Source of the DNA: Robertkochia solimangrovi
GTDB lineage: Bacteria; Bacteroidota; Bacteroidia; Flavobacteriales; Flavobacteriaceae
Direction of reading: 5' to 3'
Assembly: GCF_007279655.1 (NCBI RefSeq)
Contig: NZ_QKWN01000014.1
Location: 1 to 64,000 of the forward strand
DNA: 64,000 nucleotides
Shown: positions 1-64,000 of the stretch, piece by piece
How the letters are laid out: every line of letters begins with the position of its first letter
How positions within the stretch are numbered: position 1 is the first letter of the stretch
Notes under the pieces: generated by a model
Databases searched by the model: none
Told to the model about the DNA's origin: nothing
Seen by the model: only the letters and a program-made list of their open reading frames with translations
Translations under genes and position numbers: made by a program

Positions 1-70
1 TCCGAACAGAGCAGTTAAGCCCGTCAGCGCCGATGGTACTACGAAAGTGGGAGAGTAGGTCACTGCCTTC
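1..70 (+). rRNA. rrf: 5S ribosomal RNA, 3' part
   Basis: The first 70 bases match the 3' two thirds of a bacterial 5S rRNA, including the conserved CCGAACAGAGCAGTTAAGCC block and the closing GAGAGTAGGTCACTGCCTTC stem strand. The 5' part lies outside the window, so this is the end of an rRNA operon read rightwards. The exact 3' end is an estimate from the point where the conserved stem ends. A strong terminator follows within five bases. Confidence 0.93.
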
Positions 71-74
71 TTTG

Positions 75-107
75 AAAACCCTCATCAGTTATTGATGAGG
101 GTTTTTT
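75..107 (+). terminator. rRNA operon terminator
   Basis: A perfect 13-bp stem, AAAACCCTCATCA against TGATGAGGGTTTT, with a 5-base loop and a T run, sits directly after the 5S gene. This is a textbook intrinsic terminator ending the rRNA operon. Confidence 0.92.
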
Positions 108-112
108 GTTTG

Positions 113-340
113 TATAGCGCTAGCACGCGAAATGTTACACGTTACAAGGTGACACATTACAACGTAACAAGTAACATCGTAACAAGTAACATCGTAACAC
201 AAGACAGAAGACGGATCACTGCTTCACTGCATTACTGCTTCAGTACTTAACTATGTAAAACCGTTACAAGTCACAACGTCACAAGTAACAGTTATCTGCT
301 TCACTATTTACTGTATTCAACTAAGATGTAATGAGCTTAT
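113..340. repeat. GTAAC-rich mosaic intergenic repeat patch
   Basis: There is no gene here. The stretch is built from short recurring words: GTAACA/GTTACA in both orientations (for example CGTAACAAGTAACATCGTAAC, repeated with small changes) followed by CACTGCTTCACTGCATTACTG-type words. The same vocabulary returns at 16511-17195 and 22640-22795, so this looks like one member of a dispersed non-coding repeat family. No inverted terminal repeats or coding frame were seen. Confidence 0.6.
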
Positions 341-353
341 TGTTCTGTGTCAT

Positions 354-392
354 TAAAAATAAAATGCCATACAGTGTAATTGTATGGCATTT
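354..392 (-). terminator. terminator of the Ig-like lipoprotein gene
   Basis: A 12-bp perfect stem (AAATGCCATACA / TGTATGGCATTT, 7-base loop) lies just past the stop codon of the leftward gene. Read on the minus strand it is followed by a T-rich tail (TTTTATTTTT), as expected for an intrinsic terminator of that gene. Confidence 0.85.
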
Positions 393-423
393 AGTATTGT
401 TGGTACTGCTGGGTTATTTGTAC

Positions 424-2586
424 TTAGAAATTGAAGAAATTATAGAAGTTATAATAATTATCAGGAGTACTTAACTTAGCTTCTAATGTACCCGAAATCT
501 CCTTGTCTTCTTTTTGATTTGAAACTACTTGTTCTATGTAATCATTGTAAGTGGGCAGGATTTCATAGGAAGAGACCGTCATAACCTCTACGTCTGTAGC
601 ACCAGCTATATAGTCCTGGTATAATGGAAGATGGCTTAATTCTTCAGGCAGGTTAGGGAAATGTAATTCACTGAGTTCCTGAGTTGGAAAGATTATGGTC
701 ATGTCATAATCTCCACTGTTAAATCTGCGTATCAATGCACGACCGGTGTGGTGCTCTGTTCCGGTAAGGTTCAATGATATATCTGTGCCGTTTTCCGAGT
801 ATGATACCGTCCAATCCTTCATTGTATAGTTACTCAAAGGAGGCCCTTCCCGTTGTGTGTAATAATCTCCTAAAAGTATAAAATGGTTGTATTGCTCAAA
901 GTTTGTGTTCAATTGATACTGATATTTCTCACCAAAGACTCTCTCAAGTCCTGAGAAGTAGATTTGGTGGTATCTACCGTCTTCGTAATTTGCTGCACTG
1001 GTGTATCCATGGATCTCAAGTATTCTATTGTTGAGAAGAGGGTCATTGGAGATCGTGAAATCTTTTGTCTCTACTCCATCGGTGATAAATTCCGATTTGT
1101 TTATTGTGTAATTTTGGTCAACCGTTGACGGTAGTATTTTATAGGCGTATGGTGCGATGTCCAGATTGGTTGAATAAGCATAATACTCTTCATAACCCGG
1201 GCTTAAGGTAGATTCATGTATCAGACCGTAAGGAGGATTTGAATTAGAATCATGGTACAGGTAGTATCCATTTCCATTTCCACTGAAATATTCTATGTCT
1301 GGCGCTGTGGTTGAAAATCCTTCCACGCCGAAGGTAGTCGATTTGTTGATCGTGACATTGGGTGCAAGTCTAAAATTCATTTCACTGAAGTTATTGCGAT
1401 CCAGGTACTGAATGTTGCTCGCCATGGTGTACCCGTTATTGGATTCAGATAGAAATGTCACCATGTATTTATGGTCTTTTTCAAATTCATCAGGCGCATG
1501 GATCTTAACGGTTTTATCACCTAATTCCAAGGTGCGGTTCATAATAGAGGAACCATCCATTTCAGAAAGTATGACCCAAAAGGATGTCCAGGATGATCTT
1601 AAAAATCCTTCCGGAATGTTCATGGTAAAGAGTAGTCTTTTTATTTCTGTAGAAACGGTTAATGTGTCTTTATTCCCCAGATTATCTGATCCAATTACAG
1701 TAACGATCGTTTCACCCGTCTTGAAATCCTCAGGATCGATTTCAATTTCAATTCCGGAGGTGTATTTGCTCTTTATTAAAATACTATCATTTATCATGAG
1801 TGTGATGGAATCCAATGATGAATAGGTGTCCTCCATAGTAGGAGTTAGGTTTCGTAAGCCATCGAGGAGCTCTCCATTTGAAATTCCGTTCAGAGTTATT
1901 TTGGGGGCAGTATTGTCAACTATAAAATTTGCTTTATATTCTGTTGAATTTCCTGCACCGTCGAATGCCTTTATCATAAATGAATTTTGTCCGTCCTGAA
2001 GTTCCAGGGTATTCAGGTTGTATGTATAAACACCATCGATAAGTGTTGTCTCGGCAAGTATATCATTGATCGTAAGTTCAAGGATACTGATACCGTCATT
2101 GTCAGTCGCTTTAAAGGAGAGAAGATTCCCATTTCCCGCGATGATCGTATCGTTTGTAATACTTACTTCCGAAATTACAGGAAGTTCATTGTCAACAATG
2201 ATTTGCGTTTCCTGTGAAGAGGTATTTCCCGAATTATCGGTTGCTGTTACCGTAAGCGTGTAGAGTGTTTTGCGTTCCACTTTTTTGGCAGTCTTATAAG
2301 CGTAAGAGGATAGATCAACAGAAATGCTATAGGGTGCAGTGTTGTCTTCTCCTACCAGATCTCCATTAATAAAGGCTTCGATTTTACTGATACCTTTTTC
2401 ATCTTTAGCATCGATCGAGATATCGATCTTTGAACTTACAATTGCAATTTCGTCCGGCTCTTCACTTATTCCATCAATAGTGAAACTTATTTCCGGTGGA
2501 GTGACATCAGGGGCTTCTGCTGTATCTTTTGAGCATGCAATAAGCAGACAGCTTAAAATCACGACTTTTAAGTAGTTTTTAGGCAT
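424..2586 (-). CDS. Ig-like repeat surface lipoprotein
   Basis: A 720-residue protein of unknown function. The start is placed at the ATG at 2586 because it directly precedes a lipoprotein signal peptide, MPKNYLKVVILSCLLIAC, with the lipobox LIAC. Three Ig-like or bacterial-cadherin-like domains follow in the first 310 residues, each ending in a D-x-x-G-N signature (ATDNSGN, AFDGAGN, GSDNLGN). The remaining 400 residues are a beta-rich, aromatic-rich region I do not recognise. The residues after the lipidated Cys are SKD and later acidic, which fits export to the cell surface in flavobacteria but does not prove it. The gene stands alone, with its own terminator. An adhesive or binding role is inference from domain type only. 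Confidence 0.85.
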   Translation of the reverse strand: MPKNYLKVVILSCLLIACSKDTAEAPDVTPPEISFTIDGISEEPDEIAIVSSKIDISIDAKDEKGISKIEAFINGDLVGEDNTAPYSISVDLSSYAYKTAKKVERKTLYTLTVTATDNSGNTSSQETQIIVDNELPVISEVSITNDTIIAGNGNLLSFKATDNDGISILELTINDILAETTLIDGVYTYNLNTLELQDGQNSFMIKAFDGAGNSTEYKANFIVDNTAPKITLNGISNGELLDGLRNLTPTMEDTYSSLDSITLMINDSILIKSKYTSGIEIEIDPEDFKTGETIVTVIGSDNLGNKDTLTVSTEIKRLLFTMNIPEGFLRSSWTSFWVILSEMDGSSIMNRTLELGDKTVKIHAPDEFEKDHKYMVTFLSESNNGYTMASNIQYLDRNNFSEMNFRLAPNVTINKSTTFGVEGFSTTAPDIEYFSGNGNGYYLYHDSNSNPPYGLIHESTLSPGYEEYYAYSTNLDIAPYAYKILPSTVDQNYTINKSEFITDGVETKDFTISNDPLLNNRILEIHGYTSAANYEDGRYHQIYFSGLERVFGEKYQYQLNTNFEQYNHFILLGDYYTQREGPPLSNYTMKDWTVSYSENGTDISLNLTGTEHHTGRALIRRFNSGDYDMTIIFPTQELSELHFPNLPEELSHLPLYQDYIAGATDVEVMTVSSYEILPTYNDYIEQVVSNQKEDKEISGTLEAKLSTPDNYYNFYNFFNF

Positions 2587-2754
2587 TTTTATAGTAGAAT
2601 AGGTTAATAAAAGTGAAATAAACAAAATAAAATAGAGGGAAAAAATATATTTAACAATAAATATGCTACATTTTGTAGCTGAATATCCTTAAAATCAGAA
2701 ATATATTGGTTGGAGCGCTTATTGTGGATAAAACTATCAGTTAATATTATGACA

Positions 2755-2783
2755 ATAAAAAAGCCCGGCATTTTGCCGGGCTT
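2755..2783 (-). terminator. pnp terminator
   Basis: The perfect stem AAGCCCGGCA / TGCCGGGCTT with a 3-base loop, followed on the minus strand by a T run, lies 24 bases after the pnp stop codon. Confidence 0.9.
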
Positions 2784-2807
2784 ATTATTTAGTAAGACGA
2801 TTACAGT

Positions 2808-5057
2808 TTAGTCTCTGTTCTGTCTTGGCTTTCTGTCTCCGCGATCTCTGTCGCCACCTCGGTTGTCTCTACCTCGGTTATCTCTGCCACGATTGTTATT
2901 GTCACGACCTCCTGAGTTTCTAGGTGGACGCTCCTTATAACCTTCCGGCTTTGGCAGTAACGCTTTACGCGATACCTTATCTTTACGGGTCTTAGGATCG
3001 ATTCCGAAGTATTTAACTTCGAATTCATCACCGATATTTACAACATCGGTTACATTATCTGTACGATCCCATGCAAGTTCTGAGATATGAAGAAGTACTT
3101 CATTACCCGGAGCATTCATATATTCTACTACGGCACCAAATTCAAGAACCTTGATCACTTTTACCTTATAAGTCTCTCCAACTTCTGGTTTGAATGTGAT
3201 TGCTGCGATCTTAGCCAGAACCTTGTCGATTCCGCTTTGATCGGTTCCTAGAATTTCAACGATACCTTTGTTGTCAACCTCTTCGATAACAATCTCTGTG
3301 TTGGTTTCTTTCTGAAGCTCCTGAATAACTTTTCCACCAGGTCCGATAAGGGCTCCGATGAAGTCAGAAGGAATACTTGTTTTGATGATCTTAGGAGCGT
3401 GTGCTTTAACGTTCTCCTTAGCAGTAGAGATTGTATCCGTAATTTTTCCTAAAATGTGCATACGACCATCTCTTGCCTGGTCAAGTGCTTTCTCCAGAAT
3501 TTCATATGAAAGTCCTTTGATCTTGATATCCATTTGACAAGCGGTAATACCAGCTTCAGTACCGGTAACCTTAAAGTCCATATCACCTAAGTGATCTTCG
3601 TCTCCAAGAATATCCGAAAGTACCGCATACTTTTCACCATCGGTGATAAGTCCCATAGCGATACCGGAAACCGGACGTGTAAGTTGTACCCCTGCATCCA
3701 TCAATGCCATAGTACCGGCACAAACAGTAGCCATCGAAGATGAACCATTCGATTCAAGAACTTCAGATACTACACGCACCGTATATGGGCAGTCTGCAGG
3801 AATCATTCCTTTCAATGCACGTTGTGCGAGGTTACCATGTCCTACTTCTCTACGGGAGGTTCCTCTTAATGGACGAGCCTCACCAGTTGAGAATGGAGGG
3901 AAGTTATAATGCAGGTAGAATTTCTCTTCTCCTTGTTCCGTTGGAAGGTCGATAACATTCGCCTGTTTTGATGTTCCCAGGGTAACTGTTGCCAATGCCT
4001 GAGTTTCTCCACGTGTGAAGATCGAAGATCCGTGCGTAGATGGTAAATAATCTACTTCACACCAGATCGGACGTATCTCAGAAGTAGTTCTTCCGTCAAG
4101 ACGGATGTTAGAATCCAGGATAAGATTTCTAACCGCTTCTTTCTGAGATTTACTGAAATATTTTCCGACAAGATCACCGTTTTCTTCCAGTTCCTCTTCT
4201 GAGAAAAGAGCCTGGCATTCTTCCATAACTGCTGCGAATTTTTCACCGCGTTCTTGTTTGGAGGTGTCTTCTTTAGCGATCGCATAACATTTATCGTATG
4301 CATATGCCTGAATCTTCTCCTGCATTTCTGCATTTTCCTTTTCAGGCTCGTATTCACGGGTTTCTTTTTTGCCTACCTGAGCAACGAGTCTTTTCTGAGC
4401 TTCGATCTGAACTTTGATCGCTTCGTGAGCGAAACGAATAGCGTCTGCCATTTCCTTTTCAGATACTTCTTTCATTTCTCCTTCCACCATGGCAACAGAA
4501 TCTTCAGATGCTCCAACCATGATATCCATGTCTGCTTCATCGAGTTGAGTTCTGCTTGGGTTGATGACGAATTCACCGTTGATACGTGCTACTCTAGCTT
4601 CTGAAATCGGATATTCAAAGGGAATATCGGATAGCTGAATACAAGCTGAAGCTGCCAGCCCTGCAAGCGCATCCGGCATTACTTCGTCATCATGAGACAT
4701 CAACTGAATCATCACCTGAGTTTCTGCATGATAATCTTTAGGGAAAAGAGGACGAAGAACGCGGTCAACCAAACGCATGGTCAATACTTCCTGGTCACTT
4801 GGTCTTGCTTCTCTTTTAAAGAATCCTCCCGGAAAACGTCCGGCAGCAGCGAATTTTTCTCTGTAATCCACAGTTAGGGGAAGGAAGTCGATATCCGGAT
4901 TGGATGTCCTTGCCGAAACTACGGTTGCCAGTAACATGGCGTCACCCATTTGTACGACAACAGAACCATCAGCCTGCTTGGCCAATTTACCTGTTTCAAT
5001 GGAAATGGTTCTACCATCTCCTAAATCAATAATTTCTTTTTTTACTTCTGGAATCAT
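2808..5057 (-). CDS. pnp: polyribonucleotide nucleotidyltransferase (PNPase)
   Basis: PNPase degrades RNA 3' to 5' by phosphorolysis and is part of the RNA-decay machinery. The 749-residue protein shows the family layout: two RNase PH domains joined by an alpha-helical linker, a KH domain near residues 555-615 with the GxxG-type motif LIGPGGKV, and an S1 domain near 625-695 ([18 protein letters not shown]). The tail from about residue 705 is basic and rich in RDNRG repeats, a probable extra RNA-binding extension. An in-frame TTG lies four codons upstream, but the ATG at 5057 is preferred. It follows rpsO in the classic rpsO-pnp order, separated by a terminator-like hairpin and a CAA-rich leader. 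Confidence 0.97.
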
Positions 5058-5160
5058 AAAGTTTTTCAATTAACCCACCGGTGTGGGCATGTTAAACAAT
5101 GGGTCGCTGCAACATAGGGCAGCTGTTGTTGTGTTGTTGTAGTTGTTGTTGTGTTACCCA
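5058..5160 (-). promoter_or_regulatory. pnp 5' leader: CAA-rich tract and start-proximal hairpin
   Basis: Read on the minus strand, 5123-5155 is an almost purine/C-only CAA repeat (ACAACAACAACTACAACAAC). It is followed by a short hairpin, CCCAC/GTGGG with a 4-base loop at 5074-5087, about 17 bases before the ATG. In E. coli, pnp is autoregulated through its leader; whether this unrelated leader does the same is inference. Confidence 0.35.
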
Positions 5161-5250
5161 ATGAAAAACTGTTGATGAGAGCTTTTTAAACTAATTAGTC
5201 GAAAGCTATGAAAAAAGGCGGGATCTTACGTGATATCCTCGATAGGAATA

Positions 5251-5276
5251 TAAGAAAAGGGGGCGAAATGCCCCCT
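5251..5276 (-). terminator. rpsO terminator or rpsO-pnp attenuator
   Basis: A GGGGGC/GCCCCC stem with a 5-base loop follows the rpsO stop by only 8 bases. On the minus strand it runs into TTTTCTTA, so it probably ends or attenuates rpsO transcripts before pnp. Confidence 0.75.
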
Positions 5277-5283
5277 GTGTTCT

Positions 5284-5553
5284 TTATTTTCTTAATCCTA
5301 GTTCTTTAAGGATCGCACGATATCTTTCAATATCCTTTTTCTTAAGATAATCAAGAAGACTTCTTCTTTTACCTACCAGTTTCACCAATGAACGCTCTGT
5401 GTTGAAATCTTTACGATTTCTTTTCAGGTGCTCAGTTAAATGGTTAATTCTGTGAGTGAACAGAGCGATCTGTCCTTCTGCAGAACCGGTGTTGCCTTCG
5501 CTACCACCATGTTTCTTGAAAATCTCGGCTTTTACTTCTTTAGTCAAATACAT
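5284..5553 (-). CDS. rpsO: 30S ribosomal protein S15
   Basis: An 89-residue protein of normal S15 length. It binds the 16S rRNA central domain early in 30S assembly. Recognisable family features are the helical start MYLTKEVKAEIFKKHGG, the HINHLTEHLK segment that contacts rRNA, and LVGKRRSLLDYLKK near the end. It is the first gene of the rpsO-pnp pair, with a TATCTTTG promoter element about 55 bases upstream of its ATG. Confidence 0.97.
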   Translation of the reverse strand: MYLTKEVKAEIFKKHGGSEGNTGSAEGQIALFTHRINHLTEHLKRNRKDFNTERSLVKLVGKRRSLLDYLKKKDIERYRAILKELGLRK

Positions 5554-5607
5554 GCCAATATTGTTTAAATGATTTTTATGTACTGGATAGACTTTCTATC
5601 ACGGCCG

Positions 5608-5615
5608 CAAAGATA
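5608..5615 (-). promoter_or_regulatory. -7 promoter element of rpsO
   Basis: The minus strand reads TATCTTTG, an exact match to the Bacteroidota TAnnTTTG element, 55 bases before the rpsO ATG. No clear -33 TTG was seen at the usual spacing. Confidence 0.6.
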
Positions 5616-5693
5616 ACAATATTTTGTGTCGATTTACGTTTTTTCTAAATATTAATCTATCTTAGTATAAATTTAACCTCAAAGTAAAATGTT

Positions 5694-6539
5694 ATGATAA
5701 GTAGCCCCACTAAGTTCATGACAGGATTACTGTTGTCTTCAGTTATTTTCCTGTCGTGTGAAAAAGATAATCCGGCACCCGAGGAGGAATCGGCGGATTT
5801 CAAAAGTGAAGCCGTGACCGGTCGTATGCAGGCTGATGAAATCTCTCTTCAAATAGATGATCTGATCGAGATCATAGTCGTTCAGGAAGTTTTGGCTTCT
5901 AAACCCAATGAAGTATCCGGTAAGGGATATGTACCCGAATGTGTTAGTTTTACCACAGAATTTACCAGTGATGGTGTAGCTCGTATCGTTGATTTCGGGG
6001 AAGGGTGTACCATTTATTCCGGTGATGTTATTTCTGGTAAACTTTTGATGGAATATGTGGTTGATGAATCTTATTCTGAAATTACCGGTTTGGTTGTTTT
6101 TGAAGATTTTGCCGTCAATGGGGTGACGGTTATCGGCTCGAAGAATCTGGTATATGTTACCGAAAATGCAGATGGGAAACCGCAGGCAGATGTGGAGACC
6201 AATATCAAGATGACCTGGCCGGAAGAAAATTATTACGAATCTACCGGTACGGTGACCCGTGTTTGGGAAGAAGGATATGAGAGTTATAACTGGGAAGATA
6301 ATGTCTTCTCTGTTACCGGTACGCGCAACTTTAAAAATGAAGAGGCGATCACTTATACTTTTAGTACTGAAACCCCGCTTATCAGGGACCTGTCATGTCG
6401 TTATATCATTTCCGGAATTTTGGTAATTTCGAATGAGGATTATTCGGCAGCACTCGATTTTGGAGATGGATATTGCGATAGCAAGGCAACGATCATCCTG
6501 CCTTCAGGTTTAACGAAAAATGTGGAATTAAGCCGCTAG
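5694..6539 (+). CDS. lipoprotein of unknown function
   Basis: A 281-residue protein. The first 22 residues are a lipoprotein signal peptide (MISSPTKFMTGLLLSSVIFLSC), and the residues after the Cys are acidic (EKDNPAPEEES), a pattern compatible with the flavobacterial surface-export signal. The rest is beta-rich with regularly spaced acidic and aromatic residues and about four Cys that could pair (ECVSF, GCTIY, DLSCRY, YCDSK). I recognise no family with certainty. It is a single-gene unit, divergent from rpsO and ended by a terminator shared with accD. Confidence 0.8.
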   Translation: MISSPTKFMTGLLLSSVIFLSCEKDNPAPEEESADFKSEAVTGRMQADEISLQIDDLIEIIVVQEVLASKPNEVSGKGYVPECVSFTTEFTSDGVARIVDFGEGCTIYSGDVISGKLLMEYVVDESYSEITGLVVFEDFAVNGVTVIGSKNLVYVTENADGKPQADVETNIKMTWPEENYYESTGTVTRVWEEGYESYNWEDNVFSVTGTRNFKNEEAITYTFSTETPLIRDLSCRYIISGILVISNEDYSAALDFGDGYCDSKATIILPSGLTKNVELSR

Positions 6540-6562
6540 TTTAAAGACGTAATCAATGGTAT

Positions 6563-6600
6563 AAAAAAAACGATTCCGGCTGAACCGGAATCGTTTTTTT
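6563..6600. terminator. bidirectional terminator between lipoprotein gene and accD
   Basis: A long symmetrical hairpin, AAAACGATTCCGG / CCGGAATCGTTTT, is flanked by A and T runs. It can terminate the rightward lipoprotein gene and the leftward accD transcript. Confidence 0.9.
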
Positions 6601-6632
6601 ATGCAGTTTCTTTATCGTTAGTGAATTAGAAC

Positions 6633-7490
6633 CTAAGCTCGAACTGTCTGATTCTGGATCAGGTCTATATAAAGATTCACTTTATTCTTTAATTCTTTTC
6701 TGTGGGAAATAAAATCCAGAAATCCGTGTTCAAGAAGAAATTCTGAAGTCTGGAAATTATCCGGCAGATCTTTACCGGTTGCTTCTTTTACAACACGCGG
6801 ACCTGCGAAACCGATAAGAGCTCCGGGTTCGGCGATATTGATATCACCCAGCATCGCATAGGATGCAGTAGTTCCTCCGGTAGTTGGGTCGGTACATAAT
6901 GAGATGTAGGGTATACCGATCTCTGAAAGCTGAGCCAGCTTGGCAGAAGTTTTTGCCAGCTGCATAAGCGATAGTGCAGCTTCCATCATACGAGCTCCTC
7001 CTGATTTGGAGATCATTAGGAATGGAACCTTATTTTCAATGGAATAATTAATGGCTCTGGCAATTTTCTCACCTACCACACTTCCCATGGAACCTCCGAT
7101 AAAAGCGAAGTCCATACATGCGATAACGAGGTCCTTGCCTTTGGATTTACCTACTGCAGTACGTACAGCATCCTTTAATTTGGTTTTCTCCTGAGCTTGT
7201 TTGAGTCGGTCGACATATTTTTTTGTATCAACAAAATGCAATGGATCCTTTGACTCCAGGTCAGGATCCAGTTCTTTGAACTTATTGTTGTCAAATAAAA
7301 TTGAAAAATATTCTTTACTACCGATTCTTACGTGGTAATCATCTTCCGGACTTACGTAGTGATTTTTGGCAAGTTCGTCTGCCTCTACAATCTTTCCTGT
7401 AGGAGATTTATACCATAATCCCTTGGGGGTGTCCTTTTTTTCTTCTGTAGCGGTTTGAATCCCTTTTTCTTTTCTTTTAAACCAAGCCAT
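6633..7490 (-). CDS. accD: acetyl-CoA carboxylase carboxyltransferase subunit beta
   Basis: The 285-residue beta subunit of carboxyltransferase moves carboxyl from carboxybiotin to acetyl-CoA, making malonyl-CoA for fatty-acid synthesis. The crotonase-like core is clear: [35 protein letters not shown] and the [12 protein letters not shown] segment. The N-terminal zinc-ribbon region ([10 protein letters not shown] through VRIGSKEYF, residues 25-62) has the right length and position, but none of the four metal-binding cysteines of the E. coli protein. The only cysteines are in the core (IACMD, SLCTD). The loss is probably a lineage trait. The gene lies 54 bases after fba on the same strand and may be co-transcribed with it. 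Confidence 0.95.
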
Positions 7491-7544
7491 TTATGTAGGA
7501 TTTATTAAATGACGCCGGAACCAAAGGTTCCGGCGGATTATTTA

Positions 7545-8612
7545 TTAGAGGGTGTTTACATTGTTAAGGTCTTCGAAAGCCTTTTTAAGTCTGGTAATGA
7601 AAGTTTTTTCACCTTCTCTTAACCATACTCTTGGATCATAATATTTCTTGTTCGGAGAATCCTCACCTTCCGGGTTACCGATCTGTCCTTGAAGATAATC
7701 TTTCTTGTCTGCCATATAATCACGAATTCCTTCAAGATAAGCATACTGAAGATCGGTATCGATATTCATTTTAATAACACCGTATCCGATCGCTTCTCTG
7801 ATTTCTTCTACGGTAGAACCTGATCCTCCGTGGAATACAAAATTGATCGTGTTGTGTGGTACATTGTATTTTTCTGAAATATACTCTTGAGAATTTTTAA
7901 GGATCTTCGGAGTTAATTTTACGTTTCCAGGCTTATATACACCATGTACGTTACCGAAAGCAGCAGCGATAGTAAATCGAGGACTAACTTTTAAAAGTTC
8001 TTCGTATGCATAAGCAACTTCCTCAGGTTGTGTATAAAGTTTGGAATCATCTACATCTGAGTTGTCAACACCGTCTTCTTCACCTCCTGTGATACCGAGT
8101 TCGATTTCAAGGGTCATACCCATTTTATCCATTCTGGCAAGGTATTGCTTACAGATCTCGATATTTTCTTCGATCGGCTCTTCAGAAAGGTCGATCATGT
8201 GTGAACTGAATAATGGTTTTCCGGTTTTTTCGAAGTGCTCTTCACTCGCGTCAAGAAGACCGTCGATCCATGGTAAAAGTTTTTTAGCGCAGTGGTCGGT
8301 GTGAAGAATCACAGTAGCTCCGTATTGTTCTGCAAGCGTGTGAACGTGCTTAGCGCCAGCCACGCTACCTGCAACAGCAGCTCTTTGATTTTCATTGGAA
8401 AGTCCTTTACCAGCGATGAACTGGGCGCCACCGTTCGAAAACTGGATGATTACAGGAGCGTTTAATGCAGCTGCAGTTTCAAGTACTCCGTTAATGCTGT
8501 TTGTACCGATGGTATTAACTGCCGGAAGTGCATATCCATTGGCTTTTGCGTGTTCAAATATAGCTTGAACTTCGTCACCAGTGGCGACACCTGCTTTGAT
8601 GTTGTGACTCAT
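7545..8612 (-). CDS. fbaA: class II fructose-bisphosphate aldolase
   Basis: A zinc-dependent aldolase that splits fructose 1,6-bisphosphate into DHAP and glyceraldehyde 3-phosphate, and works in reverse in gluconeogenesis. The 355-residue length fits the long class IIA type of E. coli FbaA. Visible signatures are the metal-site ILHTDHCAKK, the ELGITGGEEDGVDN loop, the phosphate-binding FVFHGGSGSTVEEI and VIKMNIDTDLQYAY. A TATTTTTG promoter element lies about 50 bases before the ATG. accD follows downstream. Confidence 0.97.
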   Translation of the reverse strand: MSHNIKAGVATGDEVQAIFEHAKANGYALPAVNTIGTNSINGVLETAAALNAPVIIQFSNGGAQFIAGKGLSNENQRAAVAGSVAGAKHVHTLAEQYGATVILHTDHCAKKLLPWIDGLLDASEEHFEKTGKPLFSSHMIDLSEEPIEENIEICKQYLARMDKMGMTLEIELGITGGEEDGVDNSDVDDSKLYTQPEEVAYAYEELLKVSPRFTIAAAFGNVHGVYKPGNVKLTPKILKNSQEYISEKYNVPHNTINFVFHGGSGSTVEEIREAIGYGVIKMNIDTDLQYAYLEGIRDYMADKKDYLQGQIGNPEGEDSPNKKYYDPRVWLREGEKTFITRLKKAFEDLNNVNTL

Positions 8613-8658
8613 ATAATTTTTATTTCTAAGTTATTCTCTGTATGAACATTGTTAGCTG

Positions 8659-8666
8659 CAAAAATA
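8659..8666 (-). promoter_or_regulatory. -7 promoter element of fbaA
   Basis: The minus strand reads TATTTTTG, an exact TAnnTTTG match, 47 bases before the fbaA ATG. It lies in the short gap after the stop codon of the upstream gene. Confidence 0.55.
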
Positions 8667-8681
8667 ATAAATTTAGACGGC

Positions 8682-11222
8682 TTAAAAAGGATAATTGATA
8701 CCAATATTGTAGACTGCGTTTCCAAAATTGTAATCATTGAACCAACGTTTGTTCCAATCGTATGCCGGGTTGTAGGTTTTAAATCCAATGTCAAATCTGA
8801 AAACAAAGAAATTGAAATCGTAGCGGAATCCGACTCCTGTTCCCAATGCGATGTCTGCAAGTGAATTTAAACTGTCGAATTTAGCCTCTTCCAGTGTGAT
8901 GTCGTCAAGCACATTCCAGATATTTCCGGCATCAGCAAAAAGAGCTCCCTTAAGGTCTCCGATCAAAGGAAACCGATACTCCAGGTTCATGGCGATCTTT
9001 AAGTTGGCTTCATTGAAATCATTCAGATTATTCGTAGATCCAGGTCCCAGGGAGTAGGCTTCCCAAGCCCTGTTGTCATTAGATCCACCTCCGAAATAAC
9101 TGCGCAGGAATGGTATGTTATTCGAGTTTCCATAGGGGATGGCTATTCCGAAGAACGTACGGAATGCCAGTACATTGTTCCGTGATACCTGCCAGTACTT
9201 TATATAATCGAACTCTGTTTTAACATACTGAGAGTACTGTACTCCAAATACAAGATTCTTGCCGTCTTCATTCTTATCGAAATTGATTATGCCTGCGAGC
9301 GCCTGCAAGGTGTTGCCGGCCAATTCCAGTTTTGTTCGGATCGAATAAAAGTTGTTGTCCTGAAATCCTCTTCGATTATTTTTTGACCAGGTGAAACTGG
9401 CAGAGAAGATCAGGTTGTTGGCCGTAAGTCGTTTTCTGCGCTCTTCAATACGGTTTACTTCTTCCAGTTCATCATTGGTAAGATCTATAGTATTATTCAA
9501 AGCGTCATTCGTGAATCCGGAAGTACCTTCCGGGATAATCAGATTACCGTTTTCATCAAAATAATCGGGATTGATCTCGTTTCTGTTATCATCTGCAATT
9601 CCGTTAAGATCGCTGTAGCTGTTACCGTAAACATCATAATACCTTTCAGGATTCAGATTTCGGATGTATTCAATATTAAAAAGATCGAAGATGTTCTTTC
9701 TCCAGTTGGTCGGACTCCAGCTGTAACGATAGTTCCCGTTGAGACTTTGCTTATCAAGTCCGATGTTTTTCTGAAAAATTGTACCCACAGACATTCTTGT
9801 TGACGGGGACATCGATTTTGGAATGAAACGGTTCGTATTGATCGGAGCGACGATCCTGGGGAAATTCAATCGCAGATCACCACCGAATTCAGCGATATTA
9901 AAGAATGCTGTACTTGTTTTATTGAGTTCTGATGAAGATCCAATAGTTCCTCTCAATGCCAGTTCGAGGGTTTCTGCTCCTCTGAAAACATTTCTGCTGA
10001 CCAGCGATGTGCTAAAAGACATTCCGATATCCTGAATATTTGAATGGGATACATCTGCATTGAAACCGAGGGAGAATCGCGGTCTTGCGGTCAGGTAAAT
10101 ATTGGTATTAAGCAGGGCATCGGTACTGTCAGCATACTGATAGGTGATGTTCGGATATTTGAACGTCATCAGGTTGTTGAGCTGTTTTGTAGTCAGTGAT
10201 CGGTCATTGTCTTTGTAGATGTCTCCCGGGTTGATGGCTACTGCATTCGTGAGTGCTTTTGGTTTGTATTTGAGATAGTCCTTGTACCAGATGATATAGC
10301 CGTCATGATGAATACTGTCCAGTTCTTCTGTGCCATCGCTGAATTTGAAATCTGCATAAATGTTTACATCATTGATTTGATGTACCCGATAGGGGATTTC
10401 ATTGACGGAATCACCTTCCCGCTGTACCATGTTCGTAACGTTGAGTTGTACGGGCATGAAGAAATCATCATTTTCTGGGATAGTGTCCGCTTTGATGTCG
10501 AAGGTGATTGAAGAAGGTTGAAACTTATAAACACCGTGATTGATAAAAAGATTGTTCAGTCGTTCGCGTTCCGCATTGAAATTATCGAGGTCAAATCGTT
10601 GTCCCTTGCGAATTCTGGACCTTCGCTGAAATCTCATATAGATGGAATCGAGTTCGGCGGAAGAGATGTCTCTTGAGATCGAATCAAGAAAATAGGGTCT
10701 GCCTGAATTTATTTTATAGACGAGTCCGGCCCGCCTTTCTTTAAAACCTGCTGTGTCGACCTCATAGGTTACTTCGTTGTTGAAATATCCCTGATTGTCA
10801 TAATATCGTTGTAACTGACCCGCGGTTTTTTCAGCTTTCTTCGGGTCGATGATCACCGGTGCTTCCCCTGTCGTTCTGAGCCAGTTTGCAAACCCTTTTT
10901 TATAATCAGCAATCTGAGCCAGCTGCTTTTCAGAGATTGTCCTTTCCAGAAAATTTATATGTTCTAACTGTTCCTGAAGCCGGGCGTCATAAAAGGAATC
11001 TGAATTTTTCTTGGCAAGATTGTAAATGTATAATCTTGTTTTGCTGTTGGGGCGTTGTATAAGAATACCTTCAACAACCGCGTCATTAACCCGATTTTCA
11101 TTTAATAATATGGTATTTTTGCGAAGTAACAGCTCATCTTCTTTAACCCTTTTTACAGGATTACAGGAGGCAAGAAGCAGAGCAATCAATAGGACCGATA
11201 TAGTTAAATGATAATACTTCAA
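8682..11222 (-). CDS. tamL: TamL-like lipidated Omp85-family outer-membrane protein
   Basis: An 846-residue BamA/TamA-superfamily protein. It starts with a lipoprotein signal peptide whose lipobox LASC puts the lipidated Cys at residue 20, which distinguishes the Bacteroidota variant TamL from unlipidated TamA. The first half carries POTRA-like modules (YYDNQGYFNNEVTYEVD near residue 140). The second half is a beta-barrel with Omp85 features (FLRSYFGGGSNDNRAW, LEYRFPL, FADAGNIW) and ends in a C-terminal Phe. TAM proteins take part in outer-membrane protein insertion or lipid transport. The only start compatible with the signal peptide is a TTG. Divergent from the methyltransferase gene. The tamB partner is not in the window. 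Confidence 0.88.
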   Translation of the reverse strand: MKYYHLTISVLLIALLLASCNPVKRVKEDELLLRKNTILLNENRVNDAVVEGILIQRPNSKTRLYIYNLAKKNSDSFYDARLQEQLEHINFLERTISEKQLAQIADYKKGFANWLRTTGEAPVIIDPKKAEKTAGQLQRYYDNQGYFNNEVTYEVDTAGFKERRAGLVYKINSGRPYFLDSISRDISSAELDSIYMRFQRRSRIRKGQRFDLDNFNAERERLNNLFINHGVYKFQPSSITFDIKADTIPENDDFFMPVQLNVTNMVQREGDSVNEIPYRVHQINDVNIYADFKFSDGTEELDSIHHDGYIIWYKDYLKYKPKALTNAVAINPGDIYKDNDRSLTTKQLNNLMTFKYPNITYQYADSTDALLNTNIYLTARPRFSLGFNADVSHSNIQDIGMSFSTSLVSRNVFRGAETLELALRGTIGSSSELNKTSTAFFNIAEFGGDLRLNFPRIVAPINTNRFIPKSMSPSTRMSVGTIFQKNIGLDKQSLNGNYRYSWSPTNWRKNIFDLFNIEYIRNLNPERYYDVYGNSYSDLNGIADDNRNEINPDYFDENGNLIIPEGTSGFTNDALNNTIDLTNDELEEVNRIEERRKRLTANNLIFSASFTWSKNNRRGFQDNNFYSIRTKLELAGNTLQALAGIINFDKNEDGKNLVFGVQYSQYVKTEFDYIKYWQVSRNNVLAFRTFFGIAIPYGNSNNIPFLRSYFGGGSNDNRAWEAYSLGPGSTNNLNDFNEANLKIAMNLEYRFPLIGDLKGALFADAGNIWNVLDDITLEEAKFDSLNSLADIALGTGVGFRYDFNFFVFRFDIGFKTYNPAYDWNKRWFNDYNFGNAVYNIGINYPF

Positions 11223-11248
11223 CCGGATTGTTAAATTTTAAATATGGT

Positions 11249-11256
11249 CAAAAATA
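11249..11256 (-). promoter_or_regulatory. -7 promoter element of tamL
   Basis: The minus strand reads TATTTTTG, 27 bases before the tamL TTG start. Its -33 region would fall inside the first codons of the divergent methyltransferase gene. Confidence 0.5.
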
Positions 11257-11266
11257 CACTATTTGT

Positions 11267-12007
11267 ATGGTTGGAAAAAGTGAAATAAAATTTATAAAAA
11301 GTCTGCATCAAAAAAAATACCGGATTTTAAATCAATGCTTTATTGCAGAAGGTGAAAAGGTGATCCGGGAATTGCTGGATTCGGATTTTGAATTGCAGAA
11401 GTTATACACGACCACTCCGGGTATTCTTGGGGTTTCCGAAGCATTTTCAACGAAGGTGTCCGAGGCGCAGCTCTCTCAGATCAGTGGTTTGAAAACACCT
11501 AATAAAGTTCTGGCGGTATTTAAAATGCGGCCTTCTGCCAAGGTTGATCCTCACGGCATTTGTCTTTTGCTGGATGATGTTCGTGATCCCGGTAATTTTG
11601 GGACCATCATCAGATTGTGTGATTGGTTTGGTGTTGATGATCTTGTATGTAGCCGGGAGACTGTTGATATGTATAACCCTAAGGTGGTGATGTCAACCAT
11701 GGGTTCTTTATCAAGAGTGAATATAGTCTATGTTGATCTTCCGGAATTTGTAAAAAATGATGGACGCCCCGTAGTCGTTACCAGGATGGAAGGAGAGAAT
11801 GTATACCGGGCTGACCTGGAGGAGAATGTTTTACTTGTTATGGGGAATGAGGCCAATGGAGTTTCAGAAACCATGATGAAGATCGCTTCAGGATCGCTCT
11901 CTATTCCAAGGTTCGGAAAACTACAGGAGACCGAAAGTCTCAACGTAGCAACAGCGACAGCTATATTGTTAAGTGAATACCGACGCAGAAGTATAAATGG
12001 TAAATAG
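11267..12007 (+). CDS. TrmH/SpoU-family RNA 2'-O-methyltransferase
   Basis: A 246-residue SPOUT-class enzyme that methylates a ribose 2'-OH in rRNA or tRNA using SAM. An N-terminal substrate-binding domain (residues 1-95, AEGEKVIRELL) precedes the knotted catalytic domain, with all three SpoU motifs: LDDVRDPGNFGTIIR, LVMGNEANGVS and ESLNVATATAILLSEY. The start is set at the ATG at 11267, where family similarity begins, rather than the alternative 13 codons upstream. The RNA target cannot be told from sequence. It is divergent from tamL; in flavobacteria I recall this gene next to tamL, porT and ubiE. Confidence 0.92.
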   Translation: MVGKSEIKFIKSLHQKKYRILNQCFIAEGEKVIRELLDSDFELQKLYTTTPGILGVSEAFSTKVSEAQLSQISGLKTPNKVLAVFKMRPSAKVDPHGICLLLDDVRDPGNFGTIIRLCDWFGVDDLVCSRETVDMYNPKVVMSTMGSLSRVNIVYVDLPEFVKNDGRPVVVTRMEGENVYRADLEENVLLVMGNEANGVSETMMKIASGSLSIPRFGKLQETESLNVATATAILLSEYRRRSINGK

Positions 12008-12123
12008 CATTAAGGAATTGTCCTACTTTATTAAATTTTTATATATTGGGCTTTAGAGGTGTTCTATATTCGTACTGATGACATTGACAGGCAGAATATG
12101 TAACCTCTTCATAGCCAAAGACG

Positions 12124-14898
12124 ATGAACCAATCAAACCCGGAACCAAATAATAATTGTCTGCAACACACAAGCCCATTCTCTTTTCCGGAATGGACTTC
12201 CTTTAAATTTCCCTGGAGGTCATATCAGCAGCGGGTGCTCGATGAATTGAATACGCATTTAGATGATCAGCATCTGCATATAGTAGCTCCACCAGGATCC
12301 GGTAAAACGGTACTTGGACTTGAAGTAGTCTTACGACTGAATAAGCCGACTCTCATATTGGCGCCTACTATTGCCATAAGAAATCAATGGATAAACAGGT
12401 TTTGCGAACTTTTTCTGGGTTGTAAAGAACGTCCGGATTGGATCTCTGTTGATGTGAGGGATCCTGGTTTTTTAACCGTATCCACATATCAGGCTTTGCA
12501 CGCTGCAATCACCGGAGAAAATGAACCAGATTTCGACGAGGAGGAACAATATGAAGTACTGTCAAACGGAGAAGATGCAAAAGGTGAAGAAGAACAAAGT
12601 GTTATACTTTCTTTAAAGAAAGCCGGGGTAAAGGTGTTGGTGGTAGATGAGGCGCATCATCTGAAGAATGCATGGTGGAAAACGCTGGATAGGGTTAAAC
12701 TCGAACTCGATCCTATAGTGGTCGGACTCACAGCGACACCACCTTATGATGTGACCGGGTTGGAATGGGAGCGCTATATTGAACTTAACGGTCCCGTGGA
12801 TGCCGAGATTACCATTCCCGAACTGGTTGGAGAAGGAGATCTGTGTCCTCATCAGGATTATGTATACTTTTCTCTTCCTACTTCCTCGGAATTGGAAAAG
12901 ATCAACTCTTACCGCAATAGAATGCAAAAACTGCGTTACGAAATTTTTTCTGACGACCAGTTGATCAACGCTCTTCAAAGTCATCCTGTATATGCTGTAC
13001 CCGGTGAGAAGCTGGAATGGATATACACCAATCTGGAGTTCTATTCTGCAATATTGATCTTTATGAACTATCAGGGTTTTCCGCCAACAGCGTATCATAG
13101 GGAAGTCATTGGAGATAAATCTTTAGAGATTCCATTGCTGAATGATGAGTGGTTGGAACTATTGCTGGTCTTTTATTTGTTTCACGATGAAAGGCAGGAC
13201 CCGGTACTGATCGAACACCGGGAAACCCTGTCGCGTAAACTGAAACATCACGGGATACTGAAACATCGCAGGGTGAAGTTCAGCGTGGATGAAAAGTTGG
13301 TTGGTTATCTCAGTAGAAGCAGGAGTAAGCTGGAAAGTGTTTCGGAGATCACGAACTTTGAATATGATTCCATGGGGCGGGATCTTAGAATGGTGATTCT
13401 GACCGATTATATCCGCAGCGAATTTTTGAGTGAAGCTCCGGTTAATGATCTGCCTTTAGAAAAGATGGGGGTAGTGCCAGTCTTTGAAAAACTAAGACGT
13501 GATCATCATAATGCTATTAAATTAGGGGTGCTTTGTGGGTCTCTGGTGATATTACCTGTGTCTGCAATTGCATCATTTGAATTTTTAGCCAGGTCTTATG
13601 GTATCGATGCCTTAACGTTTGATCCCTTGCCGTATGATAATTCGTATTGTGTTCTGGCCTTGAATGACGGAGTACGGCATAGCGTGGTAAATTTGGTTAC
13701 ACAGATCTTTCAGCAAGGTCAGATTGAAGTTTTAGTGGGAACCAAATCACTACTGGGTGAAGGATGGGATGCACCTGCTATCAATTCTTTGATCATGGCA
13801 AGCACGGTAGGTTCGTTTGTTATGTCAAATCAGATGCGGGGAAGAGCCATTCGTACAGATTTGAAGGCGCCATACAAAGTAAGCAATATCTGGCATCTGG
13901 TTTGTTTGGATCCGGAAAAACGAGATGGCGGAGAAGATTTTAAAATGCTAAACAGACGGTTCAAAACTTTTTCCGGAGTGTCGGATGATGGGAATTGCAG
14001 GATAGAGAACGGAATTGGCAGGTTGGGAATTACTACAGAAGGGATCGATTTGGAAGCTATTCCGGATTTGAATAAAAGGACACTTTCCAATGCCGGAGAT
14101 CGAACCCGTCTGGCGAAATCCTGGGATATTGGATTGAAAGGCGGTGTGCGGATGGTGGAAGAAATTAAAGTGCCGTTTCGAGATGAAGAGTCCTATGGCG
14201 CGGTTACTTCCTTTTATTTTCGGAAGACGATTAAATATGTCGCATGGACAACCGGATCGGCATTGTTTGCCTTTGTTGCGGATGCTTTACAGGTGATCAG
14301 AAAGTTTTCGGGATTGATGCGCTCTCAATTCGAGCTTTCCATACTATTTTGGATTGCTGGTGGTTTTGCAACATTGCTTTTTGGAAGGGCAACATTAAAA
14401 TCGTTAATAATGTTTTTAAAATATAGGGATATCTCCAGAGATTTTAATGCCATAGGTATTGCGTTGAAGGAAACCCTTGTGCAAACAGGGGCTATTTCAT
14501 CACCCCCGAGTTCATTGGAGGTTGTGACACAATCTGATGGCAATGGTGTGATCTTCTGTAATCTGAAAGGGGGAACTACCTATGAGAAGTCATTGTTCGT
14601 AGATGCGATGCAGGAGATTCTGGACGGTGTTCGAAATCCTCGGTATGTCATCATTCGAAAAAGTTCTTTTTTTGAATTGTATGGGCAAGAAGACTTTCAT
14701 GCGGTCCCGGAATCAATCGGTAGTCACAAGCGTAAAGCTGAAATATTCCGAAAAGAATGGGTGAAAAATGTCGGTAGATGCAATCTTATCTATACCAGAA
14801 ACCTTGAAGGGCGTAAAATATTATTGAAAGCTCGATTCAAGGCATTATCATCCGAATTTCTGCATAGAACGGAACGTATCAATAGCTGGAAAATGTAA
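12124..14898 (+). CDS. membrane-anchored superfamily 2 DEAD/DEAH helicase
   Basis: A 924-residue protein with a complete SF2 ATPase core: Walker A APPGSGKT (residues 55-62), DEAH (175-178) within VLVVDEAHHLKNAWW, motif III GLTATPP (201-207), motif V GTKSLLGEGWDAP (near 540) and motif VI QMRGRAIR (near 570). An acidic insert (residues 133-158) precedes the DEAH box. After the core come two hydrophobic segments (about 704-725 and 738-760), then a C-terminal domain of about 140 residues with YVIIRKSSFFELYGQ, HAVPESIGSHKRKAEIF and an arginine-rich end. I recall helicases with similar tails in other phyla, but know no function. It sits alone between genes that usually neighbour each other, suggesting insertion. 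A defence or nucleic-acid-processing role at the membrane is inference. Confidence 0.85.
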   Translation: MNQSNPEPNNNCLQHTSPFSFPEWTSFKFPWRSYQQRVLDELNTHLDDQHLHIVAPPGSGKTVLGLEVVLRLNKPTLILAPTIAIRNQWINRFCELFLGCKERPDWISVDVRDPGFLTVSTYQALHAAITGENEPDFDEEEQYEVLSNGEDAKGEEEQSVILSLKKAGVKVLVVDEAHHLKNAWWKTLDRVKLELDPIVVGLTATPPYDVTGLEWERYIELNGPVDAEITIPELVGEGDLCPHQDYVYFSLPTSSELEKINSYRNRMQKLRYEIFSDDQLINALQSHPVYAVPGEKLEWIYTNLEFYSAILIFMNYQGFPPTAYHREVIGDKSLEIPLLNDEWLELLLVFYLFHDERQDPVLIEHRETLSRKLKHHGILKHRRVKFSVDEKLVGYLSRSRSKLESVSEITNFEYDSMGRDLRMVILTDYIRSEFLSEAPVNDLPLEKMGVVPVFEKLRRDHHNAIKLGVLCGSLVILPVSAIASFEFLARSYGIDALTFDPLPYDNSYCVLALNDGVRHSVVNLVTQIFQQGQIEVLVGTKSLLGEGWDAPAINSLIMASTVGSFVMSNQMRGRAIRTDLKAPYKVSNIWHLVCLDPEKRDGGEDFKMLNRRFKTFSGVSDDGNCRIENGIGRLGITTEGIDLEAIPDLNKRTLSNAGDRTRLAKSWDIGLKGGVRMVEEIKVPFRDEESYGAVTSFYFRKTIKYVAWTTGSALFAFVADALQVIRKFSGLMRSQFELSILFWIAGGFATLLFGRATLKSLIMFLKYRDISRDFNAIGIALKETLVQTGAISSPPSSLEVVTQSDGNGVIFCNLKGGTTYEKSLFVDAMQEILDGVRNPRYVIIRKSSFFELYGQEDFHAVPESIGSHKRKAEIFRKEWVKNVGRCNLIYTRNLEGRKILLKARFKALSSEFLHRTERINSWKM

Positions 14899-14916
14899 TG
14901 TTAGCAGCCTGGAAGC

Positions 14917-15615
14917 CTATTCAAAAGTAAAGTTTATAAATACTGCACGGGTATAGAGGCCGTCGATGTTTCCTGTCCATGGACTATTAGGGTCGGCATC
15001 CCTTACCAATTCGTCACTCATGGCAAATACTCCTCGGATCGAAGGTGAAAACTTGAAATAATGCAGGTAGAAGTCGATTCCAAATCCAAGCTCATAATAA
15101 TAGGTGTTCTTTTTCATCCGGAACTGTCCTCTTGAGTTATCAGATTTATTATCCTGTTCACTGCTAAGGTTCAGGGAGGTTGATAATCCTCCAACGATAT
15201 AAGGTTTAAAATTTCCCAGACGTTTGGTACTGGCCTTAAGTAATAAAGGGATGTGTATGTAAGTGGATTTGGTCTCTCTTAAGTAATCATCAACATTCGA
15301 GAAATTAGGGAAGCCGATATTTCTCTGGGTGTAAAAGAGTCCGGGCTCTAATCTGAGGTCAAAATAGTCGTTTAAGCGTAATTCACCAATAAGCCCCACA
15401 TTAAATCCGGTTGATTTCCCGTCCAGAATATAGATGCCATCATCTTCAATATAGTCTACTTTAAAACCATATTGGTTAAATCCGAGATAATATCCCCAGT
15501 TAACAAGCTTTTTGTCCTCATTTTCGAGGTTAAGAATGGGGTTTTCGTTGAATTGTGAGTAGGCGGAAAATATTCCTCCGCATATCAGTATACCTAAGAA
15601 TACAAGTTTTTTCAC
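14917..15615 (-). CDS. porT: PorT-family outer-membrane protein of the type IX secretion system
   Basis: A 232-residue protein: a signal peptide (MKKLVFLGILICGGIFSAYSQ) followed by a beta-barrel of alternating strands, with LRLEPGLFYTQRNIGFP, YVLGF-type repeats and a terminal aromatic strand (AVFINFTFE). PorT/SprT proteins are needed for type IX secretion and gliding in flavobacteria. The identification rests on length, barrel pattern and position immediately downstream of ubiE, which I recall as the usual place for porT. The only usable start is a GTG at 15615; the nearest upstream ATG is out of frame and closes quickly. Confidence 0.75.
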   Translation of the reverse strand: MKKLVFLGILICGGIFSAYSQFNENPILNLENEDKKLVNWGYYLGFNQYGFKVDYIEDDGIYILDGKSTGFNVGLIGELRLNDYFDLRLEPGLFYTQRNIGFPNFSNVDDYLRETKSTYIHIPLLLKASTKRLGNFKPYIVGGLSTSLNLSSEQDNKSDNSRGQFRMKKNTYYYELGFGIDFYLHYFKFSPSIRGVFAMSDELVRDADPNSPWTGNIDGLYTRAVFINFTFE

Positions 15616-15674
15616 GAGTTAGTCGGTTTTATCATGGTAGGGACGAATATAATCACTTTTTACTTAAGGGATTA

Positions 15675-16409
15675 TCATTTCTTTGATCCCGAATAAATAG
15701 AAGCAACACCAAAAGTTTGCGGTCTATCGTTAACATTTATAAACCCAATTTTACGCAAAATATTGTTGAAATCCTCACCAAAAGGAAAAACGGACGCAGA
15801 TTCCGATAAATAGGCATATGCGGAACGATCTTTGGAGAATACCCTGCCAATCGCAGGAAGTATATGTCTGGTATAGAGCTGATATCCCTGTTTAAAAGGG
15901 CTGGCGGTAGGTACAGAGGTTTCCAGAACCACAAAAAGACCACCAGGTTTAAGCACGCGATAGATCTCTGAAAGTCCTTTTTCCAGATTTTCAAAATTTC
16001 TTACCCCAAAGGCAACACTGATAGCATCAAAGGAATTGTCTTCAAATGGTAATGCTTCACTGTCACCGGTAACTGTATTTATTTTATCGGTCAGATCTTT
16101 TTTAGTGATTTTTTGGCGGGCAATTTCCAGCATTCCCGGAGATATATCCAGTCCGGTAATATCCGTGGCTTCGGTTTTTTCTGCAAAACTGATAGCCAGA
16201 TCTCCGGTTCCGGTCGCGATATCAAGAATGCTTTTTGCCCCGTGATCGCGGACCATCTTAACCACTTTTTTTCTCCATGTAGTATCAATTCCAAAGGAAA
16301 TAACCCGGTTTAACCCGTCATAAGTCTCAGAGATGTTATCGAACATCTGCGTTACCTGCTGTTTTTTACCCAGTTCAGAATCCTTATATGGAGTTACTTT
16401 TTTGCTCAT
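15675..16409 (-). CDS. ubiE: demethylmenaquinone methyltransferase
   Basis: A 244-residue SAM-dependent C-methyltransferase that performs the last step of menaquinone synthesis, the respiratory quinone expected in this phylum. Motifs are the glycine-rich LDIATGTGDLAISF (SAM site), GDSEALPFEDNSFDAISVAFGVRN, which is diagnostic of UbiE/MenG, and YRVLKPGGLFVVLE. A TATCTTTG promoter element lies 15 bases before the ATG, and porT follows 59 bases downstream, probably in one transcript. Confidence 0.96.
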   Translation of the reverse strand: MSKKVTPYKDSELGKKQQVTQMFDNISETYDGLNRVISFGIDTTWRKKVVKMVRDHGAKSILDIATGTGDLAISFAEKTEATDITGLDISPGMLEIARQKITKKDLTDKINTVTGDSEALPFEDNSFDAISVAFGVRNFENLEKGLSEIYRVLKPGGLFVVLETSVPTASPFKQGYQLYTRHILPAIGRVFSKDRSAYAYLSESASVFPFGEDFNNILRKIGFINVNDRPQTFGVASIYSGSKK

Positions 16410-16423
16410 GAAAAATTTTTTGG

Positions 16424-16431
16424 CAAAGATA
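16424..16431 (-). promoter_or_regulatory. -7 promoter element of ubiE-porT
   Basis: The minus strand reads TATCTTTG, an exact TAnnTTTG match, 15 bases from the ubiE ATG, implying a very short leader. Confidence 0.6.
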
Positions 16432-16510
16432 CTATTTCGAAAACACTGATGTTCCCATTCGACTTCAAATTTAACAGATAAGTTTTAAACCGTATCGCAT
16501 CGAAAATAGA

Positions 16511-17147
16511 AAACAGAAAACGGAATACGGTTTACTGTATTGCTGTTTTTATGTTACGAAGTTACAAAGTGACGGGTGTCAGAAGACAAAGAACGGAAAA
16601 CAGTTTACTGGGTTAGTTTTTACCACTTCACGTCTTCACTGCCTAGTGCATACCCCATCAATTCTTAATTTTCAATTCTCAATTAAATCGACGCTAGAAG
16701 TCAGTAAACAGAAAACGGAATACGGTTTACTGTATTACCGTTTTTATGTTACGAAGTTACAAAGTAACGGGTGTCAGAAGACAAAGAACGGAAAACAGTT
16801 TACTGGGTTAGTTTTTACCACTTCACGTCTTCACTGCCTAGTGCATACCCCATCAATTCTTAATTTTCAATTCTCAATTAAATCGACGCTAGAAGTCAGT
16901 AAGCAGAAAACGGAATACGGTTTACTGCATTACTGTTTTTATGTTACGAAGTTACAAAGTTACGGGTGTCAGAAGACAAAGAACGGAAAACAGTTTACTG
17001 GGTTAGTTTTTACCACTTCACGTCTTCACTGCCTAGCGCATACCCCATCAATTCTTAATTTTCAATTCTCAATTAAATCGACGCTAGAAGTCAGTAAACA
17101 GAAAACGGAATACGGTTTACTGTATTACTGTTTTTATGTAAAGAAGT
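16511..17147. repeat. 195-bp tandem repeat array, about 3.3 copies
   Basis: The block starting AAACAGAAAACGGAATACGG recurs at 16511, 16706, 16901 and 17096, an exact 195-base period. The first three copies are full length and differ at only a few bases each; the fourth breaks off near 17147. The unit contains a GTTACGAAGTTACAAAG segment, a TTTACTGTATTACTG segment and an AATTCTTAATTTTCAATTCTCAATT segment. Because 195 is divisible by three, one frame stays open through all copies. That reading frame has no ribosome-binding context and no protein-like composition, so I do not call a gene. Confidence 0.92.
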
Positions 17148-17195
17148 TACAATGTGACATCGTAACCCGTAACACGTAACACCTCGTAACCTAAA
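17148..17195. repeat. GTAAC-word tail of the repeat array
   Basis: The array runs out into CGTAACCCGTAACACGTAAC words, the same vocabulary as at 113-340 and at the end of 22640-22795. Confidence 0.55.
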
Positions 17196-17308
17196 ATCTT
17201 CGTTGAAAATGATTGTTGTTTGTACCTCCTGTTCTGAAGTTTGTTTCCATTTGGTCGGGGCAGTTTTGAATATCATCGCTAAACTTCGTAGGAAACTTAT
17301 ATTTAATA

Positions 17309-17316
17309 TATATTTG
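17309..17316 (+). promoter_or_regulatory. -7 promoter element of trkAH
   Basis: TATATTTG, an exact TAnnTTTG match, lies 25 bases before the trkA ATG. It lies downstream of the in-frame codons before 17341, which supports the later start. Confidence 0.6.
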
Positions 17317-17340
17317 CAGCTTAATAGCACGTATACTTCA

Positions 17341-18690
17341 ATGAAAATAATTATTGCTGGTGCTGGTGAGGTAGGGTTTCATTTGGCTAAATTACTGTCT
17401 TTTGAATCCCAGGACATCACACTTATAGACATTGACAAGGAAAGTCTTAACTACGCCGATACCCATCTCGATATTAAAGTATTTAAAGGTGATGCTACTT
17501 CCGTGTCTGTACTTAAGGAAGCCAAAGTAAGTTCATGTGACCTCGTGATCGGGGTTACGGCCTCTGAAACGACGAATATCACATTATGTCTTCTGGCAAA
17601 GCAATTGGGGTGTAAACGAACTATAGCCCGTATTTCTAATACAGAGTTCATCGATAATAAGGATGAGATAAAGTTCTACAATATGGGAATTGATGAGCTT
17701 ATTTCTCCGGAAGAACTCGCTTCTGAAGAGATTCAGTTGTTACTGGATCAGTCTGCTTTCAATGATAGTTATGAGTTTGAGAACGGTGCATTGATCATGG
17801 TGGGAACCAGTTTGCAACGTACCGCTCCATTTATCGGGAAATCGGTTAAAGAGGCAGCGAGGGTATTTCCTGAATTGAACTTTGTTCCGATCGCTGTTCA
17901 GCGATTCGGGACGCAGTATACACTGATACCCAGAGGGGATACCGTTTTTAAAGAAGGTGATCAGGTTTATTTTGTGACCGCAAAAGAAGGTGTGGGGGAG
18001 TTGTATAAACTAACCGGTAAGACCAAAGAGGCTATCAGGAATGTTATGATTCTCGGCGGAAGTAAGATAGGGTTTAAAACCGCTCGTGATCTCTGTAGTT
18101 CCAAATTCAGGGTGAAACTGATTGAAAAAGATAAATCCAAGGCGTTTGATCTGGCCGATGAACTACCGAATGCGTTGATCATCAACGGAGATGGGAGAAA
18201 TGTTGAACTGTTGGAAGAAGAGGATATCTCTTCGATGGATGCATTTATTTCCGTGACCGGAAATTCTGAGACCAATATCATGTCTTGTCTTGTGGCTAAG
18301 TCCAAGAATATAAAAAAGACCATTGCCCTGGTTGAGAACATGGACTATTTTCAGTTATCGCATTCCATCGGTATCGATACACTGATCAATAAAAAACTGC
18401 TGGCTGCGAATAATATCTTCCGCCATATCCGAAAGGGAGAGGTGGTAGCCCTCACCAGGCTGAATAATCTAAATGCCGAAATGCTGGAATTCATCGTGAA
18501 GCCTTCCTCTGAGGTTAACGGAAAGATCATCAAGGATCTGGATTTTCCAAGATCCGCAATTATCGGCGGTGTGATCCGTGACGGACAGGGGATTATCGCT
18601 CTGGGTGATTTTCGTATTCAGGCGGGAGACCGTGTGGTTGTTTGTTGTCTGCCAAGTGCGATAAAACGCGTAGAAAAACTATTCTTCTGA
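17341..18690 (+). CDS. trkA: Trk potassium uptake regulatory subunit TrkA
   Basis: A 449-residue peripheral membrane protein that binds NAD(H) or nucleotides and gates the TrkH channel. It is a tandem RCK protein: Rossmann motif IIAGAGEVGFHLAK at residues 3-16, a RCK_C domain near 140-220, a second Rossmann motif MILGGSKIGFKTARDL near 230, and a final RCK_C domain. The reading frame is open further upstream, but the ATG at 17341 starts exactly at the family N-terminus and lies behind a promoter element. trkH follows after 5 bases. Confidence 0.95.
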   Translation: MKIIIAGAGEVGFHLAKLLSFESQDITLIDIDKESLNYADTHLDIKVFKGDATSVSVLKEAKVSSCDLVIGVTASETTNITLCLLAKQLGCKRTIARISNTEFIDNKDEIKFYNMGIDELISPEELASEEIQLLLDQSAFNDSYEFENGALIMVGTSLQRTAPFIGKSVKEAARVFPELNFVPIAVQRFGTQYTLIPRGDTVFKEGDQVYFVTAKEGVGELYKLTGKTKEAIRNVMILGGSKIGFKTARDLCSSKFRVKLIEKDKSKAFDLADELPNALIINGDGRNVELLEEEDISSMDAFISVTGNSETNIMSCLVAKSKNIKKTIALVENMDYFQLSHSIGIDTLINKKLLAANNIFRHIRKGEVVALTRLNNLNAEMLEFIVKPSSEVNGKIIKDLDFPRSAIIGGVIRDGQGIIALGDFRIQAGDRVVVCCLPSAIKRVEKLFF

Positions 18691-18695
18691 TTTTG

Positions 18696-20189
18696 ATGAA
18701 GCGTTTAAATACCAAGATCATTCTGCATTTGATGGGTTTGCTGTTGCTTTTCAATGGTGGGTTCATGTTACTGGCGGCTCTTATCAGTGGAATCTATAAT
18801 GATGGCGCAACACTGGAGATCAGTTTTGCAGGGATTTTAACTCTGTTCCTGGGTGTGTTGATGATGTTTGCCACCCGTGATCATACAAAAGAACTCAAAA
18901 AACGTGACGGTTATATGATCGTTACCCTTGGCTGGGTAGTAATGTCCTTATCAGGGATGTTACCTTATTTGTTTACCGGAGCGATTCCTCAGGTAACAAA
19001 TGCCTTTTTTGAAACGATGAGTGGTTATACAACTACGGGCGCGTCCATTTTAAATGACATCGAGATACTTCCTGAAGGCGTATTGTTCTGGAGAAGTACG
19101 ACACATTGGATAGGTGGAATGGGGATTATCGTACTTGCGATTGCGATTCTTCCTTTATTAGGGATCGGAGGTATGCAGTTGTTCGCAGCGGAAGCGCCAG
19201 GTCCCAGCGCAGATAAATTACATCCCAGGATCACAGATACCGCTAAGCGTCTTTGGTTTATCTATGTTGGTTATACCGCTGCCGAGACGGTTTTACTGAT
19301 GTTGGCCGGTATGAATTTTTTCGACGCGGTGAATCATGCGATGGCTACCCTATCAACGGGTGGATTCTCCACTAAGAATGCTAGTATAGCCTACTGGAAC
19401 GATAATCCTTTGATTCAGTATATCGTGATTCTGTTCATGTTCCTGGCTGGAACTAACTTTGTATTGAGTTATTTCGCTTTTAAAGGAAAATTTCAAAAAG
19501 TATTTAAGGATTACGAATTCCGTTTTTACGGACTTCTGACGTTATTGGTTTCGATCGTTGCAGCGGTAGTTATCTATCTAAAGGCTGATGTGCCAGTAAG
19601 TGATTATCATCCTATGGTTTGGGGAGAAGCGGAAAGCGCTTTTCGTCATTCTCTTTTTCAGGTGGTCTCGGTGATCACCACAACCGGATTCGTCTCCGCT
19701 GACTTTACCAATTGGACACAGTTTCTAACGGTTTTGTTTTTCGGATTGATGTTCGTAGGAGGGTCTGCCGGTTCAACTTCTGGAGGCGTTAAGGTGGTTC
19801 GTCACTTGTTGATGATCAAGAACGGGTTACTCGAATTTAAGCGTTCTCTACATCCTAGTGCTATCATTCCAGTGCGATATAATCAACGTATGGTTTCGGA
19901 GAGTATTATCTTTAATATTCTTGGATTCTTTATTCTGTATATGCTAATGTTCATTATTGGATCGATGGTTCTCGGTTTTCTCGGACTCGATTTTGAATCT
20001 GCAATCGGTGGGGCGGCTTCTTCTTTAGGTAATGTAGGTCCTGCGTTCGGAACCCTATATCCTCTGGCGAATTTTGATTCCTTGCCGATACTTGGTAAAT
20101 GGTGGTGTTCCTTTTTGATGCTGCTCGGGCGTCTGGAACTTTTTACCGTTCTGATCTTATTTACGCCATTCTATTGGAAAAAGATATAA
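18696..20189 (+). CDS. trkH: Trk potassium uptake channel subunit TrkH
   Basis: A 497-residue integral membrane protein that forms the potassium-conducting pore, regulated by TrkA. The four pore-loop repeats with filter glycines can be seen, for example FFETMSGYTTTGAS, MATLSTGGFSTKNAS, VVSVITTTGFVSAD and AASSLGNVGPAFG. The start at 18696 lies 5 bases after the trkA stop; an earlier in-frame start inside trkA is not needed. A terminator begins right at the stop codon, closing a two-gene operon. Confidence 0.95.
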   Translation: MKRLNTKIILHLMGLLLLFNGGFMLLAALISGIYNDGATLEISFAGILTLFLGVLMMFATRDHTKELKKRDGYMIVTLGWVVMSLSGMLPYLFTGAIPQVTNAFFETMSGYTTTGASILNDIEILPEGVLFWRSTTHWIGGMGIIVLAIAILPLLGIGGMQLFAAEAPGPSADKLHPRITDTAKRLWFIYVGYTAAETVLLMLAGMNFFDAVNHAMATLSTGGFSTKNASIAYWNDNPLIQYIVILFMFLAGTNFVLSYFAFKGKFQKVFKDYEFRFYGLLTLLVSIVAAVVIYLKADVPVSDYHPMVWGEAESAFRHSLFQVVSVITTTGFVSADFTNWTQFLTVLFFGLMFVGGSAGSTSGGVKVVRHLLMIKNGLLEFKRSLHPSAIIPVRYNQRMVSESIIFNILGFFILYMLMFIIGSMVLGFLGLDFESAIGGAASSLGNVGPAFGTLYPLANFDSLPILGKWWCSFLMLLGRLELFTVLILFTPFYWKKI

Positions 20190-20221
20190 AAAAAAGTGAA
20201 GCTTTCAGCTTCACTTTTTTT
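20190..20221. terminator. bidirectional terminator between trkH and the aminotransferase gene
   Basis: A 14-bp perfect stem, AAAAAAGTGAAGCT / AGCTTCACTTTTTT, with a 3-base loop lies between two converging genes and can serve both. Confidence 0.92.
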
Positions 20222-20246
20222 ATGAGATATTATAGGTTACTTCTTA

Positions 20247-21434
20247 TTAAGAAAGTGCAGTTTTGATTCTGCTGATCGCTTCTCTTAGTTGCTCTTCAGA
20301 AGCAGCATAGGAGATTCTGATACAGTTAGGATTGCCGAAAGCTTCCCCCGTTACTGTTGCAACATTAGCTTCTTCGAGAAGAAACAGCGAAAGGTCAGAG
20401 GCATTTTCGATCTTCTTACCTTTAATGGTTTTGCCGAAGAATGAGGAAACGTTTGGGAATACATAGAATGCGCCTCCTGGTACGTTCAATTGAAAACCTT
20501 CGATCTCTCCAAGAAGTTCAAGCACAAGGTCTCTTCTTTCATGGAATTTTTCGATCATATAATTGATCGAGCTTACCGGAGCTTCAAGAGCAGCGATGGT
20601 AGCGCGCTGTGCGATACAGTTTGCTCCACTGGTTATCTGACCCTGTATCTTGTTACAAGCTTTTGCGATCCATTCCGGAGCGCCGATGTATCCAATTCTC
20701 CATCCTGTCATTGCAAAGGCCTTTGATACTCCATTTACCGTTACAGTGCGATCGTACATTCCATCGATTTCAGCGATACTGTAATGGCCACCTATAAAGT
20801 TGATATGCTCATAGATCTCATCAGAAACGATTATGATCTGTGGGTGTTTTCTAAGTACCACTGCGAGTGCTTCCAATTCTTCCTTGGTATACACTGATCC
20901 ACTAGGATTACATGGAGAACTGTACCAAAGCATTTTTGTTTTTGGAGTGATAGCTGCTTCCAGTTGTTCCGCAGTCATTTTGAAGTCGTTCTCAATATTC
21001 GTGGTTACCTCAACCGGTACCCCTTCAGCGAGTTTAACGATCTCAGAATAACTTACCCAATAAGGAGCGGGTAGAATCACTTCATCTCCCGGATTGATCA
21101 CTGCAAGTGCAACATTCGCCAAAGACTGTTTGGCTCCTGTCGACACTACGATCTGAGAAGGTGTGTAAGTAAGGTTGTTATCTCTTTTGAATTTTTTGAT
21201 GATAGCGTCCTTCAGGTCGGCATAACCATCAACCGGAGAATAACTGTTGTAATTCTGATCGATAGCTTCTTTAGCCGCGTCTTTGATGAAATCAGGGGTA
21301 TTAAAGTCAGGTTCTCCCAGACTTAGTCCGATAATGTCCTTTCCTTCAGCTCTGAGTTCACGAGCCTTGGCTGCCATCGCCAGGGTCGCAGAGGTCGACA
21401 TGTTAAGGATCCTTTCAGATAATTGTGATGACAT
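20247..21434 (-). CDS. class I pyridoxal-phosphate aminotransferase (aspartate aminotransferase type)
   Basis: A 395-residue fold-type I aminotransferase. Visible motifs are LGEPDFNTP near the N-terminus, SPCNPSG (the Asn contacting PLP), IIIVSDEIYEHINF and VNGVSKAFAMTGWRIGY with the PLP lysine, then the C-terminal arginine that binds the carboxylate (NCIRISYAAS). The pattern matches the Ib aspartate/prephenate aminotransferase group; exact substrate is uncertain. It starts 18 bases after the desaturase stop and has no promoter element of its own, so the two are probably co-transcribed. Confidence 0.9.
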   Translation of the reverse strand: MSSQLSERILNMSTSATLAMAAKARELRAEGKDIIGLSLGEPDFNTPDFIKDAAKEAIDQNYNSYSPVDGYADLKDAIIKKFKRDNNLTYTPSQIVVSTGAKQSLANVALAVINPGDEVILPAPYWVSYSEIVKLAEGVPVEVTTNIENDFKMTAEQLEAAITPKTKMLWYSSPCNPSGSVYTKEELEALAVVLRKHPQIIIVSDEIYEHINFIGGHYSIAEIDGMYDRTVTVNGVSKAFAMTGWRIGYIGAPEWIAKACNKIQGQITSGANCIAQRATIAALEAPVSSINYMIEKFHERRDLVLELLGEIEGFQLNVPGGAFYVFPNVSSFFGKTIKGKKIENASDLSLFLLEEANVATVTGEAFGNPNCIRISYAASEEQLREAISRIKTALS

Positions 21435-21452
21435 ATTAGTGATTTTTAATTT

Positions 21453-22556
21453 TTAAGCAAAACCGGGGTTTCTACCGAGTGCCTTTAAGTGTTTAAAGTG
21501 CGAAATTATCGCTTTTCTGGTAGTTTTGTATTCGTAATAAGGTAAATTATATTCTTGTGCTGTTTGTCTAACAATTTTGGCAATTTTTGTGTAATGTATA
21601 TGGCTAATGTTAGGGAACATATGATGTTCTACCTGATGATTCAGTCCTCCGGTAAACCAGTTTACGATCTTATTTCGAGTAGAGAAGTTAGAGGTGGTGA
21701 ATAACTGGTGGATCATCCAGGTGTTTTTGATGGATCCTGTTTTGTCTGGTACTACGGTTTCAGTCTTTTCCACGATGTGTGCAAGCTGAAATACGATGCT
21801 AAGGATTAGTCCTGCTGTATAATGCATGGCAAAAAATCCGATCAAAACTTTCCACCAGGCGATATCCAGAATCAACATGGGAAGGATCACCCAAATGGTC
21901 AGGTAGATCACTTTGGTCATGATAAGTACGCTCCATTCACGGGTAGGGTTAGGGAATTTACCATAGGAGAGCTTACGTTTCATGTAACGTCTCATTTGCT
22001 TGAAGTCTGTTGTGATCGCCCAATTCAGGGTTAGTAGTCCGTAAAGAAATACAGAATAATAATGTTGAAACCTGTGAAAGCGTCTCCATTGTGCATGTTC
22101 AGAAAAACGTATGATCCTTCCTGCATCCAGATCTTCATCATGTCCATGGATATTTGTATAAGTATGGTGTAGTACATTGTGCTGTACCTTCCAGTTGTAT
22201 ACGTTTCCTGCCAGGATGTAGATGCTGGCACCCATTACCTGATTGATCCATTTCTTAGAAGAATATGATCCGTGGTTTCCGTCATGCATCACATTCATTC
22301 CGACTCCGGCCATACCAACTCCAATCACAATGGTCAGTAATAGTTGTAACCATTGATTCATATCCAGTGTAAGGATTAAAAAGTAAGGGGTAAGGAAGAT
22401 CAGGAACATTATTGCAGTCTTTAGGTACAGTTGCAGGTTTCCTGTTTTTTTGATGCCGTTCTCCTTGAAGTATTCATTTACACGGCTATTTACCGTTTTA
22501 AAGAATTTTGCAGGATCCTTTCTTGAAAATCGGATCGTTTCAGTAGTTTCGTTCAT
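21453..22556 (-). CDS. membrane fatty-acid desaturase (acyl-lipid or acyl-CoA type)
   Basis: A 367-residue di-iron membrane desaturase that introduces a double bond into acyl chains, important for cold adaptation of membranes. Three histidine boxes are present: HDGNH (residues 91-95), HNVLHH (126-131) and QVEHH near 313-317. The QVEHH form is typical of front-end or linoleoyl-CoA-like desaturases; regiospecificity cannot be read. Four or more hydrophobic segments surround the boxes. No cytochrome b5 domain is fused. A TATTTTTG promoter lies 58 bases upstream. Confidence 0.92.
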   Translation of the reverse strand: MNETTETIRFSRKDPAKFFKTVNSRVNEYFKENGIKKTGNLQLYLKTAIMFLIFLTPYFLILTLDMNQWLQLLLTIVIGVGMAGVGMNVMHDGNHGSYSSKKWINQVMGASIYILAGNVYNWKVQHNVLHHTYTNIHGHDEDLDAGRIIRFSEHAQWRRFHRFQHYYSVFLYGLLTLNWAITTDFKQMRRYMKRKLSYGKFPNPTREWSVLIMTKVIYLTIWVILPMLILDIAWWKVLIGFFAMHYTAGLILSIVFQLAHIVEKTETVVPDKTGSIKNTWMIHQLFTTSNFSTRNKIVNWFTGGLNHQVEHHMFPNISHIHYTKIAKIVRQTAQEYNLPYYEYKTTRKAIISHFKHLKALGRNPGFA

Positions 22557-22614
22557 AGTTGTAATTTGTTTATTGCTTCATATTCAAAACAGACATTTGT
22601 TCGTGTCAAAACAG

Positions 22615-22622
22615 CAAAAATA
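22615..22622 (-). promoter_or_regulatory. -7 promoter element of the desaturase gene
   Basis: The minus strand reads TATTTTTG, an exact TAnnTTTG match, 58 bases before the ATG. Confidence 0.55.
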
Positions 22623-22639
22623 GGAATTAATGGTTTAAG

Positions 22640-22795
22640 AACTAATAATTAGGAGTTAAGAATTATGAGTTAAGAATTGAGAATTGAAAAGCAAAAGCAA
22701 TTTACTGTTTTCTGCATCACTGTTTTCTATTTCCCGTTATCAGCATAACTGTTATTCAATGTAACAGCGTAACAAGTAACCCCGTAACTAAAATT
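22640..22795. repeat. third member of the mosaic intergenic repeat family
   Basis: This non-coding stretch strings together GAGTTAAGAATTGAGAATTG words (reverse orientation of the AATTCTTAATT...CAATTCTCAATT segment of the 195-bp unit), TTTACTGTTTTCTGCATCAC words, and a GTAACAGCGTAACAAGTAAC tail. The order and orientation of words differ from the array, so it is related but rearranged. Confidence 0.55.
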
Positions 22796-22845
22796 AATTG
22801 AAATTCGATATTGAGGTTAGATATGTTACTTCACCGGTATTGTTT

Positions 22846-22853
22846 ATTTTTGC
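22846..22853 (+). promoter_or_regulatory. -7 promoter element of rsmG
   Basis: TATTTTTG, an exact TAnnTTTG match, lies 20 bases before the rsmG ATG and right after the repeat patch. Confidence 0.55.
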
Positions 22854-22872
22854 AGGAAATTAATAGTGTGTA

Positions 22873-23508
22873 ATGAATAGTAGTATCATCGATTCTTATT
22901 TTCCTGATCTCACTGAGCGTCAGAAAGAACAATTTAGTAAGCTCGGAGAATTGTATAAGGAATGGAATTCCCGGATCAATGTGATCAGCCGAAAGGATAT
23001 CGATGAGTTATACGTCCGTCATGTACTACATTCATTGGGAATAGCAAAAGTTGTTCAATTTAAGGATGGCGCTGCCGTTCTCGATGTGGGTACCGGAGGC
23101 GGATTTCCAGGTATTCCTTTGGCTATTCTTTTTCCTGAAGTTCATTTTCACCTGATCGATGCGATCGGTAAGAAAATAAAAGTGGTAGAAGCGGTTGCAA
23201 ACGAGCTCGGTTTAACGAATGTGAAAGCAACGCATGGACGTGCTGAAAAAGTAAAAGATCAGTATGATTTTATTGTGAGTCGTGCCGTTACCCGTATGCC
23301 TGATTTCGTAAAATGGGTTAAGGGGAAGGTGAAGAAGGAAAGCGTTCATGAAATTAAGAACGGTATCTTATACCTCAAAGGGGGTGATCTTTCCGAAGAA
23401 CTATCGGATTATAGGTCCGTAAAACTCTATGCGCTCTCCGATTATTTTACGGATGCGTTCTTCGAAACCAAGATGGTGGTGCACTTGCCCATGAAATATA
23501 AGCCTTGA
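22873..23508 (+). CDS. rsmG: 16S rRNA (guanine-527 N7) methyltransferase
   Basis: A 211-residue SAM-dependent methyltransferase that modifies G527 in the 530 loop of 16S rRNA; loss gives low-level streptomycin resistance in other bacteria. Family signatures are EWNSRINVISRKD, the SAM site VLDVGTGGGFPGIPLAI, HGRAEKV and the SRAVTRM segment. The gene converges on a 91-residue minus-strand ORF with no spacer between the two stop codons. Confidence 0.96.
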   Translation: MNSSIIDSYFPDLTERQKEQFSKLGELYKEWNSRINVISRKDIDELYVRHVLHSLGIAKVVQFKDGAAVLDVGTGGGFPGIPLAILFPEVHFHLIDAIGKKIKVVEAVANELGLTNVKATHGRAEKVKDQYDFIVSRAVTRMPDFVKWVKGKVKKESVHEIKNGILYLKGGDLSEELSDYRSVKLYALSDYFTDAFFETKMVVHLPMKYKP

Positions 23509-23784
23509 TCACAATCGAAGTAAACGGTTATAACTACTTCTGTAATTATTGACGAAATGACGGCATCTCTCGATCAATGCAGATCCTGGATACGTGGACT
23601 GTTTCATTTCAGTACCGTGCAGTTTCTCTTCAAACTTTCTGATCTTCTTTAATACTCTTGATTTCTTTTTTGCGACAAATACGTGCTCCATTTCGGTGGT
23701 CTCCACGGTTTTTTCAGACGTTCCGGAAGCATCGATGATCTCGTATTTAACGCTTAAAATGCAAAAATCCTTTTCACTTTTCAT
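23509..23784 (-). CDS. small conserved-looking protein of unknown function
   Basis: A 91-residue basic protein with no signal peptide or membrane segment. The first half looks beta-structured (KDFCILSVKYEIIDASG) and the second half helical and rich in Lys and Arg (KKKSRVLKKIRKFEEKL, ending RSSYNRLLRL). No family is recognised. It is preferred over the overlapping plus-strand frame because of its composition and because it fills the gap between two operons without overlapping rsmG. Its stop abuts the rsmG stop exactly. Confidence 0.6.
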   Translation of the reverse strand: MKSEKDFCILSVKYEIIDASGTSEKTVETTEMEHVFVAKKKSRVLKKIRKFEEKLHGTEMKQSTYPGSALIERCRHFVNNYRSSYNRLLRL

Positions 23785-23907
23785 AATAAAGGGGCTTAAG
23801 GTTAACTCTCAAATGTAATAATAATTTTTACATAAAAGAAACAATTTGGTAACATTAACTTAACATTAGATTGTTTTAGACCCAGATAGTGAGGGGTTTA
23901 ATGTTCA

Positions 23908-23944
23908 TAAAAAAAGCCCTCATTCATGCGAATGAGGGCTAAAA
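23908..23944 (-). terminator. pruA terminator
   Basis: AGCCCTCATTC / GAATGAGGGCT, an 11-bp stem with a 4-base loop; the minus strand continues into a T7 run. It lies 22 bases after the pruA stop. Confidence 0.9.
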
Positions 23945-23965
23945 TTTATGGTTCTTCAGGCGTTG

Positions 23966-25591
23966 TTACCCGAGAAAAGGATATCTGTAATTAACCGGAG
24001 AAACAAAAGTTTCTTTGATCAGCCTTGGAGATACCCATCTCAATAGGTTCTGCATCGATCCTGCTTTGTCGTTGGTACCAGAAGCACGTGCACCACCAAA
24101 TGGCTGTTGACCTACGACAGCACCGGTAGGTTTGTCGTTGATGTAGAAGTTACCGGCAGCATTCTCCAGGGCCACAGCAGCTTCTTCAAGCGTGTAACGA
24201 TCTGCAGAGAATACGGCACCGGTCAATGCATATTCTGAAGTTGTATCAACCAGTTTAAGAGTTTCGCTCCATTTGCTGTCTTCGTATACGTAAACGGTCA
24301 CAACTGGTCCGAAAAGTTCAGTGGTCATCGTTTTATATTGTGGGTCTGTGGTTACGATAACAGTAGGAGATACGAAATACCCTTTAGATTTATCATAGGT
24401 TCCTCCTGCAAAGATCTCAGCTTCCTTGTCTTCTTTGGCCTGATCGATGAAGCTTGCGAGTTTATCGAAAGATCCTTCGTGAATAACAGCCGTGATGAAG
24501 TTGCTCATATCTTCTGGAGACCCCATTTTAAAGGATTCGATATCCTCTTTTACGAAATCAAGTATTTCTGAAGCCTTTGACTTTGGTAGATAAACTCTTG
24601 AGGCCGCACTACATTTTTGTCCCTGGAATTCAAAAGCACCCCTTGAGATTGCGGTAGCAACTTGTTTTGTGTTGCTGCTTGGGTGGGCGATAATGAAATC
24701 CTTACCACCGGTTTCTCCAACGATTCTCGGATAGGTTTTATAACGGTCGATATTGTTTCCGATCTTTTTCCAAAGATCTTTAAATACAGCGGTAGATCCT
24801 GTGTAATGGATGCCGGAGAAATCGGGACTTGCCAGAACGGTGTCGGTGATCATAACCGGGTCTCCGTAAACGACATTGATCACACCATCAGGAAGTCCTG
24901 CTTCCTTAAGTACATCAACGATCACTTTTGCTGAGAAAATCTGGTGGTCACTGGGTTTCCATACAACTACATTACCCATCATAGCAGCACTGGTAGGTAA
25001 GTTACCTGCGATAGCTGTAAAGTTAAATGGGGTGATAGCGTATACAAAGCCTTCCAATGGACGGTATTCAACTCTGTTCCACATTCCTTCATCTGAATCC
25101 GGTTGATCCTGATAAATTTGTGTCATGTACTCAACATTGAATCTCAGGAAATCGATGATCTCACAAGCAGCATCGATCTCTGCCTGATGAATGTTCTTCG
25201 ATTGTGCGATCATTGTTGAAGCATTCATTTTCTGACGATAGGGTCCTGCGATAAGATCGGCAGCCTTCATAAAGATCGCGGCACGGTGTTCCCAACGCAT
25301 GGCGGCCCATTTCTTTCTCGATTCAAGACAATTGGCAATCGCCTCTTCTACATGTTTCTTTTCGGCCAGGTGATACGTTCCTACGACATGTTTATGGTCA
25401 TGTGGAGGTGACATAGTTCTGGTATTACCGGTGCGAACTTCTTCGCTTCCGATATAAAGTGGTACATCAACATTGCCGTTATAATAGGCCTTGTACTGTG
25501 CTAAAACTTCCTCTCTTTCCGGAGATCCCGGTACATAAGACTTTACAGGTTCGTTTATAGCCGTTGGTACGTTGAAAAAACCTTTTGCCAT
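23966..25591 (-). CDS. pruA: L-glutamate gamma-semialdehyde (1-pyrroline-5-carboxylate) dehydrogenase
   Basis: A 541-residue NAD-dependent aldehyde dehydrogenase that oxidises glutamate semialdehyde to glutamate in proline breakdown. The catalytic Cys is in GAFEFQGQKCSAASRVYLP, the general-base Glu in IVGETGGKDFI, and the cofactor region in YAITPFNFTAIAGNL. The length matches the stand-alone, eukaryote-like P5CDH family rather than bifunctional PutA. The start is set at MAKGFFNVP (25591); a longer frame would cover the promoter element. No proline dehydrogenase gene is nearby. Confidence 0.95.
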   Translation of the reverse strand: MAKGFFNVPTAINEPVKSYVPGSPEREEVLAQYKAYYNGNVDVPLYIGSEEVRTGNTRTMSPPHDHKHVVGTYHLAEKKHVEEAIANCLESRKKWAAMRWEHRAAIFMKAADLIAGPYRQKMNASTMIAQSKNIHQAEIDAACEIIDFLRFNVEYMTQIYQDQPDSDEGMWNRVEYRPLEGFVYAITPFNFTAIAGNLPTSAAMMGNVVVWKPSDHQIFSAKVIVDVLKEAGLPDGVINVVYGDPVMITDTVLASPDFSGIHYTGSTAVFKDLWKKIGNNIDRYKTYPRIVGETGGKDFIIAHPSSNTKQVATAISRGAFEFQGQKCSAASRVYLPKSKASEILDFVKEDIESFKMGSPEDMSNFITAVIHEGSFDKLASFIDQAKEDKEAEIFAGGTYDKSKGYFVSPTVIVTTDPQYKTMTTELFGPVVTVYVYEDSKWSETLKLVDTTSEYALTGAVFSADRYTLEEAAVALENAAGNFYINDKPTGAVVGQQPFGGARASGTNDKAGSMQNLLRWVSPRLIKETFVSPVNYRYPFLG

Positions 25592-25615
25592 GGTACTGTA
25601 TTTTTTAATTTCGAG

Positions 25616-25623
25616 CAAATGTA
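25616..25623 (-). promoter_or_regulatory. -7 promoter element of pruA
   Basis: The minus strand reads TACATTTG, an exact TAnnTTTG match, 24 bases before the chosen pruA ATG. Confidence 0.6.
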
Positions 25624-25740
25624 CTAAATCGCAAACGGTTTAGAAAGGTTGTGACCCATAAAAAGGTGTTAACGCTGAGTAGTTGAATAAAGTGGGTAAA
25701 GAAGTGTCTGACAGAGATTAAAGAGCGATACAGAAAGTGC

Positions 25741-26127
25741 CTAGTTTACTGCAAATGGAGCACATAATTTAAAAGTCGGAATAAAGACCTTGAACTTTCG
25801 GGTTGAGGTGAAATTGATCATGTTATAATGACCTCTCATGGCTCCTATGGGTGATGTCAGGAGACATCCGCTGGTATAAGTGTGGGATTCTCCAGGCTTT
25901 AAAACCGGCTTCTTTCCGATAACTCCCTCACCATCAATAATCTCTGTATTGTTGAGGGCGTCGAATATCTGCCAGTGTCTTGAAGTAAGTTGAACGGAAT
26001 CTTTGCTTTGATTTTCGATTGTAATCTGATAACCGAAGGCAAAATGCATCTTGTAGTTCTTGAAGAAGGTTCCTTCAAAACTAGTGTCAACAGAAACCTT
26101 AATGCCTTTGGTTATTTGTGTGATCAT
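25741..26127 (-). CDS. apaG: ApaG-family protein
   Basis: A 128-residue single-domain protein with an immunoglobulin-like beta sandwich. Typical ApaG features are YQITIENQSKDSVQLTSRHW, GEGVIGKKPVLKPGESHTY and the GAMRGHYNM loop. The family has been linked to cobalt and magnesium sensitivity in enterobacteria, but its molecular role is unknown. The ATG follows the DUF3667 gene stop by 4 bases, so it is the third gene of the plug-DUF3667-apaG unit. Confidence 0.95.
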   Translation of the reverse strand: MITQITKGIKVSVDTSFEGTFFKNYKMHFAFGYQITIENQSKDSVQLTSRHWQIFDALNNTEIIDGEGVIGKKPVLKPGESHTYTSGCLLTSPIGAMRGHYNMINFTSTRKFKVFIPTFKLCAPFAVN

Positions 26128-26131
26128 CAGT

Positions 26132-27196
26132 TTAATACATTGCGACGCTTCCGACGAGATAGGCGGTGATAATTATCGATGCTAAAATAAAAAAAATAGT
26201 GTTTAAAGCGGTAAATTTAACAATAGTTTTCAATCTGCCCTGGCCGTAAAACCGTCGCATAGCCTTGTAAAGGTAAAATCCAAACCCCAGGATCATAAAG
26301 AATTCAAAATCAATGTTGATGATTAATTCTATCAGCGACCCGATGAGCAGCAGCAGAAATAACATGGTTAAGGTATGGAATCCGAAAATGAGGTGGTCCA
26401 TGTAATTAAAATCATGCCGGATGTAGAACAGCCATATGAAGAGGGCGAAGCAAGGCATGAAAAGAAAGAGTAAAAACGGAACTCTTGAAATGACCTGGTT
26501 CATAAAGGTGCCGGGTTGTTTTACCACATGGAAAAAACTTTGACCAAGGTTGTAGGAGAATCTATTTTCCCAATTTGAAGCCAGTTGTAAAGAGTCCTTT
26601 GTCTGGGTGTAGTCAAAATGTTTTCCTCGCATCATCGCTTTGTAGAAATATTTCGACTTTGCTGAGATGCGTTCCATTCTAGACTTATTGATCGTATCCG
26701 GAAAAACCAATGCTGTTTCTTTTCCTGTGAATGACATCGGCAATTTCAGATTTTCAGATTTATTGATCGAGTCAATGACCCGCTGTTCTTGTTCTGAAAG
26801 CTTTTTGTCTAATCGGAGGTTGTAATCCAGGTTTGAGAGGTTGTTCTGTGAGGTGAAAATCAAAAAGTACAATATAGAAAGACTTAAGAGGAAGCGAAAT
26901 GGATTGGTATAGCGGGCTCTTTTGCCTCTTATGTATTCTTCGGTGATCTTTCCGGGCTTCAGACATAGCGCCAGCAGGGTTCGGTGGAGTTTTGAGTCGT
27001 AAGAAATCAGGCTGGAAAATAACTCATCCAGCATATCTTTGAAGGATAGCCGGGTCGGCTCGGTCTTTTGACCGCAGATGCGGCAAAATTTGTCCTCAGG
27101 ATCAAGAGGGTGTTCACAGTTCAGGCAAAAATTAGATTTGCTTTGCGGTATTGCAGGGAGTGTTTCCTCAATTTTCCTGGGGTTCTTTTCAGACAT
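26132..27196 (-). CDS. DUF3667-type zinc-ribbon membrane protein
   Basis: A 354-residue protein with an N-terminal zinc ribbon, CLNCEHPLDPEDKFCRICG, a conserved block (LLALCLKPGKITEEYIRGKRARYTNP is the core, interrupted here by none of the usual gaps), and about five membrane helices (FRFLLSLSILYFLIF, VPFLLFLFMPCFALFIWLF, LTMLFLLLLIGSLIELI and two at the C-terminus). I recognise it as DUF3667, common in Bacteroidota and of unknown function. It lies between the T9SS plug gene (13 bases) and apaG (4 bases). Confidence 0.85.
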   Translation of the reverse strand: MSEKNPRKIEETLPAIPQSKSNFCLNCEHPLDPEDKFCRICGQKTEPTRLSFKDMLDELFSSLISYDSKLHRTLLALCLKPGKITEEYIRGKRARYTNPFRFLLSLSILYFLIFTSQNNLSNLDYNLRLDKKLSEQEQRVIDSINKSENLKLPMSFTGKETALVFPDTINKSRMERISAKSKYFYKAMMRGKHFDYTQTKDSLQLASNWENRFSYNLGQSFFHVVKQPGTFMNQVISRVPFLLFLFMPCFALFIWLFYIRHDFNYMDHLIFGFHTLTMLFLLLLIGSLIELIINIDFEFFMILGFGFYLYKAMRRFYGQGRLKTIVKFTALNTIFFILASIIITAYLVGSVAMY

Positions 27197-27209
27197 TATA
27201 GTGGTTGGC

Positions 27210-28466
27210 TTAGTTAGAAATGTTCAGGGAAGACGCGCTGCCTAACCCGATTACACTGTCGTAAAGATCGCCGAATTTGCGATAATATACAACAACCAGG
27301 TATTCATTCTCGGTTTCCCAGTGATCGCCTGATATCCGGCCTGTATTTACGATGCCGTTCCTGTCGCGGGTTACGAACTTGTAATTGTATACCCCTTGCT
27401 TTAACAGGATAGCGGTATTGAGTGTTCCGGTATCGGGATTATAGGTGAGTTTATTCTCTTCCTGTAATTCATAGTTATTGAACTTGCCGTAAACATATAC
27501 TTCGTTCAGATCCAGTGTGGGTTCGTACGCCAGTGAGAATCTTACGAACGTATAATCAGCCTCATTGCTGCCATCACTTTCGAAAGTATCGAAGGTCTGA
27601 ATCGAATAATCGCCATTGATGTCACTGAAATAGGTGTAATCTTTATATTGGCGGATCTCGTTGGTGTAGAGGTAGTGATTGTATCTGTTTTTGAGTTCTA
27701 CTTTCGCGATACTATTCTGGGCAACGCGGACTTCTTTTGTGTCAAAAAAGTAATATTCATTGCCTCCCGGAAATGCAGTGGCCATATCATATTTATAAAG
27801 GAGTTGTTCTCCGGAGATGAATTGCGGTGCTATATTGTAAATGGCTGTTTTAAAATTGCTGTTCTGTAAAAGGCAGAGCTTTACTTCGTTTTGAGGATTG
27901 ATAAGTTGAAAGTCTCCACTGTTTATAGTTATTTCAAGCCGTTGATGTGTATTTATGTAATTAAAATCACGTGTTCTTTTTAGTGCGATTCCCGCAGCGA
28001 CGGCATCTGAATATACGATGAATCTTCTGGAGAACACGAGATTGTCCTGGGAGTCGAATATCTTAAGAATATGATTTCCTGTGATCTTCAATCGTGTTGA
28101 TCTGTTCGGGATCTCAAGGGTATAGTGTGTGTACGGCTGCAGTGTTGCCAGAGAATTTCTGTAAGTGATGATGCGCTGGTTGTCTAAACCGTTGAGGTAC
28201 TGTGTTTTCATGATCTTAGAGGGGGTCCAGTCATAATTGCAGTGCTCGATACGGTAATAGTAGTTGGCTTCGTCGGCATAGAGGTCATCAAAAGTAAGGG
28301 TGATTTGCTCGCCGATTTTAACAATTGGAAACTGTGCATAATTTGAACTTCCCGTAAAAATTACGCTTTTTATATTTTCCGGCGGAGCGATCTCTTCCTG
28401 TATCTGTGCCTGTGTGAAAAATACGGTTAAACTGAAAAAGGCTGTAAACCAACGATTTAATTTCAT
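27210..28466 (-). CDS. type IX secretion system plug protein (former DUF5103)
   Basis: A 418-residue periplasmic or outer-membrane-associated protein. Plug seals the lateral opening of the SprA translocon when no PorV is bound, as shown for the Flavobacterium johnsoniae complex. Features are a signal peptide (MKLNRWFTAFFSLTVFFTQAQ), NIKSVIFTG, the YYRIEHCNYDWTPS block and beta-sandwich domains ending with LNLNEVYVYG-like and HWETENEYLVVVYYR segments. The start at 28466 is chosen because a promoter element lies between it and the longer in-frame start. First gene of a three-gene unit. Confidence 0.85.
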   Translation of the reverse strand: MKLNRWFTAFFSLTVFFTQAQIQEEIAPPENIKSVIFTGSSNYAQFPIVKIGEQITLTFDDLYADEANYYYRIEHCNYDWTPSKIMKTQYLNGLDNQRIITYRNSLATLQPYTHYTLEIPNRSTRLKITGNHILKIFDSQDNLVFSRRFIVYSDAVAAGIALKRTRDFNYINTHQRLEITINSGDFQLINPQNEVKLCLLQNSNFKTAIYNIAPQFISGEQLLYKYDMATAFPGGNEYYFFDTKEVRVAQNSIAKVELKNRYNHYLYTNEIRQYKDYTYFSDINGDYSIQTFDTFESDGSNEADYTFVRFSLAYEPTLDLNEVYVYGKFNNYELQEENKLTYNPDTGTLNTAILLKQGVYNYKFVTRDRNGIVNTGRISGDHWETENEYLVVVYYRKFGDLYDSVIGLGSASSLNISN

Positions 28467-28484
28467 ATGATTTCGTAAATTTAA

Positions 28485-28492
28485 CAAAAGTA
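28485..28492 (-). promoter_or_regulatory. -7 promoter element of the plug gene
   Basis: The minus strand reads TACTTTTG, an exact TAnnTTTG match, 18 bases before the ATG at 28466. It rules against the longer frame that begins at 28517. Confidence 0.6.
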
Positions 28493-28575
28493 AACATAAG
28501 AAAATACGCTGAAACACCCTTATTCAGACACGGTAAAAATAAATCTAATAATTATGTCAGCTGTGGTTTAATTAT

Positions 28576-28583
28576 TAAATTTG
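28576..28583 (+). promoter_or_regulatory. -7 promoter element of the nqr operon
   Basis: TAAATTTG, an exact TAnnTTTG match, lies 42 bases before the nqrA ATG. The divergent plug promoter is about 85 bases away. Confidence 0.6.
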
Positions 28584-28625
28584 CACGAATTTTTAAGTTA
28601 AATAACTTTCATTTACATAGATAGC

Positions 28626-29966
28626 ATGTCAAACGACATTAAGATTAGAAAAGGCTTAGATATTAAGCTGAAAGGTGAAGCAGAAAAAACTATTTCTGAT
28701 GCGCCCAGATCTAAGAATTTCGCTATTAAACCTACCGATTTTCACGGAGTTACCCCTAAGATGGTAGTCAAGGAAGGCGAAACTGTAAAAGCCGGTGATA
28801 TCCTCTTTTTTTCCAAGTACAGTGACAAGGTGAAGTTTGTTTCTCCTGTTAGTGGAAAGCTGGCTGAGATCAGAAGGGGAGCCAAACGTAAAATTTTGGA
28901 GGTGATAATTGAAGCAGATGCTACCGATACCTATAAGGAGTTCGGTAAAAAGAATGCTGCTGCGATGTCGCCTGAAGAGGTTAAGGAATTCTTATTAGAA
29001 AGTGGTTGCTGGCCATTCATCAAACAAAGACCTTACGACATTATTGCGAACCCTGAAGATCAGCCAAAGGCTATTTTCGTTTCCGCACTGAACACAGCTC
29101 CGCTAACTGCGGATGTTGAATTTATCCTGCAGAATCGTCTGGAGGACTTTCAGGCCGGAATCGATGCCTTGTCAAAGCTGACCTCTGGTAAAACCCATGT
29201 GTCTGTTGAAGCAGGATCTTCTGCGATCAGCGGCGTTAAAGGGGTCGAGGTTCACCGTGTAAGCGGTCCTCATCCTGCGGGTAATGTCGGAGTGCAAATT
29301 CATCATGTTGATCCGATCAATGCCGGAGAACGTGTGTGGGTTGTTGGTCCTGAGGATGTGGCGATCATAGGTTCCCTGTTCAATACCGGGAAAATGGATC
29401 AGACAAGAGTGGTTGCCGTTGCCGGAACTGCTGCACCAAAACAACAATATTTCCGTGTTAAGATCGGTTCAGGAATGAGCGATCTTCTGGGAGAAATTCC
29501 GGTGAGTACACGAATCATTAGCGGAGATGTATTAACCGGTAATCAAGTGAGCAATCATGGTTATTTAGGGTATTACGATAACACAGTGACCCTTATTCCT
29601 GAAGGAAAGAACTTCCGTATGTTCGGCTGGATGCCATTTATCGACAACCATATTCCTAGTATGTCGAAAACCTCTCTTTCTTTCCTTTTTCCAAATAAAA
29701 AATACGAAGTGGATACCAATCTTAACGGAGAGGTGCGTGCTCTTGTTGTAACCGGAGAGATGGAAAAAGTTATGCCGATCGATGTTTATCCTATGCAATT
29801 GCTGAAGGAATGTCTTGCCCAGAATATCGAAAAGATGGAAAATCTGGGGATCTATGAAGTCGCTCCCGAAGATTTTGCATTGATCGATTATACGAATACT
29901 TCAAAAATTGAAGCACAGTCCATTGTCAGAGAGGCTCTGGACCTGATGATTAAAGAGGTAGGTTAA
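28626..29966 (+). CDS. nqrA: Na+-translocating NADH:quinone reductase subunit A
   Basis: A 446-residue cytoplasmic subunit of the sodium-pumping NADH dehydrogenase, which oxidises NADH, reduces quinone and drives sodium out. Family features are IRKGLDIKLKGEA at the N-terminus, the barrel-sandwich KPTDFHGVTPKMVVKEGE, and VHRVSGPHPAGNVGVQIHH in the middle. First gene of nqrABCDEF, with a promoter element 42 bases upstream and nqrB 11 bases downstream. Confidence 0.97.
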   Translation: MSNDIKIRKGLDIKLKGEAEKTISDAPRSKNFAIKPTDFHGVTPKMVVKEGETVKAGDILFFSKYSDKVKFVSPVSGKLAEIRRGAKRKILEVIIEADATDTYKEFGKKNAAAMSPEEVKEFLLESGCWPFIKQRPYDIIANPEDQPKAIFVSALNTAPLTADVEFILQNRLEDFQAGIDALSKLTSGKTHVSVEAGSSAISGVKGVEVHRVSGPHPAGNVGVQIHHVDPINAGERVWVVGPEDVAIIGSLFNTGKMDQTRVVAVAGTAAPKQQYFRVKIGSGMSDLLGEIPVSTRIISGDVLTGNQVSNHGYLGYYDNTVTLIPEGKNFRMFGWMPFIDNHIPSMSKTSLSFLFPNKKYEVDTNLNGEVRALVVTGEMEKVMPIDVYPMQLLKECLAQNIEKMENLGIYEVAPEDFALIDYTNTSKIEAQSIVREALDLMIKEVG

Positions 29967-29977
29967 TATATTTAGCT

Positions 29978-31135
29978 ATGAGTTTTTTAAGAAAGAAATT
30001 AGATCAAATAAAAAAGCCTTTTAATAAAGGAGAAAAGTGGGAGAAATTCGCTCCTGCTTTTAATGCGTTCGACACTTTTTTGTTCGTTCCAGACCATACG
30101 ACTAAAAAGGGAGCGCATATCCGTGATGCGATCGATCTGAAGCGTACCATGATTACCGTGGTACTGGCTTTGGTTCCGGCGCTTATTTACGGAATCTACA
30201 ATACCGGATACCAACATTTTCATCAGTTGGGTGAAACCTTCACTTTTATGGATGCATTCCTGCACGGTGCATGGAAGATCGTTCCGATGATCGTCGTATC
30301 CTATGCAGTAGGTTTGGGTATTGAGTTTATTTTTGCTATTTATCGCGGTCACGAAGTCAACGAGGGTTATCTGGTAACGGGATTACTTATCCCGATGATC
30401 ATGCCGGTAGATATACCGTTATGGATGGTTGCAGTTTCTGTTGCATTTGCCGTTCTTATCGGAAAGGAAGCCTTCGGGGGTACGGGAATGAATATTCTTA
30501 ACCCGGCACTGATGGCCCGTGCTTTTGCATTCTTTGCATATCCTACTTATATGTCGGGTAACAAAGTATGGGTTTCGGATGCATCGACCATCGACGCTAT
30601 TTCCGGGGAAACCATTCTGGGGACACTGGCGCACGGAAAACCCGTTGAGCATGATATGTGGAGTATGTTTGCAGGTTCTATTCCGGGATCTATCGGAGAG
30701 ACCTCTACGTTATGGATCCTTGTCGGTGCAGCTATTCTGATCCTTACCGGAATCGGGAGCTGGAGAATTATGGTGAGCGGTGTTATCGGAGGTGCTATTG
30801 CGGGTCTTTTATTCAACCTGTGGAGTGCTAACGGACTTATGGCTTTCCCTTGGTATCAGCATCTGCTGGTAGGTGGATTCGCTTTCGGTCTTGTTTTCAT
30901 GGCAACCGATCCTGTTTCTGCTGCGCAAACCACAAAAGGTAAGTGGATTTACGGACTCCTTATCGGATTCTTTTGTATCGTGATCAGGGTCTTCAACCCG
31001 GCTTACCCGGAAGGGGTGATGCTGGCGATCCTGCTTATGAACGTATTCGCTCCGACCATCGATCATTATGTGATCTCAGCCAATATTAAAAAGAGAAAAA
31101 AACGTTTAGCTTCAGCTACAGTTAAATCAGCTTAA
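29978..31135 (+). CDS. nqrB: Na+-translocating NADH:quinone reductase subunit B
   Basis: A 385-residue integral membrane subunit carrying a covalently bound FMN and riboflavin, and forming part of the sodium path. About ten hydrophobic segments are visible. The segment at residues 233-244, GSIPGSIGETST, is where the threonine that receives FMN is expected; ApbE (encoded downstream) makes this phosphoester bond. The conserved GGTGMNILNPALMARAF segment supports the family. nqrC starts 2 bases after the stop. Confidence 0.97.
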   Translation: MSFLRKKLDQIKKPFNKGEKWEKFAPAFNAFDTFLFVPDHTTKKGAHIRDAIDLKRTMITVVLALVPALIYGIYNTGYQHFHQLGETFTFMDAFLHGAWKIVPMIVVSYAVGLGIEFIFAIYRGHEVNEGYLVTGLLIPMIMPVDIPLWMVAVSVAFAVLIGKEAFGGTGMNILNPALMARAFAFFAYPTYMSGNKVWVSDASTIDAISGETILGTLAHGKPVEHDMWSMFAGSIPGSIGETSTLWILVGAAILILTGIGSWRIMVSGVIGGAIAGLLFNLWSANGLMAFPWYQHLLVGGFAFGLVFMATDPVSAAQTTKGKWIYGLLIGFFCIVIRVFNPAYPEGVMLAILLMNVFAPTIDHYVISANIKKRKKRLASATVKSA

Positions 31136-31137
31136 TC

Positions 31138-31863
31138 ATGAACAGAGACAGTAACGCATATACGTTTTTATTTGCAGCGATCATGGTTCTGGTCGTGGCA
31201 GCAGCCCTGTCATTTGCAGCAGTGTCACTACAGCCGATGCAAAATGAGAACATCAGAAAAGAAAAAATGCAAAATATCCTGCATACAATCGGTGTTGAAA
31301 CCGAGCGTGATCAGGCAGGTGAAGAATTTGAGAAATATATAACCGAACAAGTCGCTTTGACCTCAACCGGAGATGTTGATCCGAATGTGAATGCTTTTGA
31401 GATCGATCTTACCAAAGAGATCAAAAAACCGATCGAAGAGCAACGTTTTCCTTTGTTCATTGCGGATGTTAATGGTGAACATTATTACATTATTCCTTTG
31501 AGAGGTGCCGGTCTATGGGATGCTATCTGGGGATATATCTCTCTTAAAAATGATGTCAATACCGTTAAGGGAGCGATCTTTGATCATAAAGGAGAGACTC
31601 CGGGTCTTGGTGCTGAGATCACTCAGTCCTGGTTCCAACAGCGTTTCGAAGATGAGAAGATCTTTGATCAGTCTGGAAATTTTGTCGGGGTAACCGTTCA
31701 AAAAGGATATTCAGGAGGAAATAATAAGGATGATAATGCAGTTGATGCAATTTCAGGTGCAACCATTACCGGAGACGGGGTTACTAAAATGATCCATGAC
31801 CGTATTCAATACTATCTTCCTTACCTGGAAAAACAGAATGTTAACGTAGCATTAAATAAATAA
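31138..31863 (+). CDS. nqrC: Na+-translocating NADH:quinone reductase subunit C
   Basis: A 241-residue subunit with one N-terminal membrane helix and a periplasmic FMN-binding domain. The flavinylation motif is [13 protein letters not shown], with the second Thr of SGAT-x-T expected to carry [20 protein letters not shown] and [14 protein letters not shown] are family hallmarks. It is tightly packed between nqrB and nqrD, with gaps of 2 bases on each side. Confidence 0.97.
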
Positions 31864-31865
31864 TT

Positions 31866-32588
31866 ATGGCCGATTTAAAAGAAAAAAAGGAAAATAAGCC
31901 TGTTGTGCTCTTTGTTTCTGAAGAAAAGGAGCCGCTGTTTTCCAAGAAGAACAGAAAATTACTGACCGATCCGCTGAATGACGATAACCCGATCACCGTT
32001 CAGGTACTTGGTATCTGTTCAGCACTTGCGATCACCGTTCAGTTGAAACCGGCCATAGTTATGGCGCTGGCGGTAATGGCAGTACTGGCTTTCAGTAATA
32101 TGATCATTTCGCTTATACGTAACCTGATCCCTAACCGGATCCGTATCATCGTTCAGCTGGTAGTTGTTGCTGCACTGGTAATTCTTGTTGACCAGGTATT
32201 AAAGGCATTTGCTTATGATGTTAGTAAGCAGCTCTCAGTATTTGTCGGACTTATCATTACGAACTGTATCGTGATGGGACGTCTTGAGGCTTTTGCTCTT
32301 GGTAACGGTGTATGGAAATCATTCCTCGATGGAATCGGTAATGCAGCCGGATACGGACTTATCCTTGTGATCGTGGCATTCTTCAGAGAATTACTGGGTT
32401 CTGGAAAACTATTCGGTTTTGAAGTACTCGGACATAAAGGTGCTACACTCGCAGAGTCTACCGGACTCTATGCGTTAGGATATGAAAACAACGGACTCAT
32501 GCTTCTTTCGCCTGCTGCGTTACTTACAGTAGGGGTGTTGATCTGGGTACAGCGTTCCAGAAACAGAAAACTAATCGAAAAACACTAA
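31866..32588 (+). CDS. nqrD: Na+-translocating NADH:quinone reductase subunit D
   Basis: A 240-residue, six-helix membrane subunit. Together with NqrE it holds the intramembrane iron centre; the ligand cysteines are seen in [11 protein letters not shown] and ITNCIVMGR. Compared with the usual length of about 210, it has an N-terminal cytoplasmic extension of about 30 residues rich in Lys and Glu ([14 protein letters not shown]). Confidence 0.96.
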
Positions 32589-32615
32589 GCCCCGCGCTTA
32601 TTAAAATTCAGATAA

Positions 32616-33230
32616 ATGGAATACGTAAATCTATTTGTAAGAAGTATTTTTATTGAGAACATGGTGTTCGCATACTTCCTCGGTATGTGTTCTTACCTGG
32701 CAGTTTCCAAAACTGTAAAAACTGCGGTTGGACTTGGTGCAGCGGTAATCTTTGTACTTGCGATTACCGTACCTATAAACTACTGGCTCGATAATTATTT
32801 ATTGCGTCCGGGTGCACTCAAATGGTTGAGTCCGGAATACGCAGATATTGATCTATCCTTCCTTAGCTTTATCATGTTCATTGCGGTAATCGCATCTATG
32901 GTTCAGCTGGTGGAAATGGTGGTGGAGAAATTTGCACCTGCACTTTATGGTGCATTGGGTATTTTCCTTCCACTTATTGCAGTAAACTGTGCGATCCTTG
33001 GTGGTTCTCTGTTCATGCAGCAAAAAGACTTTGCTAATGTGGGTGAGGCAGCTACCTATGGTCTTGGATCAGGAATCGGTTGGTTCCTTGCTATCCTCGC
33101 CATCGCAGCTATTAGAGAGAAAATTGCTTATTCTAACGTTCCTGCTCCTTTGAGAGGACTTGGGATTACCTTTATCATAACAGGACTTATGGCTTTAGGA
33201 TTCATGAGTTTCATGGGAATCAAATTATAA
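32616..33230 (+). CDS. nqrE: Na+-translocating NADH:quinone reductase subunit E
   Basis: A 204-residue membrane subunit paralogous to NqrD, with opposite topology. The iron-ligand cysteines are in [13 protein letters not shown] and AVNCAILGG. Six hydrophobic helices span the length. The gap of 27 bases to nqrD and 19 to nqrF keeps it within the operon. Confidence 0.96.
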
Positions 33231-33249
33231 ATTTTTATTAGCAGAGAGA

Positions 33250-34542
33250 ATGAATTATACAGTAATCATTGCAAGTTTAGTAGTTTTTCTACTCCTAATA
33301 TTTGTACTCGTAGCGATCCTTCTCGGAGCCAAGGCAAAACTTGTACCTTCCGGACCAGTGACGCTAAAGATCAACGGTGAGAAAGATTTAGAAGTATCTT
33401 CAGGAGGAACACTGCTTTCGACACTTGGAGATAAAAAAATATTCCTTCCTTCAGCATGTGGTGGAGGTGGAACCTGTATACAATGTAAATGTATCGTTAC
33501 CGCTGGTGGAGGACAAATTCTTCCAACAGAAGAGCCTCACTTTACCAGAAAGGAAATTTCAGAAGGATGGCGTCTTGGATGTCAGGTAAAGGTTAAGCAG
33601 GACATGGTGATTGAGGTTCCTGAGGAGGTATTTGGTGTTAAGAAATGGACTGCGGAAGTGGTTCGTAATTATAACGTTGCTTCCTTTATCAAGGAATTCG
33701 TAGTACGTATTCCTGAGGATATGGATTATCAGGCAGGTGGATATATTCAGATCGAGATCCCACCTTGTGAGATCAAGTATGCTGATATCGATATCACTGC
33801 ACACCCAGAAGAACATGAAGATCCTAAGAAATTCCAGATGGAATGGGATAAGTTTAATCTGTGGCCACTGGTAATGAAAAACAGTGAAACAGTTGAACGC
33901 GCTTATTCGATGGCTTCTTATCCTGCAGAAGGACGTGATATCATGTTGAACGTTCGTATTGCTACCCCACCATGGGATCGTAATAAGAATGGTTGGATGG
34001 ATGTGAATCCTGGTATTGCTTCGTCTTATATCTTTAGTCGTAAGGCTGGTGATAAAGTAGTTATTTCAGGTCCTTATGGTGAATTCTTCATCAATCCTAG
34101 TGATTCTGAAATGCTATATGTTGGTGGTGGAGCTGGTATGGCACCAATGCGTTCGCACCTGTATCACCTATTCAAAACCCTTAAAACCGGTAGAAAGGTT
34201 ACTTACTGGTATGGTGGTCGTTCAAAACGCGAATTGTTCTATACCGAGCATTTCCGTTCACTTGAAAGAGAGTTCCCGAACTTTAAATTCTTTATAGCAT
34301 TATCTGAACCTTTAGAAGAAGATAATTGGAAAGTAAAAGACGGACTTGATGGTGCGGGTGATGGATTCGTAGGATTCGTTCACCAGGTTGTTATCGACAA
34401 CTACCTTAGCCTTCATGAAGCACCCGAGGATATCGAATTTTATTTCTGTGGACCACCACTTATGAATAAGGCAGTGGAACAGATGTGTGATGATTTCGGC
34501 GTGCCGCGTGAAAATGTTCGTTTCGACGACTTTGGAGGATAA
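33250..34542 (+). CDS. nqrF: Na+-translocating NADH:quinone reductase subunit F
   Basis: A 430-residue entry subunit that oxidises NADH. In order: one N-terminal membrane helix (VIIASLVVFLLLIFVLVAI), a plant-type 2Fe-2S ferredoxin domain with ligands in ACGGGGTCIQCKC and GCQVKV, an FAD domain with RAYSMASYPAEG, and an NADH domain with YVGGGAGMAPMRSH, ending FYFCGPPLMNKAV and DDFGG. It is followed at once by a strong terminator, which closes the structural operon. Confidence 0.97.
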   Translation: MNYTVIIASLVVFLLLIFVLVAILLGAKAKLVPSGPVTLKINGEKDLEVSSGGTLLSTLGDKKIFLPSACGGGGTCIQCKCIVTAGGGQILPTEEPHFTRKEISEGWRLGCQVKVKQDMVIEVPEEVFGVKKWTAEVVRNYNVASFIKEFVVRIPEDMDYQAGGYIQIEIPPCEIKYADIDITAHPEEHEDPKKFQMEWDKFNLWPLVMKNSETVERAYSMASYPAEGRDIMLNVRIATPPWDRNKNGWMDVNPGIASSYIFSRKAGDKVVISGPYGEFFINPSDSEMLYVGGGAGMAPMRSHLYHLFKTLKTGRKVTYWYGGRSKRELFYTEHFRSLEREFPNFKFFIALSEPLEEDNWKVKDGLDGAGDGFVGFVHQVVIDNYLSLHEAPEDIEFYFCGPPLMNKAVEQMCDDFGVPRENVRFDDFGG

Positions 34543-34561
34543 TAATCACTCAATTATATTT

Positions 34562-34591
34562 AAAAACCGACACATCAGTTGTCGGTTTTTT
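34562..34591 (+). terminator. nqr operon terminator
   Basis: AAAACCGACA / TGTCGGTTTT with a 6-base loop and a T6 run, 20 bases after the nqrF stop. The next gene starts only 18 bases later, so read-through may still feed it. Confidence 0.85.
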
Positions 34592-34608
34592 GTTTTAATT
34601 TGTACCCG

Positions 34609-34965
34609 ATGAATGAATTAACGGAACAGGAATTGCACAATCTGGCCATGAATATCGTAGGAAAGGACCTGGAGAAGCAGGGCTTTGAGTTCATGGCGGT
34701 GAACAGTAAACTGAAAAAGGATCCGCAATTCGTATGCCTGAAAGATAAAAAACTTCACTTTGTAGTAGTGAAGGCGATATCATATCCCGAAAATCCGGAG
34801 GAATATGACGTGATCTATATGGAAACTATGAGGGCGCATGCTCAAAAATTCAAGGCGAGAACCTTTTATGCAGGTGTCGGACTCGCCAATGCTACTGACT
34901 TAGAAAAACCTTTAATTAAGAACCAGGACTATATTGTAAACTACAATGGGATCATTGAAATCTAA
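34609..34965 (+). CDS. small conserved protein linked to nqr and apbE
   Basis: A 118-residue soluble protein without recognisable domains. It has an amphipathic helical start (MNELTEQELHNLAMNIVGKDL) and a beta-rich middle (HFVVVKAISYPE). I recall homologues in Bacteroidota placed after nqrF and sometimes labelled as subunit F in error; it has no iron-sulfur or flavin motif. The start at 34609 is chosen over one 10 codons upstream that would lie in the terminator hairpin. Its last 20 bases overlap the start of apbE, implying translational coupling and a possible role in NQR flavin assembly (inference). Confidence 0.8.
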   Translation: MNELTEQELHNLAMNIVGKDLEKQGFEFMAVNSKLKKDPQFVCLKDKKLHFVVVKAISYPENPEEYDVIYMETMRAHAQKFKARTFYAGVGLANATDLEKPLIKNQDYIVNYNGIIEI

Positions 34966-35983
34966 CTATCAACTTGTACTTTTTAGTGCGCTCTTAGCAC
35001 TGCTTACCTCTTGTCAATCATCGGATAAATCCGGGGTGATGAAAAATGAACAGGGTTATGCTCTGGGAACCACTTATAATATTAAATATGAAGTGGATAA
35101 TGACAGTATTAATCTGAAACAGGATATCGAGGATGTATTCTATTTGGTGAATCGTTCGATGTCTACCTACCTTCCAACCTCAGATATCTCAAAGGTTAAT
35201 CGTGGTGATACCACCGTGGTTGTCGATGAATATTTTAAAGAAGTCTATCTGAAAGCAAAGGAGGTCTGGAGAAACAGTAACGGACGTTTTGATCCTACAG
35301 TAGGTGCGTTGGTCAATGCATGGGGATTCGGTCCTGAAAAGGCTGTTAATCATATGGATTCAACCAAGGTGGATAGTATTCTTGAATTTACCGGTTTCGA
35401 TAAGATCTTTCTTTCAGAGGATGATCATATCGTTAAGTCTAACCCTAAGGTCTATTTAGACTTCAATGCTTTGGCCAAAGGGTATACCATCGACCTTATC
35501 GGAAGAATGTTCGATAGCAAAGGGGTAAAGAACTATCTGATCGAATTGGGTGGTGAGATCCTGAGTAAAGGGACCAATACACAACGCGTTAAGGAATGGG
35601 TTGTGGCTATCGATAGTCCAGAGCAGGAGGATGAAAAGAGAGTGCTTATTTCCAAGGTTAAGTTGCATAACAAGGCGATGGCTACCAGTGGAAATTATAG
35701 AAAATTCAGAGTGGATAAGGAATCAGGTGATATGTATGTTCATACCATAGACCCTATTTCAGGGTATCCACAAAAAAGTAATGTATTAAGTGTTTCTGTA
35801 ATCGCCAATACCTGTATGGAGGCTGATGCCTATGCCACGGCACTTATGGTTATGCCGCTGGATAAAGCTAAAGCTCTGCTTAAGACTCAGACACAGCTCG
35901 AAGCTTATATTATCAGTGCCGATAAGGATGGTGATCTTAATGAGTACCGTACTTCAGGTTTCGAATCACTATTGTTGAAATAA
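34946..35983 (+). CDS. apbE: FAD:protein FMN transferase, lipoprotein form
   Basis: A 345-residue enzyme that splits FAD and attaches FMN to a threonine in targets such as NqrB and NqrC. The signal peptide ends in the lipobox LTSC near residue 23. ApbE motifs are MGTTYNIKYE-like ALGTTYNIKYEV, VDFNALAKGYTIDLI, IELGGEILSKG, ATSGNYRKF and HTIDPISGYP. It begins inside the 3' end of the small upstream gene (20-base overlap). The position after nqrABCDEF matches its substrate. Confidence 0.95.
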   Translation: MGSLKSNYQLVLFSALLALLTSCQSSDKSGVMKNEQGYALGTTYNIKYEVDNDSINLKQDIEDVFYLVNRSMSTYLPTSDISKVNRGDTTVVVDEYFKEVYLKAKEVWRNSNGRFDPTVGALVNAWGFGPEKAVNHMDSTKVDSILEFTGFDKIFLSEDDHIVKSNPKVYLDFNALAKGYTIDLIGRMFDSKGVKNYLIELGGEILSKGTNTQRVKEWVVAIDSPEQEDEKRVLISKVKLHNKAMATSGNYRKFRVDKESGDMYVHTIDPISGYPQKSNVLSVSVIANTCMEADAYATALMVMPLDKAKALLKTQTQLEAYIISADKDGDLNEYRTSGFESLLLK

Positions 35984-35992
35984 ACCCATTAG

Positions 35993-36025
35993 AAATTGCC
36001 GTAGACCCAGTGCCTGCGGCAATTT
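35993..36025. terminator. terminator between apbE and the methyltransferase gene
   Basis: AAATTGCCG / CGGCAATTT, a 9-bp stem with a 15-base loop, lies between converging genes and overlaps the stop codon of the leftward gene. The T tracts are short, so it is weaker than the others here. Confidence 0.55.
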
Positions 36026-36794
36026 ATATTGGTTTTTTACAAAAAGGTATCAGTTCTTTAGGGTTGATGCGATAATATTCAGCCTCTTCTGCGGTTAACT
36101 GACCGGCAAGATCATCTGCAACTACTTCAAATCCGACATCTTTTAATCTGTCGAAAAAATCCATTCCGTAAACCCTAACATGATCGTACTGGCCAAAGAT
36201 TCGGGCACGTTCTGTTGGATCAGTGATACTGTCGTCTTCGAAGGTTTCTGCTCTTTCGGTATCCTGAGGGATTTGAAAGATGCCCCATCCTCCTGGTTTC
36301 ATCACGCGATACAGTTCCTGCATCGCTTTTTTGTCATTTTTAATGTGTTCCAGTACATGATTGCAGAGGATCACATCATAAGTGTTGTCTTCAAAAGGTA
36401 GGGCGCAGATATCCGCTTTAACATCGGCCAGAGGTGAATCCAGATCCGTTGTCGTATAATTCAGATTACCTAGCTTCCGGAAACGCTGGTAGAACGCTTG
36501 CTCCGGTGCAAAATGCAGTACTTTATGTGAAGCGGTGAAAAAATCTGTGTGATCTTTCAGAAAAAGCCATAGAAGTCGGTGTCTCTCCAGTGAAAGGGTT
36601 CCCGGAGCCAAAACGTTTTCTCTGGGGTTTCCATAACCGTACGGTAAAAATTTACGATAGGTATTTCCATCTATGGGATCCTTATGGTTGTCTCCTTTCA
36701 GGAATAATGCAAATACTGGTCTTACCAGATAGCTGATTCGGATAAGTAAGGGCCTTGGGACGGCATTAAGAAAGAATTTAAAGAGTTTTTTCAA
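36024..36794 (-). CDS. class I SAM-dependent methyltransferase
   Basis: A 256-residue methyltransferase of unknown substrate. The Rossmann core shows VLHFAPEQAFYQRFRKL in place of the usual glycine-rich loop, DLDSPLADVKADICALPFED, ILCNHVLEHIKNDKKAM and YRVMKPGGWGIFQIP. An N-terminal segment of about 85 residues with one hydrophobic stretch precedes the core. The start codon is a TTG at 36794, 6 bases after the map stop; no ATG fits. It is probably translated from the map transcript. Confidence 0.85.
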   Translation of the reverse strand: MKKLFKFFLNAVPRPLLIRISYLVRPVFALFLKGDNHKDPIDGNTYRKFLPYGYGNPRENVLAPGTLSLERHRLLWLFLKDHTDFFTASHKVLHFAPEQAFYQRFRKLGNLNYTTTDLDSPLADVKADICALPFEDNTYDVILCNHVLEHIKNDKKAMQELYRVMKPGGWGIFQIPQDTERAETFEDDSITDPTERARIFGQYDHVRVYGMDFFDRLKDVGFEVVADDLAGQLTAEEAEYYRINPKELIPFCKKPI

Positions 36795-36800
36795 GATGAA

Positions 36801-37628
36801 TTATTCGCTTTTTATACTGCTTAACGCCTGTTTGAAAGGAGCTTCTTCGTCACTTTTTATTCCGAGTACATCATAGATATAGCTAAAAGTAGAAAGTATT
36901 TCAGGTTTGCCATTAACAATGGCAACATCATGCTCAAAATGTGCAGAAGGTTTATTGTCTGCTGTGACGATCGTCCAACCATCTTTGAGTTGTTTGATAC
37001 GGTGGGTTCCCATGTTGATCATCGGCTCAATAGCAACTACCATTCCTTCCTGGAATTTTTTACCGCGACCTCTTTTCCCGTAGTTTGGCATTTCAGGGTC
37101 TTCATGCATTTTCTTTCCAAGCCCGTGACCTACAAGTTCACGTACTACTCCATATCCGAAAGACTCGCAGTATTGCTGAATGGCAAAACCAACGTCACCC
37201 ACCCGGTTTCCGGTTTTGAACTCTTCGATTCCTATATAAAGTGATTGTTTTGTCACTTCCAGTAATTTTTTTGTTTCCTGATCAACCTCTCCGATCTCGA
37301 AAGTATAGGCGTGATCTCCGTAATACCCATTTTTTAAAGCACCGCAATCTATAGAAACAATATCGCCTTCCTGAAGTGGGGTGTCAGTAGGGAGACCGTG
37401 AACCACTGCTGAATTAACTGAGGTCAACAGGGTGGAAGGACAACCATACAGTCCCAGAAAACCGGGTTCAGCACCTTGTTCTCTAATAAAATCTTCGGCA
37501 AGTTTGTCAAGTTGTTTAGTCGTTATACCCGGCTTTAGTTCAGCTGCCAGCATTCCTAATGTCTTAGAGACGATCAGGGCACTCTCACGCATAATTTCTA
37601 TCTCTTCAGCTGTCTTTGTGTATATCAT
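36801..37628 (-). CDS. map: type I methionine aminopeptidase
   Basis: A 275-residue metalloenzyme that removes the initiator methionine from new proteins. The five metal ligands are seen in SIDCGALKNGYYGDHAYTF (two Asp), GHGLGKKMHEDP (His), AIEPMINMG (Glu) and HFEHDVAIV (Glu). The C-terminus extends about 20 residues past the usual end. The start is set at MIYTKTAEEIEIM, the family N-terminus. It has its own TATTTTTG promoter element rather than lying in a ribosomal protein operon. Confidence 0.96.
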   Translation of the reverse strand: MIYTKTAEEIEIMRESALIVSKTLGMLAAELKPGITTKQLDKLAEDFIREQGAEPGFLGLYGCPSTLLTSVNSAVVHGLPTDTPLQEGDIVSIDCGALKNGYYGDHAYTFEIGEVDQETKKLLEVTKQSLYIGIEEFKTGNRVGDVGFAIQQYCESFGYGVVRELVGHGLGKKMHEDPEMPNYGKRGRGKKFQEGMVVAIEPMINMGTHRIKQLKDGWTIVTADNKPSAHFEHDVAIVNGKPEILSTFSYIYDVLGIKSDEEAPFKQALSSIKSE

Positions 37629-37684
37629 TTTGAAACGTTTTAAAATACTGAATGGCAAAACACAATAGGTTTACTCATAGTTTG

Positions 37685-37692
37685 CAAAAATA
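37685..37692 (-). promoter_or_regulatory. -7 promoter element of map
   Basis: The minus strand reads TATTTTTG, an exact TAnnTTTG match, 56 bases before the map ATG. Confidence 0.55.
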
Positions 37693-37728
37693 GTCAATAA
37701 TTTATACATATCTCAGCTTTGGTAAGTA

Positions 37729-39129
37729 TTACGGCAGAATAGCCATCGACTGAAATAGTTTTGCGTTTGACATTGCTATCTTATAATTCAGTTCGATCGC
37801 CTTTAGCCTTGCGTCCAAATAACTTTTCTCTCTTGAATTTACCAGGAAAACAGAGCTTTCTCCAAAATTGAACTTTCTGATCTCGGCGTTCAGCATGGTA
37901 TTGTAATCAGATACCATTTCCTCCATGATCAATAGTTGTTCTTTGTAATTGATCACTTCCAGGTAATTGGCTTTGATCTTGTTCTCCAGCTCCAGTGAAG
38001 TTTGATCATATTCATAACCTGCATCCTGGATTTTTAATTTTGCGAGTTTTAGTCCGCCCCGTTCCTTGCGGAGGAATAGTGGGAATTCAAAGCTGAGTCC
38101 GAACTTATAATCTCCTGTATTGATCGTATTGAGGTAACGGGCATCCGAGGTCAGGAAGTTGTACGTTAGGTCGATTCTGGGTTTTAGTTTTTCGGCTTTG
38201 AGCTGACGGTCCACATCCATGATCTCTATTTTATCCCGCATCATACGTAATTTGGGATGGGTGTCCAGATCGAAATTTTCGGGGATGATGTCATTGATCT
38301 TAAGCGTTTCAGCAAGATTATCCAGTAGCAATGTGTCGGGCCTTATCTGTTCTTTTAACTCTAGTGGGATGCCTTCCTCCAACCAGAGAAAATTTGAAGC
38401 TTTTAAACGAGCTTTAGCCAGGCTCAATGCTGCCTGTTCAAGATTGAGTGTTTGGCTTTTGTATTGAATCCGGGCTTCAACACTGTCGATCGCTGCAATG
38501 TCACCACTTTCTGCACTGGTCTTTATGCTTTTGAATCGCTCTCCTGCATTATTCACGAATTCGGTTAATACACTTACTTCAAGTTGTGCTTTGTACCAGT
38601 CAATGTACACGGTTATCGCATCAAAAAGTATCTGGTTGATCTGTAATTCCCGTTCAGCAGCTGTTAAGCCAGTGAATATTTTGGCTTTTTTCAGGGTTGC
38701 CATCCGTTCATTTATAAACAGTCCCTGTCCCAACTGCATGCTGATACCTGCACTGTAGAGCCCGTCCTCAGGTACCGTGTTCTCCGGATTCAGGTAATAA
38801 CCTTCATTTTTCTCATACCCTGCCTTTAATTCGATTCCATACCAGGTCGGTATCTTAAAATTGGAGTTTAATATGGAGTAATATTCAGAGTCTTTGAAAT
38901 TTTTTGTATCGTAATCTACCTGTATCTTAGGGTCGAATCCTCCTCTTGCCTGCATCAGATTCGCCTGAGCTGAATTGAGTTTTAGATTCGCCTGACGGGC
39001 AACGGGGTGCCAGGTTTTTACGAAACCGAGATATTCGTTCAAGGTCATCATGTTGTCTGGTCCTTCCTCCTGGCAATAGGCTGATAAGGTCATCAACAAG
39101 GTGACTATAAGTATCACTGCTTTTTTCAT
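37729..39129 (-). CDS. TolC-family outer-membrane efflux protein
   Basis: A 466-residue outer-membrane channel protein that gives tripartite exporters an exit duct. It has a signal peptide (MKKAVILIVTLLMTLSAYCQ) and two TolC-like repeats of long helices with beta segments (for example LKLNSAQANLMQARGGFDPKIQVDYD and SFEFPLFLRKERGGLKLAKLKI, given here only in part). The ATG at 39129 is chosen over a GTG two codons earlier. Last gene of the TetR-ABC-HlyD-TolC unit, 72 bases after the adaptor gene. Confidence 0.9.
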   Translation of the reverse strand: MKKAVILIVTLLMTLSAYCQEEGPDNMMTLNEYLGFVKTWHPVARQANLKLNSAQANLMQARGGFDPKIQVDYDTKNFKDSEYYSILNSNFKIPTWYGIELKAGYEKNEGYYLNPENTVPEDGLYSAGISMQLGQGLFINERMATLKKAKIFTGLTAAERELQINQILFDAITVYIDWYKAQLEVSVLTEFVNNAGERFKSIKTSAESGDIAAIDSVEARIQYKSQTLNLEQAALSLAKARLKASNFLWLEEGIPLELKEQIRPDTLLLDNLAETLKINDIIPENFDLDTHPKLRMMRDKIEIMDVDRQLKAEKLKPRIDLTYNFLTSDARYLNTINTGDYKFGLSFEFPLFLRKERGGLKLAKLKIQDAGYEYDQTSLELENKIKANYLEVINYKEQLLIMEEMVSDYNTMLNAEIRKFNFGESSVFLVNSREKSYLDARLKAIELNYKIAMSNAKLFQSMAILP

Positions 39130-39201
39130 ATACACTTTTTTTGGATGTACACCGATGCATTTGGTGTTCTGTACATTACTGAATGCCCGGGTTCATCTAC
39201 T

Positions 39202-40554
39202 TTATTTTTTCTTTTCAGCAGCCTGGGCTGTTTGTGGGGTATAGTAATTTGGGGGGAAGCCATTCAGCTGTCTCCATATCTCATACCAGATCGGTACATC
39301 TTCCAATAGAGCAATAGTTCTGGCGCCTGAACCTGCACTCAGTGCTTCCGGCCAGGGTTCTTCATCCGGGTCCTGAGCGATCAGTATTCGGTATTTTCCA
39401 TTTTGACTGATGAACTTTTCAACTGCGATAATCTCGCCGCTAAAGGTTCCGTAGGAAGCATTCGGCCATCCGCTGAAAACTATAGATGGCCATCCGTCGA
39501 ATACGATCCTGATCTTCTCGCCCACATGTATCAGCGGCAAGTTCAACGGGTCGATATAACTATCGACTGCAAGTTGCGCATGTGCCGGCATGATACTTAC
39601 CAGAGGATCCCCTTCTTTAAAGGTTTCCCCGATACCTTGTTGCAAGGTCTTATTGATATACCCGTTTTGCGGTGCTGTAACGTAGTTCAGGTCCCGGCGG
39701 ATCGCATAATTGGTACGCTGATTTTGCATCTTTGAAAGATTGGCTTCCGCATCTGCACGGGTGCTGAGAGCTGAGAATTTGTCACTTTCAGCTTTCGAAA
39801 TTTTATCGGTATAGGAGGCATTGGTCCTGCTTATCTCCACCTCGGTATTGATCACTTCATTCCGGCTTGCTAAAAGCTTATTCTCCTGAGAGATCAATTT
39901 GGCCTTCGCTTCCTGAAGTTTCAGCCTTTTTTCTTCAACATCCGTCATCGATTTCAGGCCTTCTTTTTGCAGGGTATTGATCCTCTCGAATTGTCGTTCT
40001 GCGATAAGAATGTTTGTGTGTGCGGCTTCGAGCTCAATACTGTCGCTCTCCACTTTCAGGTGAGCCTGAAGTAGCTTATTCCTTGCCTGTTTAAGTTTCA
40101 GGGTGCGCTCCTGTTGTAGGGCGGCTATCTGATTATCGAGAGATTGTATTTTAAGACTATAGGAATTAATACTCAGTGATTTTGCTTCTAATTGCTGGTC
40201 GGTTCTTTCCAGGAGGTTAGGGTCGAAGTATGCGTCTTTGATCTCGGTGATCTTCATGATCGTGTCACCCTTTTGAACAAAATCACCTTCTCTTACATGC
40301 CATTTGTCTACACGTCCCGGAATGATCGAATGAATGGTCTGGGGTCTTTCATCCGGATTCAGCGTGGTGACATAGCCTGAACCGGTCACATTCTGCGTCC
40401 AGGGGAGGAATAGTCCCAGAAAACATAATATGAAGAATATTCCGATAAGCTTTCGGAAGATCTTGTAATGAACCTTCCCGAACACTTTCTTAGAGGACTT
40501 ATACTGACTGATGTCCACTGTTTTGTTTAATTGGTTTGAGGATATATTAAGCAT
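39202..40554 (-). CDS. HlyD-family periplasmic adaptor of a tripartite exporter
   Basis: A 450-residue membrane fusion protein linking an inner-membrane ABC protein to TolC. One transmembrane helix (LIGIFFILCFLGLFLPW, about residues 37-53) is followed by a split biotinyl-lipoyl domain (VTGSGYVTTLNPDERPQTIH and YVTAPQNGYINKTLQQG), a coiled-coil hairpin of about 170 residues, and a beta-barrel domain. Residues 435-450 are Ala/Lys rich. The gap to the ABC gene is 11 bases, so expression is coupled. Confidence 0.9.
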   Translation of the reverse strand: MLNISSNQLNKTVDISQYKSSKKVFGKVHYKIFRKLIGIFFILCFLGLFLPWTQNVTGSGYVTTLNPDERPQTIHSIIPGRVDKWHVREGDFVQKGDTIMKITEIKDAYFDPNLLERTDQQLEAKSLSINSYSLKIQSLDNQIAALQQERTLKLKQARNKLLQAHLKVESDSIELEAAHTNILIAERQFERINTLQKEGLKSMTDVEEKRLKLQEAKAKLISQENKLLASRNEVINTEVEISRTNASYTDKISKAESDKFSALSTRADAEANLSKMQNQRTNYAIRRDLNYVTAPQNGYINKTLQQGIGETFKEGDPLVSIMPAHAQLAVDSYIDPLNLPLIHVGEKIRIVFDGWPSIVFSGWPNASYGTFSGEIIAVEKFISQNGKYRILIAQDPDEEPWPEALSAGSGARTIALLEDVPIWYEIWRQLNGFPPNYYTPQTAQAAEKKK

Positions 40555-40565
40555 ATACGTTTTCT

Positions 40566-42233
40566 TTAGAATCTGAATAATTTTCCGTTTTCCAGGTTAT
40601 ATTGGATCGTACATTTAGTACTCCAATAGTTGTCTTCTGTCACGACCACTAAGGACCAATTATGTTCCGGGGCGGTAAGGAAGTCGATGATTCTTCTTGC
40701 TTCCTTCTCCTGGAAGGAATCCAGCGCTTTATCGAGTATCAACAACTTAGGCCGCTTTACGATACTACGTGCGATTACGATCTTTTTAGCGATCGTGGAC
40801 GGGATTTGTCTTCCTTCAGGGTAGATCACCGTATTCCAGCCTTTTGGTTGTTTCTTGATGAATTCAGTAAGCCCGGTATTTTCAATGGCCCACTTGAGGT
40901 CTTCTTCAGTTATGTTTTTGGATCCAAAGGTGATGTTGTCTTTGATAGTTCCTTCGAATGGAGTTTCCTCTGCGATGATCTGTCCTATATTTCCCCGGTA
41001 GGAATTAGGACTTATACCATCTATAGACATATTGTTGATATAGATATTTCCAGATTCAGGTTCCTGTAGTCCGGCGATCAAATGAAGGAGTGTCGACCTA
41101 CCGGAACCTTGAGCCCCCTTGATGATGATCTTTGAACCTTGTGGAATCTCCAGGGAGAGTTCATTTAATAGCGGCTTTTCCTTTTTGTTGTAACGAAAGA
41201 TGATATCTTCCAGTTGTAATCTGAGTTCGCCATTGATCTTGAATTCCGTAGATTGCGGTTGTGGCTCCAGTTCTTTATCTACTACCTGTCCGATCTTTTC
41301 CAGAGAGGTTAGCATATCATACCCGATCTCTAGCCCCAGGATCAGCTTCTCAACGGAATTGATCACCAGAAGGATTATGATCTCAGCTGCCACAAACTGT
41401 CCGATGTTCATCTGTTGATTGAGCACCAGCATACCGCCGATAACCAGAAGTCCGGCGGTTACCAGTACTTTAAAACCGATCAATTGTCCGAACTGTAACA
41501 TGAGAATCTTGAAGTGTGATTCACGCGCATCGATATACCGGTCGACCAGAGTATCCGATTTATCCATGGCATGACTGGTTTTCCCGGAAAGTTTAAAACT
41601 GATAATGGATCTGGCGACCTCTTGAATCCAGTGAATCACACGATATTTGTGCTTTGATTCATCAAGACTGGTTTCGAGTCCCTGTCGCATTGTAAACTTG
41701 AAAACTATGTAGATGAATACGATGAGGAGTAACCCATAAATGATGAAGAACGAATGGTAAAATGACAGCAGTATGAGTCCGAAAAGGATCTGTAATAAAG
41801 CTGCGGGTATATCGATAAGGATCTTCGAAATGCTTTTCTGTACCGTTATGGTGTCGAAAAACCGGTTTGCAAGTTCCGGGGGATAATAGTTCTGAAGTTC
41901 ACTGATTTTGATCTTTGGGAATCGGTATGAAAATTCGAAAGCCGATCTCGTGAAGATCTTTTGTTGAATATCTTCAATGATCCTGAGTTGCATAAGCTGT
42001 AAAACTCCGGCAAAGGCTACTCCAAGGGTTACCACGACCACAAGAACAACCCATGAGGTGCTTACCTGTGCACTCTGAAGCAGGTTGATGATCGCTTGGA
42101 TTCCAAGGGGAAGCGACAGGTTGACTAAACCTGCAAATATCGCATAATAACATATTTGATAAATATCCTTTTTATCAAGTTTTAGCAGATTGACAAATCT
42201 TTTCCAGGGGGTTGGAGTTTCGTTCTTATTCAT
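40566..42233 (-). CDS. ABC-exporter-like protein with a degenerate ATPase domain
   Basis: A 555-residue type I exporter half-transporter: six-helix transmembrane domain (about 20-310) and nucleotide-binding domain (about 335-555), without an N-terminal peptidase domain. The NBD fold is kept, but the ATPase motifs are changed. The Walker A lysine is Arg379 (GAQGSGRST), the Q-loop region reads IAEETPFEGTI with Glu near 422, the LSGGQ signature is IPSTI (477-481), the Walker B catalytic glutamate is Lys502 (LLILDKAL), and the H-switch histidine is Glu533 (VVVTEDNYW). I checked the codons for the Walker and H-switch changes. There is no frameshift. Its start overlaps the tetR end by 8 bases. Confidence 0.9.
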   Translation of the reverse strand: MNKNETPTPWKRFVNLLKLDKKDIYQICYYAIFAGLVNLSLPLGIQAIINLLQSAQVSTSWVVLVVVVTLGVAFAGVLQLMQLRIIEDIQQKIFTRSAFEFSYRFPKIKISELQNYYPPELANRFFDTITVQKSISKILIDIPAALLQILFGLILLSFYHSFFIIYGLLLIVFIYIVFKFTMRQGLETSLDESKHKYRVIHWIQEVARSIISFKLSGKTSHAMDKSDTLVDRYIDARESHFKILMLQFGQLIGFKVLVTAGLLVIGGMLVLNQQMNIGQFVAAEIIILLVINSVEKLILGLEIGYDMLTSLEKIGQVVDKELEPQPQSTEFKINGELRLQLEDIIFRYNKKEKPLLNELSLEIPQGSKIIIKGAQGSGRSTLLHLIAGLQEPESGNIYINNMSIDGISPNSYRGNIGQIIAEETPFEGTIKDNITFGSKNITEEDLKWAIENTGLTEFIKKQPKGWNTVIYPEGRQIPSTIAKKIVIARSIVKRPKLLILDKALDSFQEKEARRIIDFLTAPEHNWSLVVVTEDNYWSTKCTIQYNLENGKLFRF

Positions 42234-42909
42234 TATTGATATTGAGGTTGTTGAATACCATATGTGTTAATACTTCCGTAACGGATACGTTTTCATTACA
42301 ATCGGTTATAGTGGGGAAATGTTTTTTTAAGAATTGTTGATTCATGGTTTCCTCCAATATGATGGTGACCAGCGTCTTTGCATATTTATATTCAGGATCT
42401 GCATCCTGTACGATATCGGTAAGCCGCTTGGCGAGCTGTTTATAGAACATAAAATGTCCCTCCGTATTCTCCTGATCTACATCCTTGGTAAGGAAAATTT
42501 TTCTGGAATCGAATACGACGATATTGTGTAAGAGTATCTCATTGATATGGTCAAATCGATTATCGATATTCACTTCATCTGCCACTACTTCTATCGCTTT
42601 CTTGAGTTTGAGAGCTGGTTCGGGAATACCATAGGTTTCGATCACCAATTTGTATTCGATCCATCCCCAATACCAGTTCGTGAGGTAGAGGAGTAGCTTG
42701 TGTTTGTTTTCAAAGTAGCGATAGACGGAGCTTTCAGGAGAATTAATCCTTGCACCTAGTTTTTTGAAAGTGAACTGTTCAAACCCAAGCTCATCCAGAA
42801 GTTCGATACTGTTCTTGAGTATTTTTCGGCCCAGATCCGAAGATTCAGGATCCTTGATGTAGATCTTGTCGCTTATTCTGATTTTCAGGTTTGTTAGTAG
42901 TGCTTCCAT
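42226..42909 (-). CDS. TetR/AcrR-family regulator of the exporter operon
   Basis: A 227-residue one-component regulator. The helix-turn-helix near residues 27-75 is recognisable (ILKNSIELLDELGFEQFTFKKLG and NSPESSVYRYFENKHKLLLYL, partly quoted). It has an N-terminal extension of about 25 residues. The C-terminal ligand domain is not assignable. The gene is first in the operon and overlaps the ABC gene by 8 bases, so it very likely controls its own operon. A 13-bp palindrome lies 28 bases upstream of the ATG. Confidence 0.88.
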   Translation of the reverse strand: MEALLTNLKIRISDKIYIKDPESSDLGRKILKNSIELLDELGFEQFTFKKLGARINSPESSVYRYFENKHKLLLYLTNWYWGWIEYKLVIETYGIPEPALKLKKAIEVVADEVNIDNRFDHINEILLHNIVVFDSRKIFLTKDVDQENTEGHFMFYKQLAKRLTDIVQDADPEYKYAKTLVTIILEETMNQQFLKKHFPTITDCNENVSVTEVLTHMVFNNLNINNE

Positions 42910-42936
42910 GTTTTAAAACTTGAACTCGCTAAATTA

Positions 42937-42949
42937 ATAGTATTACTAT
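42937..42949. promoter_or_regulatory. candidate TetR-family operator
   Basis: ATAGTATTACTAT is a perfect 13-base palindrome (6-base arms, central T). On the minus strand it directly precedes TAATTTAG, a 7 of 8 match to the -7 element. A regulator bound here would block the tetR-exporter promoter, which suits autorepression. That is inference from position. Confidence 0.45.
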
Positions 42950-43187
42950 CATTTTTTGCTGGTCTTAGTGAAAAATTAACATATAACGTTTGCGTGGAAT
43001 TCGGGTTGGTAAGTGTGCGTTGGTCTGCTTGCATGCAGGAGCGAAATGATCCTGTCTTTAGTAACTGGCGGTGTTTAAGGTTGTCGCTATCATGGTGCTT
43101 TTCCAGAATGAAGCTTGAGAGTGCTGTAGTGAAAGTGATCTTCAAAGACTCAATTTTTTGTAGTAGATAATGGGGTTTATGGAAAAA

Positions 43188-43222
43188 GAAAAAGCCGCCT
43201 GATAGACATCAGGCGGCTTTTG
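43188..43222 (-). terminator. terminator of the M1 peptidase gene
   Basis: AAAAGCCGCCTGAT / ATCAGGCGGCTTTT with a 4-base loop; T-rich on the minus strand, 19 bases after the peptidase stop. Confidence 0.92.
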
Positions 43223-43240
43223 AATTTATGGGTAAGAGGA

Positions 43241-45547
43241 TTAGTTCCCCTGTACTTTTTGCTTGAATTTATCGAAGTCAGAATCAGTTTGCTTACGTGG
43301 CCACTGATTGTTTTCAGTGTCAACGTCGGCAGTTTCTCCTTTTGGATCCACTACGATGCTGCTGATTTCTTTTTCGGTTGCCATAACGCGCTTAACTTCT
43401 TTGTCATTCTTTCTCCAGATCTCAACCGGATATTTGATGGTTTCCTTAGTACCGTCTTTGTAGTTGTATTCAACGATTAGCGGCATAGGGATTCCTCCTG
43501 GTTTTTCGAAAGTAACTTCGTAGAAGTATTTTGGTTGCTTAAGTTTAGCTCTTTCCTCAGCTGAGAAATTGTCCATTACATATTCATTAAGGACTTTATA
43601 GTTTTCCTCATCAGAACGTTTTGCAACATCTTCAGTATATTCTTCACTGCTTTCATCAACCATATAAACGAGTGGTGGGAAATCAGCTTCTGTATAGCCT
43701 CTTTGCTCCATTACTTGTTTCATCTTTTTAGTCGGTTGTGAAGAAACATGGAATTTTTTAACTTCTTTAACGCCTATATCAACCCAGTCAGTTGAATAGA
43801 ACCATCCTCTCCAGTACCAATCCAGGTCAACTGCAGATGCATCTTCCATAGTACGGAAGAAATCTTCCGGAGTCGGGTGTTTGAACATCCATCTTTGTGC
43901 ATAGGTTTTGAATGCATGATCAAAGAGTTCTTTACCCATTACCGTTTCACGAAGAATGTTAAGAGCAGTAGCTGGTTTTGCATATGCATTAGCTCCTAAT
44001 TGGTATACGTTCTCTGGATTTGACATAATAGGTGCTATGAAATCCTGATCACCTTTCATGTATTCGGTAATTCCTGCTGGATCTCCACGGCGCGATGGAT
44101 ATTTATCATATCCTTTGATCGCTTCTGGATGTGATTCACCGAAATCCTGCTCTGCAAGATATTGCATAAAGGTATCAAGACCTTCATCCATCCATCCCCA
44201 CTGACGCTCGTCAGAGTTAACGATCATCGGGAAGAAGTTGTGACCTACCTCGTGAATGATCACACTGATCATACCGAATTTAACACGGTCACTGTATTCT
44301 CCTTTTTCATTAGGACGACCGTAGTTCCAGCAGATCATAGGATATTCCATTCCCTGATTTCTGGCGTGTACGGAAACCGCTTTAGGATAAGGATAGTTGA
44401 ATGTGTGTTTTGAATAAGAAGTCAGGGTTTGTACCACTGCCTTTGTAGAGTATTCTTCCCATAATGGGTTACCTTCTTTAGGGTAGATAGATACTGCCAT
44501 AACAGTACGATCTCCCATTTTAACTGCTTGTCTTTCCCAAATGAACTTTCTTGAAGTAGCGAAAGCGAAGTCTCTTACGTTTTGCGCTTTGAAAGTCCAT
44601 GTCTTTTTGTCTTTAGCGAAACCTTTTTCATTTTCTTCTGCTTCGTCCTGAGTCACGATGAAAACTGGTTTCTTGTAAGATTTCTTAGCATCTTCAAATC
44701 TTTCGAACTGCTCTTTTGAAAGAACGTCTTTAGCGTTTTGAAGTTCTCCGGTTGCTTCCATGATATGGTCTGCAGGAACGGTGATGTTTACTTCGTAGTT
44801 ACCGAAAGTAAGTGCGAACTCACCACTTCCCCAGAACTGGTGGTTTTGCCATCCTTCAACATCATTGTATACAGCCATTCTAGGGAAAAACTGAGCCATA
44901 ACATAAGATTTGTTACCATCTTCAAATTCTTCGTATCCACTTCTTGCTCTGTTTACAACGTGGTTGTTTACATTATACCACCATTTGATGCTGAATACCA
45001 TTTTCTCTCCTGCAGCCAGTGGCTTGTCAAGATCGATACGCATCATCGTCTGGTTGATTGTGAAAGGTAGTTTTTTCCCTTTTGCATCCTTAACATCCTG
45101 AATGTGGAAACCTCCGTCGAAAGGCTCTGTAAGATAGTTGTCAGCAAAGCGTTCTACTCTGTCAGTTTCGTTCATGTTCTGTCCGTTACGGATAAGAGCA
45201 GGAGAATTTTTTGTGCGAACATTCTGGTCTAGTTGTACCCAGAGATATTCCAGTTGGTCTGGTGAATTGTTAGTGTAGGTAATAGTCTCATTACCATAAA
45301 GCTTCTGTACTTCGTCGTCCAGTTCTACGTCCATCTTGTAATCAGCCTGTTGCTGATAATAAGCTGGGCCGGGAGCTCCCGCTGCAGTTCTGAACATGTT
45401 AGGAGAAGCGAATTCTTCGTAAAGTTGTTTGAATTTGCTGGTGTTGGTGTGTCCGGATTTGGCTTCCTCAGCTTTTTTTTCCTGAGCCTGACCAAAAGAA
45501 TACCCCAACAGGCAAACCGCCAGTAATAGATACTTCAAATTGTTCAT
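43241..45547 (-). CDS. M1-family zinc metallopeptidase
   Basis: A 768-residue secreted aminopeptidase-like enzyme with a signal peptide (MNNLKYLLLAVCLLGYSFGQAQ). An N-terminal beta domain leads to a gluzincin catalytic core with HEVGHNFFP near residue 430 and the third zinc ligand in WGWMDEGLDTF. The substrate-binding exopeptidase motif, usually GAMEN, is NQGMEYPM here. The C-terminal part is beta-rich. Substrate is unknown. It stands upstream of its own terminator and downstream of the DUF6702 gene by 62 bases. Confidence 0.93.
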   Translation of the reverse strand: MNNLKYLLLAVCLLGYSFGQAQEKKAEEAKSGHTNTSKFKQLYEEFASPNMFRTAAGAPGPAYYQQQADYKMDVELDDEVQKLYGNETITYTNNSPDQLEYLWVQLDQNVRTKNSPALIRNGQNMNETDRVERFADNYLTEPFDGGFHIQDVKDAKGKKLPFTINQTMMRIDLDKPLAAGEKMVFSIKWWYNVNNHVVNRARSGYEEFEDGNKSYVMAQFFPRMAVYNDVEGWQNHQFWGSGEFALTFGNYEVNITVPADHIMEATGELQNAKDVLSKEQFERFEDAKKSYKKPVFIVTQDEAEENEKGFAKDKKTWTFKAQNVRDFAFATSRKFIWERQAVKMGDRTVMAVSIYPKEGNPLWEEYSTKAVVQTLTSYSKHTFNYPYPKAVSVHARNQGMEYPMICWNYGRPNEKGEYSDRVKFGMISVIIHEVGHNFFPMIVNSDERQWGWMDEGLDTFMQYLAEQDFGESHPEAIKGYDKYPSRRGDPAGITEYMKGDQDFIAPIMSNPENVYQLGANAYAKPATALNILRETVMGKELFDHAFKTYAQRWMFKHPTPEDFFRTMEDASAVDLDWYWRGWFYSTDWVDIGVKEVKKFHVSSQPTKKMKQVMEQRGYTEADFPPLVYMVDESSEEYTEDVAKRSDEENYKVLNEYVMDNFSAEERAKLKQPKYFYEVTFEKPGGIPMPLIVEYNYKDGTKETIKYPVEIWRKNDKEVKRVMATEKEISSIVVDPKGETADVDTENNQWPRKQTDSDFDKFKQKVQGN

Positions 45548-45609
45548 GATTATATTAATGAAATTAAGGGCTGAAAATATAAATTTTCAGAAGTTTACTT
45601 TTAATGCAT

Positions 45610-46107
45610 TCAAAATTTTAACATAGCTTTATCATTTTCCGTGTGCAACAGAAAACTTTTGCGCTGGTCCTTTATATCTATGTGAATTATATTCTGTTGA
45701 TCTTCAAATAATTCCGACAAAGCGGTGTTGGTTATGGTAATAGACTTCAGCGATTCCGGTTTTATTCCCGGTATCTCCAGGTAACACTTAGTCAGATCCA
45801 GGTCATATTCCTTACCTAAAAATTTGTAATCCATCTCTTTTCCGTTGATATAGATCTTAAGTTTATCTTTCAAATAACGGTTGATAAATTTGTCGGCGTT
45901 CGTATGTTCATATTCAGAGTTCAACGATGCTTTTATGCCATATCTTTTATCCATCATATTTTCCAGATCATCGGTAAAGAATTTAGAAATGACCTGTACT
46001 GCCTGGTCTTTCTCTGAATAGTTTACATCCGTAACACTGACATAATATTTATGAAAGGTTGTAAAGGATACTAATGGAATGATCAGTAAAAAGAGGAATT
46101 TCTTCAT
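45610..46107 (-). CDS. DUF6702-like secreted protein
   Basis: A 165-residue protein with a signal peptide (MKKFLFLLIIPLVSFTTFHKYYVS). The beta-rich mature part has features I recall from DUF6702: HKYYVSVTDVNYSEKDQAVQ near the start, and INGKEMDYKFLGKEYD in the middle. Function unknown. In flavobacteria it commonly lies next to the M1 peptidase gene, as here, so the two may act together; this is inference. Confidence 0.8.
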   Translation of the reverse strand: MKKFLFLLIIPLVSFTTFHKYYVSVTDVNYSEKDQAVQVISKFFTDDLENMMDKRYGIKASLNSEYEHTNADKFINRYLKDKLKIYINGKEMDYKFLGKEYDLDLTKCYLEIPGIKPESLKSITITNTALSELFEDQQNIIHIDIKDQRKSFLLHTENDKAMLKF

Positions 46108-46155
46108 AGCAATTATAGTTAGGGTGCTTCAAAAAAAGCAGGTTGCATCGATCGA

Positions 46156-46905
46156 TTAATTTCCAGAGGTTTCCAGTTTGTTGAAATCCCGGCTTTGATT
46201 CACAAGATAATCGATGAGTTCAAATTCATTATTTTTCGAGAGTAAAGATCTCGGAGGTGTATGCTGGTCGACATAGAGCAGGAACTCATTGATCCTGTCT
46301 TGGGGTATTTTGAGGTCCACGACAAAGAATTCGTCATCGTAAACCTGTCTTAGTACCTCGCTCACCTTGATCTGATTTTCAACCGTGTCAGCTTGCTTAT
46401 TCTTCGAGTTGAAGATCGCCTTAAAAATATTGACGAAGTTTAAGCCATTTTCCATGCCCCGCTCTGAGGTGGAGAGTGAATAATTTTTAAGTCGTGTTGA
46501 TGCGTCCTTTTCGTAATCGATTTGTTTGAACTCCTCTCCTTTTAGCTCCAGAAATTTTTCCGGATTTGCAGAGGTGACCACTACTTCATCCAATTCGGTA
46601 ACCTTTTCATCCACCTCGATCAGCAGTCGGTTCTTTTCGATCATCGCTGCGGTTATAGTTACGGTTTTCAGCTGGTAGTTTAAAGCGGTAAATGCGAGTA
46701 CATCACCTTCCTTGACTTCGATTTGAAATTCTCCATTTTCATCGGTGATGGTTGATTCTTCTGAAGTGACATTGATCACGTGTTCATTGGGAACATTGGT
46801 ATTCATGTAAATAACCTTACCAAGAATCAAACCTCTCTCATCTGATTGTGAGAATGTCAGGCTTACGGTAAAAAGCAATACTATGGTCAGTATTATTCGC
46901 TGCAT
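46156..46905 (-). CDS. carboxypeptidase-regulatory-like domain protein
   Basis: A 249-residue secreted protein. The signal peptide MQRIILTIVLLFTVSLTFSQ sets the start at 46905. Residues 30-105 form a CarboxypepD_reg-like fold (GLILGKVIYMNTNVPNEHV, ITDENGEFQIEVKEGD, TELDEVVVTS), as in the N-terminal extension of SusC/TonB-dependent receptors, but without plug or barrel. The rest is alpha-helical and unrecognised. It lies 48 bases upstream of the DUF6702 gene on the same strand, so DUF6702, M1 and this gene may form one unit. Confidence 0.82.
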   Translation of the reverse strand: MQRIILTIVLLFTVSLTFSQSDERGLILGKVIYMNTNVPNEHVINVTSEESTITDENGEFQIEVKEGDVLAFTALNYQLKTVTITAAMIEKNRLLIEVDEKVTELDEVVVTSANPEKFLELKGEEFKQIDYEKDASTRLKNYSLSTSERGMENGLNFVNIFKAIFNSKNKQADTVENQIKVSEVLRQVYDDEFFVVDLKIPQDRINEFLLYVDQHTPPRSLLSKNNEFELIDYLVNQSRDFNKLETSGN

Positions 46906-47108
46906 ATGTTGAAAATAAGGGTCTAAAGTAACCATATACGAATTGATTTCATCCTATGGGAAGCAATAAACTTATGTTAAAAGTATCGTGGAAGTAAATT
47001 TACAAAATAGCCCGACTGCTATAAGATAAGTTTTGTTAAATATCTGAGGCACTGTTTTTATTTCCACGATTTTCGGGGCATCTTTGTACTGTAAAACACC
47101 CGAGCGTT

Positions 47109-47816
47109 ATGAATAATCGTAAAATGATCATCGCCAGTACATCTACAGTACATGGCAGCGGATATCTGGAATATTTACTGGATGAGCTTAAGGTATTTTT
47201 TAAAGGTACCAGCGAATTGATCTTCATACCGTATGCACGGCCTTCCGGAATTACCCATGATGATTATACAGCGCGTGCTGCTTCTGTTTTTGAAAAGATC
47301 GGTATTGCTGTAAAGGGGTTGCATGAATTTGATGATCCGGTCGATGCGATTCGTAAAGCAGAAGCCGTATTTACCGGTGGAGGAAATACATTTTTACTGG
47401 TTTCTCAACTTTATAGGTTCATGGTGATGGAACCTTTACGTGAAAGTATTTTCGCGGGTATGAAATACCTGGGGAGTAGTGCCGGGTCGAATATCACCGG
47501 CCTCACTATGCAGACGACCAATGATATGCCCATCATATATCCGTCGAGTTTTAAGACGATTGGTGCGATTCCATTTAATCTGAATCCGCATTACCTGGAT
47601 CCGATAGAGGGGAATACGCATATGGGGGAAACGCGTGAGACCAGGATAAATGAATTTCATACGTTGAACTCACAACCGGTGGTTGGTCTGCGTGAAGGTA
47701 GCTGGTTACAGGTAGAAGGAGAAACTATCACGCTGAAGGGTGATCTGTCTGCACGGATTTTTGAGAAGGGTAAACCTGCCTATGAACTTCCGGCCGGTAG
47801 TGTTGTCATTTTTTAA
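47109..47816 (+). CDS. pepE: alpha-aspartyl dipeptidase (peptidase S51)
   Basis: A 235-residue serine dipeptidase that cleaves Asp-X dipeptides, with a class-I-glutamine-amidotransferase-like fold. The nucleophile elbow is YLGSSAGSNI, preceded by AVFTGGGNTFLLV, with the histidine in NLNPHYLDP. The length matches E. coli PepE. It is a lone gene, convergent with the downstream propeller lipoprotein gene. Confidence 0.95.
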   Translation: MNNRKMIIASTSTVHGSGYLEYLLDELKVFFKGTSELIFIPYARPSGITHDDYTARAASVFEKIGIAVKGLHEFDDPVDAIRKAEAVFTGGGNTFLLVSQLYRFMVMEPLRESIFAGMKYLGSSAGSNITGLTMQTTNDMPIIYPSSFKTIGAIPFNLNPHYLDPIEGNTHMGETRETRINEFHTLNSQPVVGLREGSWLQVEGETITLKGDLSARIFEKGKPAYELPAGSVVIF

Positions 47817-47831
47817 GAGTGCCTCAGGCTT

Positions 47832-48806
47832 CTATTTCATCGGGGGTGGTGAAACGACAAAGACCGGTGCCTGCTGAAACCGGTAGAGGGTATCGGTGAT
47901 GATTTTATACGATTTCGTTTCCCAATTCATAAGTCCGATATTGAAATGTTTGAATTCACTGTCGAATAATTCAACGGCCAGAAGTTTACCATCCGGACTC
48001 CAGTCATGCCATCCTGCATTTTCCTGAATAGTGTCAAGTTTTTTGGTGGTACCGTCTTCAAGGTTCAGGGTATAGATGCTGTAGGTGCCATTTTGTTTGC
48101 TTTGGTAGGAAATAAATTCACCGGAAGGATGGAGGCGCGGGGGTCCTGCGCGATATCCAAACTGACCAGCTGTACTGTCGGTTGCCGGGTAGTGAGTGAT
48201 TTGTTCCAGGCCTTCTCCATTTCTTTCGATCATGTATAATTCTTCATCAAAACCGGCAATACGCTTTGAGGGAGTTTTGCCACCTCTGAAAATAACCTGC
48301 CTCCCATCATTGATGAACAATGGGTCTGACGAATAAGGAAGCCCCGTGGTGAGTTTTTGTTTGATCTTGCCTGAATAATCGATTATATAGAATACAGAAT
48401 CAACAGTGGAATGCGGCTTAACTATGATTTCGTTGCCGTTGTCATTTGTACTCATCCAGCTGTCGGCAACTCTGAAATCCGTTACTTTTTCATAATGTGA
48501 TCCATATGCATCGGTTCGGTATAGAAAGAAACAACGCTGACAGGTATCCTTGTCTGAAATAATGTACAGATCACTGCCATGAGCCATGTAGGTCCATTCC
48601 ACTCCGGGTAATTGAGTGATATCCCGATTATCACTGCCATCCGTGTTCATGACATTTACCTCGAAATTATCATTGAGTTGATCAGCAAGAACATTGTAAG
48701 CGATCTTTAATTCCTGTTTGGTTACCGATCTTTTATTCCTGGCACAGGAAGTAAATACAAGTAGGGTTCCTAAGGTAAAAAGGGTAATTGGGTAGAATTG
48801 CTTCAT
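47832..48806 (-). CDS. PD40/TolB-like beta-propeller lipoprotein
   Basis: A 324-residue lipoprotein (lipobox FTSC, lipidated Cys near residue 21). The mature part contains several WD40-like PD40 repeats: VMNTDGSDNRDITQLPG, LYRTDAYGSHYEKVTDF, MIERNGEGLEQITHYP, HPSGEFISYQSKQNG and WSPDGKLLAVELFD. Together they make one propeller of about six blades. Such propellers bind proteins or glycans; no enzyme domain is attached. Function unknown. Confidence 0.85.
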   Translation of the reverse strand: MKQFYPITLFTLGTLLVFTSCARNKRSVTKQELKIAYNVLADQLNDNFEVNVMNTDGSDNRDITQLPGVEWTYMAHGSDLYIISDKDTCQRCFFLYRTDAYGSHYEKVTDFRVADSWMSTNDNGNEIIVKPHSTVDSVFYIIDYSGKIKQKLTTGLPYSSDPLFINDGRQVIFRGGKTPSKRIAGFDEELYMIERNGEGLEQITHYPATDSTAGQFGYRAGPPRLHPSGEFISYQSKQNGTYSIYTLNLEDGTTKKLDTIQENAGWHDWSPDGKLLAVELFDSEFKHFNIGLMNWETKSYKIITDTLYRFQQAPVFVVSPPPMK

Positions 48807-48931
48807 CGATTAGATATCATTATAAAATTGCATTGACCGGATTTGACGGAATAAGAAATCTTAATAAAGATAATAAATATGATTTAGCCAAATTGTTAGC
48901 AAGCAGTTAAAGATATTCAAACAATAAGACA

Positions 48932-48960
48932 TAAAAAAACCGGTTGTTTAAACCGGTTGT
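48932..48960 (-). terminator. tRNA-Gly terminator
   Basis: Two AACCGGTT arms around a short spacer, followed on the minus strand by a T run, lie just past the tRNA 3' end. Confidence 0.8.
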
Positions 48961-48962
48961 TG

Positions 48963-49035
48963 AGCGGGAGACGAGGGTCGAACTCGCGACATTCAGCTTG
49001 GAAGGCTGACGCTCTACCAACTGAGCTACTCCCGC
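48963..49035 (-). tRNA. tRNA-Gly (anticodon UCC)
   Basis: The minus strand folds into a full cloverleaf: acceptor arms GCGGGAG and CTCCCGC, D-arm GCTCAGTTGGTAGAGC, anticodon stem TCAGC/GCTGA with loop CTTCCAA (anticodon TCC), and T-arm GCGAGTTCGACCCTCGT. The discriminator base is T. CCA is not encoded. It stands alone, with its own promoter and terminator. Confidence 0.97.
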
Positions 49036-49045
49036 ATTCGTGGGG

Positions 49046-49077
49046 CAAAGATAAAGAAACTCCGAAATTCTTTCCAA
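49046..49077 (-). promoter_or_regulatory. promoter of tRNA-Gly
   Basis: The minus strand carries a TTG at 49077-49075 and TATCTTTG at 49053-49046, spaced by 21 bases. Both Bacteroidota elements are present, and the -7 element ends 10 bases before the mature tRNA 5' end. It is the clearest promoter in the window. Confidence 0.75.
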
Positions 49078-49361
49078 ATAAAATATCACTGTTTCTGAAA
49101 AAAAAATCGGAACTGCCCTTAGATAATAAGGCATTGTCAGCTCGTAGAATTGTCTTCGTATTGTAAAGTATTGTTTAACAACGTCTTATGTTTTGGGTGG
49201 AAATAATATAGATTTGAGGAAAGAAAATTGATTTTTTTAATGAATTTAGATCAGACAAACTCGATGTATGGAAATCTAATGGCAAAGTGATTTCCTGATC
49301 TGATGAAAGACTAGATTGTGTACCTTTAGAACACTTTAATTCCCTTGAATAATTCGGAACT
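49078..49361. other. AT-rich gap without recognisable gene
   Basis: No convincing ORF, tRNA or repeat is seen between the tRNA promoter and the tandem GNAT gene. A near-match promoter word, TACCTTTA, occurs about 40 bases before the GNAT ATG. Confidence 0.5.
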
Positions 49362-50303
49362 ATGAAAATCGTAACCGAGACTGAAAATTTAATATTACGC
49401 GAGTTCATTCTGGATGATTCCAGACATTTTTTTTCGATGAACAATGATCCTGAAGTGATCAAATATACAGGTGATAGTGCCTTTGCCAGCATGGAGGAGG
49501 CAGGTGATTTTCTTGACAAATATGAAGAGTACAGAAAGTACGGAATTGGACGCTGGGCTGTAATCCGTAAGGAGGATCATGAATTTTTAGGTTGGTGCGG
49601 ATTGCGGTATCATCCCGATGAAGGTGTTACCGAGTTAGGGTACCGTTTCTATCGTAAATTCTGGGGCAACGGTTATGGCAGTGAATCGGCACTTGCAGCC
49701 CTTACCTATGGTTTTCAAGAGATGAAACTTCCGCGTATATACGCCCATGTCCATGTGGATAATCTGGTATCCAGAAGGATACTGGAAGGATTAGGGATGA
49801 CCTTTGTTAAAGATTTTGATTATGACGGTATTCCTGCAGCTTTGTTTCAGATCGAAAACCCTGCCTATGTTACTGGTAGCTATAATGCTGATGAAGTAAG
49901 GACTGTCAGACATCCGGTATTGAGAAAGGGAATGCCTTATGAATCGTGTTTTTTTCCGGAAGACTTCGACGCTACTACTGTTCATGTAGGCAGTGCGTTC
50001 AATGGCAGAATGGCTGGGGCAGTTACCATGGTGAAGAATCATAATAAAGTGTTTCCGGAAGCTGGTCAATACCAGTTAAGAGGCATGGCGGTACTTGACG
50101 ATTTTCAGCGGAAAGGAGTCGGTCAGGAAATGGTGATCTACGCCGAAAAGGAGGTCAGAAATCGTGGGTGTGGTCTTATCTGGCTCAATGCCCGGGAAAA
50201 GGCGGTTAGTTTCTACAGGCGACTAGGGTATGAGATTGTCGGGGAACGCTTTGAGGTGCCGGTTTTCGGTCCGCATTTTTTAATGGTTAAAAAGGATTTT
50301 TAA
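49362..50303 (+). CDS. tandem two-domain GNAT acetyltransferase
   Basis: A 313-residue protein with two different GNAT domains in one chain. Residues 1-165 are RimJ/RimL-like (LILREFILDDSRHFF, GYRFYRKFWGNGYGSESAL with the acetyl-CoA loop, NLVSRRILEGLGM). Residues 170-313 are a second GNAT domain (GQYQLRGMAVLDDFQRKGVGQEMV, partly quoted, then AREKAVSFYRRLGYEIVG). Both acetyl-CoA loops look intact. Substrates are unknown; the first domain type acetylates N-termini or small amines. The next GNAT gene follows after 3 bases. Confidence 0.9.
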   Translation: MKIVTETENLILREFILDDSRHFFSMNNDPEVIKYTGDSAFASMEEAGDFLDKYEEYRKYGIGRWAVIRKEDHEFLGWCGLRYHPDEGVTELGYRFYRKFWGNGYGSESALAALTYGFQEMKLPRIYAHVHVDNLVSRRILEGLGMTFVKDFDYDGIPAALFQIENPAYVTGSYNADEVRTVRHPVLRKGMPYESCFFPEDFDATTVHVGSAFNGRMAGAVTMVKNHNKVFPEAGQYQLRGMAVLDDFQRKGVGQEMVIYAEKEVRNRGCGLIWLNAREKAVSFYRRLGYEIVGERFEVPVFGPHFLMVKKDF

Positions 50304-50306
50304 GAT

Positions 50307-50759
50307 ATGATCGAGATCAAACGAAGTACGAATGAGGATCCGGAATTTTTAGCGTTGGTGTCTATGTTAAATGCTGATCTTGCGATCAGGGATGGAGAAG
50401 AACATTCCTTTTATGATCAGTTCAATGGAACACAACAATTGGATCAGGTGGTGATGGTGTATTTTCTGGGAGAGCCGGTAAGTTGTGGAGCTCTAAAAGC
50501 TTTTGATGATGAATTTGCTGAGGTAAAACGGATGTTTACCCATCCGGATTACAGAGGCAAAGGTTTGGCAGCGCAAGTCCTCACCGCTTTGGAAGAATGG
50601 GCAATTGAATCGGGGTATAAAGGTTGTGTCCTGGAAACCGGGAAAAGACAACCGGAAGCGATCCGGTTATATCAAAAATGCGGTTATGAGGTGATTCCTA
50701 ATTTTGAGCCTTATACGAACATGGAGAACAGTGTCTGCTTTAAAAAAATGTTATCTTAG
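50307..50759 (+). CDS. GNAT-family N-acetyltransferase
   Basis: A 150-residue single GNAT domain with VKRMFTHPDYRGKGLAAQVL (acetyl-CoA loop) and LETGKRQPEAIRLYQKCGY. Substrate unknown. It starts 3 bases after the tandem GNAT gene, so the two are translationally linked and add up to three GNAT domains in one transcript. Confidence 0.9.
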   Translation: MIEIKRSTNEDPEFLALVSMLNADLAIRDGEEHSFYDQFNGTQQLDQVVMVYFLGEPVSCGALKAFDDEFAEVKRMFTHPDYRGKGLAAQVLTALEEWAIESGYKGCVLETGKRQPEAIRLYQKCGYEVIPNFEPYTNMENSVCFKKMLS

Positions 50760-50818
50760 ACTCGGAAGCTATGAGTGGCGAATCCAAATAATTTTAAATT
50801 TCATCCAATATCTGAATC

Positions 50819-51538
50819 ATGAAACATCTTGTTATCACTTCCTTTATTTTCCTTTTTTCGGCTTTGTCCATAATTCTTCCCGATCAAAAGTTCTCCAGAG
50901 ATGAACTTATTGGTAAGGGGGATCCAGCGTTATATGGTGGTGAATCAATCGGATTGAGAAAAGAAGCCTACGAATCTTTTTTGAAGATGAAAGAGGCTGC
51001 GGCTAAGGAGGGAATCGATATAAATGTTGTTTCCGGGTATAGAAATTACGCGCGTCAGAAAGGGATCTGGGAGCGAAAGTATAAAGCCTATACCACCGAA
51101 GGGTTAAAGCCGGAAGAAGCGATTGATAAGATTATTGAATGGTCTACCATTCCGGGTACTTCCCGCCACCACTGGGGTACCGATATCGATATCATCGATG
51201 GGAGTGAGCCCGCAACCGGCGATGTGCTGGTGCCTGAGAAGTTTCATGGAGAAGGACCTTATCGAAAACTCAGAGTTTGGCTGGAGGCTCATGCAGCCGA
51301 CTATGGTTTTTATATCGTCTATACGAATAAACCGGATCGTAAAGGATTCAAATATGAGCCCTGGCATTATAGTTATGCGCCGATTTCTCGCGAAATGTTG
51401 AAGCAATACCGTAAACTTGACGTCAAAAAAGTACTTACAGAAGAGAAATTAATGGGGTATCAATTTCTCACCGACGCTTTCATTCAGCGCTATGAAAAGG
51501 AGAATATACTGGATATTAATCCGTTGTTATTAAACTGA
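50819..51538 (+). CDS. M15-family D-alanyl-D-alanine carboxypeptidase (VanY-like)
   Basis: A 239-residue secreted zinc peptidase that trims peptidoglycan stem peptides. It has an N-terminal signal or anchor (MKHLVITSFIFLFSALSIIL), NVVSGYRNYARQKGIW, the zinc motif SRHHWGTDIDI near residues 114-124 and EPWHYSY near 179-185. All metal ligands (two His, one Asp) are present. It follows the GNAT pair by 59 bases. Confidence 0.92.
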   Translation: MKHLVITSFIFLFSALSIILPDQKFSRDELIGKGDPALYGGESIGLRKEAYESFLKMKEAAAKEGIDINVVSGYRNYARQKGIWERKYKAYTTEGLKPEEAIDKIIEWSTIPGTSRHHWGTDIDIIDGSEPATGDVLVPEKFHGEGPYRKLRVWLEAHAADYGFYIVYTNKPDRKGFKYEPWHYSYAPISREMLKQYRKLDVKKVLTEEKLMGYQFLTDAFIQRYEKENILDINPLLLN

Positions 51539-51596
51539 CTTTTTGTATCTTAGGTGTGATCCCTGACTAGCCTGCTGCAATTTAAAATTTATAAAG

Positions 51597-52370
51597 ATGC
51601 GTAGTAGGAGTGGAATTCGACTGGTGATCGCTGCCGTGGTGATCTTATTTGCGGTAGTTAAGTATTGTTCTTCAACAGATACAAATCCATATACGGGAAA
51701 GAAACAACATATAACGATCACTCCCGATCAGGAAATTGCCCTCGGCTTGCAGAGCGCACCTGAAATGGCGGCTCAATATGGCGGGCTTTACCCGGATAAT
51801 AAAGCGCAGGCTTTGGTGGATGCCATTGGTCAGAAATTAGTGCAGAACAGTGTAGCCAGAGAAACTCCTTATCAATTCGATTTTCACCTGCTTGCAGATC
51901 CAAATACGATCAATGCCTTTGCACTTCCGGGAGGACAGGTGTTTATAACTTTCGGACTTTTTTCACATTTACAAACCGAAGCACAACTTGCCGGAGTTCT
52001 AGGGCATGAGATAGGCCATGTCGTTGGAAGGCATAGTGCCGATCAAATCTCAAAACAGGACCTTACGCAAGGAATATTAAGCGGTGTCGCAGTGGGTAGT
52101 GATGCCTCTACTACACAGATGGCTGCGATGGTGGCAAATCTCATTAATCTCAAGTACGGCAGACAGGATGAGCTTGACTCTGATGATATGGGAGTGTTAT
52201 TCATGGTTCGCAGCGGATATGACCCGGAAGGCATGATTCAGGTACAGGAAATTTTGCGGGATCTTTCAGGTCCGAATCGTGCACCTGAATTTCAGAGTAC
52301 GCATCCTGATCCCGAAAACCGAATTGAAAACATCAAAGAAGCTATAAGAAAATACGGTACTGTACAGTAG
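51597..52370 (+). CDS. M48-family zinc metallopeptidase
   Basis: A 257-residue M48 enzyme of the BepA/LoiP/Oma1 type, anchored by an N-terminal hydrophobic segment (LVIAAVVILFAVVKYC). The zinc motif is GHEIGHVVGRHSADQ near residue 138, and the third ligand lies in RQDELDSDDMGV near 200; STHPDPENRIENI is a family hallmark. Such proteases clear misfolded envelope proteins. No tetratricopeptide tail is present. Confidence 0.93.
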   Translation: MRSRSGIRLVIAAVVILFAVVKYCSSTDTNPYTGKKQHITITPDQEIALGLQSAPEMAAQYGGLYPDNKAQALVDAIGQKLVQNSVARETPYQFDFHLLADPNTINAFALPGGQVFITFGLFSHLQTEAQLAGVLGHEIGHVVGRHSADQISKQDLTQGILSGVAVGSDASTTQMAAMVANLINLKYGRQDELDSDDMGVLFMVRSGYDPEGMIQVQEILRDLSGPNRAPEFQSTHPDPENRIENIKEAIRKYGTVQ

Positions 52371-52555
52371 CTTTTATCTTGTCTGTAATATTTGTCATTC
52401 ATCGGAACTTTGTAAGATAATTTTCTCATAACCAGAATTTTTGATAGATTTGAATGACGGTGAAATCTGTTTTCGTCGTTTGTTCCCTGTCTGCTTTGCA
52501 ACAAATCTATTTAAAGCTAGTAAACCCTTTGTTTAATTAGTTTTAAATATTTTTT

Positions 52556-52723
52556 ATGACAACACTTTTACTAATCAAAGAAATTTATGTCGACTCATTC
52601 GCTGACCTGAACAATAAGTATCTTGTATGGTTACTTAAGTTCATGACCTGGTTTTGCGTTTCCTGCCTGATGATGTTGTTTTATGCATTTACATATCGTC
52701 TGGTAACGGGCTATGAATTCTAA
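52556..52723 (+). CDS. 55-residue single-span membrane protein, DUF6747-like
   Basis: A short ORF of 55 codons from ATG 52556 to TAA 52723. The protein starts MTTLLLIKEIYVDSFADLNN, has one hydrophobic helix (WFCVSCLMMLFYAFTY) and ends VTGYEF. I recall the same length and the LLLxKEIYV...F start and TGxxF end in the flavobacterial family DUF6747; this is from memory. A strong hairpin terminator begins 4 bases after the stop, which supports a real gene. Function unknown. Confidence 0.75.
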   Translation: MTTLLLIKEIYVDSFADLNNKYLVWLLKFMTWFCVSCLMMLFYAFTYRLVTGYEF

Positions 52724-52757
52724 AAAAGAAATCCCGCAAATGCGGGATTTCTTATTG
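52722..52757. terminator. bidirectional terminator after the 55-residue ORF
   Basis: GAAATCCCGC / GCGGGATTTC with a 4-base loop, an A run on the left and a T-rich stretch on the right. It lies between converging genes. Confidence 0.88.
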
Positions 52758-52790
52758 ATCGCTAAACCAAATTAATTAAAAAAACTCCTG

Positions 52791-53183
52791 TTAGGAATTC
52801 AACGCCTTTTCAAGAACGTCTTTTGCTTCATTGGCATTGGAAAGCTCAGCGAAGTCCATAGCGGTATAACCCAATTTTGAGTCTTTAGCTTTTAGATTCG
52901 CTCCATTTGCAATGAGTAATTCAAGGATCTCTACCCGATTGAATTTGGCAGCGTACATGACCGGAGTCATACCCTTGGATTTTGCATTGACATCTGCTCC
53001 CAGCTCGATAAGTTTTTTTACAGTTTCCAGGTCACCTTTTACAATGGCCACACAAAAAGGCGAAACACTGTAAGCGGTTACTGTTGTTTTTGGATCGATG
53101 ATTTTGTCTGTTTCAGACGAGCTGTTTGCGTACGTCATGGTCGCTGATAGTACCAAAGCCGCAATTAATGCTAACTTCTTCAT
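52791..53183 (-). CDS. secreted ankyrin-repeat protein
   Basis: A 130-residue protein with a signal peptide (MKKLALIAALVLSATMTYANS) and about three ankyrin repeats: SPFCVAIVKGDLETVKKLI, LGADVNAKSKGMTPVMYAA, NGANLKAKDSKLGYTAMDFA. Ankyrin repeats mediate protein-protein binding. A periplasmic location is inferred from the signal peptide. No partner gene is obvious. Confidence 0.9.
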   Translation of the reverse strand: MKKLALIAALVLSATMTYANSSSETDKIIDPKTTVTAYSVSPFCVAIVKGDLETVKKLIELGADVNAKSKGMTPVMYAAKFNRVEILELLIANGANLKAKDSKLGYTAMDFAELSNANEAKDVLEKALNS

Positions 53184-53526
53184 GATTAATAAGTTTACTG
53201 GTTACATCTAAAAGACGCTCTGGATTGAAGAATGTTTCACTATCCTCAGTATTTTAACGATAGTTTAACGTTATATCTGTTCTGATAATCAGCATATTGA
53301 GAAATTGTTAATTTTCACTTTCCTAAGAACGCTGATGCAGGCTTGGCTTTGGTTACTTTAACCCGGCAAGTGAAGATCGTTCTGCAAAATGTAATGAATG
53401 TGGTTTAAGACTGCATAATTTATCGTAATTGTGAGTGATTCATGCAGATTTCTTAAAACTGTTATAAATACGTTTATTTTGAAGGAAGTGAAGCCTTGCT
53501 TTCTTTTAATAATGATCACATAGTAG
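53184..53526. other. gap between ankyrin gene and gpmI promoter
   Basis: No supported gene, repeat or hairpin was found. Short frames on either strand lack protein-like composition. Confidence 0.5.
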
Positions 53527-53534
53527 TATCTTTG
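53527..53534 (+). promoter_or_regulatory. -7 promoter element of gpmI
   Basis: TATCTTTG, an exact TAnnTTTG match, lies 20 bases before the gpmI ATG. Confidence 0.6.
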
Positions 53535-53553
53535 ATGGAGAAGAAAAAGTACT

Positions 53554-55071
53554 ATGAATAAAAAAGTTATTTTGATGATCCTGGATGGGTGGGGCATCTC
53601 TCCGGATCCGAAAGTTTCTGCAATTGACAATGCCAATACTCCCTTTATCGATTCCTTATATACCAAATACCCTAACGCCACTTTACGTACTGATGGACTC
53701 AATGTAGGTCTTCCTGAAGGGCAGATGGGAAATAGTGAAGTAGGACATATGAATATCGGTGCCGGTCGAATCGTATATCAGGATTTTACCAAGATCAATC
53801 TTGCGGTAAAAAACAATACTCTTGAAAAAGAACCGGTTCTTCAGGAAGCGATCAATTATGCTAAAATCCATGATAAGAAACTGCATTTTATCGGTTTGGT
53901 AAGTGGAGGAGGAGTACATTCCCATATCGATCATTTAAAGGGATTACTGGAGGTTACGCATACAGCAGGTCTCGATAAAGTTTATGTTCATGCATTTACC
54001 GACGGTCGTGATGTAGATCCGAAAAGTGGTAAAGGCTATATTACAGATCTTTTAAATACTTGTGAAAAAACAGGTGCTGAACTGGCATCGATCATAGGGC
54101 GTTATTATGCCATGGACAGGGATAAACGTTGGGAGCGTGTAAAGCTCGCCTACGATTTGATGGTTAACGGTGAAGGTACAGCTACCCAGGATCCGGTTGC
54201 AGCCATTCAAAAAAGTTATGATGAAGGGGTTACCGATGAATTTATAAAACCTGTTGTTGTTACCGATGATGCAGGTAAACCTATTGCAAATATCGAAAGC
54301 GGGGATGTTGTGATCTGCTTTAATTTCAGAACCGATCGCGGTCGTCAGATCACACAGGCACTAACTCAGCAGGATTTTCATGAGCAGAATATGCATAAGC
54401 TGGATCTGTACTATGTTACCATGACGAACTATGATGATACCTTTCAGAATGTTAAAGTGATCTATGATAAAGACAATCTCAATGATACTTTAGGAGAGAC
54501 ACTATCCAAGGCCGGAAAAAAACAGATTAGAATCGCTGAAACCGAAAAATACCCTCATGTTACCTTCTTTTTTAATGGAGGACAGGAAGAACCTTTCGAA
54601 GGGGAAGACAGGATACTTTGTGCTTCTCCGAAAGTGGCAACTTATGATCTGCAACCGGAAATGAGTGCATTCGAGATCCGGGATAAGATCGTTCCGCGTT
54701 TAAAGGAAAGCTCAACCGATTTTGTGTGTCTGAATTTTGCCAATGCCGATATGGTAGGACATACCGGAGTATTCGAAGCCGCGGTTAAGGCATGTGAAGC
54801 AGTAGATGCCTGCGCTAAAGATGTGGTGGAAGCAGCACAGGAAGGTGGGTTTACAGCAATTATCATTGCGGATCATGGGAATTCAGATTGTATGATCAAT
54901 CCTGATGGATCTCCAAATACTGCACATACCACGAATCCGGTACCGATCATCATCGTAGATGAGGAGATAAAGACCGTTTCTCCGGGAATCCTGGGTGATC
55001 TTGCACCTACGATCCTGAAGCTTATGGGAGTGCCCCAGCCGGAGGCTATGACACAAAAATCACTTGTTTAA
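53554..55071 (+). CDS. gpmI: 2,3-bisphosphoglycerate-independent phosphoglycerate mutase
   Basis: A 505-residue glycolytic enzyme that interconverts 3- and 2-phosphoglycerate, using two manganese ions and a catalytic serine. Signatures are MILDGWGISPD at the start, QMGNSEVGHMNIGAGR with the serine near residue 65, HAFTDGRDVDPKSG, and the metal-binding FANADMVGHTG and ADHGNSDCM near the end. Length is normal. A thioredoxin-fold lipoprotein gene follows after 21 bases, possibly in one transcript. Confidence 0.97.
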   Translation: MNKKVILMILDGWGISPDPKVSAIDNANTPFIDSLYTKYPNATLRTDGLNVGLPEGQMGNSEVGHMNIGAGRIVYQDFTKINLAVKNNTLEKEPVLQEAINYAKIHDKKLHFIGLVSGGGVHSHIDHLKGLLEVTHTAGLDKVYVHAFTDGRDVDPKSGKGYITDLLNTCEKTGAELASIIGRYYAMDRDKRWERVKLAYDLMVNGEGTATQDPVAAIQKSYDEGVTDEFIKPVVVTDDAGKPIANIESGDVVICFNFRTDRGRQITQALTQQDFHEQNMHKLDLYYVTMTNYDDTFQNVKVIYDKDNLNDTLGETLSKAGKKQIRIAETEKYPHVTFFFNGGQEEPFEGEDRILCASPKVATYDLQPEMSAFEIRDKIVPRLKESSTDFVCLNFANADMVGHTGVFEAAVKACEAVDACAKDVVEAAQEGGFTAIIIADHGNSDCMINPDGSPNTAHTTNPVPIIIVDEEIKTVSPGILGDLAPTILKLMGVPQPEAMTQKSLV

Positions 55072-55092
55072 AAATTGAAAAACTAATATTGT

Positions 55093-55662
55093 ATGAAGAT
55101 TTTCTACGTTGCGGTTGCTTTACCCATGATCTTGTTGAGGTCATGTGGTGAACTTCCTGCAAATGCAGATAAGATCGTTCAGGCAGAAATCGAAACGGTT
55201 GATACCACTGAACAGCAAACACCCCCGGTGCTGACAGGAATCCAACAACGAAAGACGCTAGAAGCAGCGCCTTACGACGAATGGTTCAGGCTGAATTATG
55301 AAGAAGCGGAACCCGATGCCGTTGTGGTTGATTCTATTAAGCCCTTGTTGAAGGGAATTAAATTCAAATTGTTCATGGGTACCTGGTGTGCGGATTCTAA
55401 GCGAGAGGTGCCGTATTTCTTTAAAGTATTGGACATGACCGATTATGATCAGATGGATATCGAGATCATTACAATGACTCATGATAAAACCACACCTGAG
55501 AATTTTGAAAAGGATCTCAATATTACGAATGTTCCGACCATCATCTTTTACAGGAATGGAAAGGAAATTAATCGAATAGTCGAATATCCAATCAATACCA
55601 TGGAAGAGGATATGCTGGATATTCTTAGTGGAAGAGAATACCATAATGCATATGATTGGTAA
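55093..55662 (+). CDS. thioredoxin-fold lipoprotein with a CxxS site
   Basis: A 189-residue lipoprotein (lipobox LRSC near residue 18). The thioredoxin-like domain spans about 80-180: FKLFMGTWCADSKREVPYF holds the active-site position, and NVPTIIFYRNGKEINR holds the cis-proline loop. The active site is Cys-Ala-Asp-Ser, so the second redox cysteine is replaced by serine. It cannot form the usual intramolecular disulfide. It may act as a reductase by monothiol chemistry or as a binding protein. It lies downstream of gpmI. Confidence 0.85.
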   Translation: MKIFYVAVALPMILLRSCGELPANADKIVQAEIETVDTTEQQTPPVLTGIQQRKTLEAAPYDEWFRLNYEEAEPDAVVVDSIKPLLKGIKFKLFMGTWCADSKREVPYFFKVLDMTDYDQMDIEIITMTHDKTTPENFEKDLNITNVPTIIFYRNGKEINRIVEYPINTMEEDMLDILSGREYHNAYDW

Positions 55663-55694
55663 AATTCTTTTTCGCTATTGGAAGCATTCTTCAT

Positions 55695-55702
55695 TATATT
55701 TG
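55695..55702 (+). promoter_or_regulatory. -7 promoter element of tatA
   Basis: TATATTTG, an exact TAnnTTTG match, lies 48 bases before the tatA ATG. A TTG at 55678-55680 is 14 bases upstream, slightly too close for a standard -33 element. Confidence 0.5.
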
Positions 55703-55750
55703 TACCTTTCGAAAATTGCCACGGTTACTAACGCTTAACAGGTTGAAATT

Positions 55751-56023
55751 ATGTTTTTATTTATAAGTGGACCGGAAGTTGTGTTTATTCTGTTTATCGT
55801 AATTATGGTATTCGGAGCAGATAAACTGCCCGAGATCGCCAGAGGGCTCGGTAAAGGAATGAGGCAACTGAAGGATGCGACGAACGAAGTTAAGAATGAA
55901 ATTCAGCGTAGTGCAGAGAAACAGGGGATAGATACTACCTTTGCCAAGGATATTCAAAAGGAGATCGATCAGGTTAGGGATAACATCGACGACTTTACCG
56001 GCTCTGTTAAACGCAAACTTTGA
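55751..56023 (+). CDS. tatA: twin-arginine translocase subunit TatA/TatE
   Basis: A 90-residue protein that multimerises to let folded proteins cross the inner membrane. One N-terminal membrane helix (VVFILFIVIMVFGADKLPEI) is followed by the amphipathic helix (ARGLGKGMRQLKDATNEV) and a charged tail, the standard TatA order. The FG-x-x-KLPE hinge is present. Its TGA overlaps the ATG of the PAP2 gene (TGATG), so they are translationally coupled. No tatC is nearby. Confidence 0.95.
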   Translation: MFLFISGPEVVFILFIVIMVFGADKLPEIARGLGKGMRQLKDATNEVKNEIQRSAEKQGIDTTFAKDIQKEIDQVRDNIDDFTGSVKRKL

Positions 56024-56601
56024 TGCTCGAGAAATTACTCGAATATGATAAGGAACTCCTTATTTTTCTGAACAATCTCGGTATCAATGATTATGACTAT
56101 ATGTGGGGTGCACTGACTCAGATAAAATTCTGGGTTCCGGTGTACCTTCTTTTTTTCTGGATGATCTGGAAAACCTATCGGGATAACCGCCTTTGGTTCA
56201 GTATGACCATGACATTAGGACTTGTTTCAGTGTCATTGTTGTTAACACAGCTGGTCAAGGTTTCTGTGGGCAGGATACGGCCGAGTAACGTGGAAGGCCT
56301 GTCTTCGATGTTGCGGGTACTTTTTGAAACGCAGTCATTCAGTTTCTTTTCAGGACACGCCGCCAACTCATTTACACTGACTACGTTTGTGTTTCTGATA
56401 TGCCGGGGGAAATTTCCATGGGCCGCATTATTATTTATCTGGCCTTTGCTTTTCAGTTTTTCCCGAATCTATGTAGGGGTACATTATCCATCAGATATAT
56501 TGATGGGCGTTTTAACAGGAGTGATGCTCGCATATTTCGGTTTCAGAATCCATAAGGGGTATTATAAAAGGAACGAACTACCTTACCCGGGTAACGGTTA
56601 G
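56023..56601 (+). CDS. PAP2-superfamily membrane phosphatase
   Basis: A 192-residue membrane phosphatase of the type-2 phosphatidic-acid phosphatase fold, acting on lipid phosphates or undecaprenyl pyrophosphate. The three motifs are KVSVGRIRP, FFSGHAAN and SRIYVGVHYPSD, with the catalytic His residues in the second and third. Five or so hydrophobic helices are seen. The ATG at 56023 overlaps the tatA stop; a TTG one codon earlier is less likely. Its last 24 bases overlap the converging methyltransferase gene. Confidence 0.92.
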   Translation: MLEKLLEYDKELLIFLNNLGINDYDYMWGALTQIKFWVPVYLLFFWMIWKTYRDNRLWFSMTMTLGLVSVSLLLTQLVKVSVGRIRPSNVEGLSSMLRVLFETQSFSFFSGHAANSFTLTTFVFLICRGKFPWAALLFIWPLLFSFSRIYVGVHYPSDILMGVLTGVMLAYFGFRIHKGYYKRNELPYPGNG

Positions 56602-57219
56602 TCCGTCACGGATAGGCAATAAGACTGTTTCCACCCGTTCATCCTCTTTGATCATTCGGTTGTATTCCAGTAGCGCCAATGTTTGTTTGTCATTATCCTT
56701 CGGTCTCTCCAGTACTTTTCCACTCCAAAGTACATTATCAGAAAGTATGATCCCTCCCTTTTTCATCTTACCGATCAATATTTCAAAATATTTCGGGTAG
56801 TTGATCTTGTCGGCATCCAGAAATGCGAGGTCGATACCGTCTTTAAGCGTCGGGATAATTTCCGTAGCGTCACCACAATGTTGAATGATCTGCGATCCGT
56901 ATTCGCTTTTATCAAAATATTTTCTTTGAAAATCATATAGTTCTTCATTCACATCGATCGTATGTAAGATTCCTTCCGGGGCTAAACCTTCTGCCAGACA
57001 TAGTGCAGAATACCCTGTGTAGGTACCTACTTCAACAATATAGGATGGGTGAATGATCTTTGAAAGCATACTTAAGACTCTTCCCTGAAAGTGTCCGCTT
57101 AGCATTCTGGGCTGTATGACCTTCAGGTGTGTTTCCCTGCTTAACTCCTGTAATAGGGGTGGTTCAGACTGTGAATGTTCGCTTACATAAGCCTCCAGTT
57201 CCGGTGAAATAAAATGCAT
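56578..57219 (-). CDS. O-methyltransferase (caffeoyl-CoA/catechol OMT-like)
   Basis: A 213-residue SAM-dependent O-methyltransferase of the Methyltransf_3 type, usually acting on catechol-like or RNA substrates with a divalent metal. Motifs are VEVGTYTGYSALCLAEGL (SAM site), LAFLDADKINYPKYF and GGIILSDNVLWSGKVL. The exact substrate is unknown. The C-terminal 24 bases overlap the 3' end of the PAP2 gene on the other strand. Confidence 0.92.
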   Translation of the reverse strand: MHFISPELEAYVSEHSQSEPPLLQELSRETHLKVIQPRMLSGHFQGRVLSMLSKIIHPSYIVEVGTYTGYSALCLAEGLAPEGILHTIDVNEELYDFQRKYFDKSEYGSQIIQHCGDATEIIPTLKDGIDLAFLDADKINYPKYFEILIGKMKKGGIILSDNVLWSGKVLERPKDNDKQTLALLEYNRMIKEDERVETVLLPIRDGLTVTRVR

Positions 57220-57331
57220 GATCAGATTTTTTTACAAATGTAATAATTGTTGGCATTGACAAGTGTCGGTATTAACATTTTGGGTTGGTGGTGATCGAAA
57301 TCAAATCGTATTTTTACGGCAAACTAGACTT

Positions 57332-58603
57332 ATGTTATTTGAGAATACATTAGCCTTTGCGCAAAAAATGGATAAGGAAGATGAACTCGCTGTTTACAGA
57401 AAAGCATTTCATTTTCCGGTGATAAATGGTGAAGAGGCACTTTATTTTACTGGAAATTCGCTGGGATTACAACCTAAAAGAACGCAGGAGTATGTGGATG
57501 AGATCATGAATGACTGGGCATCTCTGGCGGTTGAAGGGCATTTTAAAGCTGAAAAACCATGGTGGGATTATCATGAAAGGCTCGCAGCTCCCTTAAGTAA
57601 GATCGTGGGGGCAAAACCATCAGAAGTTACTGTGATGAATACACTTACGGTGAATCTCCATTTATTGATGGTGTCATTCTATCGCCCGTCCGAAAAGCGA
57701 TTTAAGATCCTTTGTGAAGAAAAGGCATTTCCATCTGACCAGTATATGATCAGGAGTCAGGTGAGATTCCATGGGTATGATCCTGACGATGCGATCATAG
57801 AAGTAAAGAAAAGACCGGGAGAAAATTTTTGGAGAACAGAGGATATTATAAAGGAAATCGAAACTGCCGGTGATGAGCTCGCTTTGGTACTGATGGGAGG
57901 CGTAAATTATTATAATGGTCAGGTTCTTGAAATGGAAAATATAACAAGTGTAGCAAAGCGCTGCGGTGCGATCGTTGGATGGGACCTTGCGCATGCTGCC
58001 GGAAATGTTGAGTTGAACCTTCATGACTGGGATGTGGATTTCGCTGCATGGTGTAGCTATAAATATATGAATAGTGGCCCTGGAAATGTTTCGGGAATCT
58101 ATGTGCATGAACGCTATCACAATCGAACCGATATTCCCCGGTTTGAAGGTTGGTGGGGTACGAGAAAGGACGTTCGATTCATGATGGAGCCGGAGTTTGA
58201 GCCCATGCCGAATGCTGAGGCATGGCAAATAAGCAATGCTCCGGTGATCTCTGTAGCTCCCTATCTTTCTTCATTGACCTTGTTCGAGGAAGTTGGAATG
58301 CAAAAGCTGATCCAAAAAAGTAAAGTGCTTACAGCGTATCTGGAATTTGTACTGCATGAGATTGATAAGCAGGTCGATAGTACTTTTGAGATCATTACGC
58401 CAGAAGCCAGAGGTTGTCAATTGTCGGTCTTCCTACATGGCGAAGGACGTTCTTTATTTGATTATCTTATGGAGCATGGTGTGATCACGGATTGGAGAGA
58501 ACCCAATGTAATTCGTCTTGCGCCAGCACCATTTTATAATTCCTTTGAAGATATTTATTCTTTCGGGCAAATATTAAAGAAAGGAATTCTTAGTCATAAA
58601 TAA
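57332..58603 (+). CDS. kynU: kynureninase
   Basis: A 423-residue PLP enzyme that cleaves kynurenine or 3-hydroxykynurenine to anthranilate or 3-hydroxyanthranilate plus alanine in tryptophan breakdown. Signatures are YFTGNSLGLQPKRTQEY, FPSDQYMIRSQ, VGWDLAHAAGNVELNLHDW, the PLP lysine in WCSYKYMNSGPG, and FEGWWGT. The start is set at MLFENTLAFAQ (57332), the family N-terminus, rather than 23 codons upstream. Kynurenine 3-monooxygenase is encoded about 4 kb downstream. Confidence 0.96.
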   Translation: MLFENTLAFAQKMDKEDELAVYRKAFHFPVINGEEALYFTGNSLGLQPKRTQEYVDEIMNDWASLAVEGHFKAEKPWWDYHERLAAPLSKIVGAKPSEVTVMNTLTVNLHLLMVSFYRPSEKRFKILCEEKAFPSDQYMIRSQVRFHGYDPDDAIIEVKKRPGENFWRTEDIIKEIETAGDELALVLMGGVNYYNGQVLEMENITSVAKRCGAIVGWDLAHAAGNVELNLHDWDVDFAAWCSYKYMNSGPGNVSGIYVHERYHNRTDIPRFEGWWGTRKDVRFMMEPEFEPMPNAEAWQISNAPVISVAPYLSSLTLFEEVGMQKLIQKSKVLTAYLEFVLHEIDKQVDSTFEIITPEARGCQLSVFLHGEGRSLFDYLMEHGVITDWREPNVIRLAPAPFYNSFEDIYSFGQILKKGILSHK

Positions 58604-58676
58604 TGAAGTAACGAAAATGCCGGATCAATTAAAGAGCCGGCTTTTTCGTAAATAGCTATTTCCTGAAGGAATTTGC

Positions 58677-59396
58677 TTATTGAATACTCATTGGAACTTC
58701 CATCAACAATAATTGGGTGTCACTTTCTGCTTGAACTTCCAAAGTATCAGACTCGGAAATTCCCAGACCGTCTCTGCGCTCTAAGGCAGTTCCGTTTATG
58801 TTGACATCCCCTTCCAGAACAAAGGCATAGACTCCATTCTTTTCAGGATCATGTAATTTATAGGTCAATGACTTCCCTGCTTCCAGCGTGGTAATGTTGA
58901 ACCAGGCATCCTGATTGATGGATACGCCGTCATCCTCTGGATTTGGTGAAACTATCTGTTGAAATTTATTGAGTCGGTCCTCCAGTTTCATCGTAATCTG
59001 GTCATAAGTAGGAGGTATGTTCCTCTTTTTTGGTAAGATCCAGATCTGAAGGAATTTCACTGCTTTGTCATTATTCTTGTTCTTTTCACTATGGAATATT
59101 CCCGTTCCGGCAGACATCGACTGCACGTCACCTTCTTTAATTACAGTCTTGTTTCCCATGCTGTCCTGGTGCTCGAGATCTCCGAATAAGGGGATGGAGA
59201 TGATTTCCATATTATCATGAGGATGTCTTCCAAACCCCATACCTGCGGCAACGTGGTCATCATTCAGAACTCTTAATACGCCAAAGTTCATTCTGGCGGG
59301 ATCATAATAATTGGCAAAACTAAAAGTATGGTAACTGTTTAACCATCCGTGATCTGCATGTCCGCGACTTTCTGATTTATACAATATTGTTTTCAT
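58677..59396 (-). CDS. pirin-family bicupin
   Basis: A 239-residue YhhW-type pirin. The N-terminal cupin has the metal ligands in GRHPHDNMEIIS and LEHQDSMGN, with GTGIFHSEKN following. The C-terminal cupin (KSLTYKLHDPEKNGVYAFVLEG, partly quoted) lacks an obvious metal site. Pirins of this type include quercetin 2,3-dioxygenases; the physiological substrate here is unknown. It stands divergent from nothing nearby and 86 bases downstream of the AraC gene on the same strand. Confidence 0.92.
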   Translation of the reverse strand: MKTILYKSESRGHADHGWLNSYHTFSFANYYDPARMNFGVLRVLNDDHVAAGMGFGRHPHDNMEIISIPLFGDLEHQDSMGNKTVIKEGDVQSMSAGTGIFHSEKNKNNDKAVKFLQIWILPKKRNIPPTYDQITMKLEDRLNKFQQIVSPNPEDDGVSINQDAWFNITTLEAGKSLTYKLHDPEKNGVYAFVLEGDVNINGTALERRDGLGISESDTLEVQAESDTQLLLMEVPMSIQ

Positions 59397-59481
59397 GTTC
59401 TTCGATTTTTATATTATGATACAAATTTCGGGAAACAGAACAGGTGAGTCCATGCGAAAAAGGGGAAAACAGATGTGAAAA

Positions 59482-60348
59482 TCAACTTTGATAGTGTTCC
59501 CTGAAGTCACTGAGGCTTATTCCGGTACATTTTTTAAAGGCATTGCTGAGATGCGACGGTTCCTTGTATCCCAGATCATATGCGATCTCTTTGGCGGTTT
59601 GTCCAGAATTAATCAGCGATCTTTTAACCTCAAGAATTATACGATCCTGGATATAATCCTTCGTTGAGGTACCTAAATAAGTCTTTACAAGTTTGTTGAG
59701 ATAATTGACAGAGATATATAAAGCATCCGCATATTGTGAAGCACGGTGCCAATCCCGAAACTGTTTCTCAACCAATGCTCTGAAGTTTCTGATCGTTTCA
59801 ACAGCATTATCGGCAAGATCTTCAGGTGGTAATTCTCGGATGTCACACGATGCATTACAACTGATCAATAAAAGCCTTAGGTATGCACCAAGTGCTTCAT
59901 AACGGAAATCATCGCTGCGTTCAAAACATGATTCTATTTCCATACAGTATGCAAGTATCTTATCAAAGTTATCCGAACCCGGATGCAAGGGAGGTGATTC
60001 TCCAAAAGGTCTGAACAGATTGATATCGTGTATGAAATTCAGACTGATGTTTGACCTTGCTAAAAACTCATAATTAAAGGAAATAATAAAACCTTCGTTT
60101 GGGGAGGTTTCTGTAACCTGATGAGGTTGCCCGGGATTTAAAAAGAAAACCGAACCAGGATTCATGTCATACGATCTGAAATCGATAGTATGTGTCCCTG
60201 AACCTTTGGTAAGGATCTGAATTACGTAATAATCGTGGGAATGAAAATCAAATTTTCGTGGACTTTCATGTGCGGGGTTGTCTTGTATTCTTTCAATGTT
60301 AAAGAAAGGGTCCCTGTTGAAAGTCTCCGAAAATTCATATTGCTTCAT
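59482..60348 (-). CDS. AraC-family transcriptional regulator
   Basis: A 288-residue regulator with an N-terminal cupin-like sensor domain (FDFHSHDYYVIQILTKGSG, FFLNPGQPHQV) and a C-terminal double helix-turn-helix (ALYISVNYLNKLVKTYLGTS, then GQTAKEIAYDLGYKEPSHLSNAF partly quoted, ending in the family signature). The start is set at the ATG at 60348; the codon before it is GTG. The pirin gene lies directly downstream, so pirin is its likely target. The inducer is unknown. Confidence 0.92.
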   Translation of the reverse strand: MKQYEFSETFNRDPFFNIERIQDNPAHESPRKFDFHSHDYYVIQILTKGSGTHTIDFRSYDMNPGSVFFLNPGQPHQVTETSPNEGFIISFNYEFLARSNISLNFIHDINLFRPFGESPPLHPGSDNFDKILAYCMEIESCFERSDDFRYEALGAYLRLLLISCNASCDIRELPPEDLADNAVETIRNFRALVEKQFRDWHRASQYADALYISVNYLNKLVKTYLGTSTKDYIQDRIILEVKRSLINSGQTAKEIAYDLGYKEPSHLSNAFKKCTGISLSDFREHYQS

Positions 60349-60409
60349 CACCGAAAGTTAAAGTATTTAAAATTATACTTCTCGTATTTCTGCAGGAGAT
60401 TTTTCTTGC

Positions 60410-61072
60410 TCAGGGTGTGTTCTCTACTACTTCAATATCGGTAAAGAAGAGTCTGAAATATCCGGTGTCATCCTGATGCATGGTTGCCAGATTAAGTCCG
60501 TGATAATTTTTATAATCTTCCCAGGTTGTCATCATACAAACTGCTGAAGTATTGTTTTCCCGATATACCCATTCTCTGATGATATAATTATCATCGTAAT
60601 AAAAATCATAGCCATCTCCAGGGGTATATCCACCATCACCTACATACGTAATGGTCAGTCTGTTCAGTGAATCGTTGCTGATCGGGGCGGGTTCTCTGAC
60701 TACCGGTTCGTAATCCATTCCCTCATCCCATACCAATTTATAAGGAGCCAGTAACCAATAACTGTCATTGATAAATCCCTGATCTGTCTGTACGAGTGTA
60801 CTGTCTACCTCGTTTCTGTTATACGAGATCTTTTCATCACCCATCATCATAGTAACATCATCTGTAGTGGGATCCCAGATCCAGCTACGTTCAAAATGGG
60901 TGCTTCCCCTTTCTACATTAAAAGTGAAGTGCAGTTCTTTCACTTTACTCCAGTCGGTAATTCCATTTGCATTTGCGATCTTTTCAGGTACCGTCAGTTG
61001 TTTTTCCGGTTCTTTGCAATTCCATAGGAGCGAAAGGAATACGGATGCAGCAAGTAAATTAAATCGATTCAT
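60410..61072 (-). CDS. lipoprotein of unknown function, perhaps DUF6503-like
   Basis: A 220-residue lipoprotein (lipobox LWNC near residue 19). The mature part starts with KIANANGITDWSKVKELHF, followed by beta strands rich in Trp, Tyr and Asp (SWIWDPTTDDVTMM, YTPGDGYDFYYDDNY). I recall a similar opening in DUF6503 lipoproteins, but cannot confirm it. It resembles the one-domain periplasmic beta folds that bind lipids or metals. It is a single-gene unit upstream of the AraC gene. Confidence 0.78.
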   Translation of the reverse strand: MNRFNLLAASVFLSLLWNCKEPEKQLTVPEKIANANGITDWSKVKELHFTFNVERGSTHFERSWIWDPTTDDVTMMMGDEKISYNRNEVDSTLVQTDQGFINDSYWLLAPYKLVWDEGMDYEPVVREPAPISNDSLNRLTITYVGDGGYTPGDGYDFYYDDNYIIREWVYRENNTSAVCMMTTWEDYKNYHGLNLATMHQDDTGYFRLFFTDIEVVENTP

Positions 61073-61315
61073 CTGTAGGGTAATTTGTATAAAAATAAAT
61101 AATAATTATGAATTGAAGAGTAAAGCCACACTATTAAGAGTTTTCTATCACGGAGAATGTTGTGAATGGGTGTAATAATGAAGTGAGGAGACTATTCCGT
61201 TGATCATAAGTTCGATAAGATGTGTATGATCGAGATTTTGAATGCCATTTGAAGTCTTAATCGGGTAATTTATACCTTTTTATAAATTGATTCTGTATAA
61301 AACAGGCCTAAAATA
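61073..61315. other. intergenic stretch between the lipoprotein gene and the lmo0937-like terminator
   Basis: No supported gene. A near-match promoter word TATTTTTA on the minus strand lies about 20-30 bases before the lipoprotein ATG. Confidence 0.45.
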
Positions 61316-61352
61316 AAAAGCCCTCTCATCTTATTGACAAGAGGGCTTTTTT
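61316..61352 (-). terminator. terminator downstream of the lmo0937-like gene
   Basis: AAAAGCCCTCT / AGAGGGCTTTT with a 12-base loop. It is about 95 bases after the small gene's stop. T runs on both sides allow either direction. Confidence 0.75.
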
Positions 61353-61446
61353 CCCTAAACTAATACCTACTACTATGTAATGATTACTTTATATACGTTG
61401 GTATTCTGCTTTTGGATTTCGGAAAGTGAAATTTTTTTAAAAAAAA

Positions 61447-61605
61447 TTATAATCGCTTCCCTGTGGCTAGTTTGTATAGGACCATTATCACTGCCAATAC
61501 CAGTAAAATATGGATCAGACTACCCACTGCTTCGCCGAATCCAAAATATCCGACTAACCACCCGATAATCAGAATAACAATAATAAGCCAAACCAGATCT
61601 TTCAT
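61447..61605 (-). CDS. lmo0937-family small membrane protein (DUF5670-like)
   Basis: A 52-residue protein from ATG 61605 to TAA 61447. It is almost entirely hydrophobic, with two helices: MKDLVWLIIVILIIGWLVGY and SLIHILLVLAVIMVLYKL, joined by FGFGEAVG. I recall the same order (LLxxIAVVLxIxWxxGxF...GxxIHxLLVIAVI) in the lmo0937 family, which is often found with stress genes. Function unknown. A terminator lies downstream. Confidence 0.85.
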   Translation of the reverse strand: MKDLVWLIIVILIIGWLVGYFGFGEAVGSLIHILLVLAVIMVLYKLATGKRL

Positions 61606-61799
61606 AAATTTAAGTTTTAGATTTTATCCTTTTAATGTAGGTTGATTTTATAGGTTTCAGTTTCATAATTTCTTTTATATGTATGAAAATCATATGGTTG
61701 CACATGCGTTTTCAATTGGGAGTGATTTTGAACGTCATTGTGTGACAAGGGTTGGTGCAAAGCCGTAAATGTGGATGACCAAAATATACAAGAAGAAAA

Positions 61800-61825
61800 A
61801 AAGAAACCCTCCGAAGGGAGGGTGG
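61800..61825 (-). terminator. orphan minus-strand terminator
   Basis: ACCCTCC / GGAGGGT with a 4-base loop; the minus strand continues TTTCTTTTTTTC. There is no gene immediately upstream of it on that strand. Confidence 0.7.
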
Positions 61826-61937
61826 ATATATATTGGCGCTTAAAGCGGAATTTTTGTACGTCTTTATTGTATATACGAGGAATAAAGGATCCCTGGTCCT
61901 TAACGACTTGTTAAAAGAATTTTAAAAAGTGTGAACA

Positions 61938-61966
61938 TAAAAAAAGACCGTGCATACACGGCCTTT
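61938..61966 (-). terminator. terminator of the 81-residue protein gene
   Basis: GGCCGTG / CACGGTC (one G-U pair) with a 4-base loop, then a T7 run on the minus strand, 26 bases after the stop at 61992. Confidence 0.8.
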
Positions 61967-61991
61967 AAAGGTAGATCATTCTCGTAATTCG

Positions 61992-62237
61992 TTATTCCTG
62001 AGGAAGCATCTTGTTGATACGTTCTTCGTATGCATTCAAAGCCTCACGAACCATATCTACATTATCGGAAGCACGCTGATGTGCCTCTTCCATAACTTTT
62101 TCCAAATCTTTATCGGGATGCTGAAACAGATCGGTAATAACGTGATTTATTTTATCGATACTACTTTCCTGCGTATTCTTGATATCTTCCAGTTTGGAAT
62201 AGATCTTTTGCATCCATGCTAATTTCTGTTCGTCCAT
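61992..62237 (-). CDS. 81-residue helical protein of unknown function
   Basis: An 81-residue acidic, fully helical protein (MDEQKLAWMQKIYSKLEDI, KVMEEAHQRASDNVDMV, EERINKMLPQE). It has heptad-like spacing and no signal peptide or membrane span. A closely following terminator supports a real gene. No family recognised. The neighbouring lmo0937-like gene on the same strand hints at a stress-related setting, but that is weak inference. Confidence 0.68.
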   Translation of the reverse strand: MDEQKLAWMQKIYSKLEDIKNTQESSIDKINHVITDLFQHPDKDLEKVMEEAHQRASDNVDMVREALNAYEERINKMLPQE

Positions 62238-62417
62238 AATATTATGATTTACAGTTCCTTTTAATTTACAAAATTTAAATCAATTCAGTGTCTGTAAGGG
62301 TTTCAGGAGGTTTCTCAAGAGTTGTGCATACGCGCAGTGAGTTTTCGAAGCGATTTTTATGCTGATAAATTTCCTTTGATTTTTGGGTTGTATTTTTCAT
62401 GCTATACACTGGCTGCA

Positions 62418-62445
62418 TTGGTATTCATTGAATTGATTAACTTTG
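62418..62445 (+). promoter_or_regulatory. promoter of kmo
   Basis: TTG at 62418-62420 and TAACTTTG at 62438-62445, spaced by 17 bases, give both Bacteroidota elements. The -7 element lies 38 bases before the chosen ATG and inside the longer open frame, which supports the later start. Confidence 0.65.
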
Positions 62446-62483
62446 TAGGTACCCCTGATATAAAGGGCTTCGAAATATTCTCC

Positions 62484-63830
62484 ATGCAAACACCAAAAAA
62501 AATCGCCATAACCGGCAGCGGGCTCGTAGGTAGTTTATTAGCCATTTATTTGACGAAACGAGGACACGAGGTAACGGTTTATGACCGGAGACCGGATATT
62601 CGGAAAATGGATTTTTCCGGAAGATCCATAAATCTGGCTATGTCTGACCGGGGTTGGCGGGCTCTCGAAAAGGCCGGTATCCGGGATGAGATCATGAAAC
62701 TTGCTATTCCTATGCATAAGCGGGCGATCCATAATGCCGACGGAAGTATGAGCTATCAACATTATGGGGAAGAAAATGAAGCGATTTATTCCATTTCAAG
62801 AGGAATACTCAATAAAAGAATGATCGACCTTGCTGAAGCGACGGGTGCAAGGTTCATATTTGAAGAAAAGGTTTGGGATGTTTCATTGCATGAGGCCAAA
62901 TTATTTACAGGGGATTCTGAAAACGAAAAATGGACCGCCCATCAGTTCGATCATGTTTTTGGTGCCGATGGGGCTTTCTCCAGAATTCGACATAAAATGC
63001 AGCGTCGTAGTCTTTTTAACTATAGTCAGGAATTTCTGAGTACAGGTTACAAAGAGCTTACCATACCCGCAGGTCCGGGAGGTACGCATAAGATCGATAA
63101 GAATTCTTTGCACATTTGGCCAAGGGGTGAATTCATGTTGATCGCACTTCCGAATCTTAACGGAAGTTTTACCGGTACGCTGTTCATGCCTTTTGCAGGA
63201 GAAGAATCGTTTGAATCGTTGACCACAGAGGAGCAACTGGGAATATTCTTTGAAAAATATTTTAAAGATGTGGTGGAGGATATACCCGATCTCGTGAAGG
63301 AATTCTTTAAGAATCCAACGAGCAGTTTGGTGACCATCAAGTGTTTTCCATGGACTTACTGGGACAAAGTGGCTTTAATCGGTGATGCTGCCCATGCTAT
63401 TGTGCCTTTTTATGGTCAGGGGATGAATGCGGGATTTGAAGATATTACCGTGCTTGATCAGTTTATGGATACATATGGTGATGATTGGGAGCAGATTTTT
63501 AAGAATTATGAACTTTCCCGGAAACCTAATACTGATGCGGTGGCAGAACTGAGCTACAGTAATTTTAAGGAAATGAGTGAGAAGACCGCTGATCCCAATT
63601 TTTTATTGAGGAAAAAAATTGAAAAATGGTTCGCCGGGAAATATCCGGATAAATGGGTACCCTTATATAGTAGAGTTACGTTTTCAGATAAGCCGTATTC
63701 CGAAGCTCTCAGAATCGGTCAACTCCAAAGAGCGATCATGGATAGTGTGATGAACGATCCGGCAATCGAAGAAAATTGGAACAGCGAAGCGACCGAACAA
63801 AAGATACTTCAACTTTTAAAGTCTCAGTAA
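62484..63830 (+). CDS. kmo: kynurenine 3-monooxygenase
   Basis: A 448-residue FAD-dependent aromatic hydroxylase that converts kynurenine to 3-hydroxykynurenine. The FAD-binding GSGLVGSLLAIYLTKRG is at the N-terminus, followed by GRSINLAMSDRGWRALEKAG, and VALIGDAAHAIVPFYGQGMN is the second FAD motif. The C-terminal substrate region (WEQIFKNYELSRKPNTDA) fits the family. The start at 62484 is preferred because it follows the promoter and matches the family N-terminus. Together with kynU it gives the 3-hydroxyanthranilate branch of tryptophan catabolism; no tryptophan dioxygenase or 3-hydroxyanthranilate dioxygenase gene is in the window. Confidence 0.96.
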   Translation: MQTPKKIAITGSGLVGSLLAIYLTKRGHEVTVYDRRPDIRKMDFSGRSINLAMSDRGWRALEKAGIRDEIMKLAIPMHKRAIHNADGSMSYQHYGEENEAIYSISRGILNKRMIDLAEATGARFIFEEKVWDVSLHEAKLFTGDSENEKWTAHQFDHVFGADGAFSRIRHKMQRRSLFNYSQEFLSTGYKELTIPAGPGGTHKIDKNSLHIWPRGEFMLIALPNLNGSFTGTLFMPFAGEESFESLTTEEQLGIFFEKYFKDVVEDIPDLVKEFFKNPTSSLVTIKCFPWTYWDKVALIGDAAHAIVPFYGQGMNAGFEDITVLDQFMDTYGDDWEQIFKNYELSRKPNTDAVAELSYSNFKEMSEKTADPNFLLRKKIEKWFAGKYPDKWVPLYSRVTFSDKPYSEALRIGQLQRAIMDSVMNDPAIEENWNSEATEQKILQLLKSQ

Positions 63831-63839
63831 CAGGCAGAA

Positions 63840-63908
63840 AATCAGCAAGTTGTCATGGCTATTGAAAGAAAAAATTTGTACATTTAAAATCTTGTAAATC
63901 AGCAAGTT
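63840..63908 (+). repeat. 12-bp direct repeat downstream of kmo
   Basis: AATCAGCAAGTT occurs at 63840-63851 and again at 63897-63908, 57 bases apart, just before the next gene. It could be a regulator site pair or chance. Confidence 0.35.
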
Positions 63909-63937
63909 AATTTTTTTCTTTTTTTAATCCGTTTTTT

Positions 63938-64000
63938 ATGAATTGGCTGAAAACTTTCCGTATTCCATTATTGGTGTTGATAATGGCTTTTACCTGTTCC
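63938..64000 (+). CDS. N-terminus of a lipoprotein, cut by the window end
   Basis: Twenty-one codons are visible from the ATG at 63938: MNWLKTFRIPLLVLIMAFTC then S. This is a lipoprotein signal peptide with the lipobox AFTC. The gene continues beyond the window, so nothing more can be said. Confidence 0.6.
   Translation, partial: MNWLKTFRIPLLVLIMAFTCS

Follow-up and report, generated by a model that had tools for sequence, protein, structure and literature searches.

How would a tripartite exporter work when its ABC protein has lost the residues that ATP hydrolysis needs? The question is raised by an operon of Robertkochia solimangrovi in the window, the whole stretch of 64,000 nucleotides analysed here. 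The original prediction had described an intact TetR, ABC, HlyD and TolC operon, and this was borne out by four intact minus-strand frames between positions 37729 and 42909 and by their Pfam assignments:

42226..42909, minus strand: TetR-family regulator, encoded by the operon's first gene (227 aa; Pfam TetR_N)
40566..42233, minus strand: ABC-exporter-like protein with altered ATPase motifs (555 aa, no stop; Pfam ABC_membrane and ABC_tran; ABC-exporter fold)
39202..40554, minus strand: HlyD-family periplasmic adaptor (450 aa; Pfam HlyD), which some relatives have as a fusion with the membrane domain
37729..39135, minus strand: TolC-family outer-membrane channel (468 aa counted from GTG; Pfam OEP)

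The TetR and ABC frames share 8 bases, and 11 bases separate ABC from HlyD. The likely start of the TolC gene is the ATG at 39129, two codons after the GTG. ABC, HlyD and TolC are encoded in one operon, as in type I secretion.

The ABC protein and its ATPase residues

The membrane domain is of the ABC-exporter (type IV) kind, with a PF00664 match of 30.1 bits against a cut-off of 28. The best NCBIfam matches of the protein were TIGR03796 (190 bits, cut-off 853) and TIGR03375 (186 bits, cut-off 693). An AlphaFold2 model of the monomer, of moderate confidence (pLDDT 74, pTM 0.46), was matched by Foldseek to 2hyd, 6quz and 8vox, and also to PCAT1 and PrtD. The motif residues were read from the codons and aligned to canonical ABC proteins:

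41274..42209, minus strand: membrane domain of six long helices, spanning roughly residues 9-320, the conserved portion of the protein (AlphaFold2 model)
40569..41219, minus strand: degenerate nucleotide-binding domain (NBD), about residues 339-555 (Pfam, alignment, AlphaFold2 model)
41097..41099, minus strand: R379 in place of the Walker A Lys (codons, alignment)
40971..40973, minus strand: A421 at the position of the Q-loop Gln, with E422 next to it (alignment)
40791..40805, minus strand: IPSTI (477-481) in place of the LSGGQ signature (codons, alignment)
40728..40733, minus strand: D501-K502, Walker B Asp retained, catalytic Glu replaced by Lys (codons, alignment)
40635..40637, minus strand: E533 in place of the H-switch His (codons, alignment)

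Four of the replacements originally predicted, Arg379, IPSTI, Lys502 and Glu533, hold in both the codons and the alignment. The Q-loop Gln had been read as Glu; the alignment places A421 there, and the Glu that had been noticed is the neighbouring E422. To say that every ATPase motif is altered is slightly too strong, as the hydrolysis residues are replaced but the Walker B D501 is still there.

Motif loss and selection across the family

The ABC protein of this operon is carried by 177 of the 299 genomes of the window’s family. Motifs were tabulated for 196 main-clade rows with an NBD (four of them, L307-L310, from other classes of the phylum), 18 NBD-less rows, 11 basal rows and four sphingomonad rows. 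Set aside from this table were contig-end fragments (L196, L276, L279, L280, L284, L286, L294 and L302), duplicates of the window (L031 and L103), identical proteins, and L098-L101, which are distant matches and not orthologues. The sample is non-random, in that 80 wider regions and 20 later ones were hand-picked to span families and odd lengths; from other classes, 15 of 27 genomes with a match were fetched, and a further 27 genomes were chosen among weak matches.

None of the 229 homologues has the full set of six motifs, compared with 22 of 27 canonical controls; the Walker A Lys, Q-loop, LSGGQ, Walker B D-E and H-switch of a catalytic NBD are never all present. LS[GS]GQ occurs in 0/196 main-clade homologues with an NBD region and in 23/27 controls, and the signature, Q-loop and His switch are gone from nearly all main-clade rows. 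The alteration of Walker A is not family-wide, as the motif is strict in 166/196 main-clade rows and lost or altered in 30, the window among them, as well as in all four sphingomonad members. R379, whose conservation had been proposed for checking, is unique to the window in a set of 67 sequences, the other 66 having Lys, and the K-to-R change recurs in a few distant homologues. The basal group has a near-canonical NBD and retains the Walker B D-E in 11/11.

The altered NBD is under purifying selection, with a median dN/dS of 0.05 (81 non-independent pairs), which agrees with the earlier view that a 555-codon frame free of stops is maintained for some function. Within degenerate rows the membrane domain is the better conserved part, with an identity of 0.50 versus 0.30 for the NBD, and of 400 pairs drawn at random 397 had it ahead of the NBD; canonical ABC proteins show the reverse, the membrane domain being ahead in just 2 of 66 pairs (12 proteins). 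The residues for hydrolysis have been lost across a large family while the remaining domain is kept by selection.

Homologues with canonical motifs, which would have pointed to a single decaying gene, were absent from the collections searched. Within these collections, decay of one gene is ruled out by the 177 carriers, the lack of a complete motif set, the conserved gene order and the low dN/dS. Sequencing error is ruled out because the pattern spans the family, though R379 by itself could be specific to this species.

A slow ATPase, still able to hydrolyse ATP by means of unorthodox residues such as E-D for D-E, would fit the residues at two positions: in the 67-sequence set, position 501 is Glu in 35, position 502 is Asp in 48 and Glu in 16, and Walker A is mostly retained. 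The basal group, with its D-E, may still hydrolyse ATP. We regard this explanation as improbable for the family, given that the signature, Q-loop and His switch have gone as well, that the window has Lys at 502 and that forms without an NBD exist.

Relatives without an NBD and the search for partners

The NBD is absent in some lineages, in which the membrane domain and HlyD persist, as does TolC wherever the locus is long enough. In nine fetched genomes the membrane domain stands alone with hlyD directly after it, and in nine it is fused to HlyD; of nine g283 genomes with the fused pattern, three were fetched. The NBD-less sequences are nested among the degenerate ones, and one common NBD loss for all of them was rejected (p 0.0104). 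Both coupling-helix loops are shorter in eight of the nine fusions and are not shortened in the remaining fusion (L297) or in the nine stand-alone membrane domains. L196 appeared to be a further stand-alone domain, an appearance due to a contig end. At the edge of L304, there is a weak NBD match (17 bits), opposite in strand to the gene and some 4 kb away from it.

These relatives bear on the reading of the protein as a conduit or scaffold gated by ATP, in which ATP bound to the NBD, but not hydrolysed there, would serve to open, close or assemble the channel, with transport running downhill or otherwise powered. The strict Walker A in 166 of the 196 main-clade rows and the selection on the NBD speak for such a role, whereas the altered Walker A of the other 30 and of all sphingomonad members, and the lack of any NBD in 18 fetched members, speak against it. 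We consider this the less likely account, with perhaps one chance in five of being right.

The gene order is conserved among homologues, as had been proposed for checking. TetR was found in all 67 close loci and in 84 of 117 in a wider set, with 37 loci common to both. HlyD was present in 79 of 80 wider loci and TolC in 78, the misses (L196 for both, L226 for TolC) being loci cut by contig ends. No extra neighbour or substrate gene is conserved among the linked genes of the 117 class-wide loci; a substrate encoded elsewhere may exist.

A pattern scan of 117 loci found no conserved canonical ABC neighbour that could act as a co-encoded active partner. Two genuine canonical ABC frames were seen, both on the opposite strand with midpoints more than 2 kb away; a third candidate, L186, was discarded since its motif does not line up with the signature in the alignment. 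An active neighbour as a general partner is rejected for these loci. The exception is one family, f18 (L322 and L276), which has a canonical ABC gene, complete with LSGGQ and ILILDE, immediately upstream in the same orientation. The same spacing is seen in G744.

Known heterodimeric ABC exporters retain the working residues at one site. A heterodimer of the degenerate protein with a canonical half-exporter encoded elsewhere, with a single working ATP site after the manner of TM287/288 or TmrAB, would draw on the f18 and G744 arrangement. It is an unlikely general solution, as stand-alone and fused membrane domains cannot contribute half a site, the coupling loops are shortened in most fusions and the scanned loci, to which that search was confined, offer only the two distant frames. 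Degenerate ABC halves do occur in heterodimers such as TmrAB, according to the available part of PMC8277102. TmrAB and TM287/288 resemble the window protein in being or containing a degenerate half-transporter, but they have an active partner, whereas this family has no conserved partner gene beside the operon.

Charged residues, energy source and related systems

Two sites in the predicted TM6 carry charged residues in all or most of the family:

41382..41384, minus strand: E284, glutamate in predicted TM6 (AlphaFold2 model, motif table, codons)
41346..41351, minus strand: E295-K296 in predicted TM6 (motif table, codons)

E284 is present in 229/229 homologues, NBD-less ones included, and in none of the 27 canonical ABC proteins. 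E/D295 is found in 190 and K296 in 191 of the 196 main-clade rows; both occur in 18/18 NBD-less rows, the basal rows have them in 10/11 and 9/11, and the sphingomonad rows in 0/4. As the basal group, with its near-canonical NBD, already has E284 and for the most part E295-K296, these residues did not arise to replace ATP, which weakens E284 as a candidate for that role. Together with the conserved helix spacing, the invariant charges suggest a working pathway.

This pathway argues against a protein that transports nothing, its membrane domain serving as an anchor or sensor to keep HlyD-TolC in place for a different inner-membrane pump or an envelope process. TetR, HlyD and TolC also form a typical efflux set. 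Such a role would accord with the lack of a conserved linked substrate gene and with a literature in which we found no measured transport, yet it seems to us quite improbable.

Of the options first offered, a scaffold or regulator of another exporter, a partner of an active ABC protein or an export path with another energy source, the NBD-less relatives, with the membrane domain alone or fused to HlyD, favour the last and disfavour the partner. The membrane part and its partners are strongly conserved while the ATP-burning parts are lost, so another energy source is probable. Counting against an ion-driven mechanism, Walker A is retained in most NBDs and purifying selection acts on them, and nucleotide binding may therefore still matter. 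The ancestor would have been an ATP-driven exporter of the type I secretion kind, with an ABC membrane domain, HlyD and TolC. The export channel would no longer rely on ATP hydrolysis, the membrane domain probably running on an ion gradient, and what is left of the NBD would serve as a clasp, or would sense ATP in those members that have the lysine. A TetR-controlled tripartite exporter without ATP hydrolysis, probably driven by ions and a parallel to SbmA that has HlyD and TolC, is the reading we prefer, at about an even chance; transport, substrate and energy source are what we infer here.

Type I secretion ABC exporters (HlyB, LssB, NHLP/PCAT types) share with this family a homologous membrane domain, the NBD fold, HlyD/TolC partners and the operon logic. 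They differ in that here the ATPase motifs and sometimes the NBD are lost, TM6 carries a glutamate, TetR is often present and no linked substrate is conserved. EmrAB-TolC is an ion-driven tripartite efflux system with an HlyD-type adaptor, but its inner-membrane pump is an MFS protein whereas that of the window family has the ABC fold.

SbmA/BacA-like peptide transporters (SLiPTs) are not known to use HlyD and TolC. The lack of an NBD that marks them is shared by the 18 fetched NBD-less members and not by the window protein, and the SbmA/BacA Pfam family had no match among 21 ABC-related proteins scanned, window protein included. As described in the accessible portion of PMC13316013, SLiPTs are proton-driven, with a proposed descent from full-length ABC transporters via NBD loss, and the full-length relative YddA already has a partial glutamate ladder. 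Likeness lies in an NBD-free ABC-exporter membrane fold with membrane-domain glutamates; SLiPTs however import and have extra TM0 helices (same portion), while this family has HlyD and TolC, and its intermediate stages are still living.

LmrA-MD and MsbA-MD, ABC-exporter membrane domains with reported ion-coupled activity without an NBD (available text of PMC6155054 and PMC4979069), are laboratory constructs, whereas here NBD loss is natural. NBD-less MsbA drives pH-gradient-dependent efflux, at lower efficiency than the wild type (PMC4979069, in part). In the sections available of PMC6155054, ion conduction is reported for NBD-less LmrA, ATP hydrolysis is described as compulsory when LmrA transports ethidium, and LmrA without its NBD gave zero current in an ATP-triggered assay. 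These precedents cut both ways for an ion-driven mechanism. LmrA has a functional TM6 glutamate, E314 (same two partial sources), but its spacing to Walker A, 74 by the residue numbers given in the available text of PMC6155054 versus 95 here, about 20 apart, argues against equivalence with E284.

The original prediction knew of no description of such a system, and among the open-licence PMC matches listed none described one in its title or abstract opening; the available parts of PMC4026382 and PMC10434189 have nothing on it. The literature search found neither transport nor ATPase nor ion measurements for members of the family. Those of its proteins that Bacteroidota and sphingomonad records label “ABC transporter ATP-binding protein” are probably not ATPases.

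Somewhat short of an even chance, in our estimate, is the broader proposal of a tripartite exporter lineage whose members show every stage of a switch from ATP to an ion gradient: an NBD that is near-canonical, one that is dead but conserved, one no longer recognisable, a membrane domain alone and an HlyD fusion. The family provides natural examples, in series, of an ABC exporter being stripped of its engine while the remainder stays under selection, and makes testable the debated question of whether the membrane domain of an ABC exporter can act as a secondary transporter. If the proposal is true, TolC-type pumps can be energised in a fourth manner, in addition to classical ABC, RND and MFS.

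The operon and its ABC protein

The TetR-ABC-HlyD-TolC operon was borne out as tight and intact, with four minus-strand frames carrying the corresponding Pfam domains and the first three genes spaced by an 8-base overlap and then an 11-base gap:

42226-42909, minus strand: TetR, intact frame, Pfam TetR_N
40566-42233, minus strand: ABC protein, intact frame, Pfam ABC_membrane and ABC_tran
39202-40554, minus strand: HlyD, intact frame, Pfam HlyD
37729-39135, minus strand: TolC, intact frame, GTG start as listed, Pfam OEP

An ATG two codons past this GTG (window 39129-39135) is followed by a signal-peptide-like sequence and is the likelier TolC start. Just upstream of the TetR start lies an imperfect inverted repeat (window 42931-42955), a candidate operator that may be due to chance.

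The original prediction was that every ATPase motif of the ABC protein is altered. Alignment confirmed R379 at the Walker A Lys position, IPSTI as the signature, K502 at the catalytic Glu position and E533 at the H-switch His position; the Q-loop Gln position is A421 and not Glu, E422 being its neighbour, and the Walker B Asp (D501) is still there. Four other ABC proteins from this genome, aligned alongside it (L003, L007, L009 and L019), have normal or near-normal motifs, with D-D at Walker B in L009 and an LSSGQ signature in L019. The structure model has an ABC exporter fold (pLDDT 74, pTM 0.46), and its top Foldseek matches were Sav1866, TM287/288 and PCAT1.

Distribution, motif loss and selection

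A profile built from 23 orthologues (cut-off E 1e-60) matched 177 of 299 genomes of Flavobacteriaceae, the window's family as assigned from named orthologues, and, in wider draws that overlap, 144/395 genomes of the order, 193/395 of the class and 76/296 of the phylum. Among 71 close loci checked, 67 were orthologous, and each of these has TetR, ABC and HlyD; TolC is present in all 37 that are long enough to reveal it. The gene is therefore not a single decaying copy, the reading that would have undone the original prediction, as gene order is kept and motif loss is family-wide; within the collections searched, the family-wide matches and the partners retained in 67/67 loci rule out one broken gene. 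HlyD was found in 79 and TolC in 78 of 80 further loci, the misses sitting at contig ends, and TetR in 84 of 117 loci. In a basal member (L313, 3983-5839), HlyD and TolC were not recognised by profiles in its 10.5-kb locus. No extra neighbour was conserved, every other cluster occurring in at most 6 of the 80 wider loci (30 clusters listed, opposite-strand overlapping frames excluded); some neighbour genes recur within named Flavobacteriaceae loci. A Riemerella record labelled plasmid (L324, NZ_CP081938.1), in which rplU, murB and a murF-alr gene flank the operon, appears to be a chromosomal fragment.

Of the initial 67 sequences, 66 have the Walker A Lys, the window being the sole exception, none has LSGGQ or the D-E pair, and two have His at 533. 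The 196 main-clade members with an NBD region comprise 166 with a strict Walker A, 13 with the Q-loop Gln, two with D-E and five with the His, and neither LS[GS]GQ nor the full motif set occurs in any. The Lys-to-Arg change of the window also occurs in the distant L156, L201, L207, L208, L228 and L282. The 11 basal sequences fetched, which belong to other classes in the phylum, all have Walker A and the Walker B D-E pair, and nine have the H-switch; the Q-loop Gln and strict LS[GS]GQ were found in none of the 11 (loose signature in two).

Outside the phylum, 15 sphingomonad plasmid records match a Novosphingobium relative at E 1e-30, that relative included. The four examined in detail come from Novosphingobium aromaticivorans, Sphingobium baderi, Croceicoccus marinus and Sphingomonas hankookensis. 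In each, HlyD and TolC genes follow the ABC gene, and the protein lacks the signature and H-switch as well as Walker A, the Q-loop Gln and the Walker B Asp; one has Glu at 502.

Many relatives have an extra N-terminal stretch of about 130-260 aa (L177-L187, L202, L203, L311, L312 and L314-L320), which may, as a guess, correspond to the C39-like domain of HlyB; six scanned (L177, L184, L202, L312, L317 and L322) gave no confident Pfam match.

The NBD is under purifying selection, with a median dN/dS of 0.050 (maximum 0.093) against 0.032 for the TMD in 81 close pairs, which share sequences and include a few species twice and so are not independent (Nei-Gojobori, dS 0.05-1.5; the window is absent from the 45 pairs listed). 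The altered NBD is therefore kept as a structure. Conservation of the two domains is inverted relative to working exporters: mean identity in degenerate members is 50% for the TMD and 30% for the NBD (TMD higher in 397 of 400 random pairs), whereas 12 canonical ABCs have 26% and 41% (TMD higher in 2 of 66 pairs). The near-canonical group lies in between (52% and 44%; TMD higher in 27/36 pairs).

NBD loss and charged residues in predicted TM6

Loss of the NBD can be laid out in stages: the near-canonical basal group, the altered main clade, L281 and L283, in which the NBD profile gives nothing above 25 bits, TMD-only genes, and TMD-HlyD fusions. Nine fetched genomes, which fall into three families (L277, L278, L303; L304; L290, L291, L293, L305, L306), carry a TMD-only gene (334-361 aa) directly followed by hlyD. 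None of the nine loci has an NBD profile match above 25 bits, L304 having one 17-bit match at the locus edge on the other strand. Nine TMD-HlyD fusions were found (L204-L206, L296, L297, L298, L299, L300 and L301), and a Pfam scan of five of them (L204-L206, L297, L299) detected HlyD domains but not ABC_tran. Genus g283 has nine genomes with a corresponding partial profile match, of which three were fetched. TetR adjoins 8 of the 18 NBD-less genes, and TolC is present in all seven NBD-less loci long enough (L204-L206, L303-L306). Both coupling-helix loops are shortened in eight of the nine fusions (ICL1 26-30 and ICL2 30-39 residues, versus 31 and 42 in 12 canonical controls); they are of normal length or longer in L297 and the nine TMD-only proteins, and one or both are also shorter in the NBD-bearing L200, L227 and L295.

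In a quick IQ-TREE tree of membrane-domain columns (148 rows), NBD-less rows are nested among degenerate rows, requiring three changes, and the TMD-only rows form one clade. With 63 rows, a single clade for all NBD-less rows was rejected (p-AU 0.0104) and one for the two fusion groups was not (p 0.486), thus indicating two or three losses of the NBD. The basal branching order is provisional because of long branches, several of which meet according to the tool's warning, a long root branch and the quick search.

In the predicted TM6 helix (277-320), E284 lies seven residues from the start and is Glu in all 229 homologues (196 main-clade, 11 basal, 4 sphingomonad and 18 NBD-less) versus none of 27 canonical ABCs of the same phylum. 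E/D295 and K296 occur in 190 and 191 of the 196 main-clade members, 10 and 9 of the 11 basal and all 18 NBD-less ones, and in none of the four sphingomonads or 27 canonical ABCs. E284 and E295-K296 are thus older than NBD loss. A comparable order is described for SbmA: NBD-bearing YddA is said to have part of the glutamate ladder already (PMC13316013).

Energy source and candidate mechanisms

A heterodimer with a distant ABC protein would supply ATPase activity from elsewhere, and residual ATPase would retain it; the NBD-less forms count against both as a general mechanism. Family f18 has a canonical ABC gene immediately upstream of the degenerate one and in the same orientation (L322:1362-5515; L276:2-2502; G744:C45:362-4268), which makes a partner possible there. 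LSGGQ, ILILDE and the His switch were identified in L322 and L276, and gene spacing was used for G744. An ATP-gated conduit and a non-transport scaffold are further rivals, and the NBD-less forms fit an ion-driven pump and a passive conduit alike.

Precedent for ion-driven transport comes from SbmA, described as NBD-less and proton-driven (PMC13316013), and NBD-less MsbA reportedly shows pH-gradient-dependent efflux below wild-type efficiency (PMC4979069). For NBD-less LmrA, ion conductance is reported along with an ATP-triggered assay without current, and LmrA is described as being unable to transport ethidium unless it hydrolyses ATP (PMC6155054). No prior description of such a system was recognisable among the listed titles and abstract starts of the open-licence literature. 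The energised transporters of tripartite systems are given as ABC, RND and MFS (Chem Rev). In the family studied here, TMD, HlyD and TolC are inferred to form an export path that is powered by an ion gradient and induced upon ligand binding by TetR.
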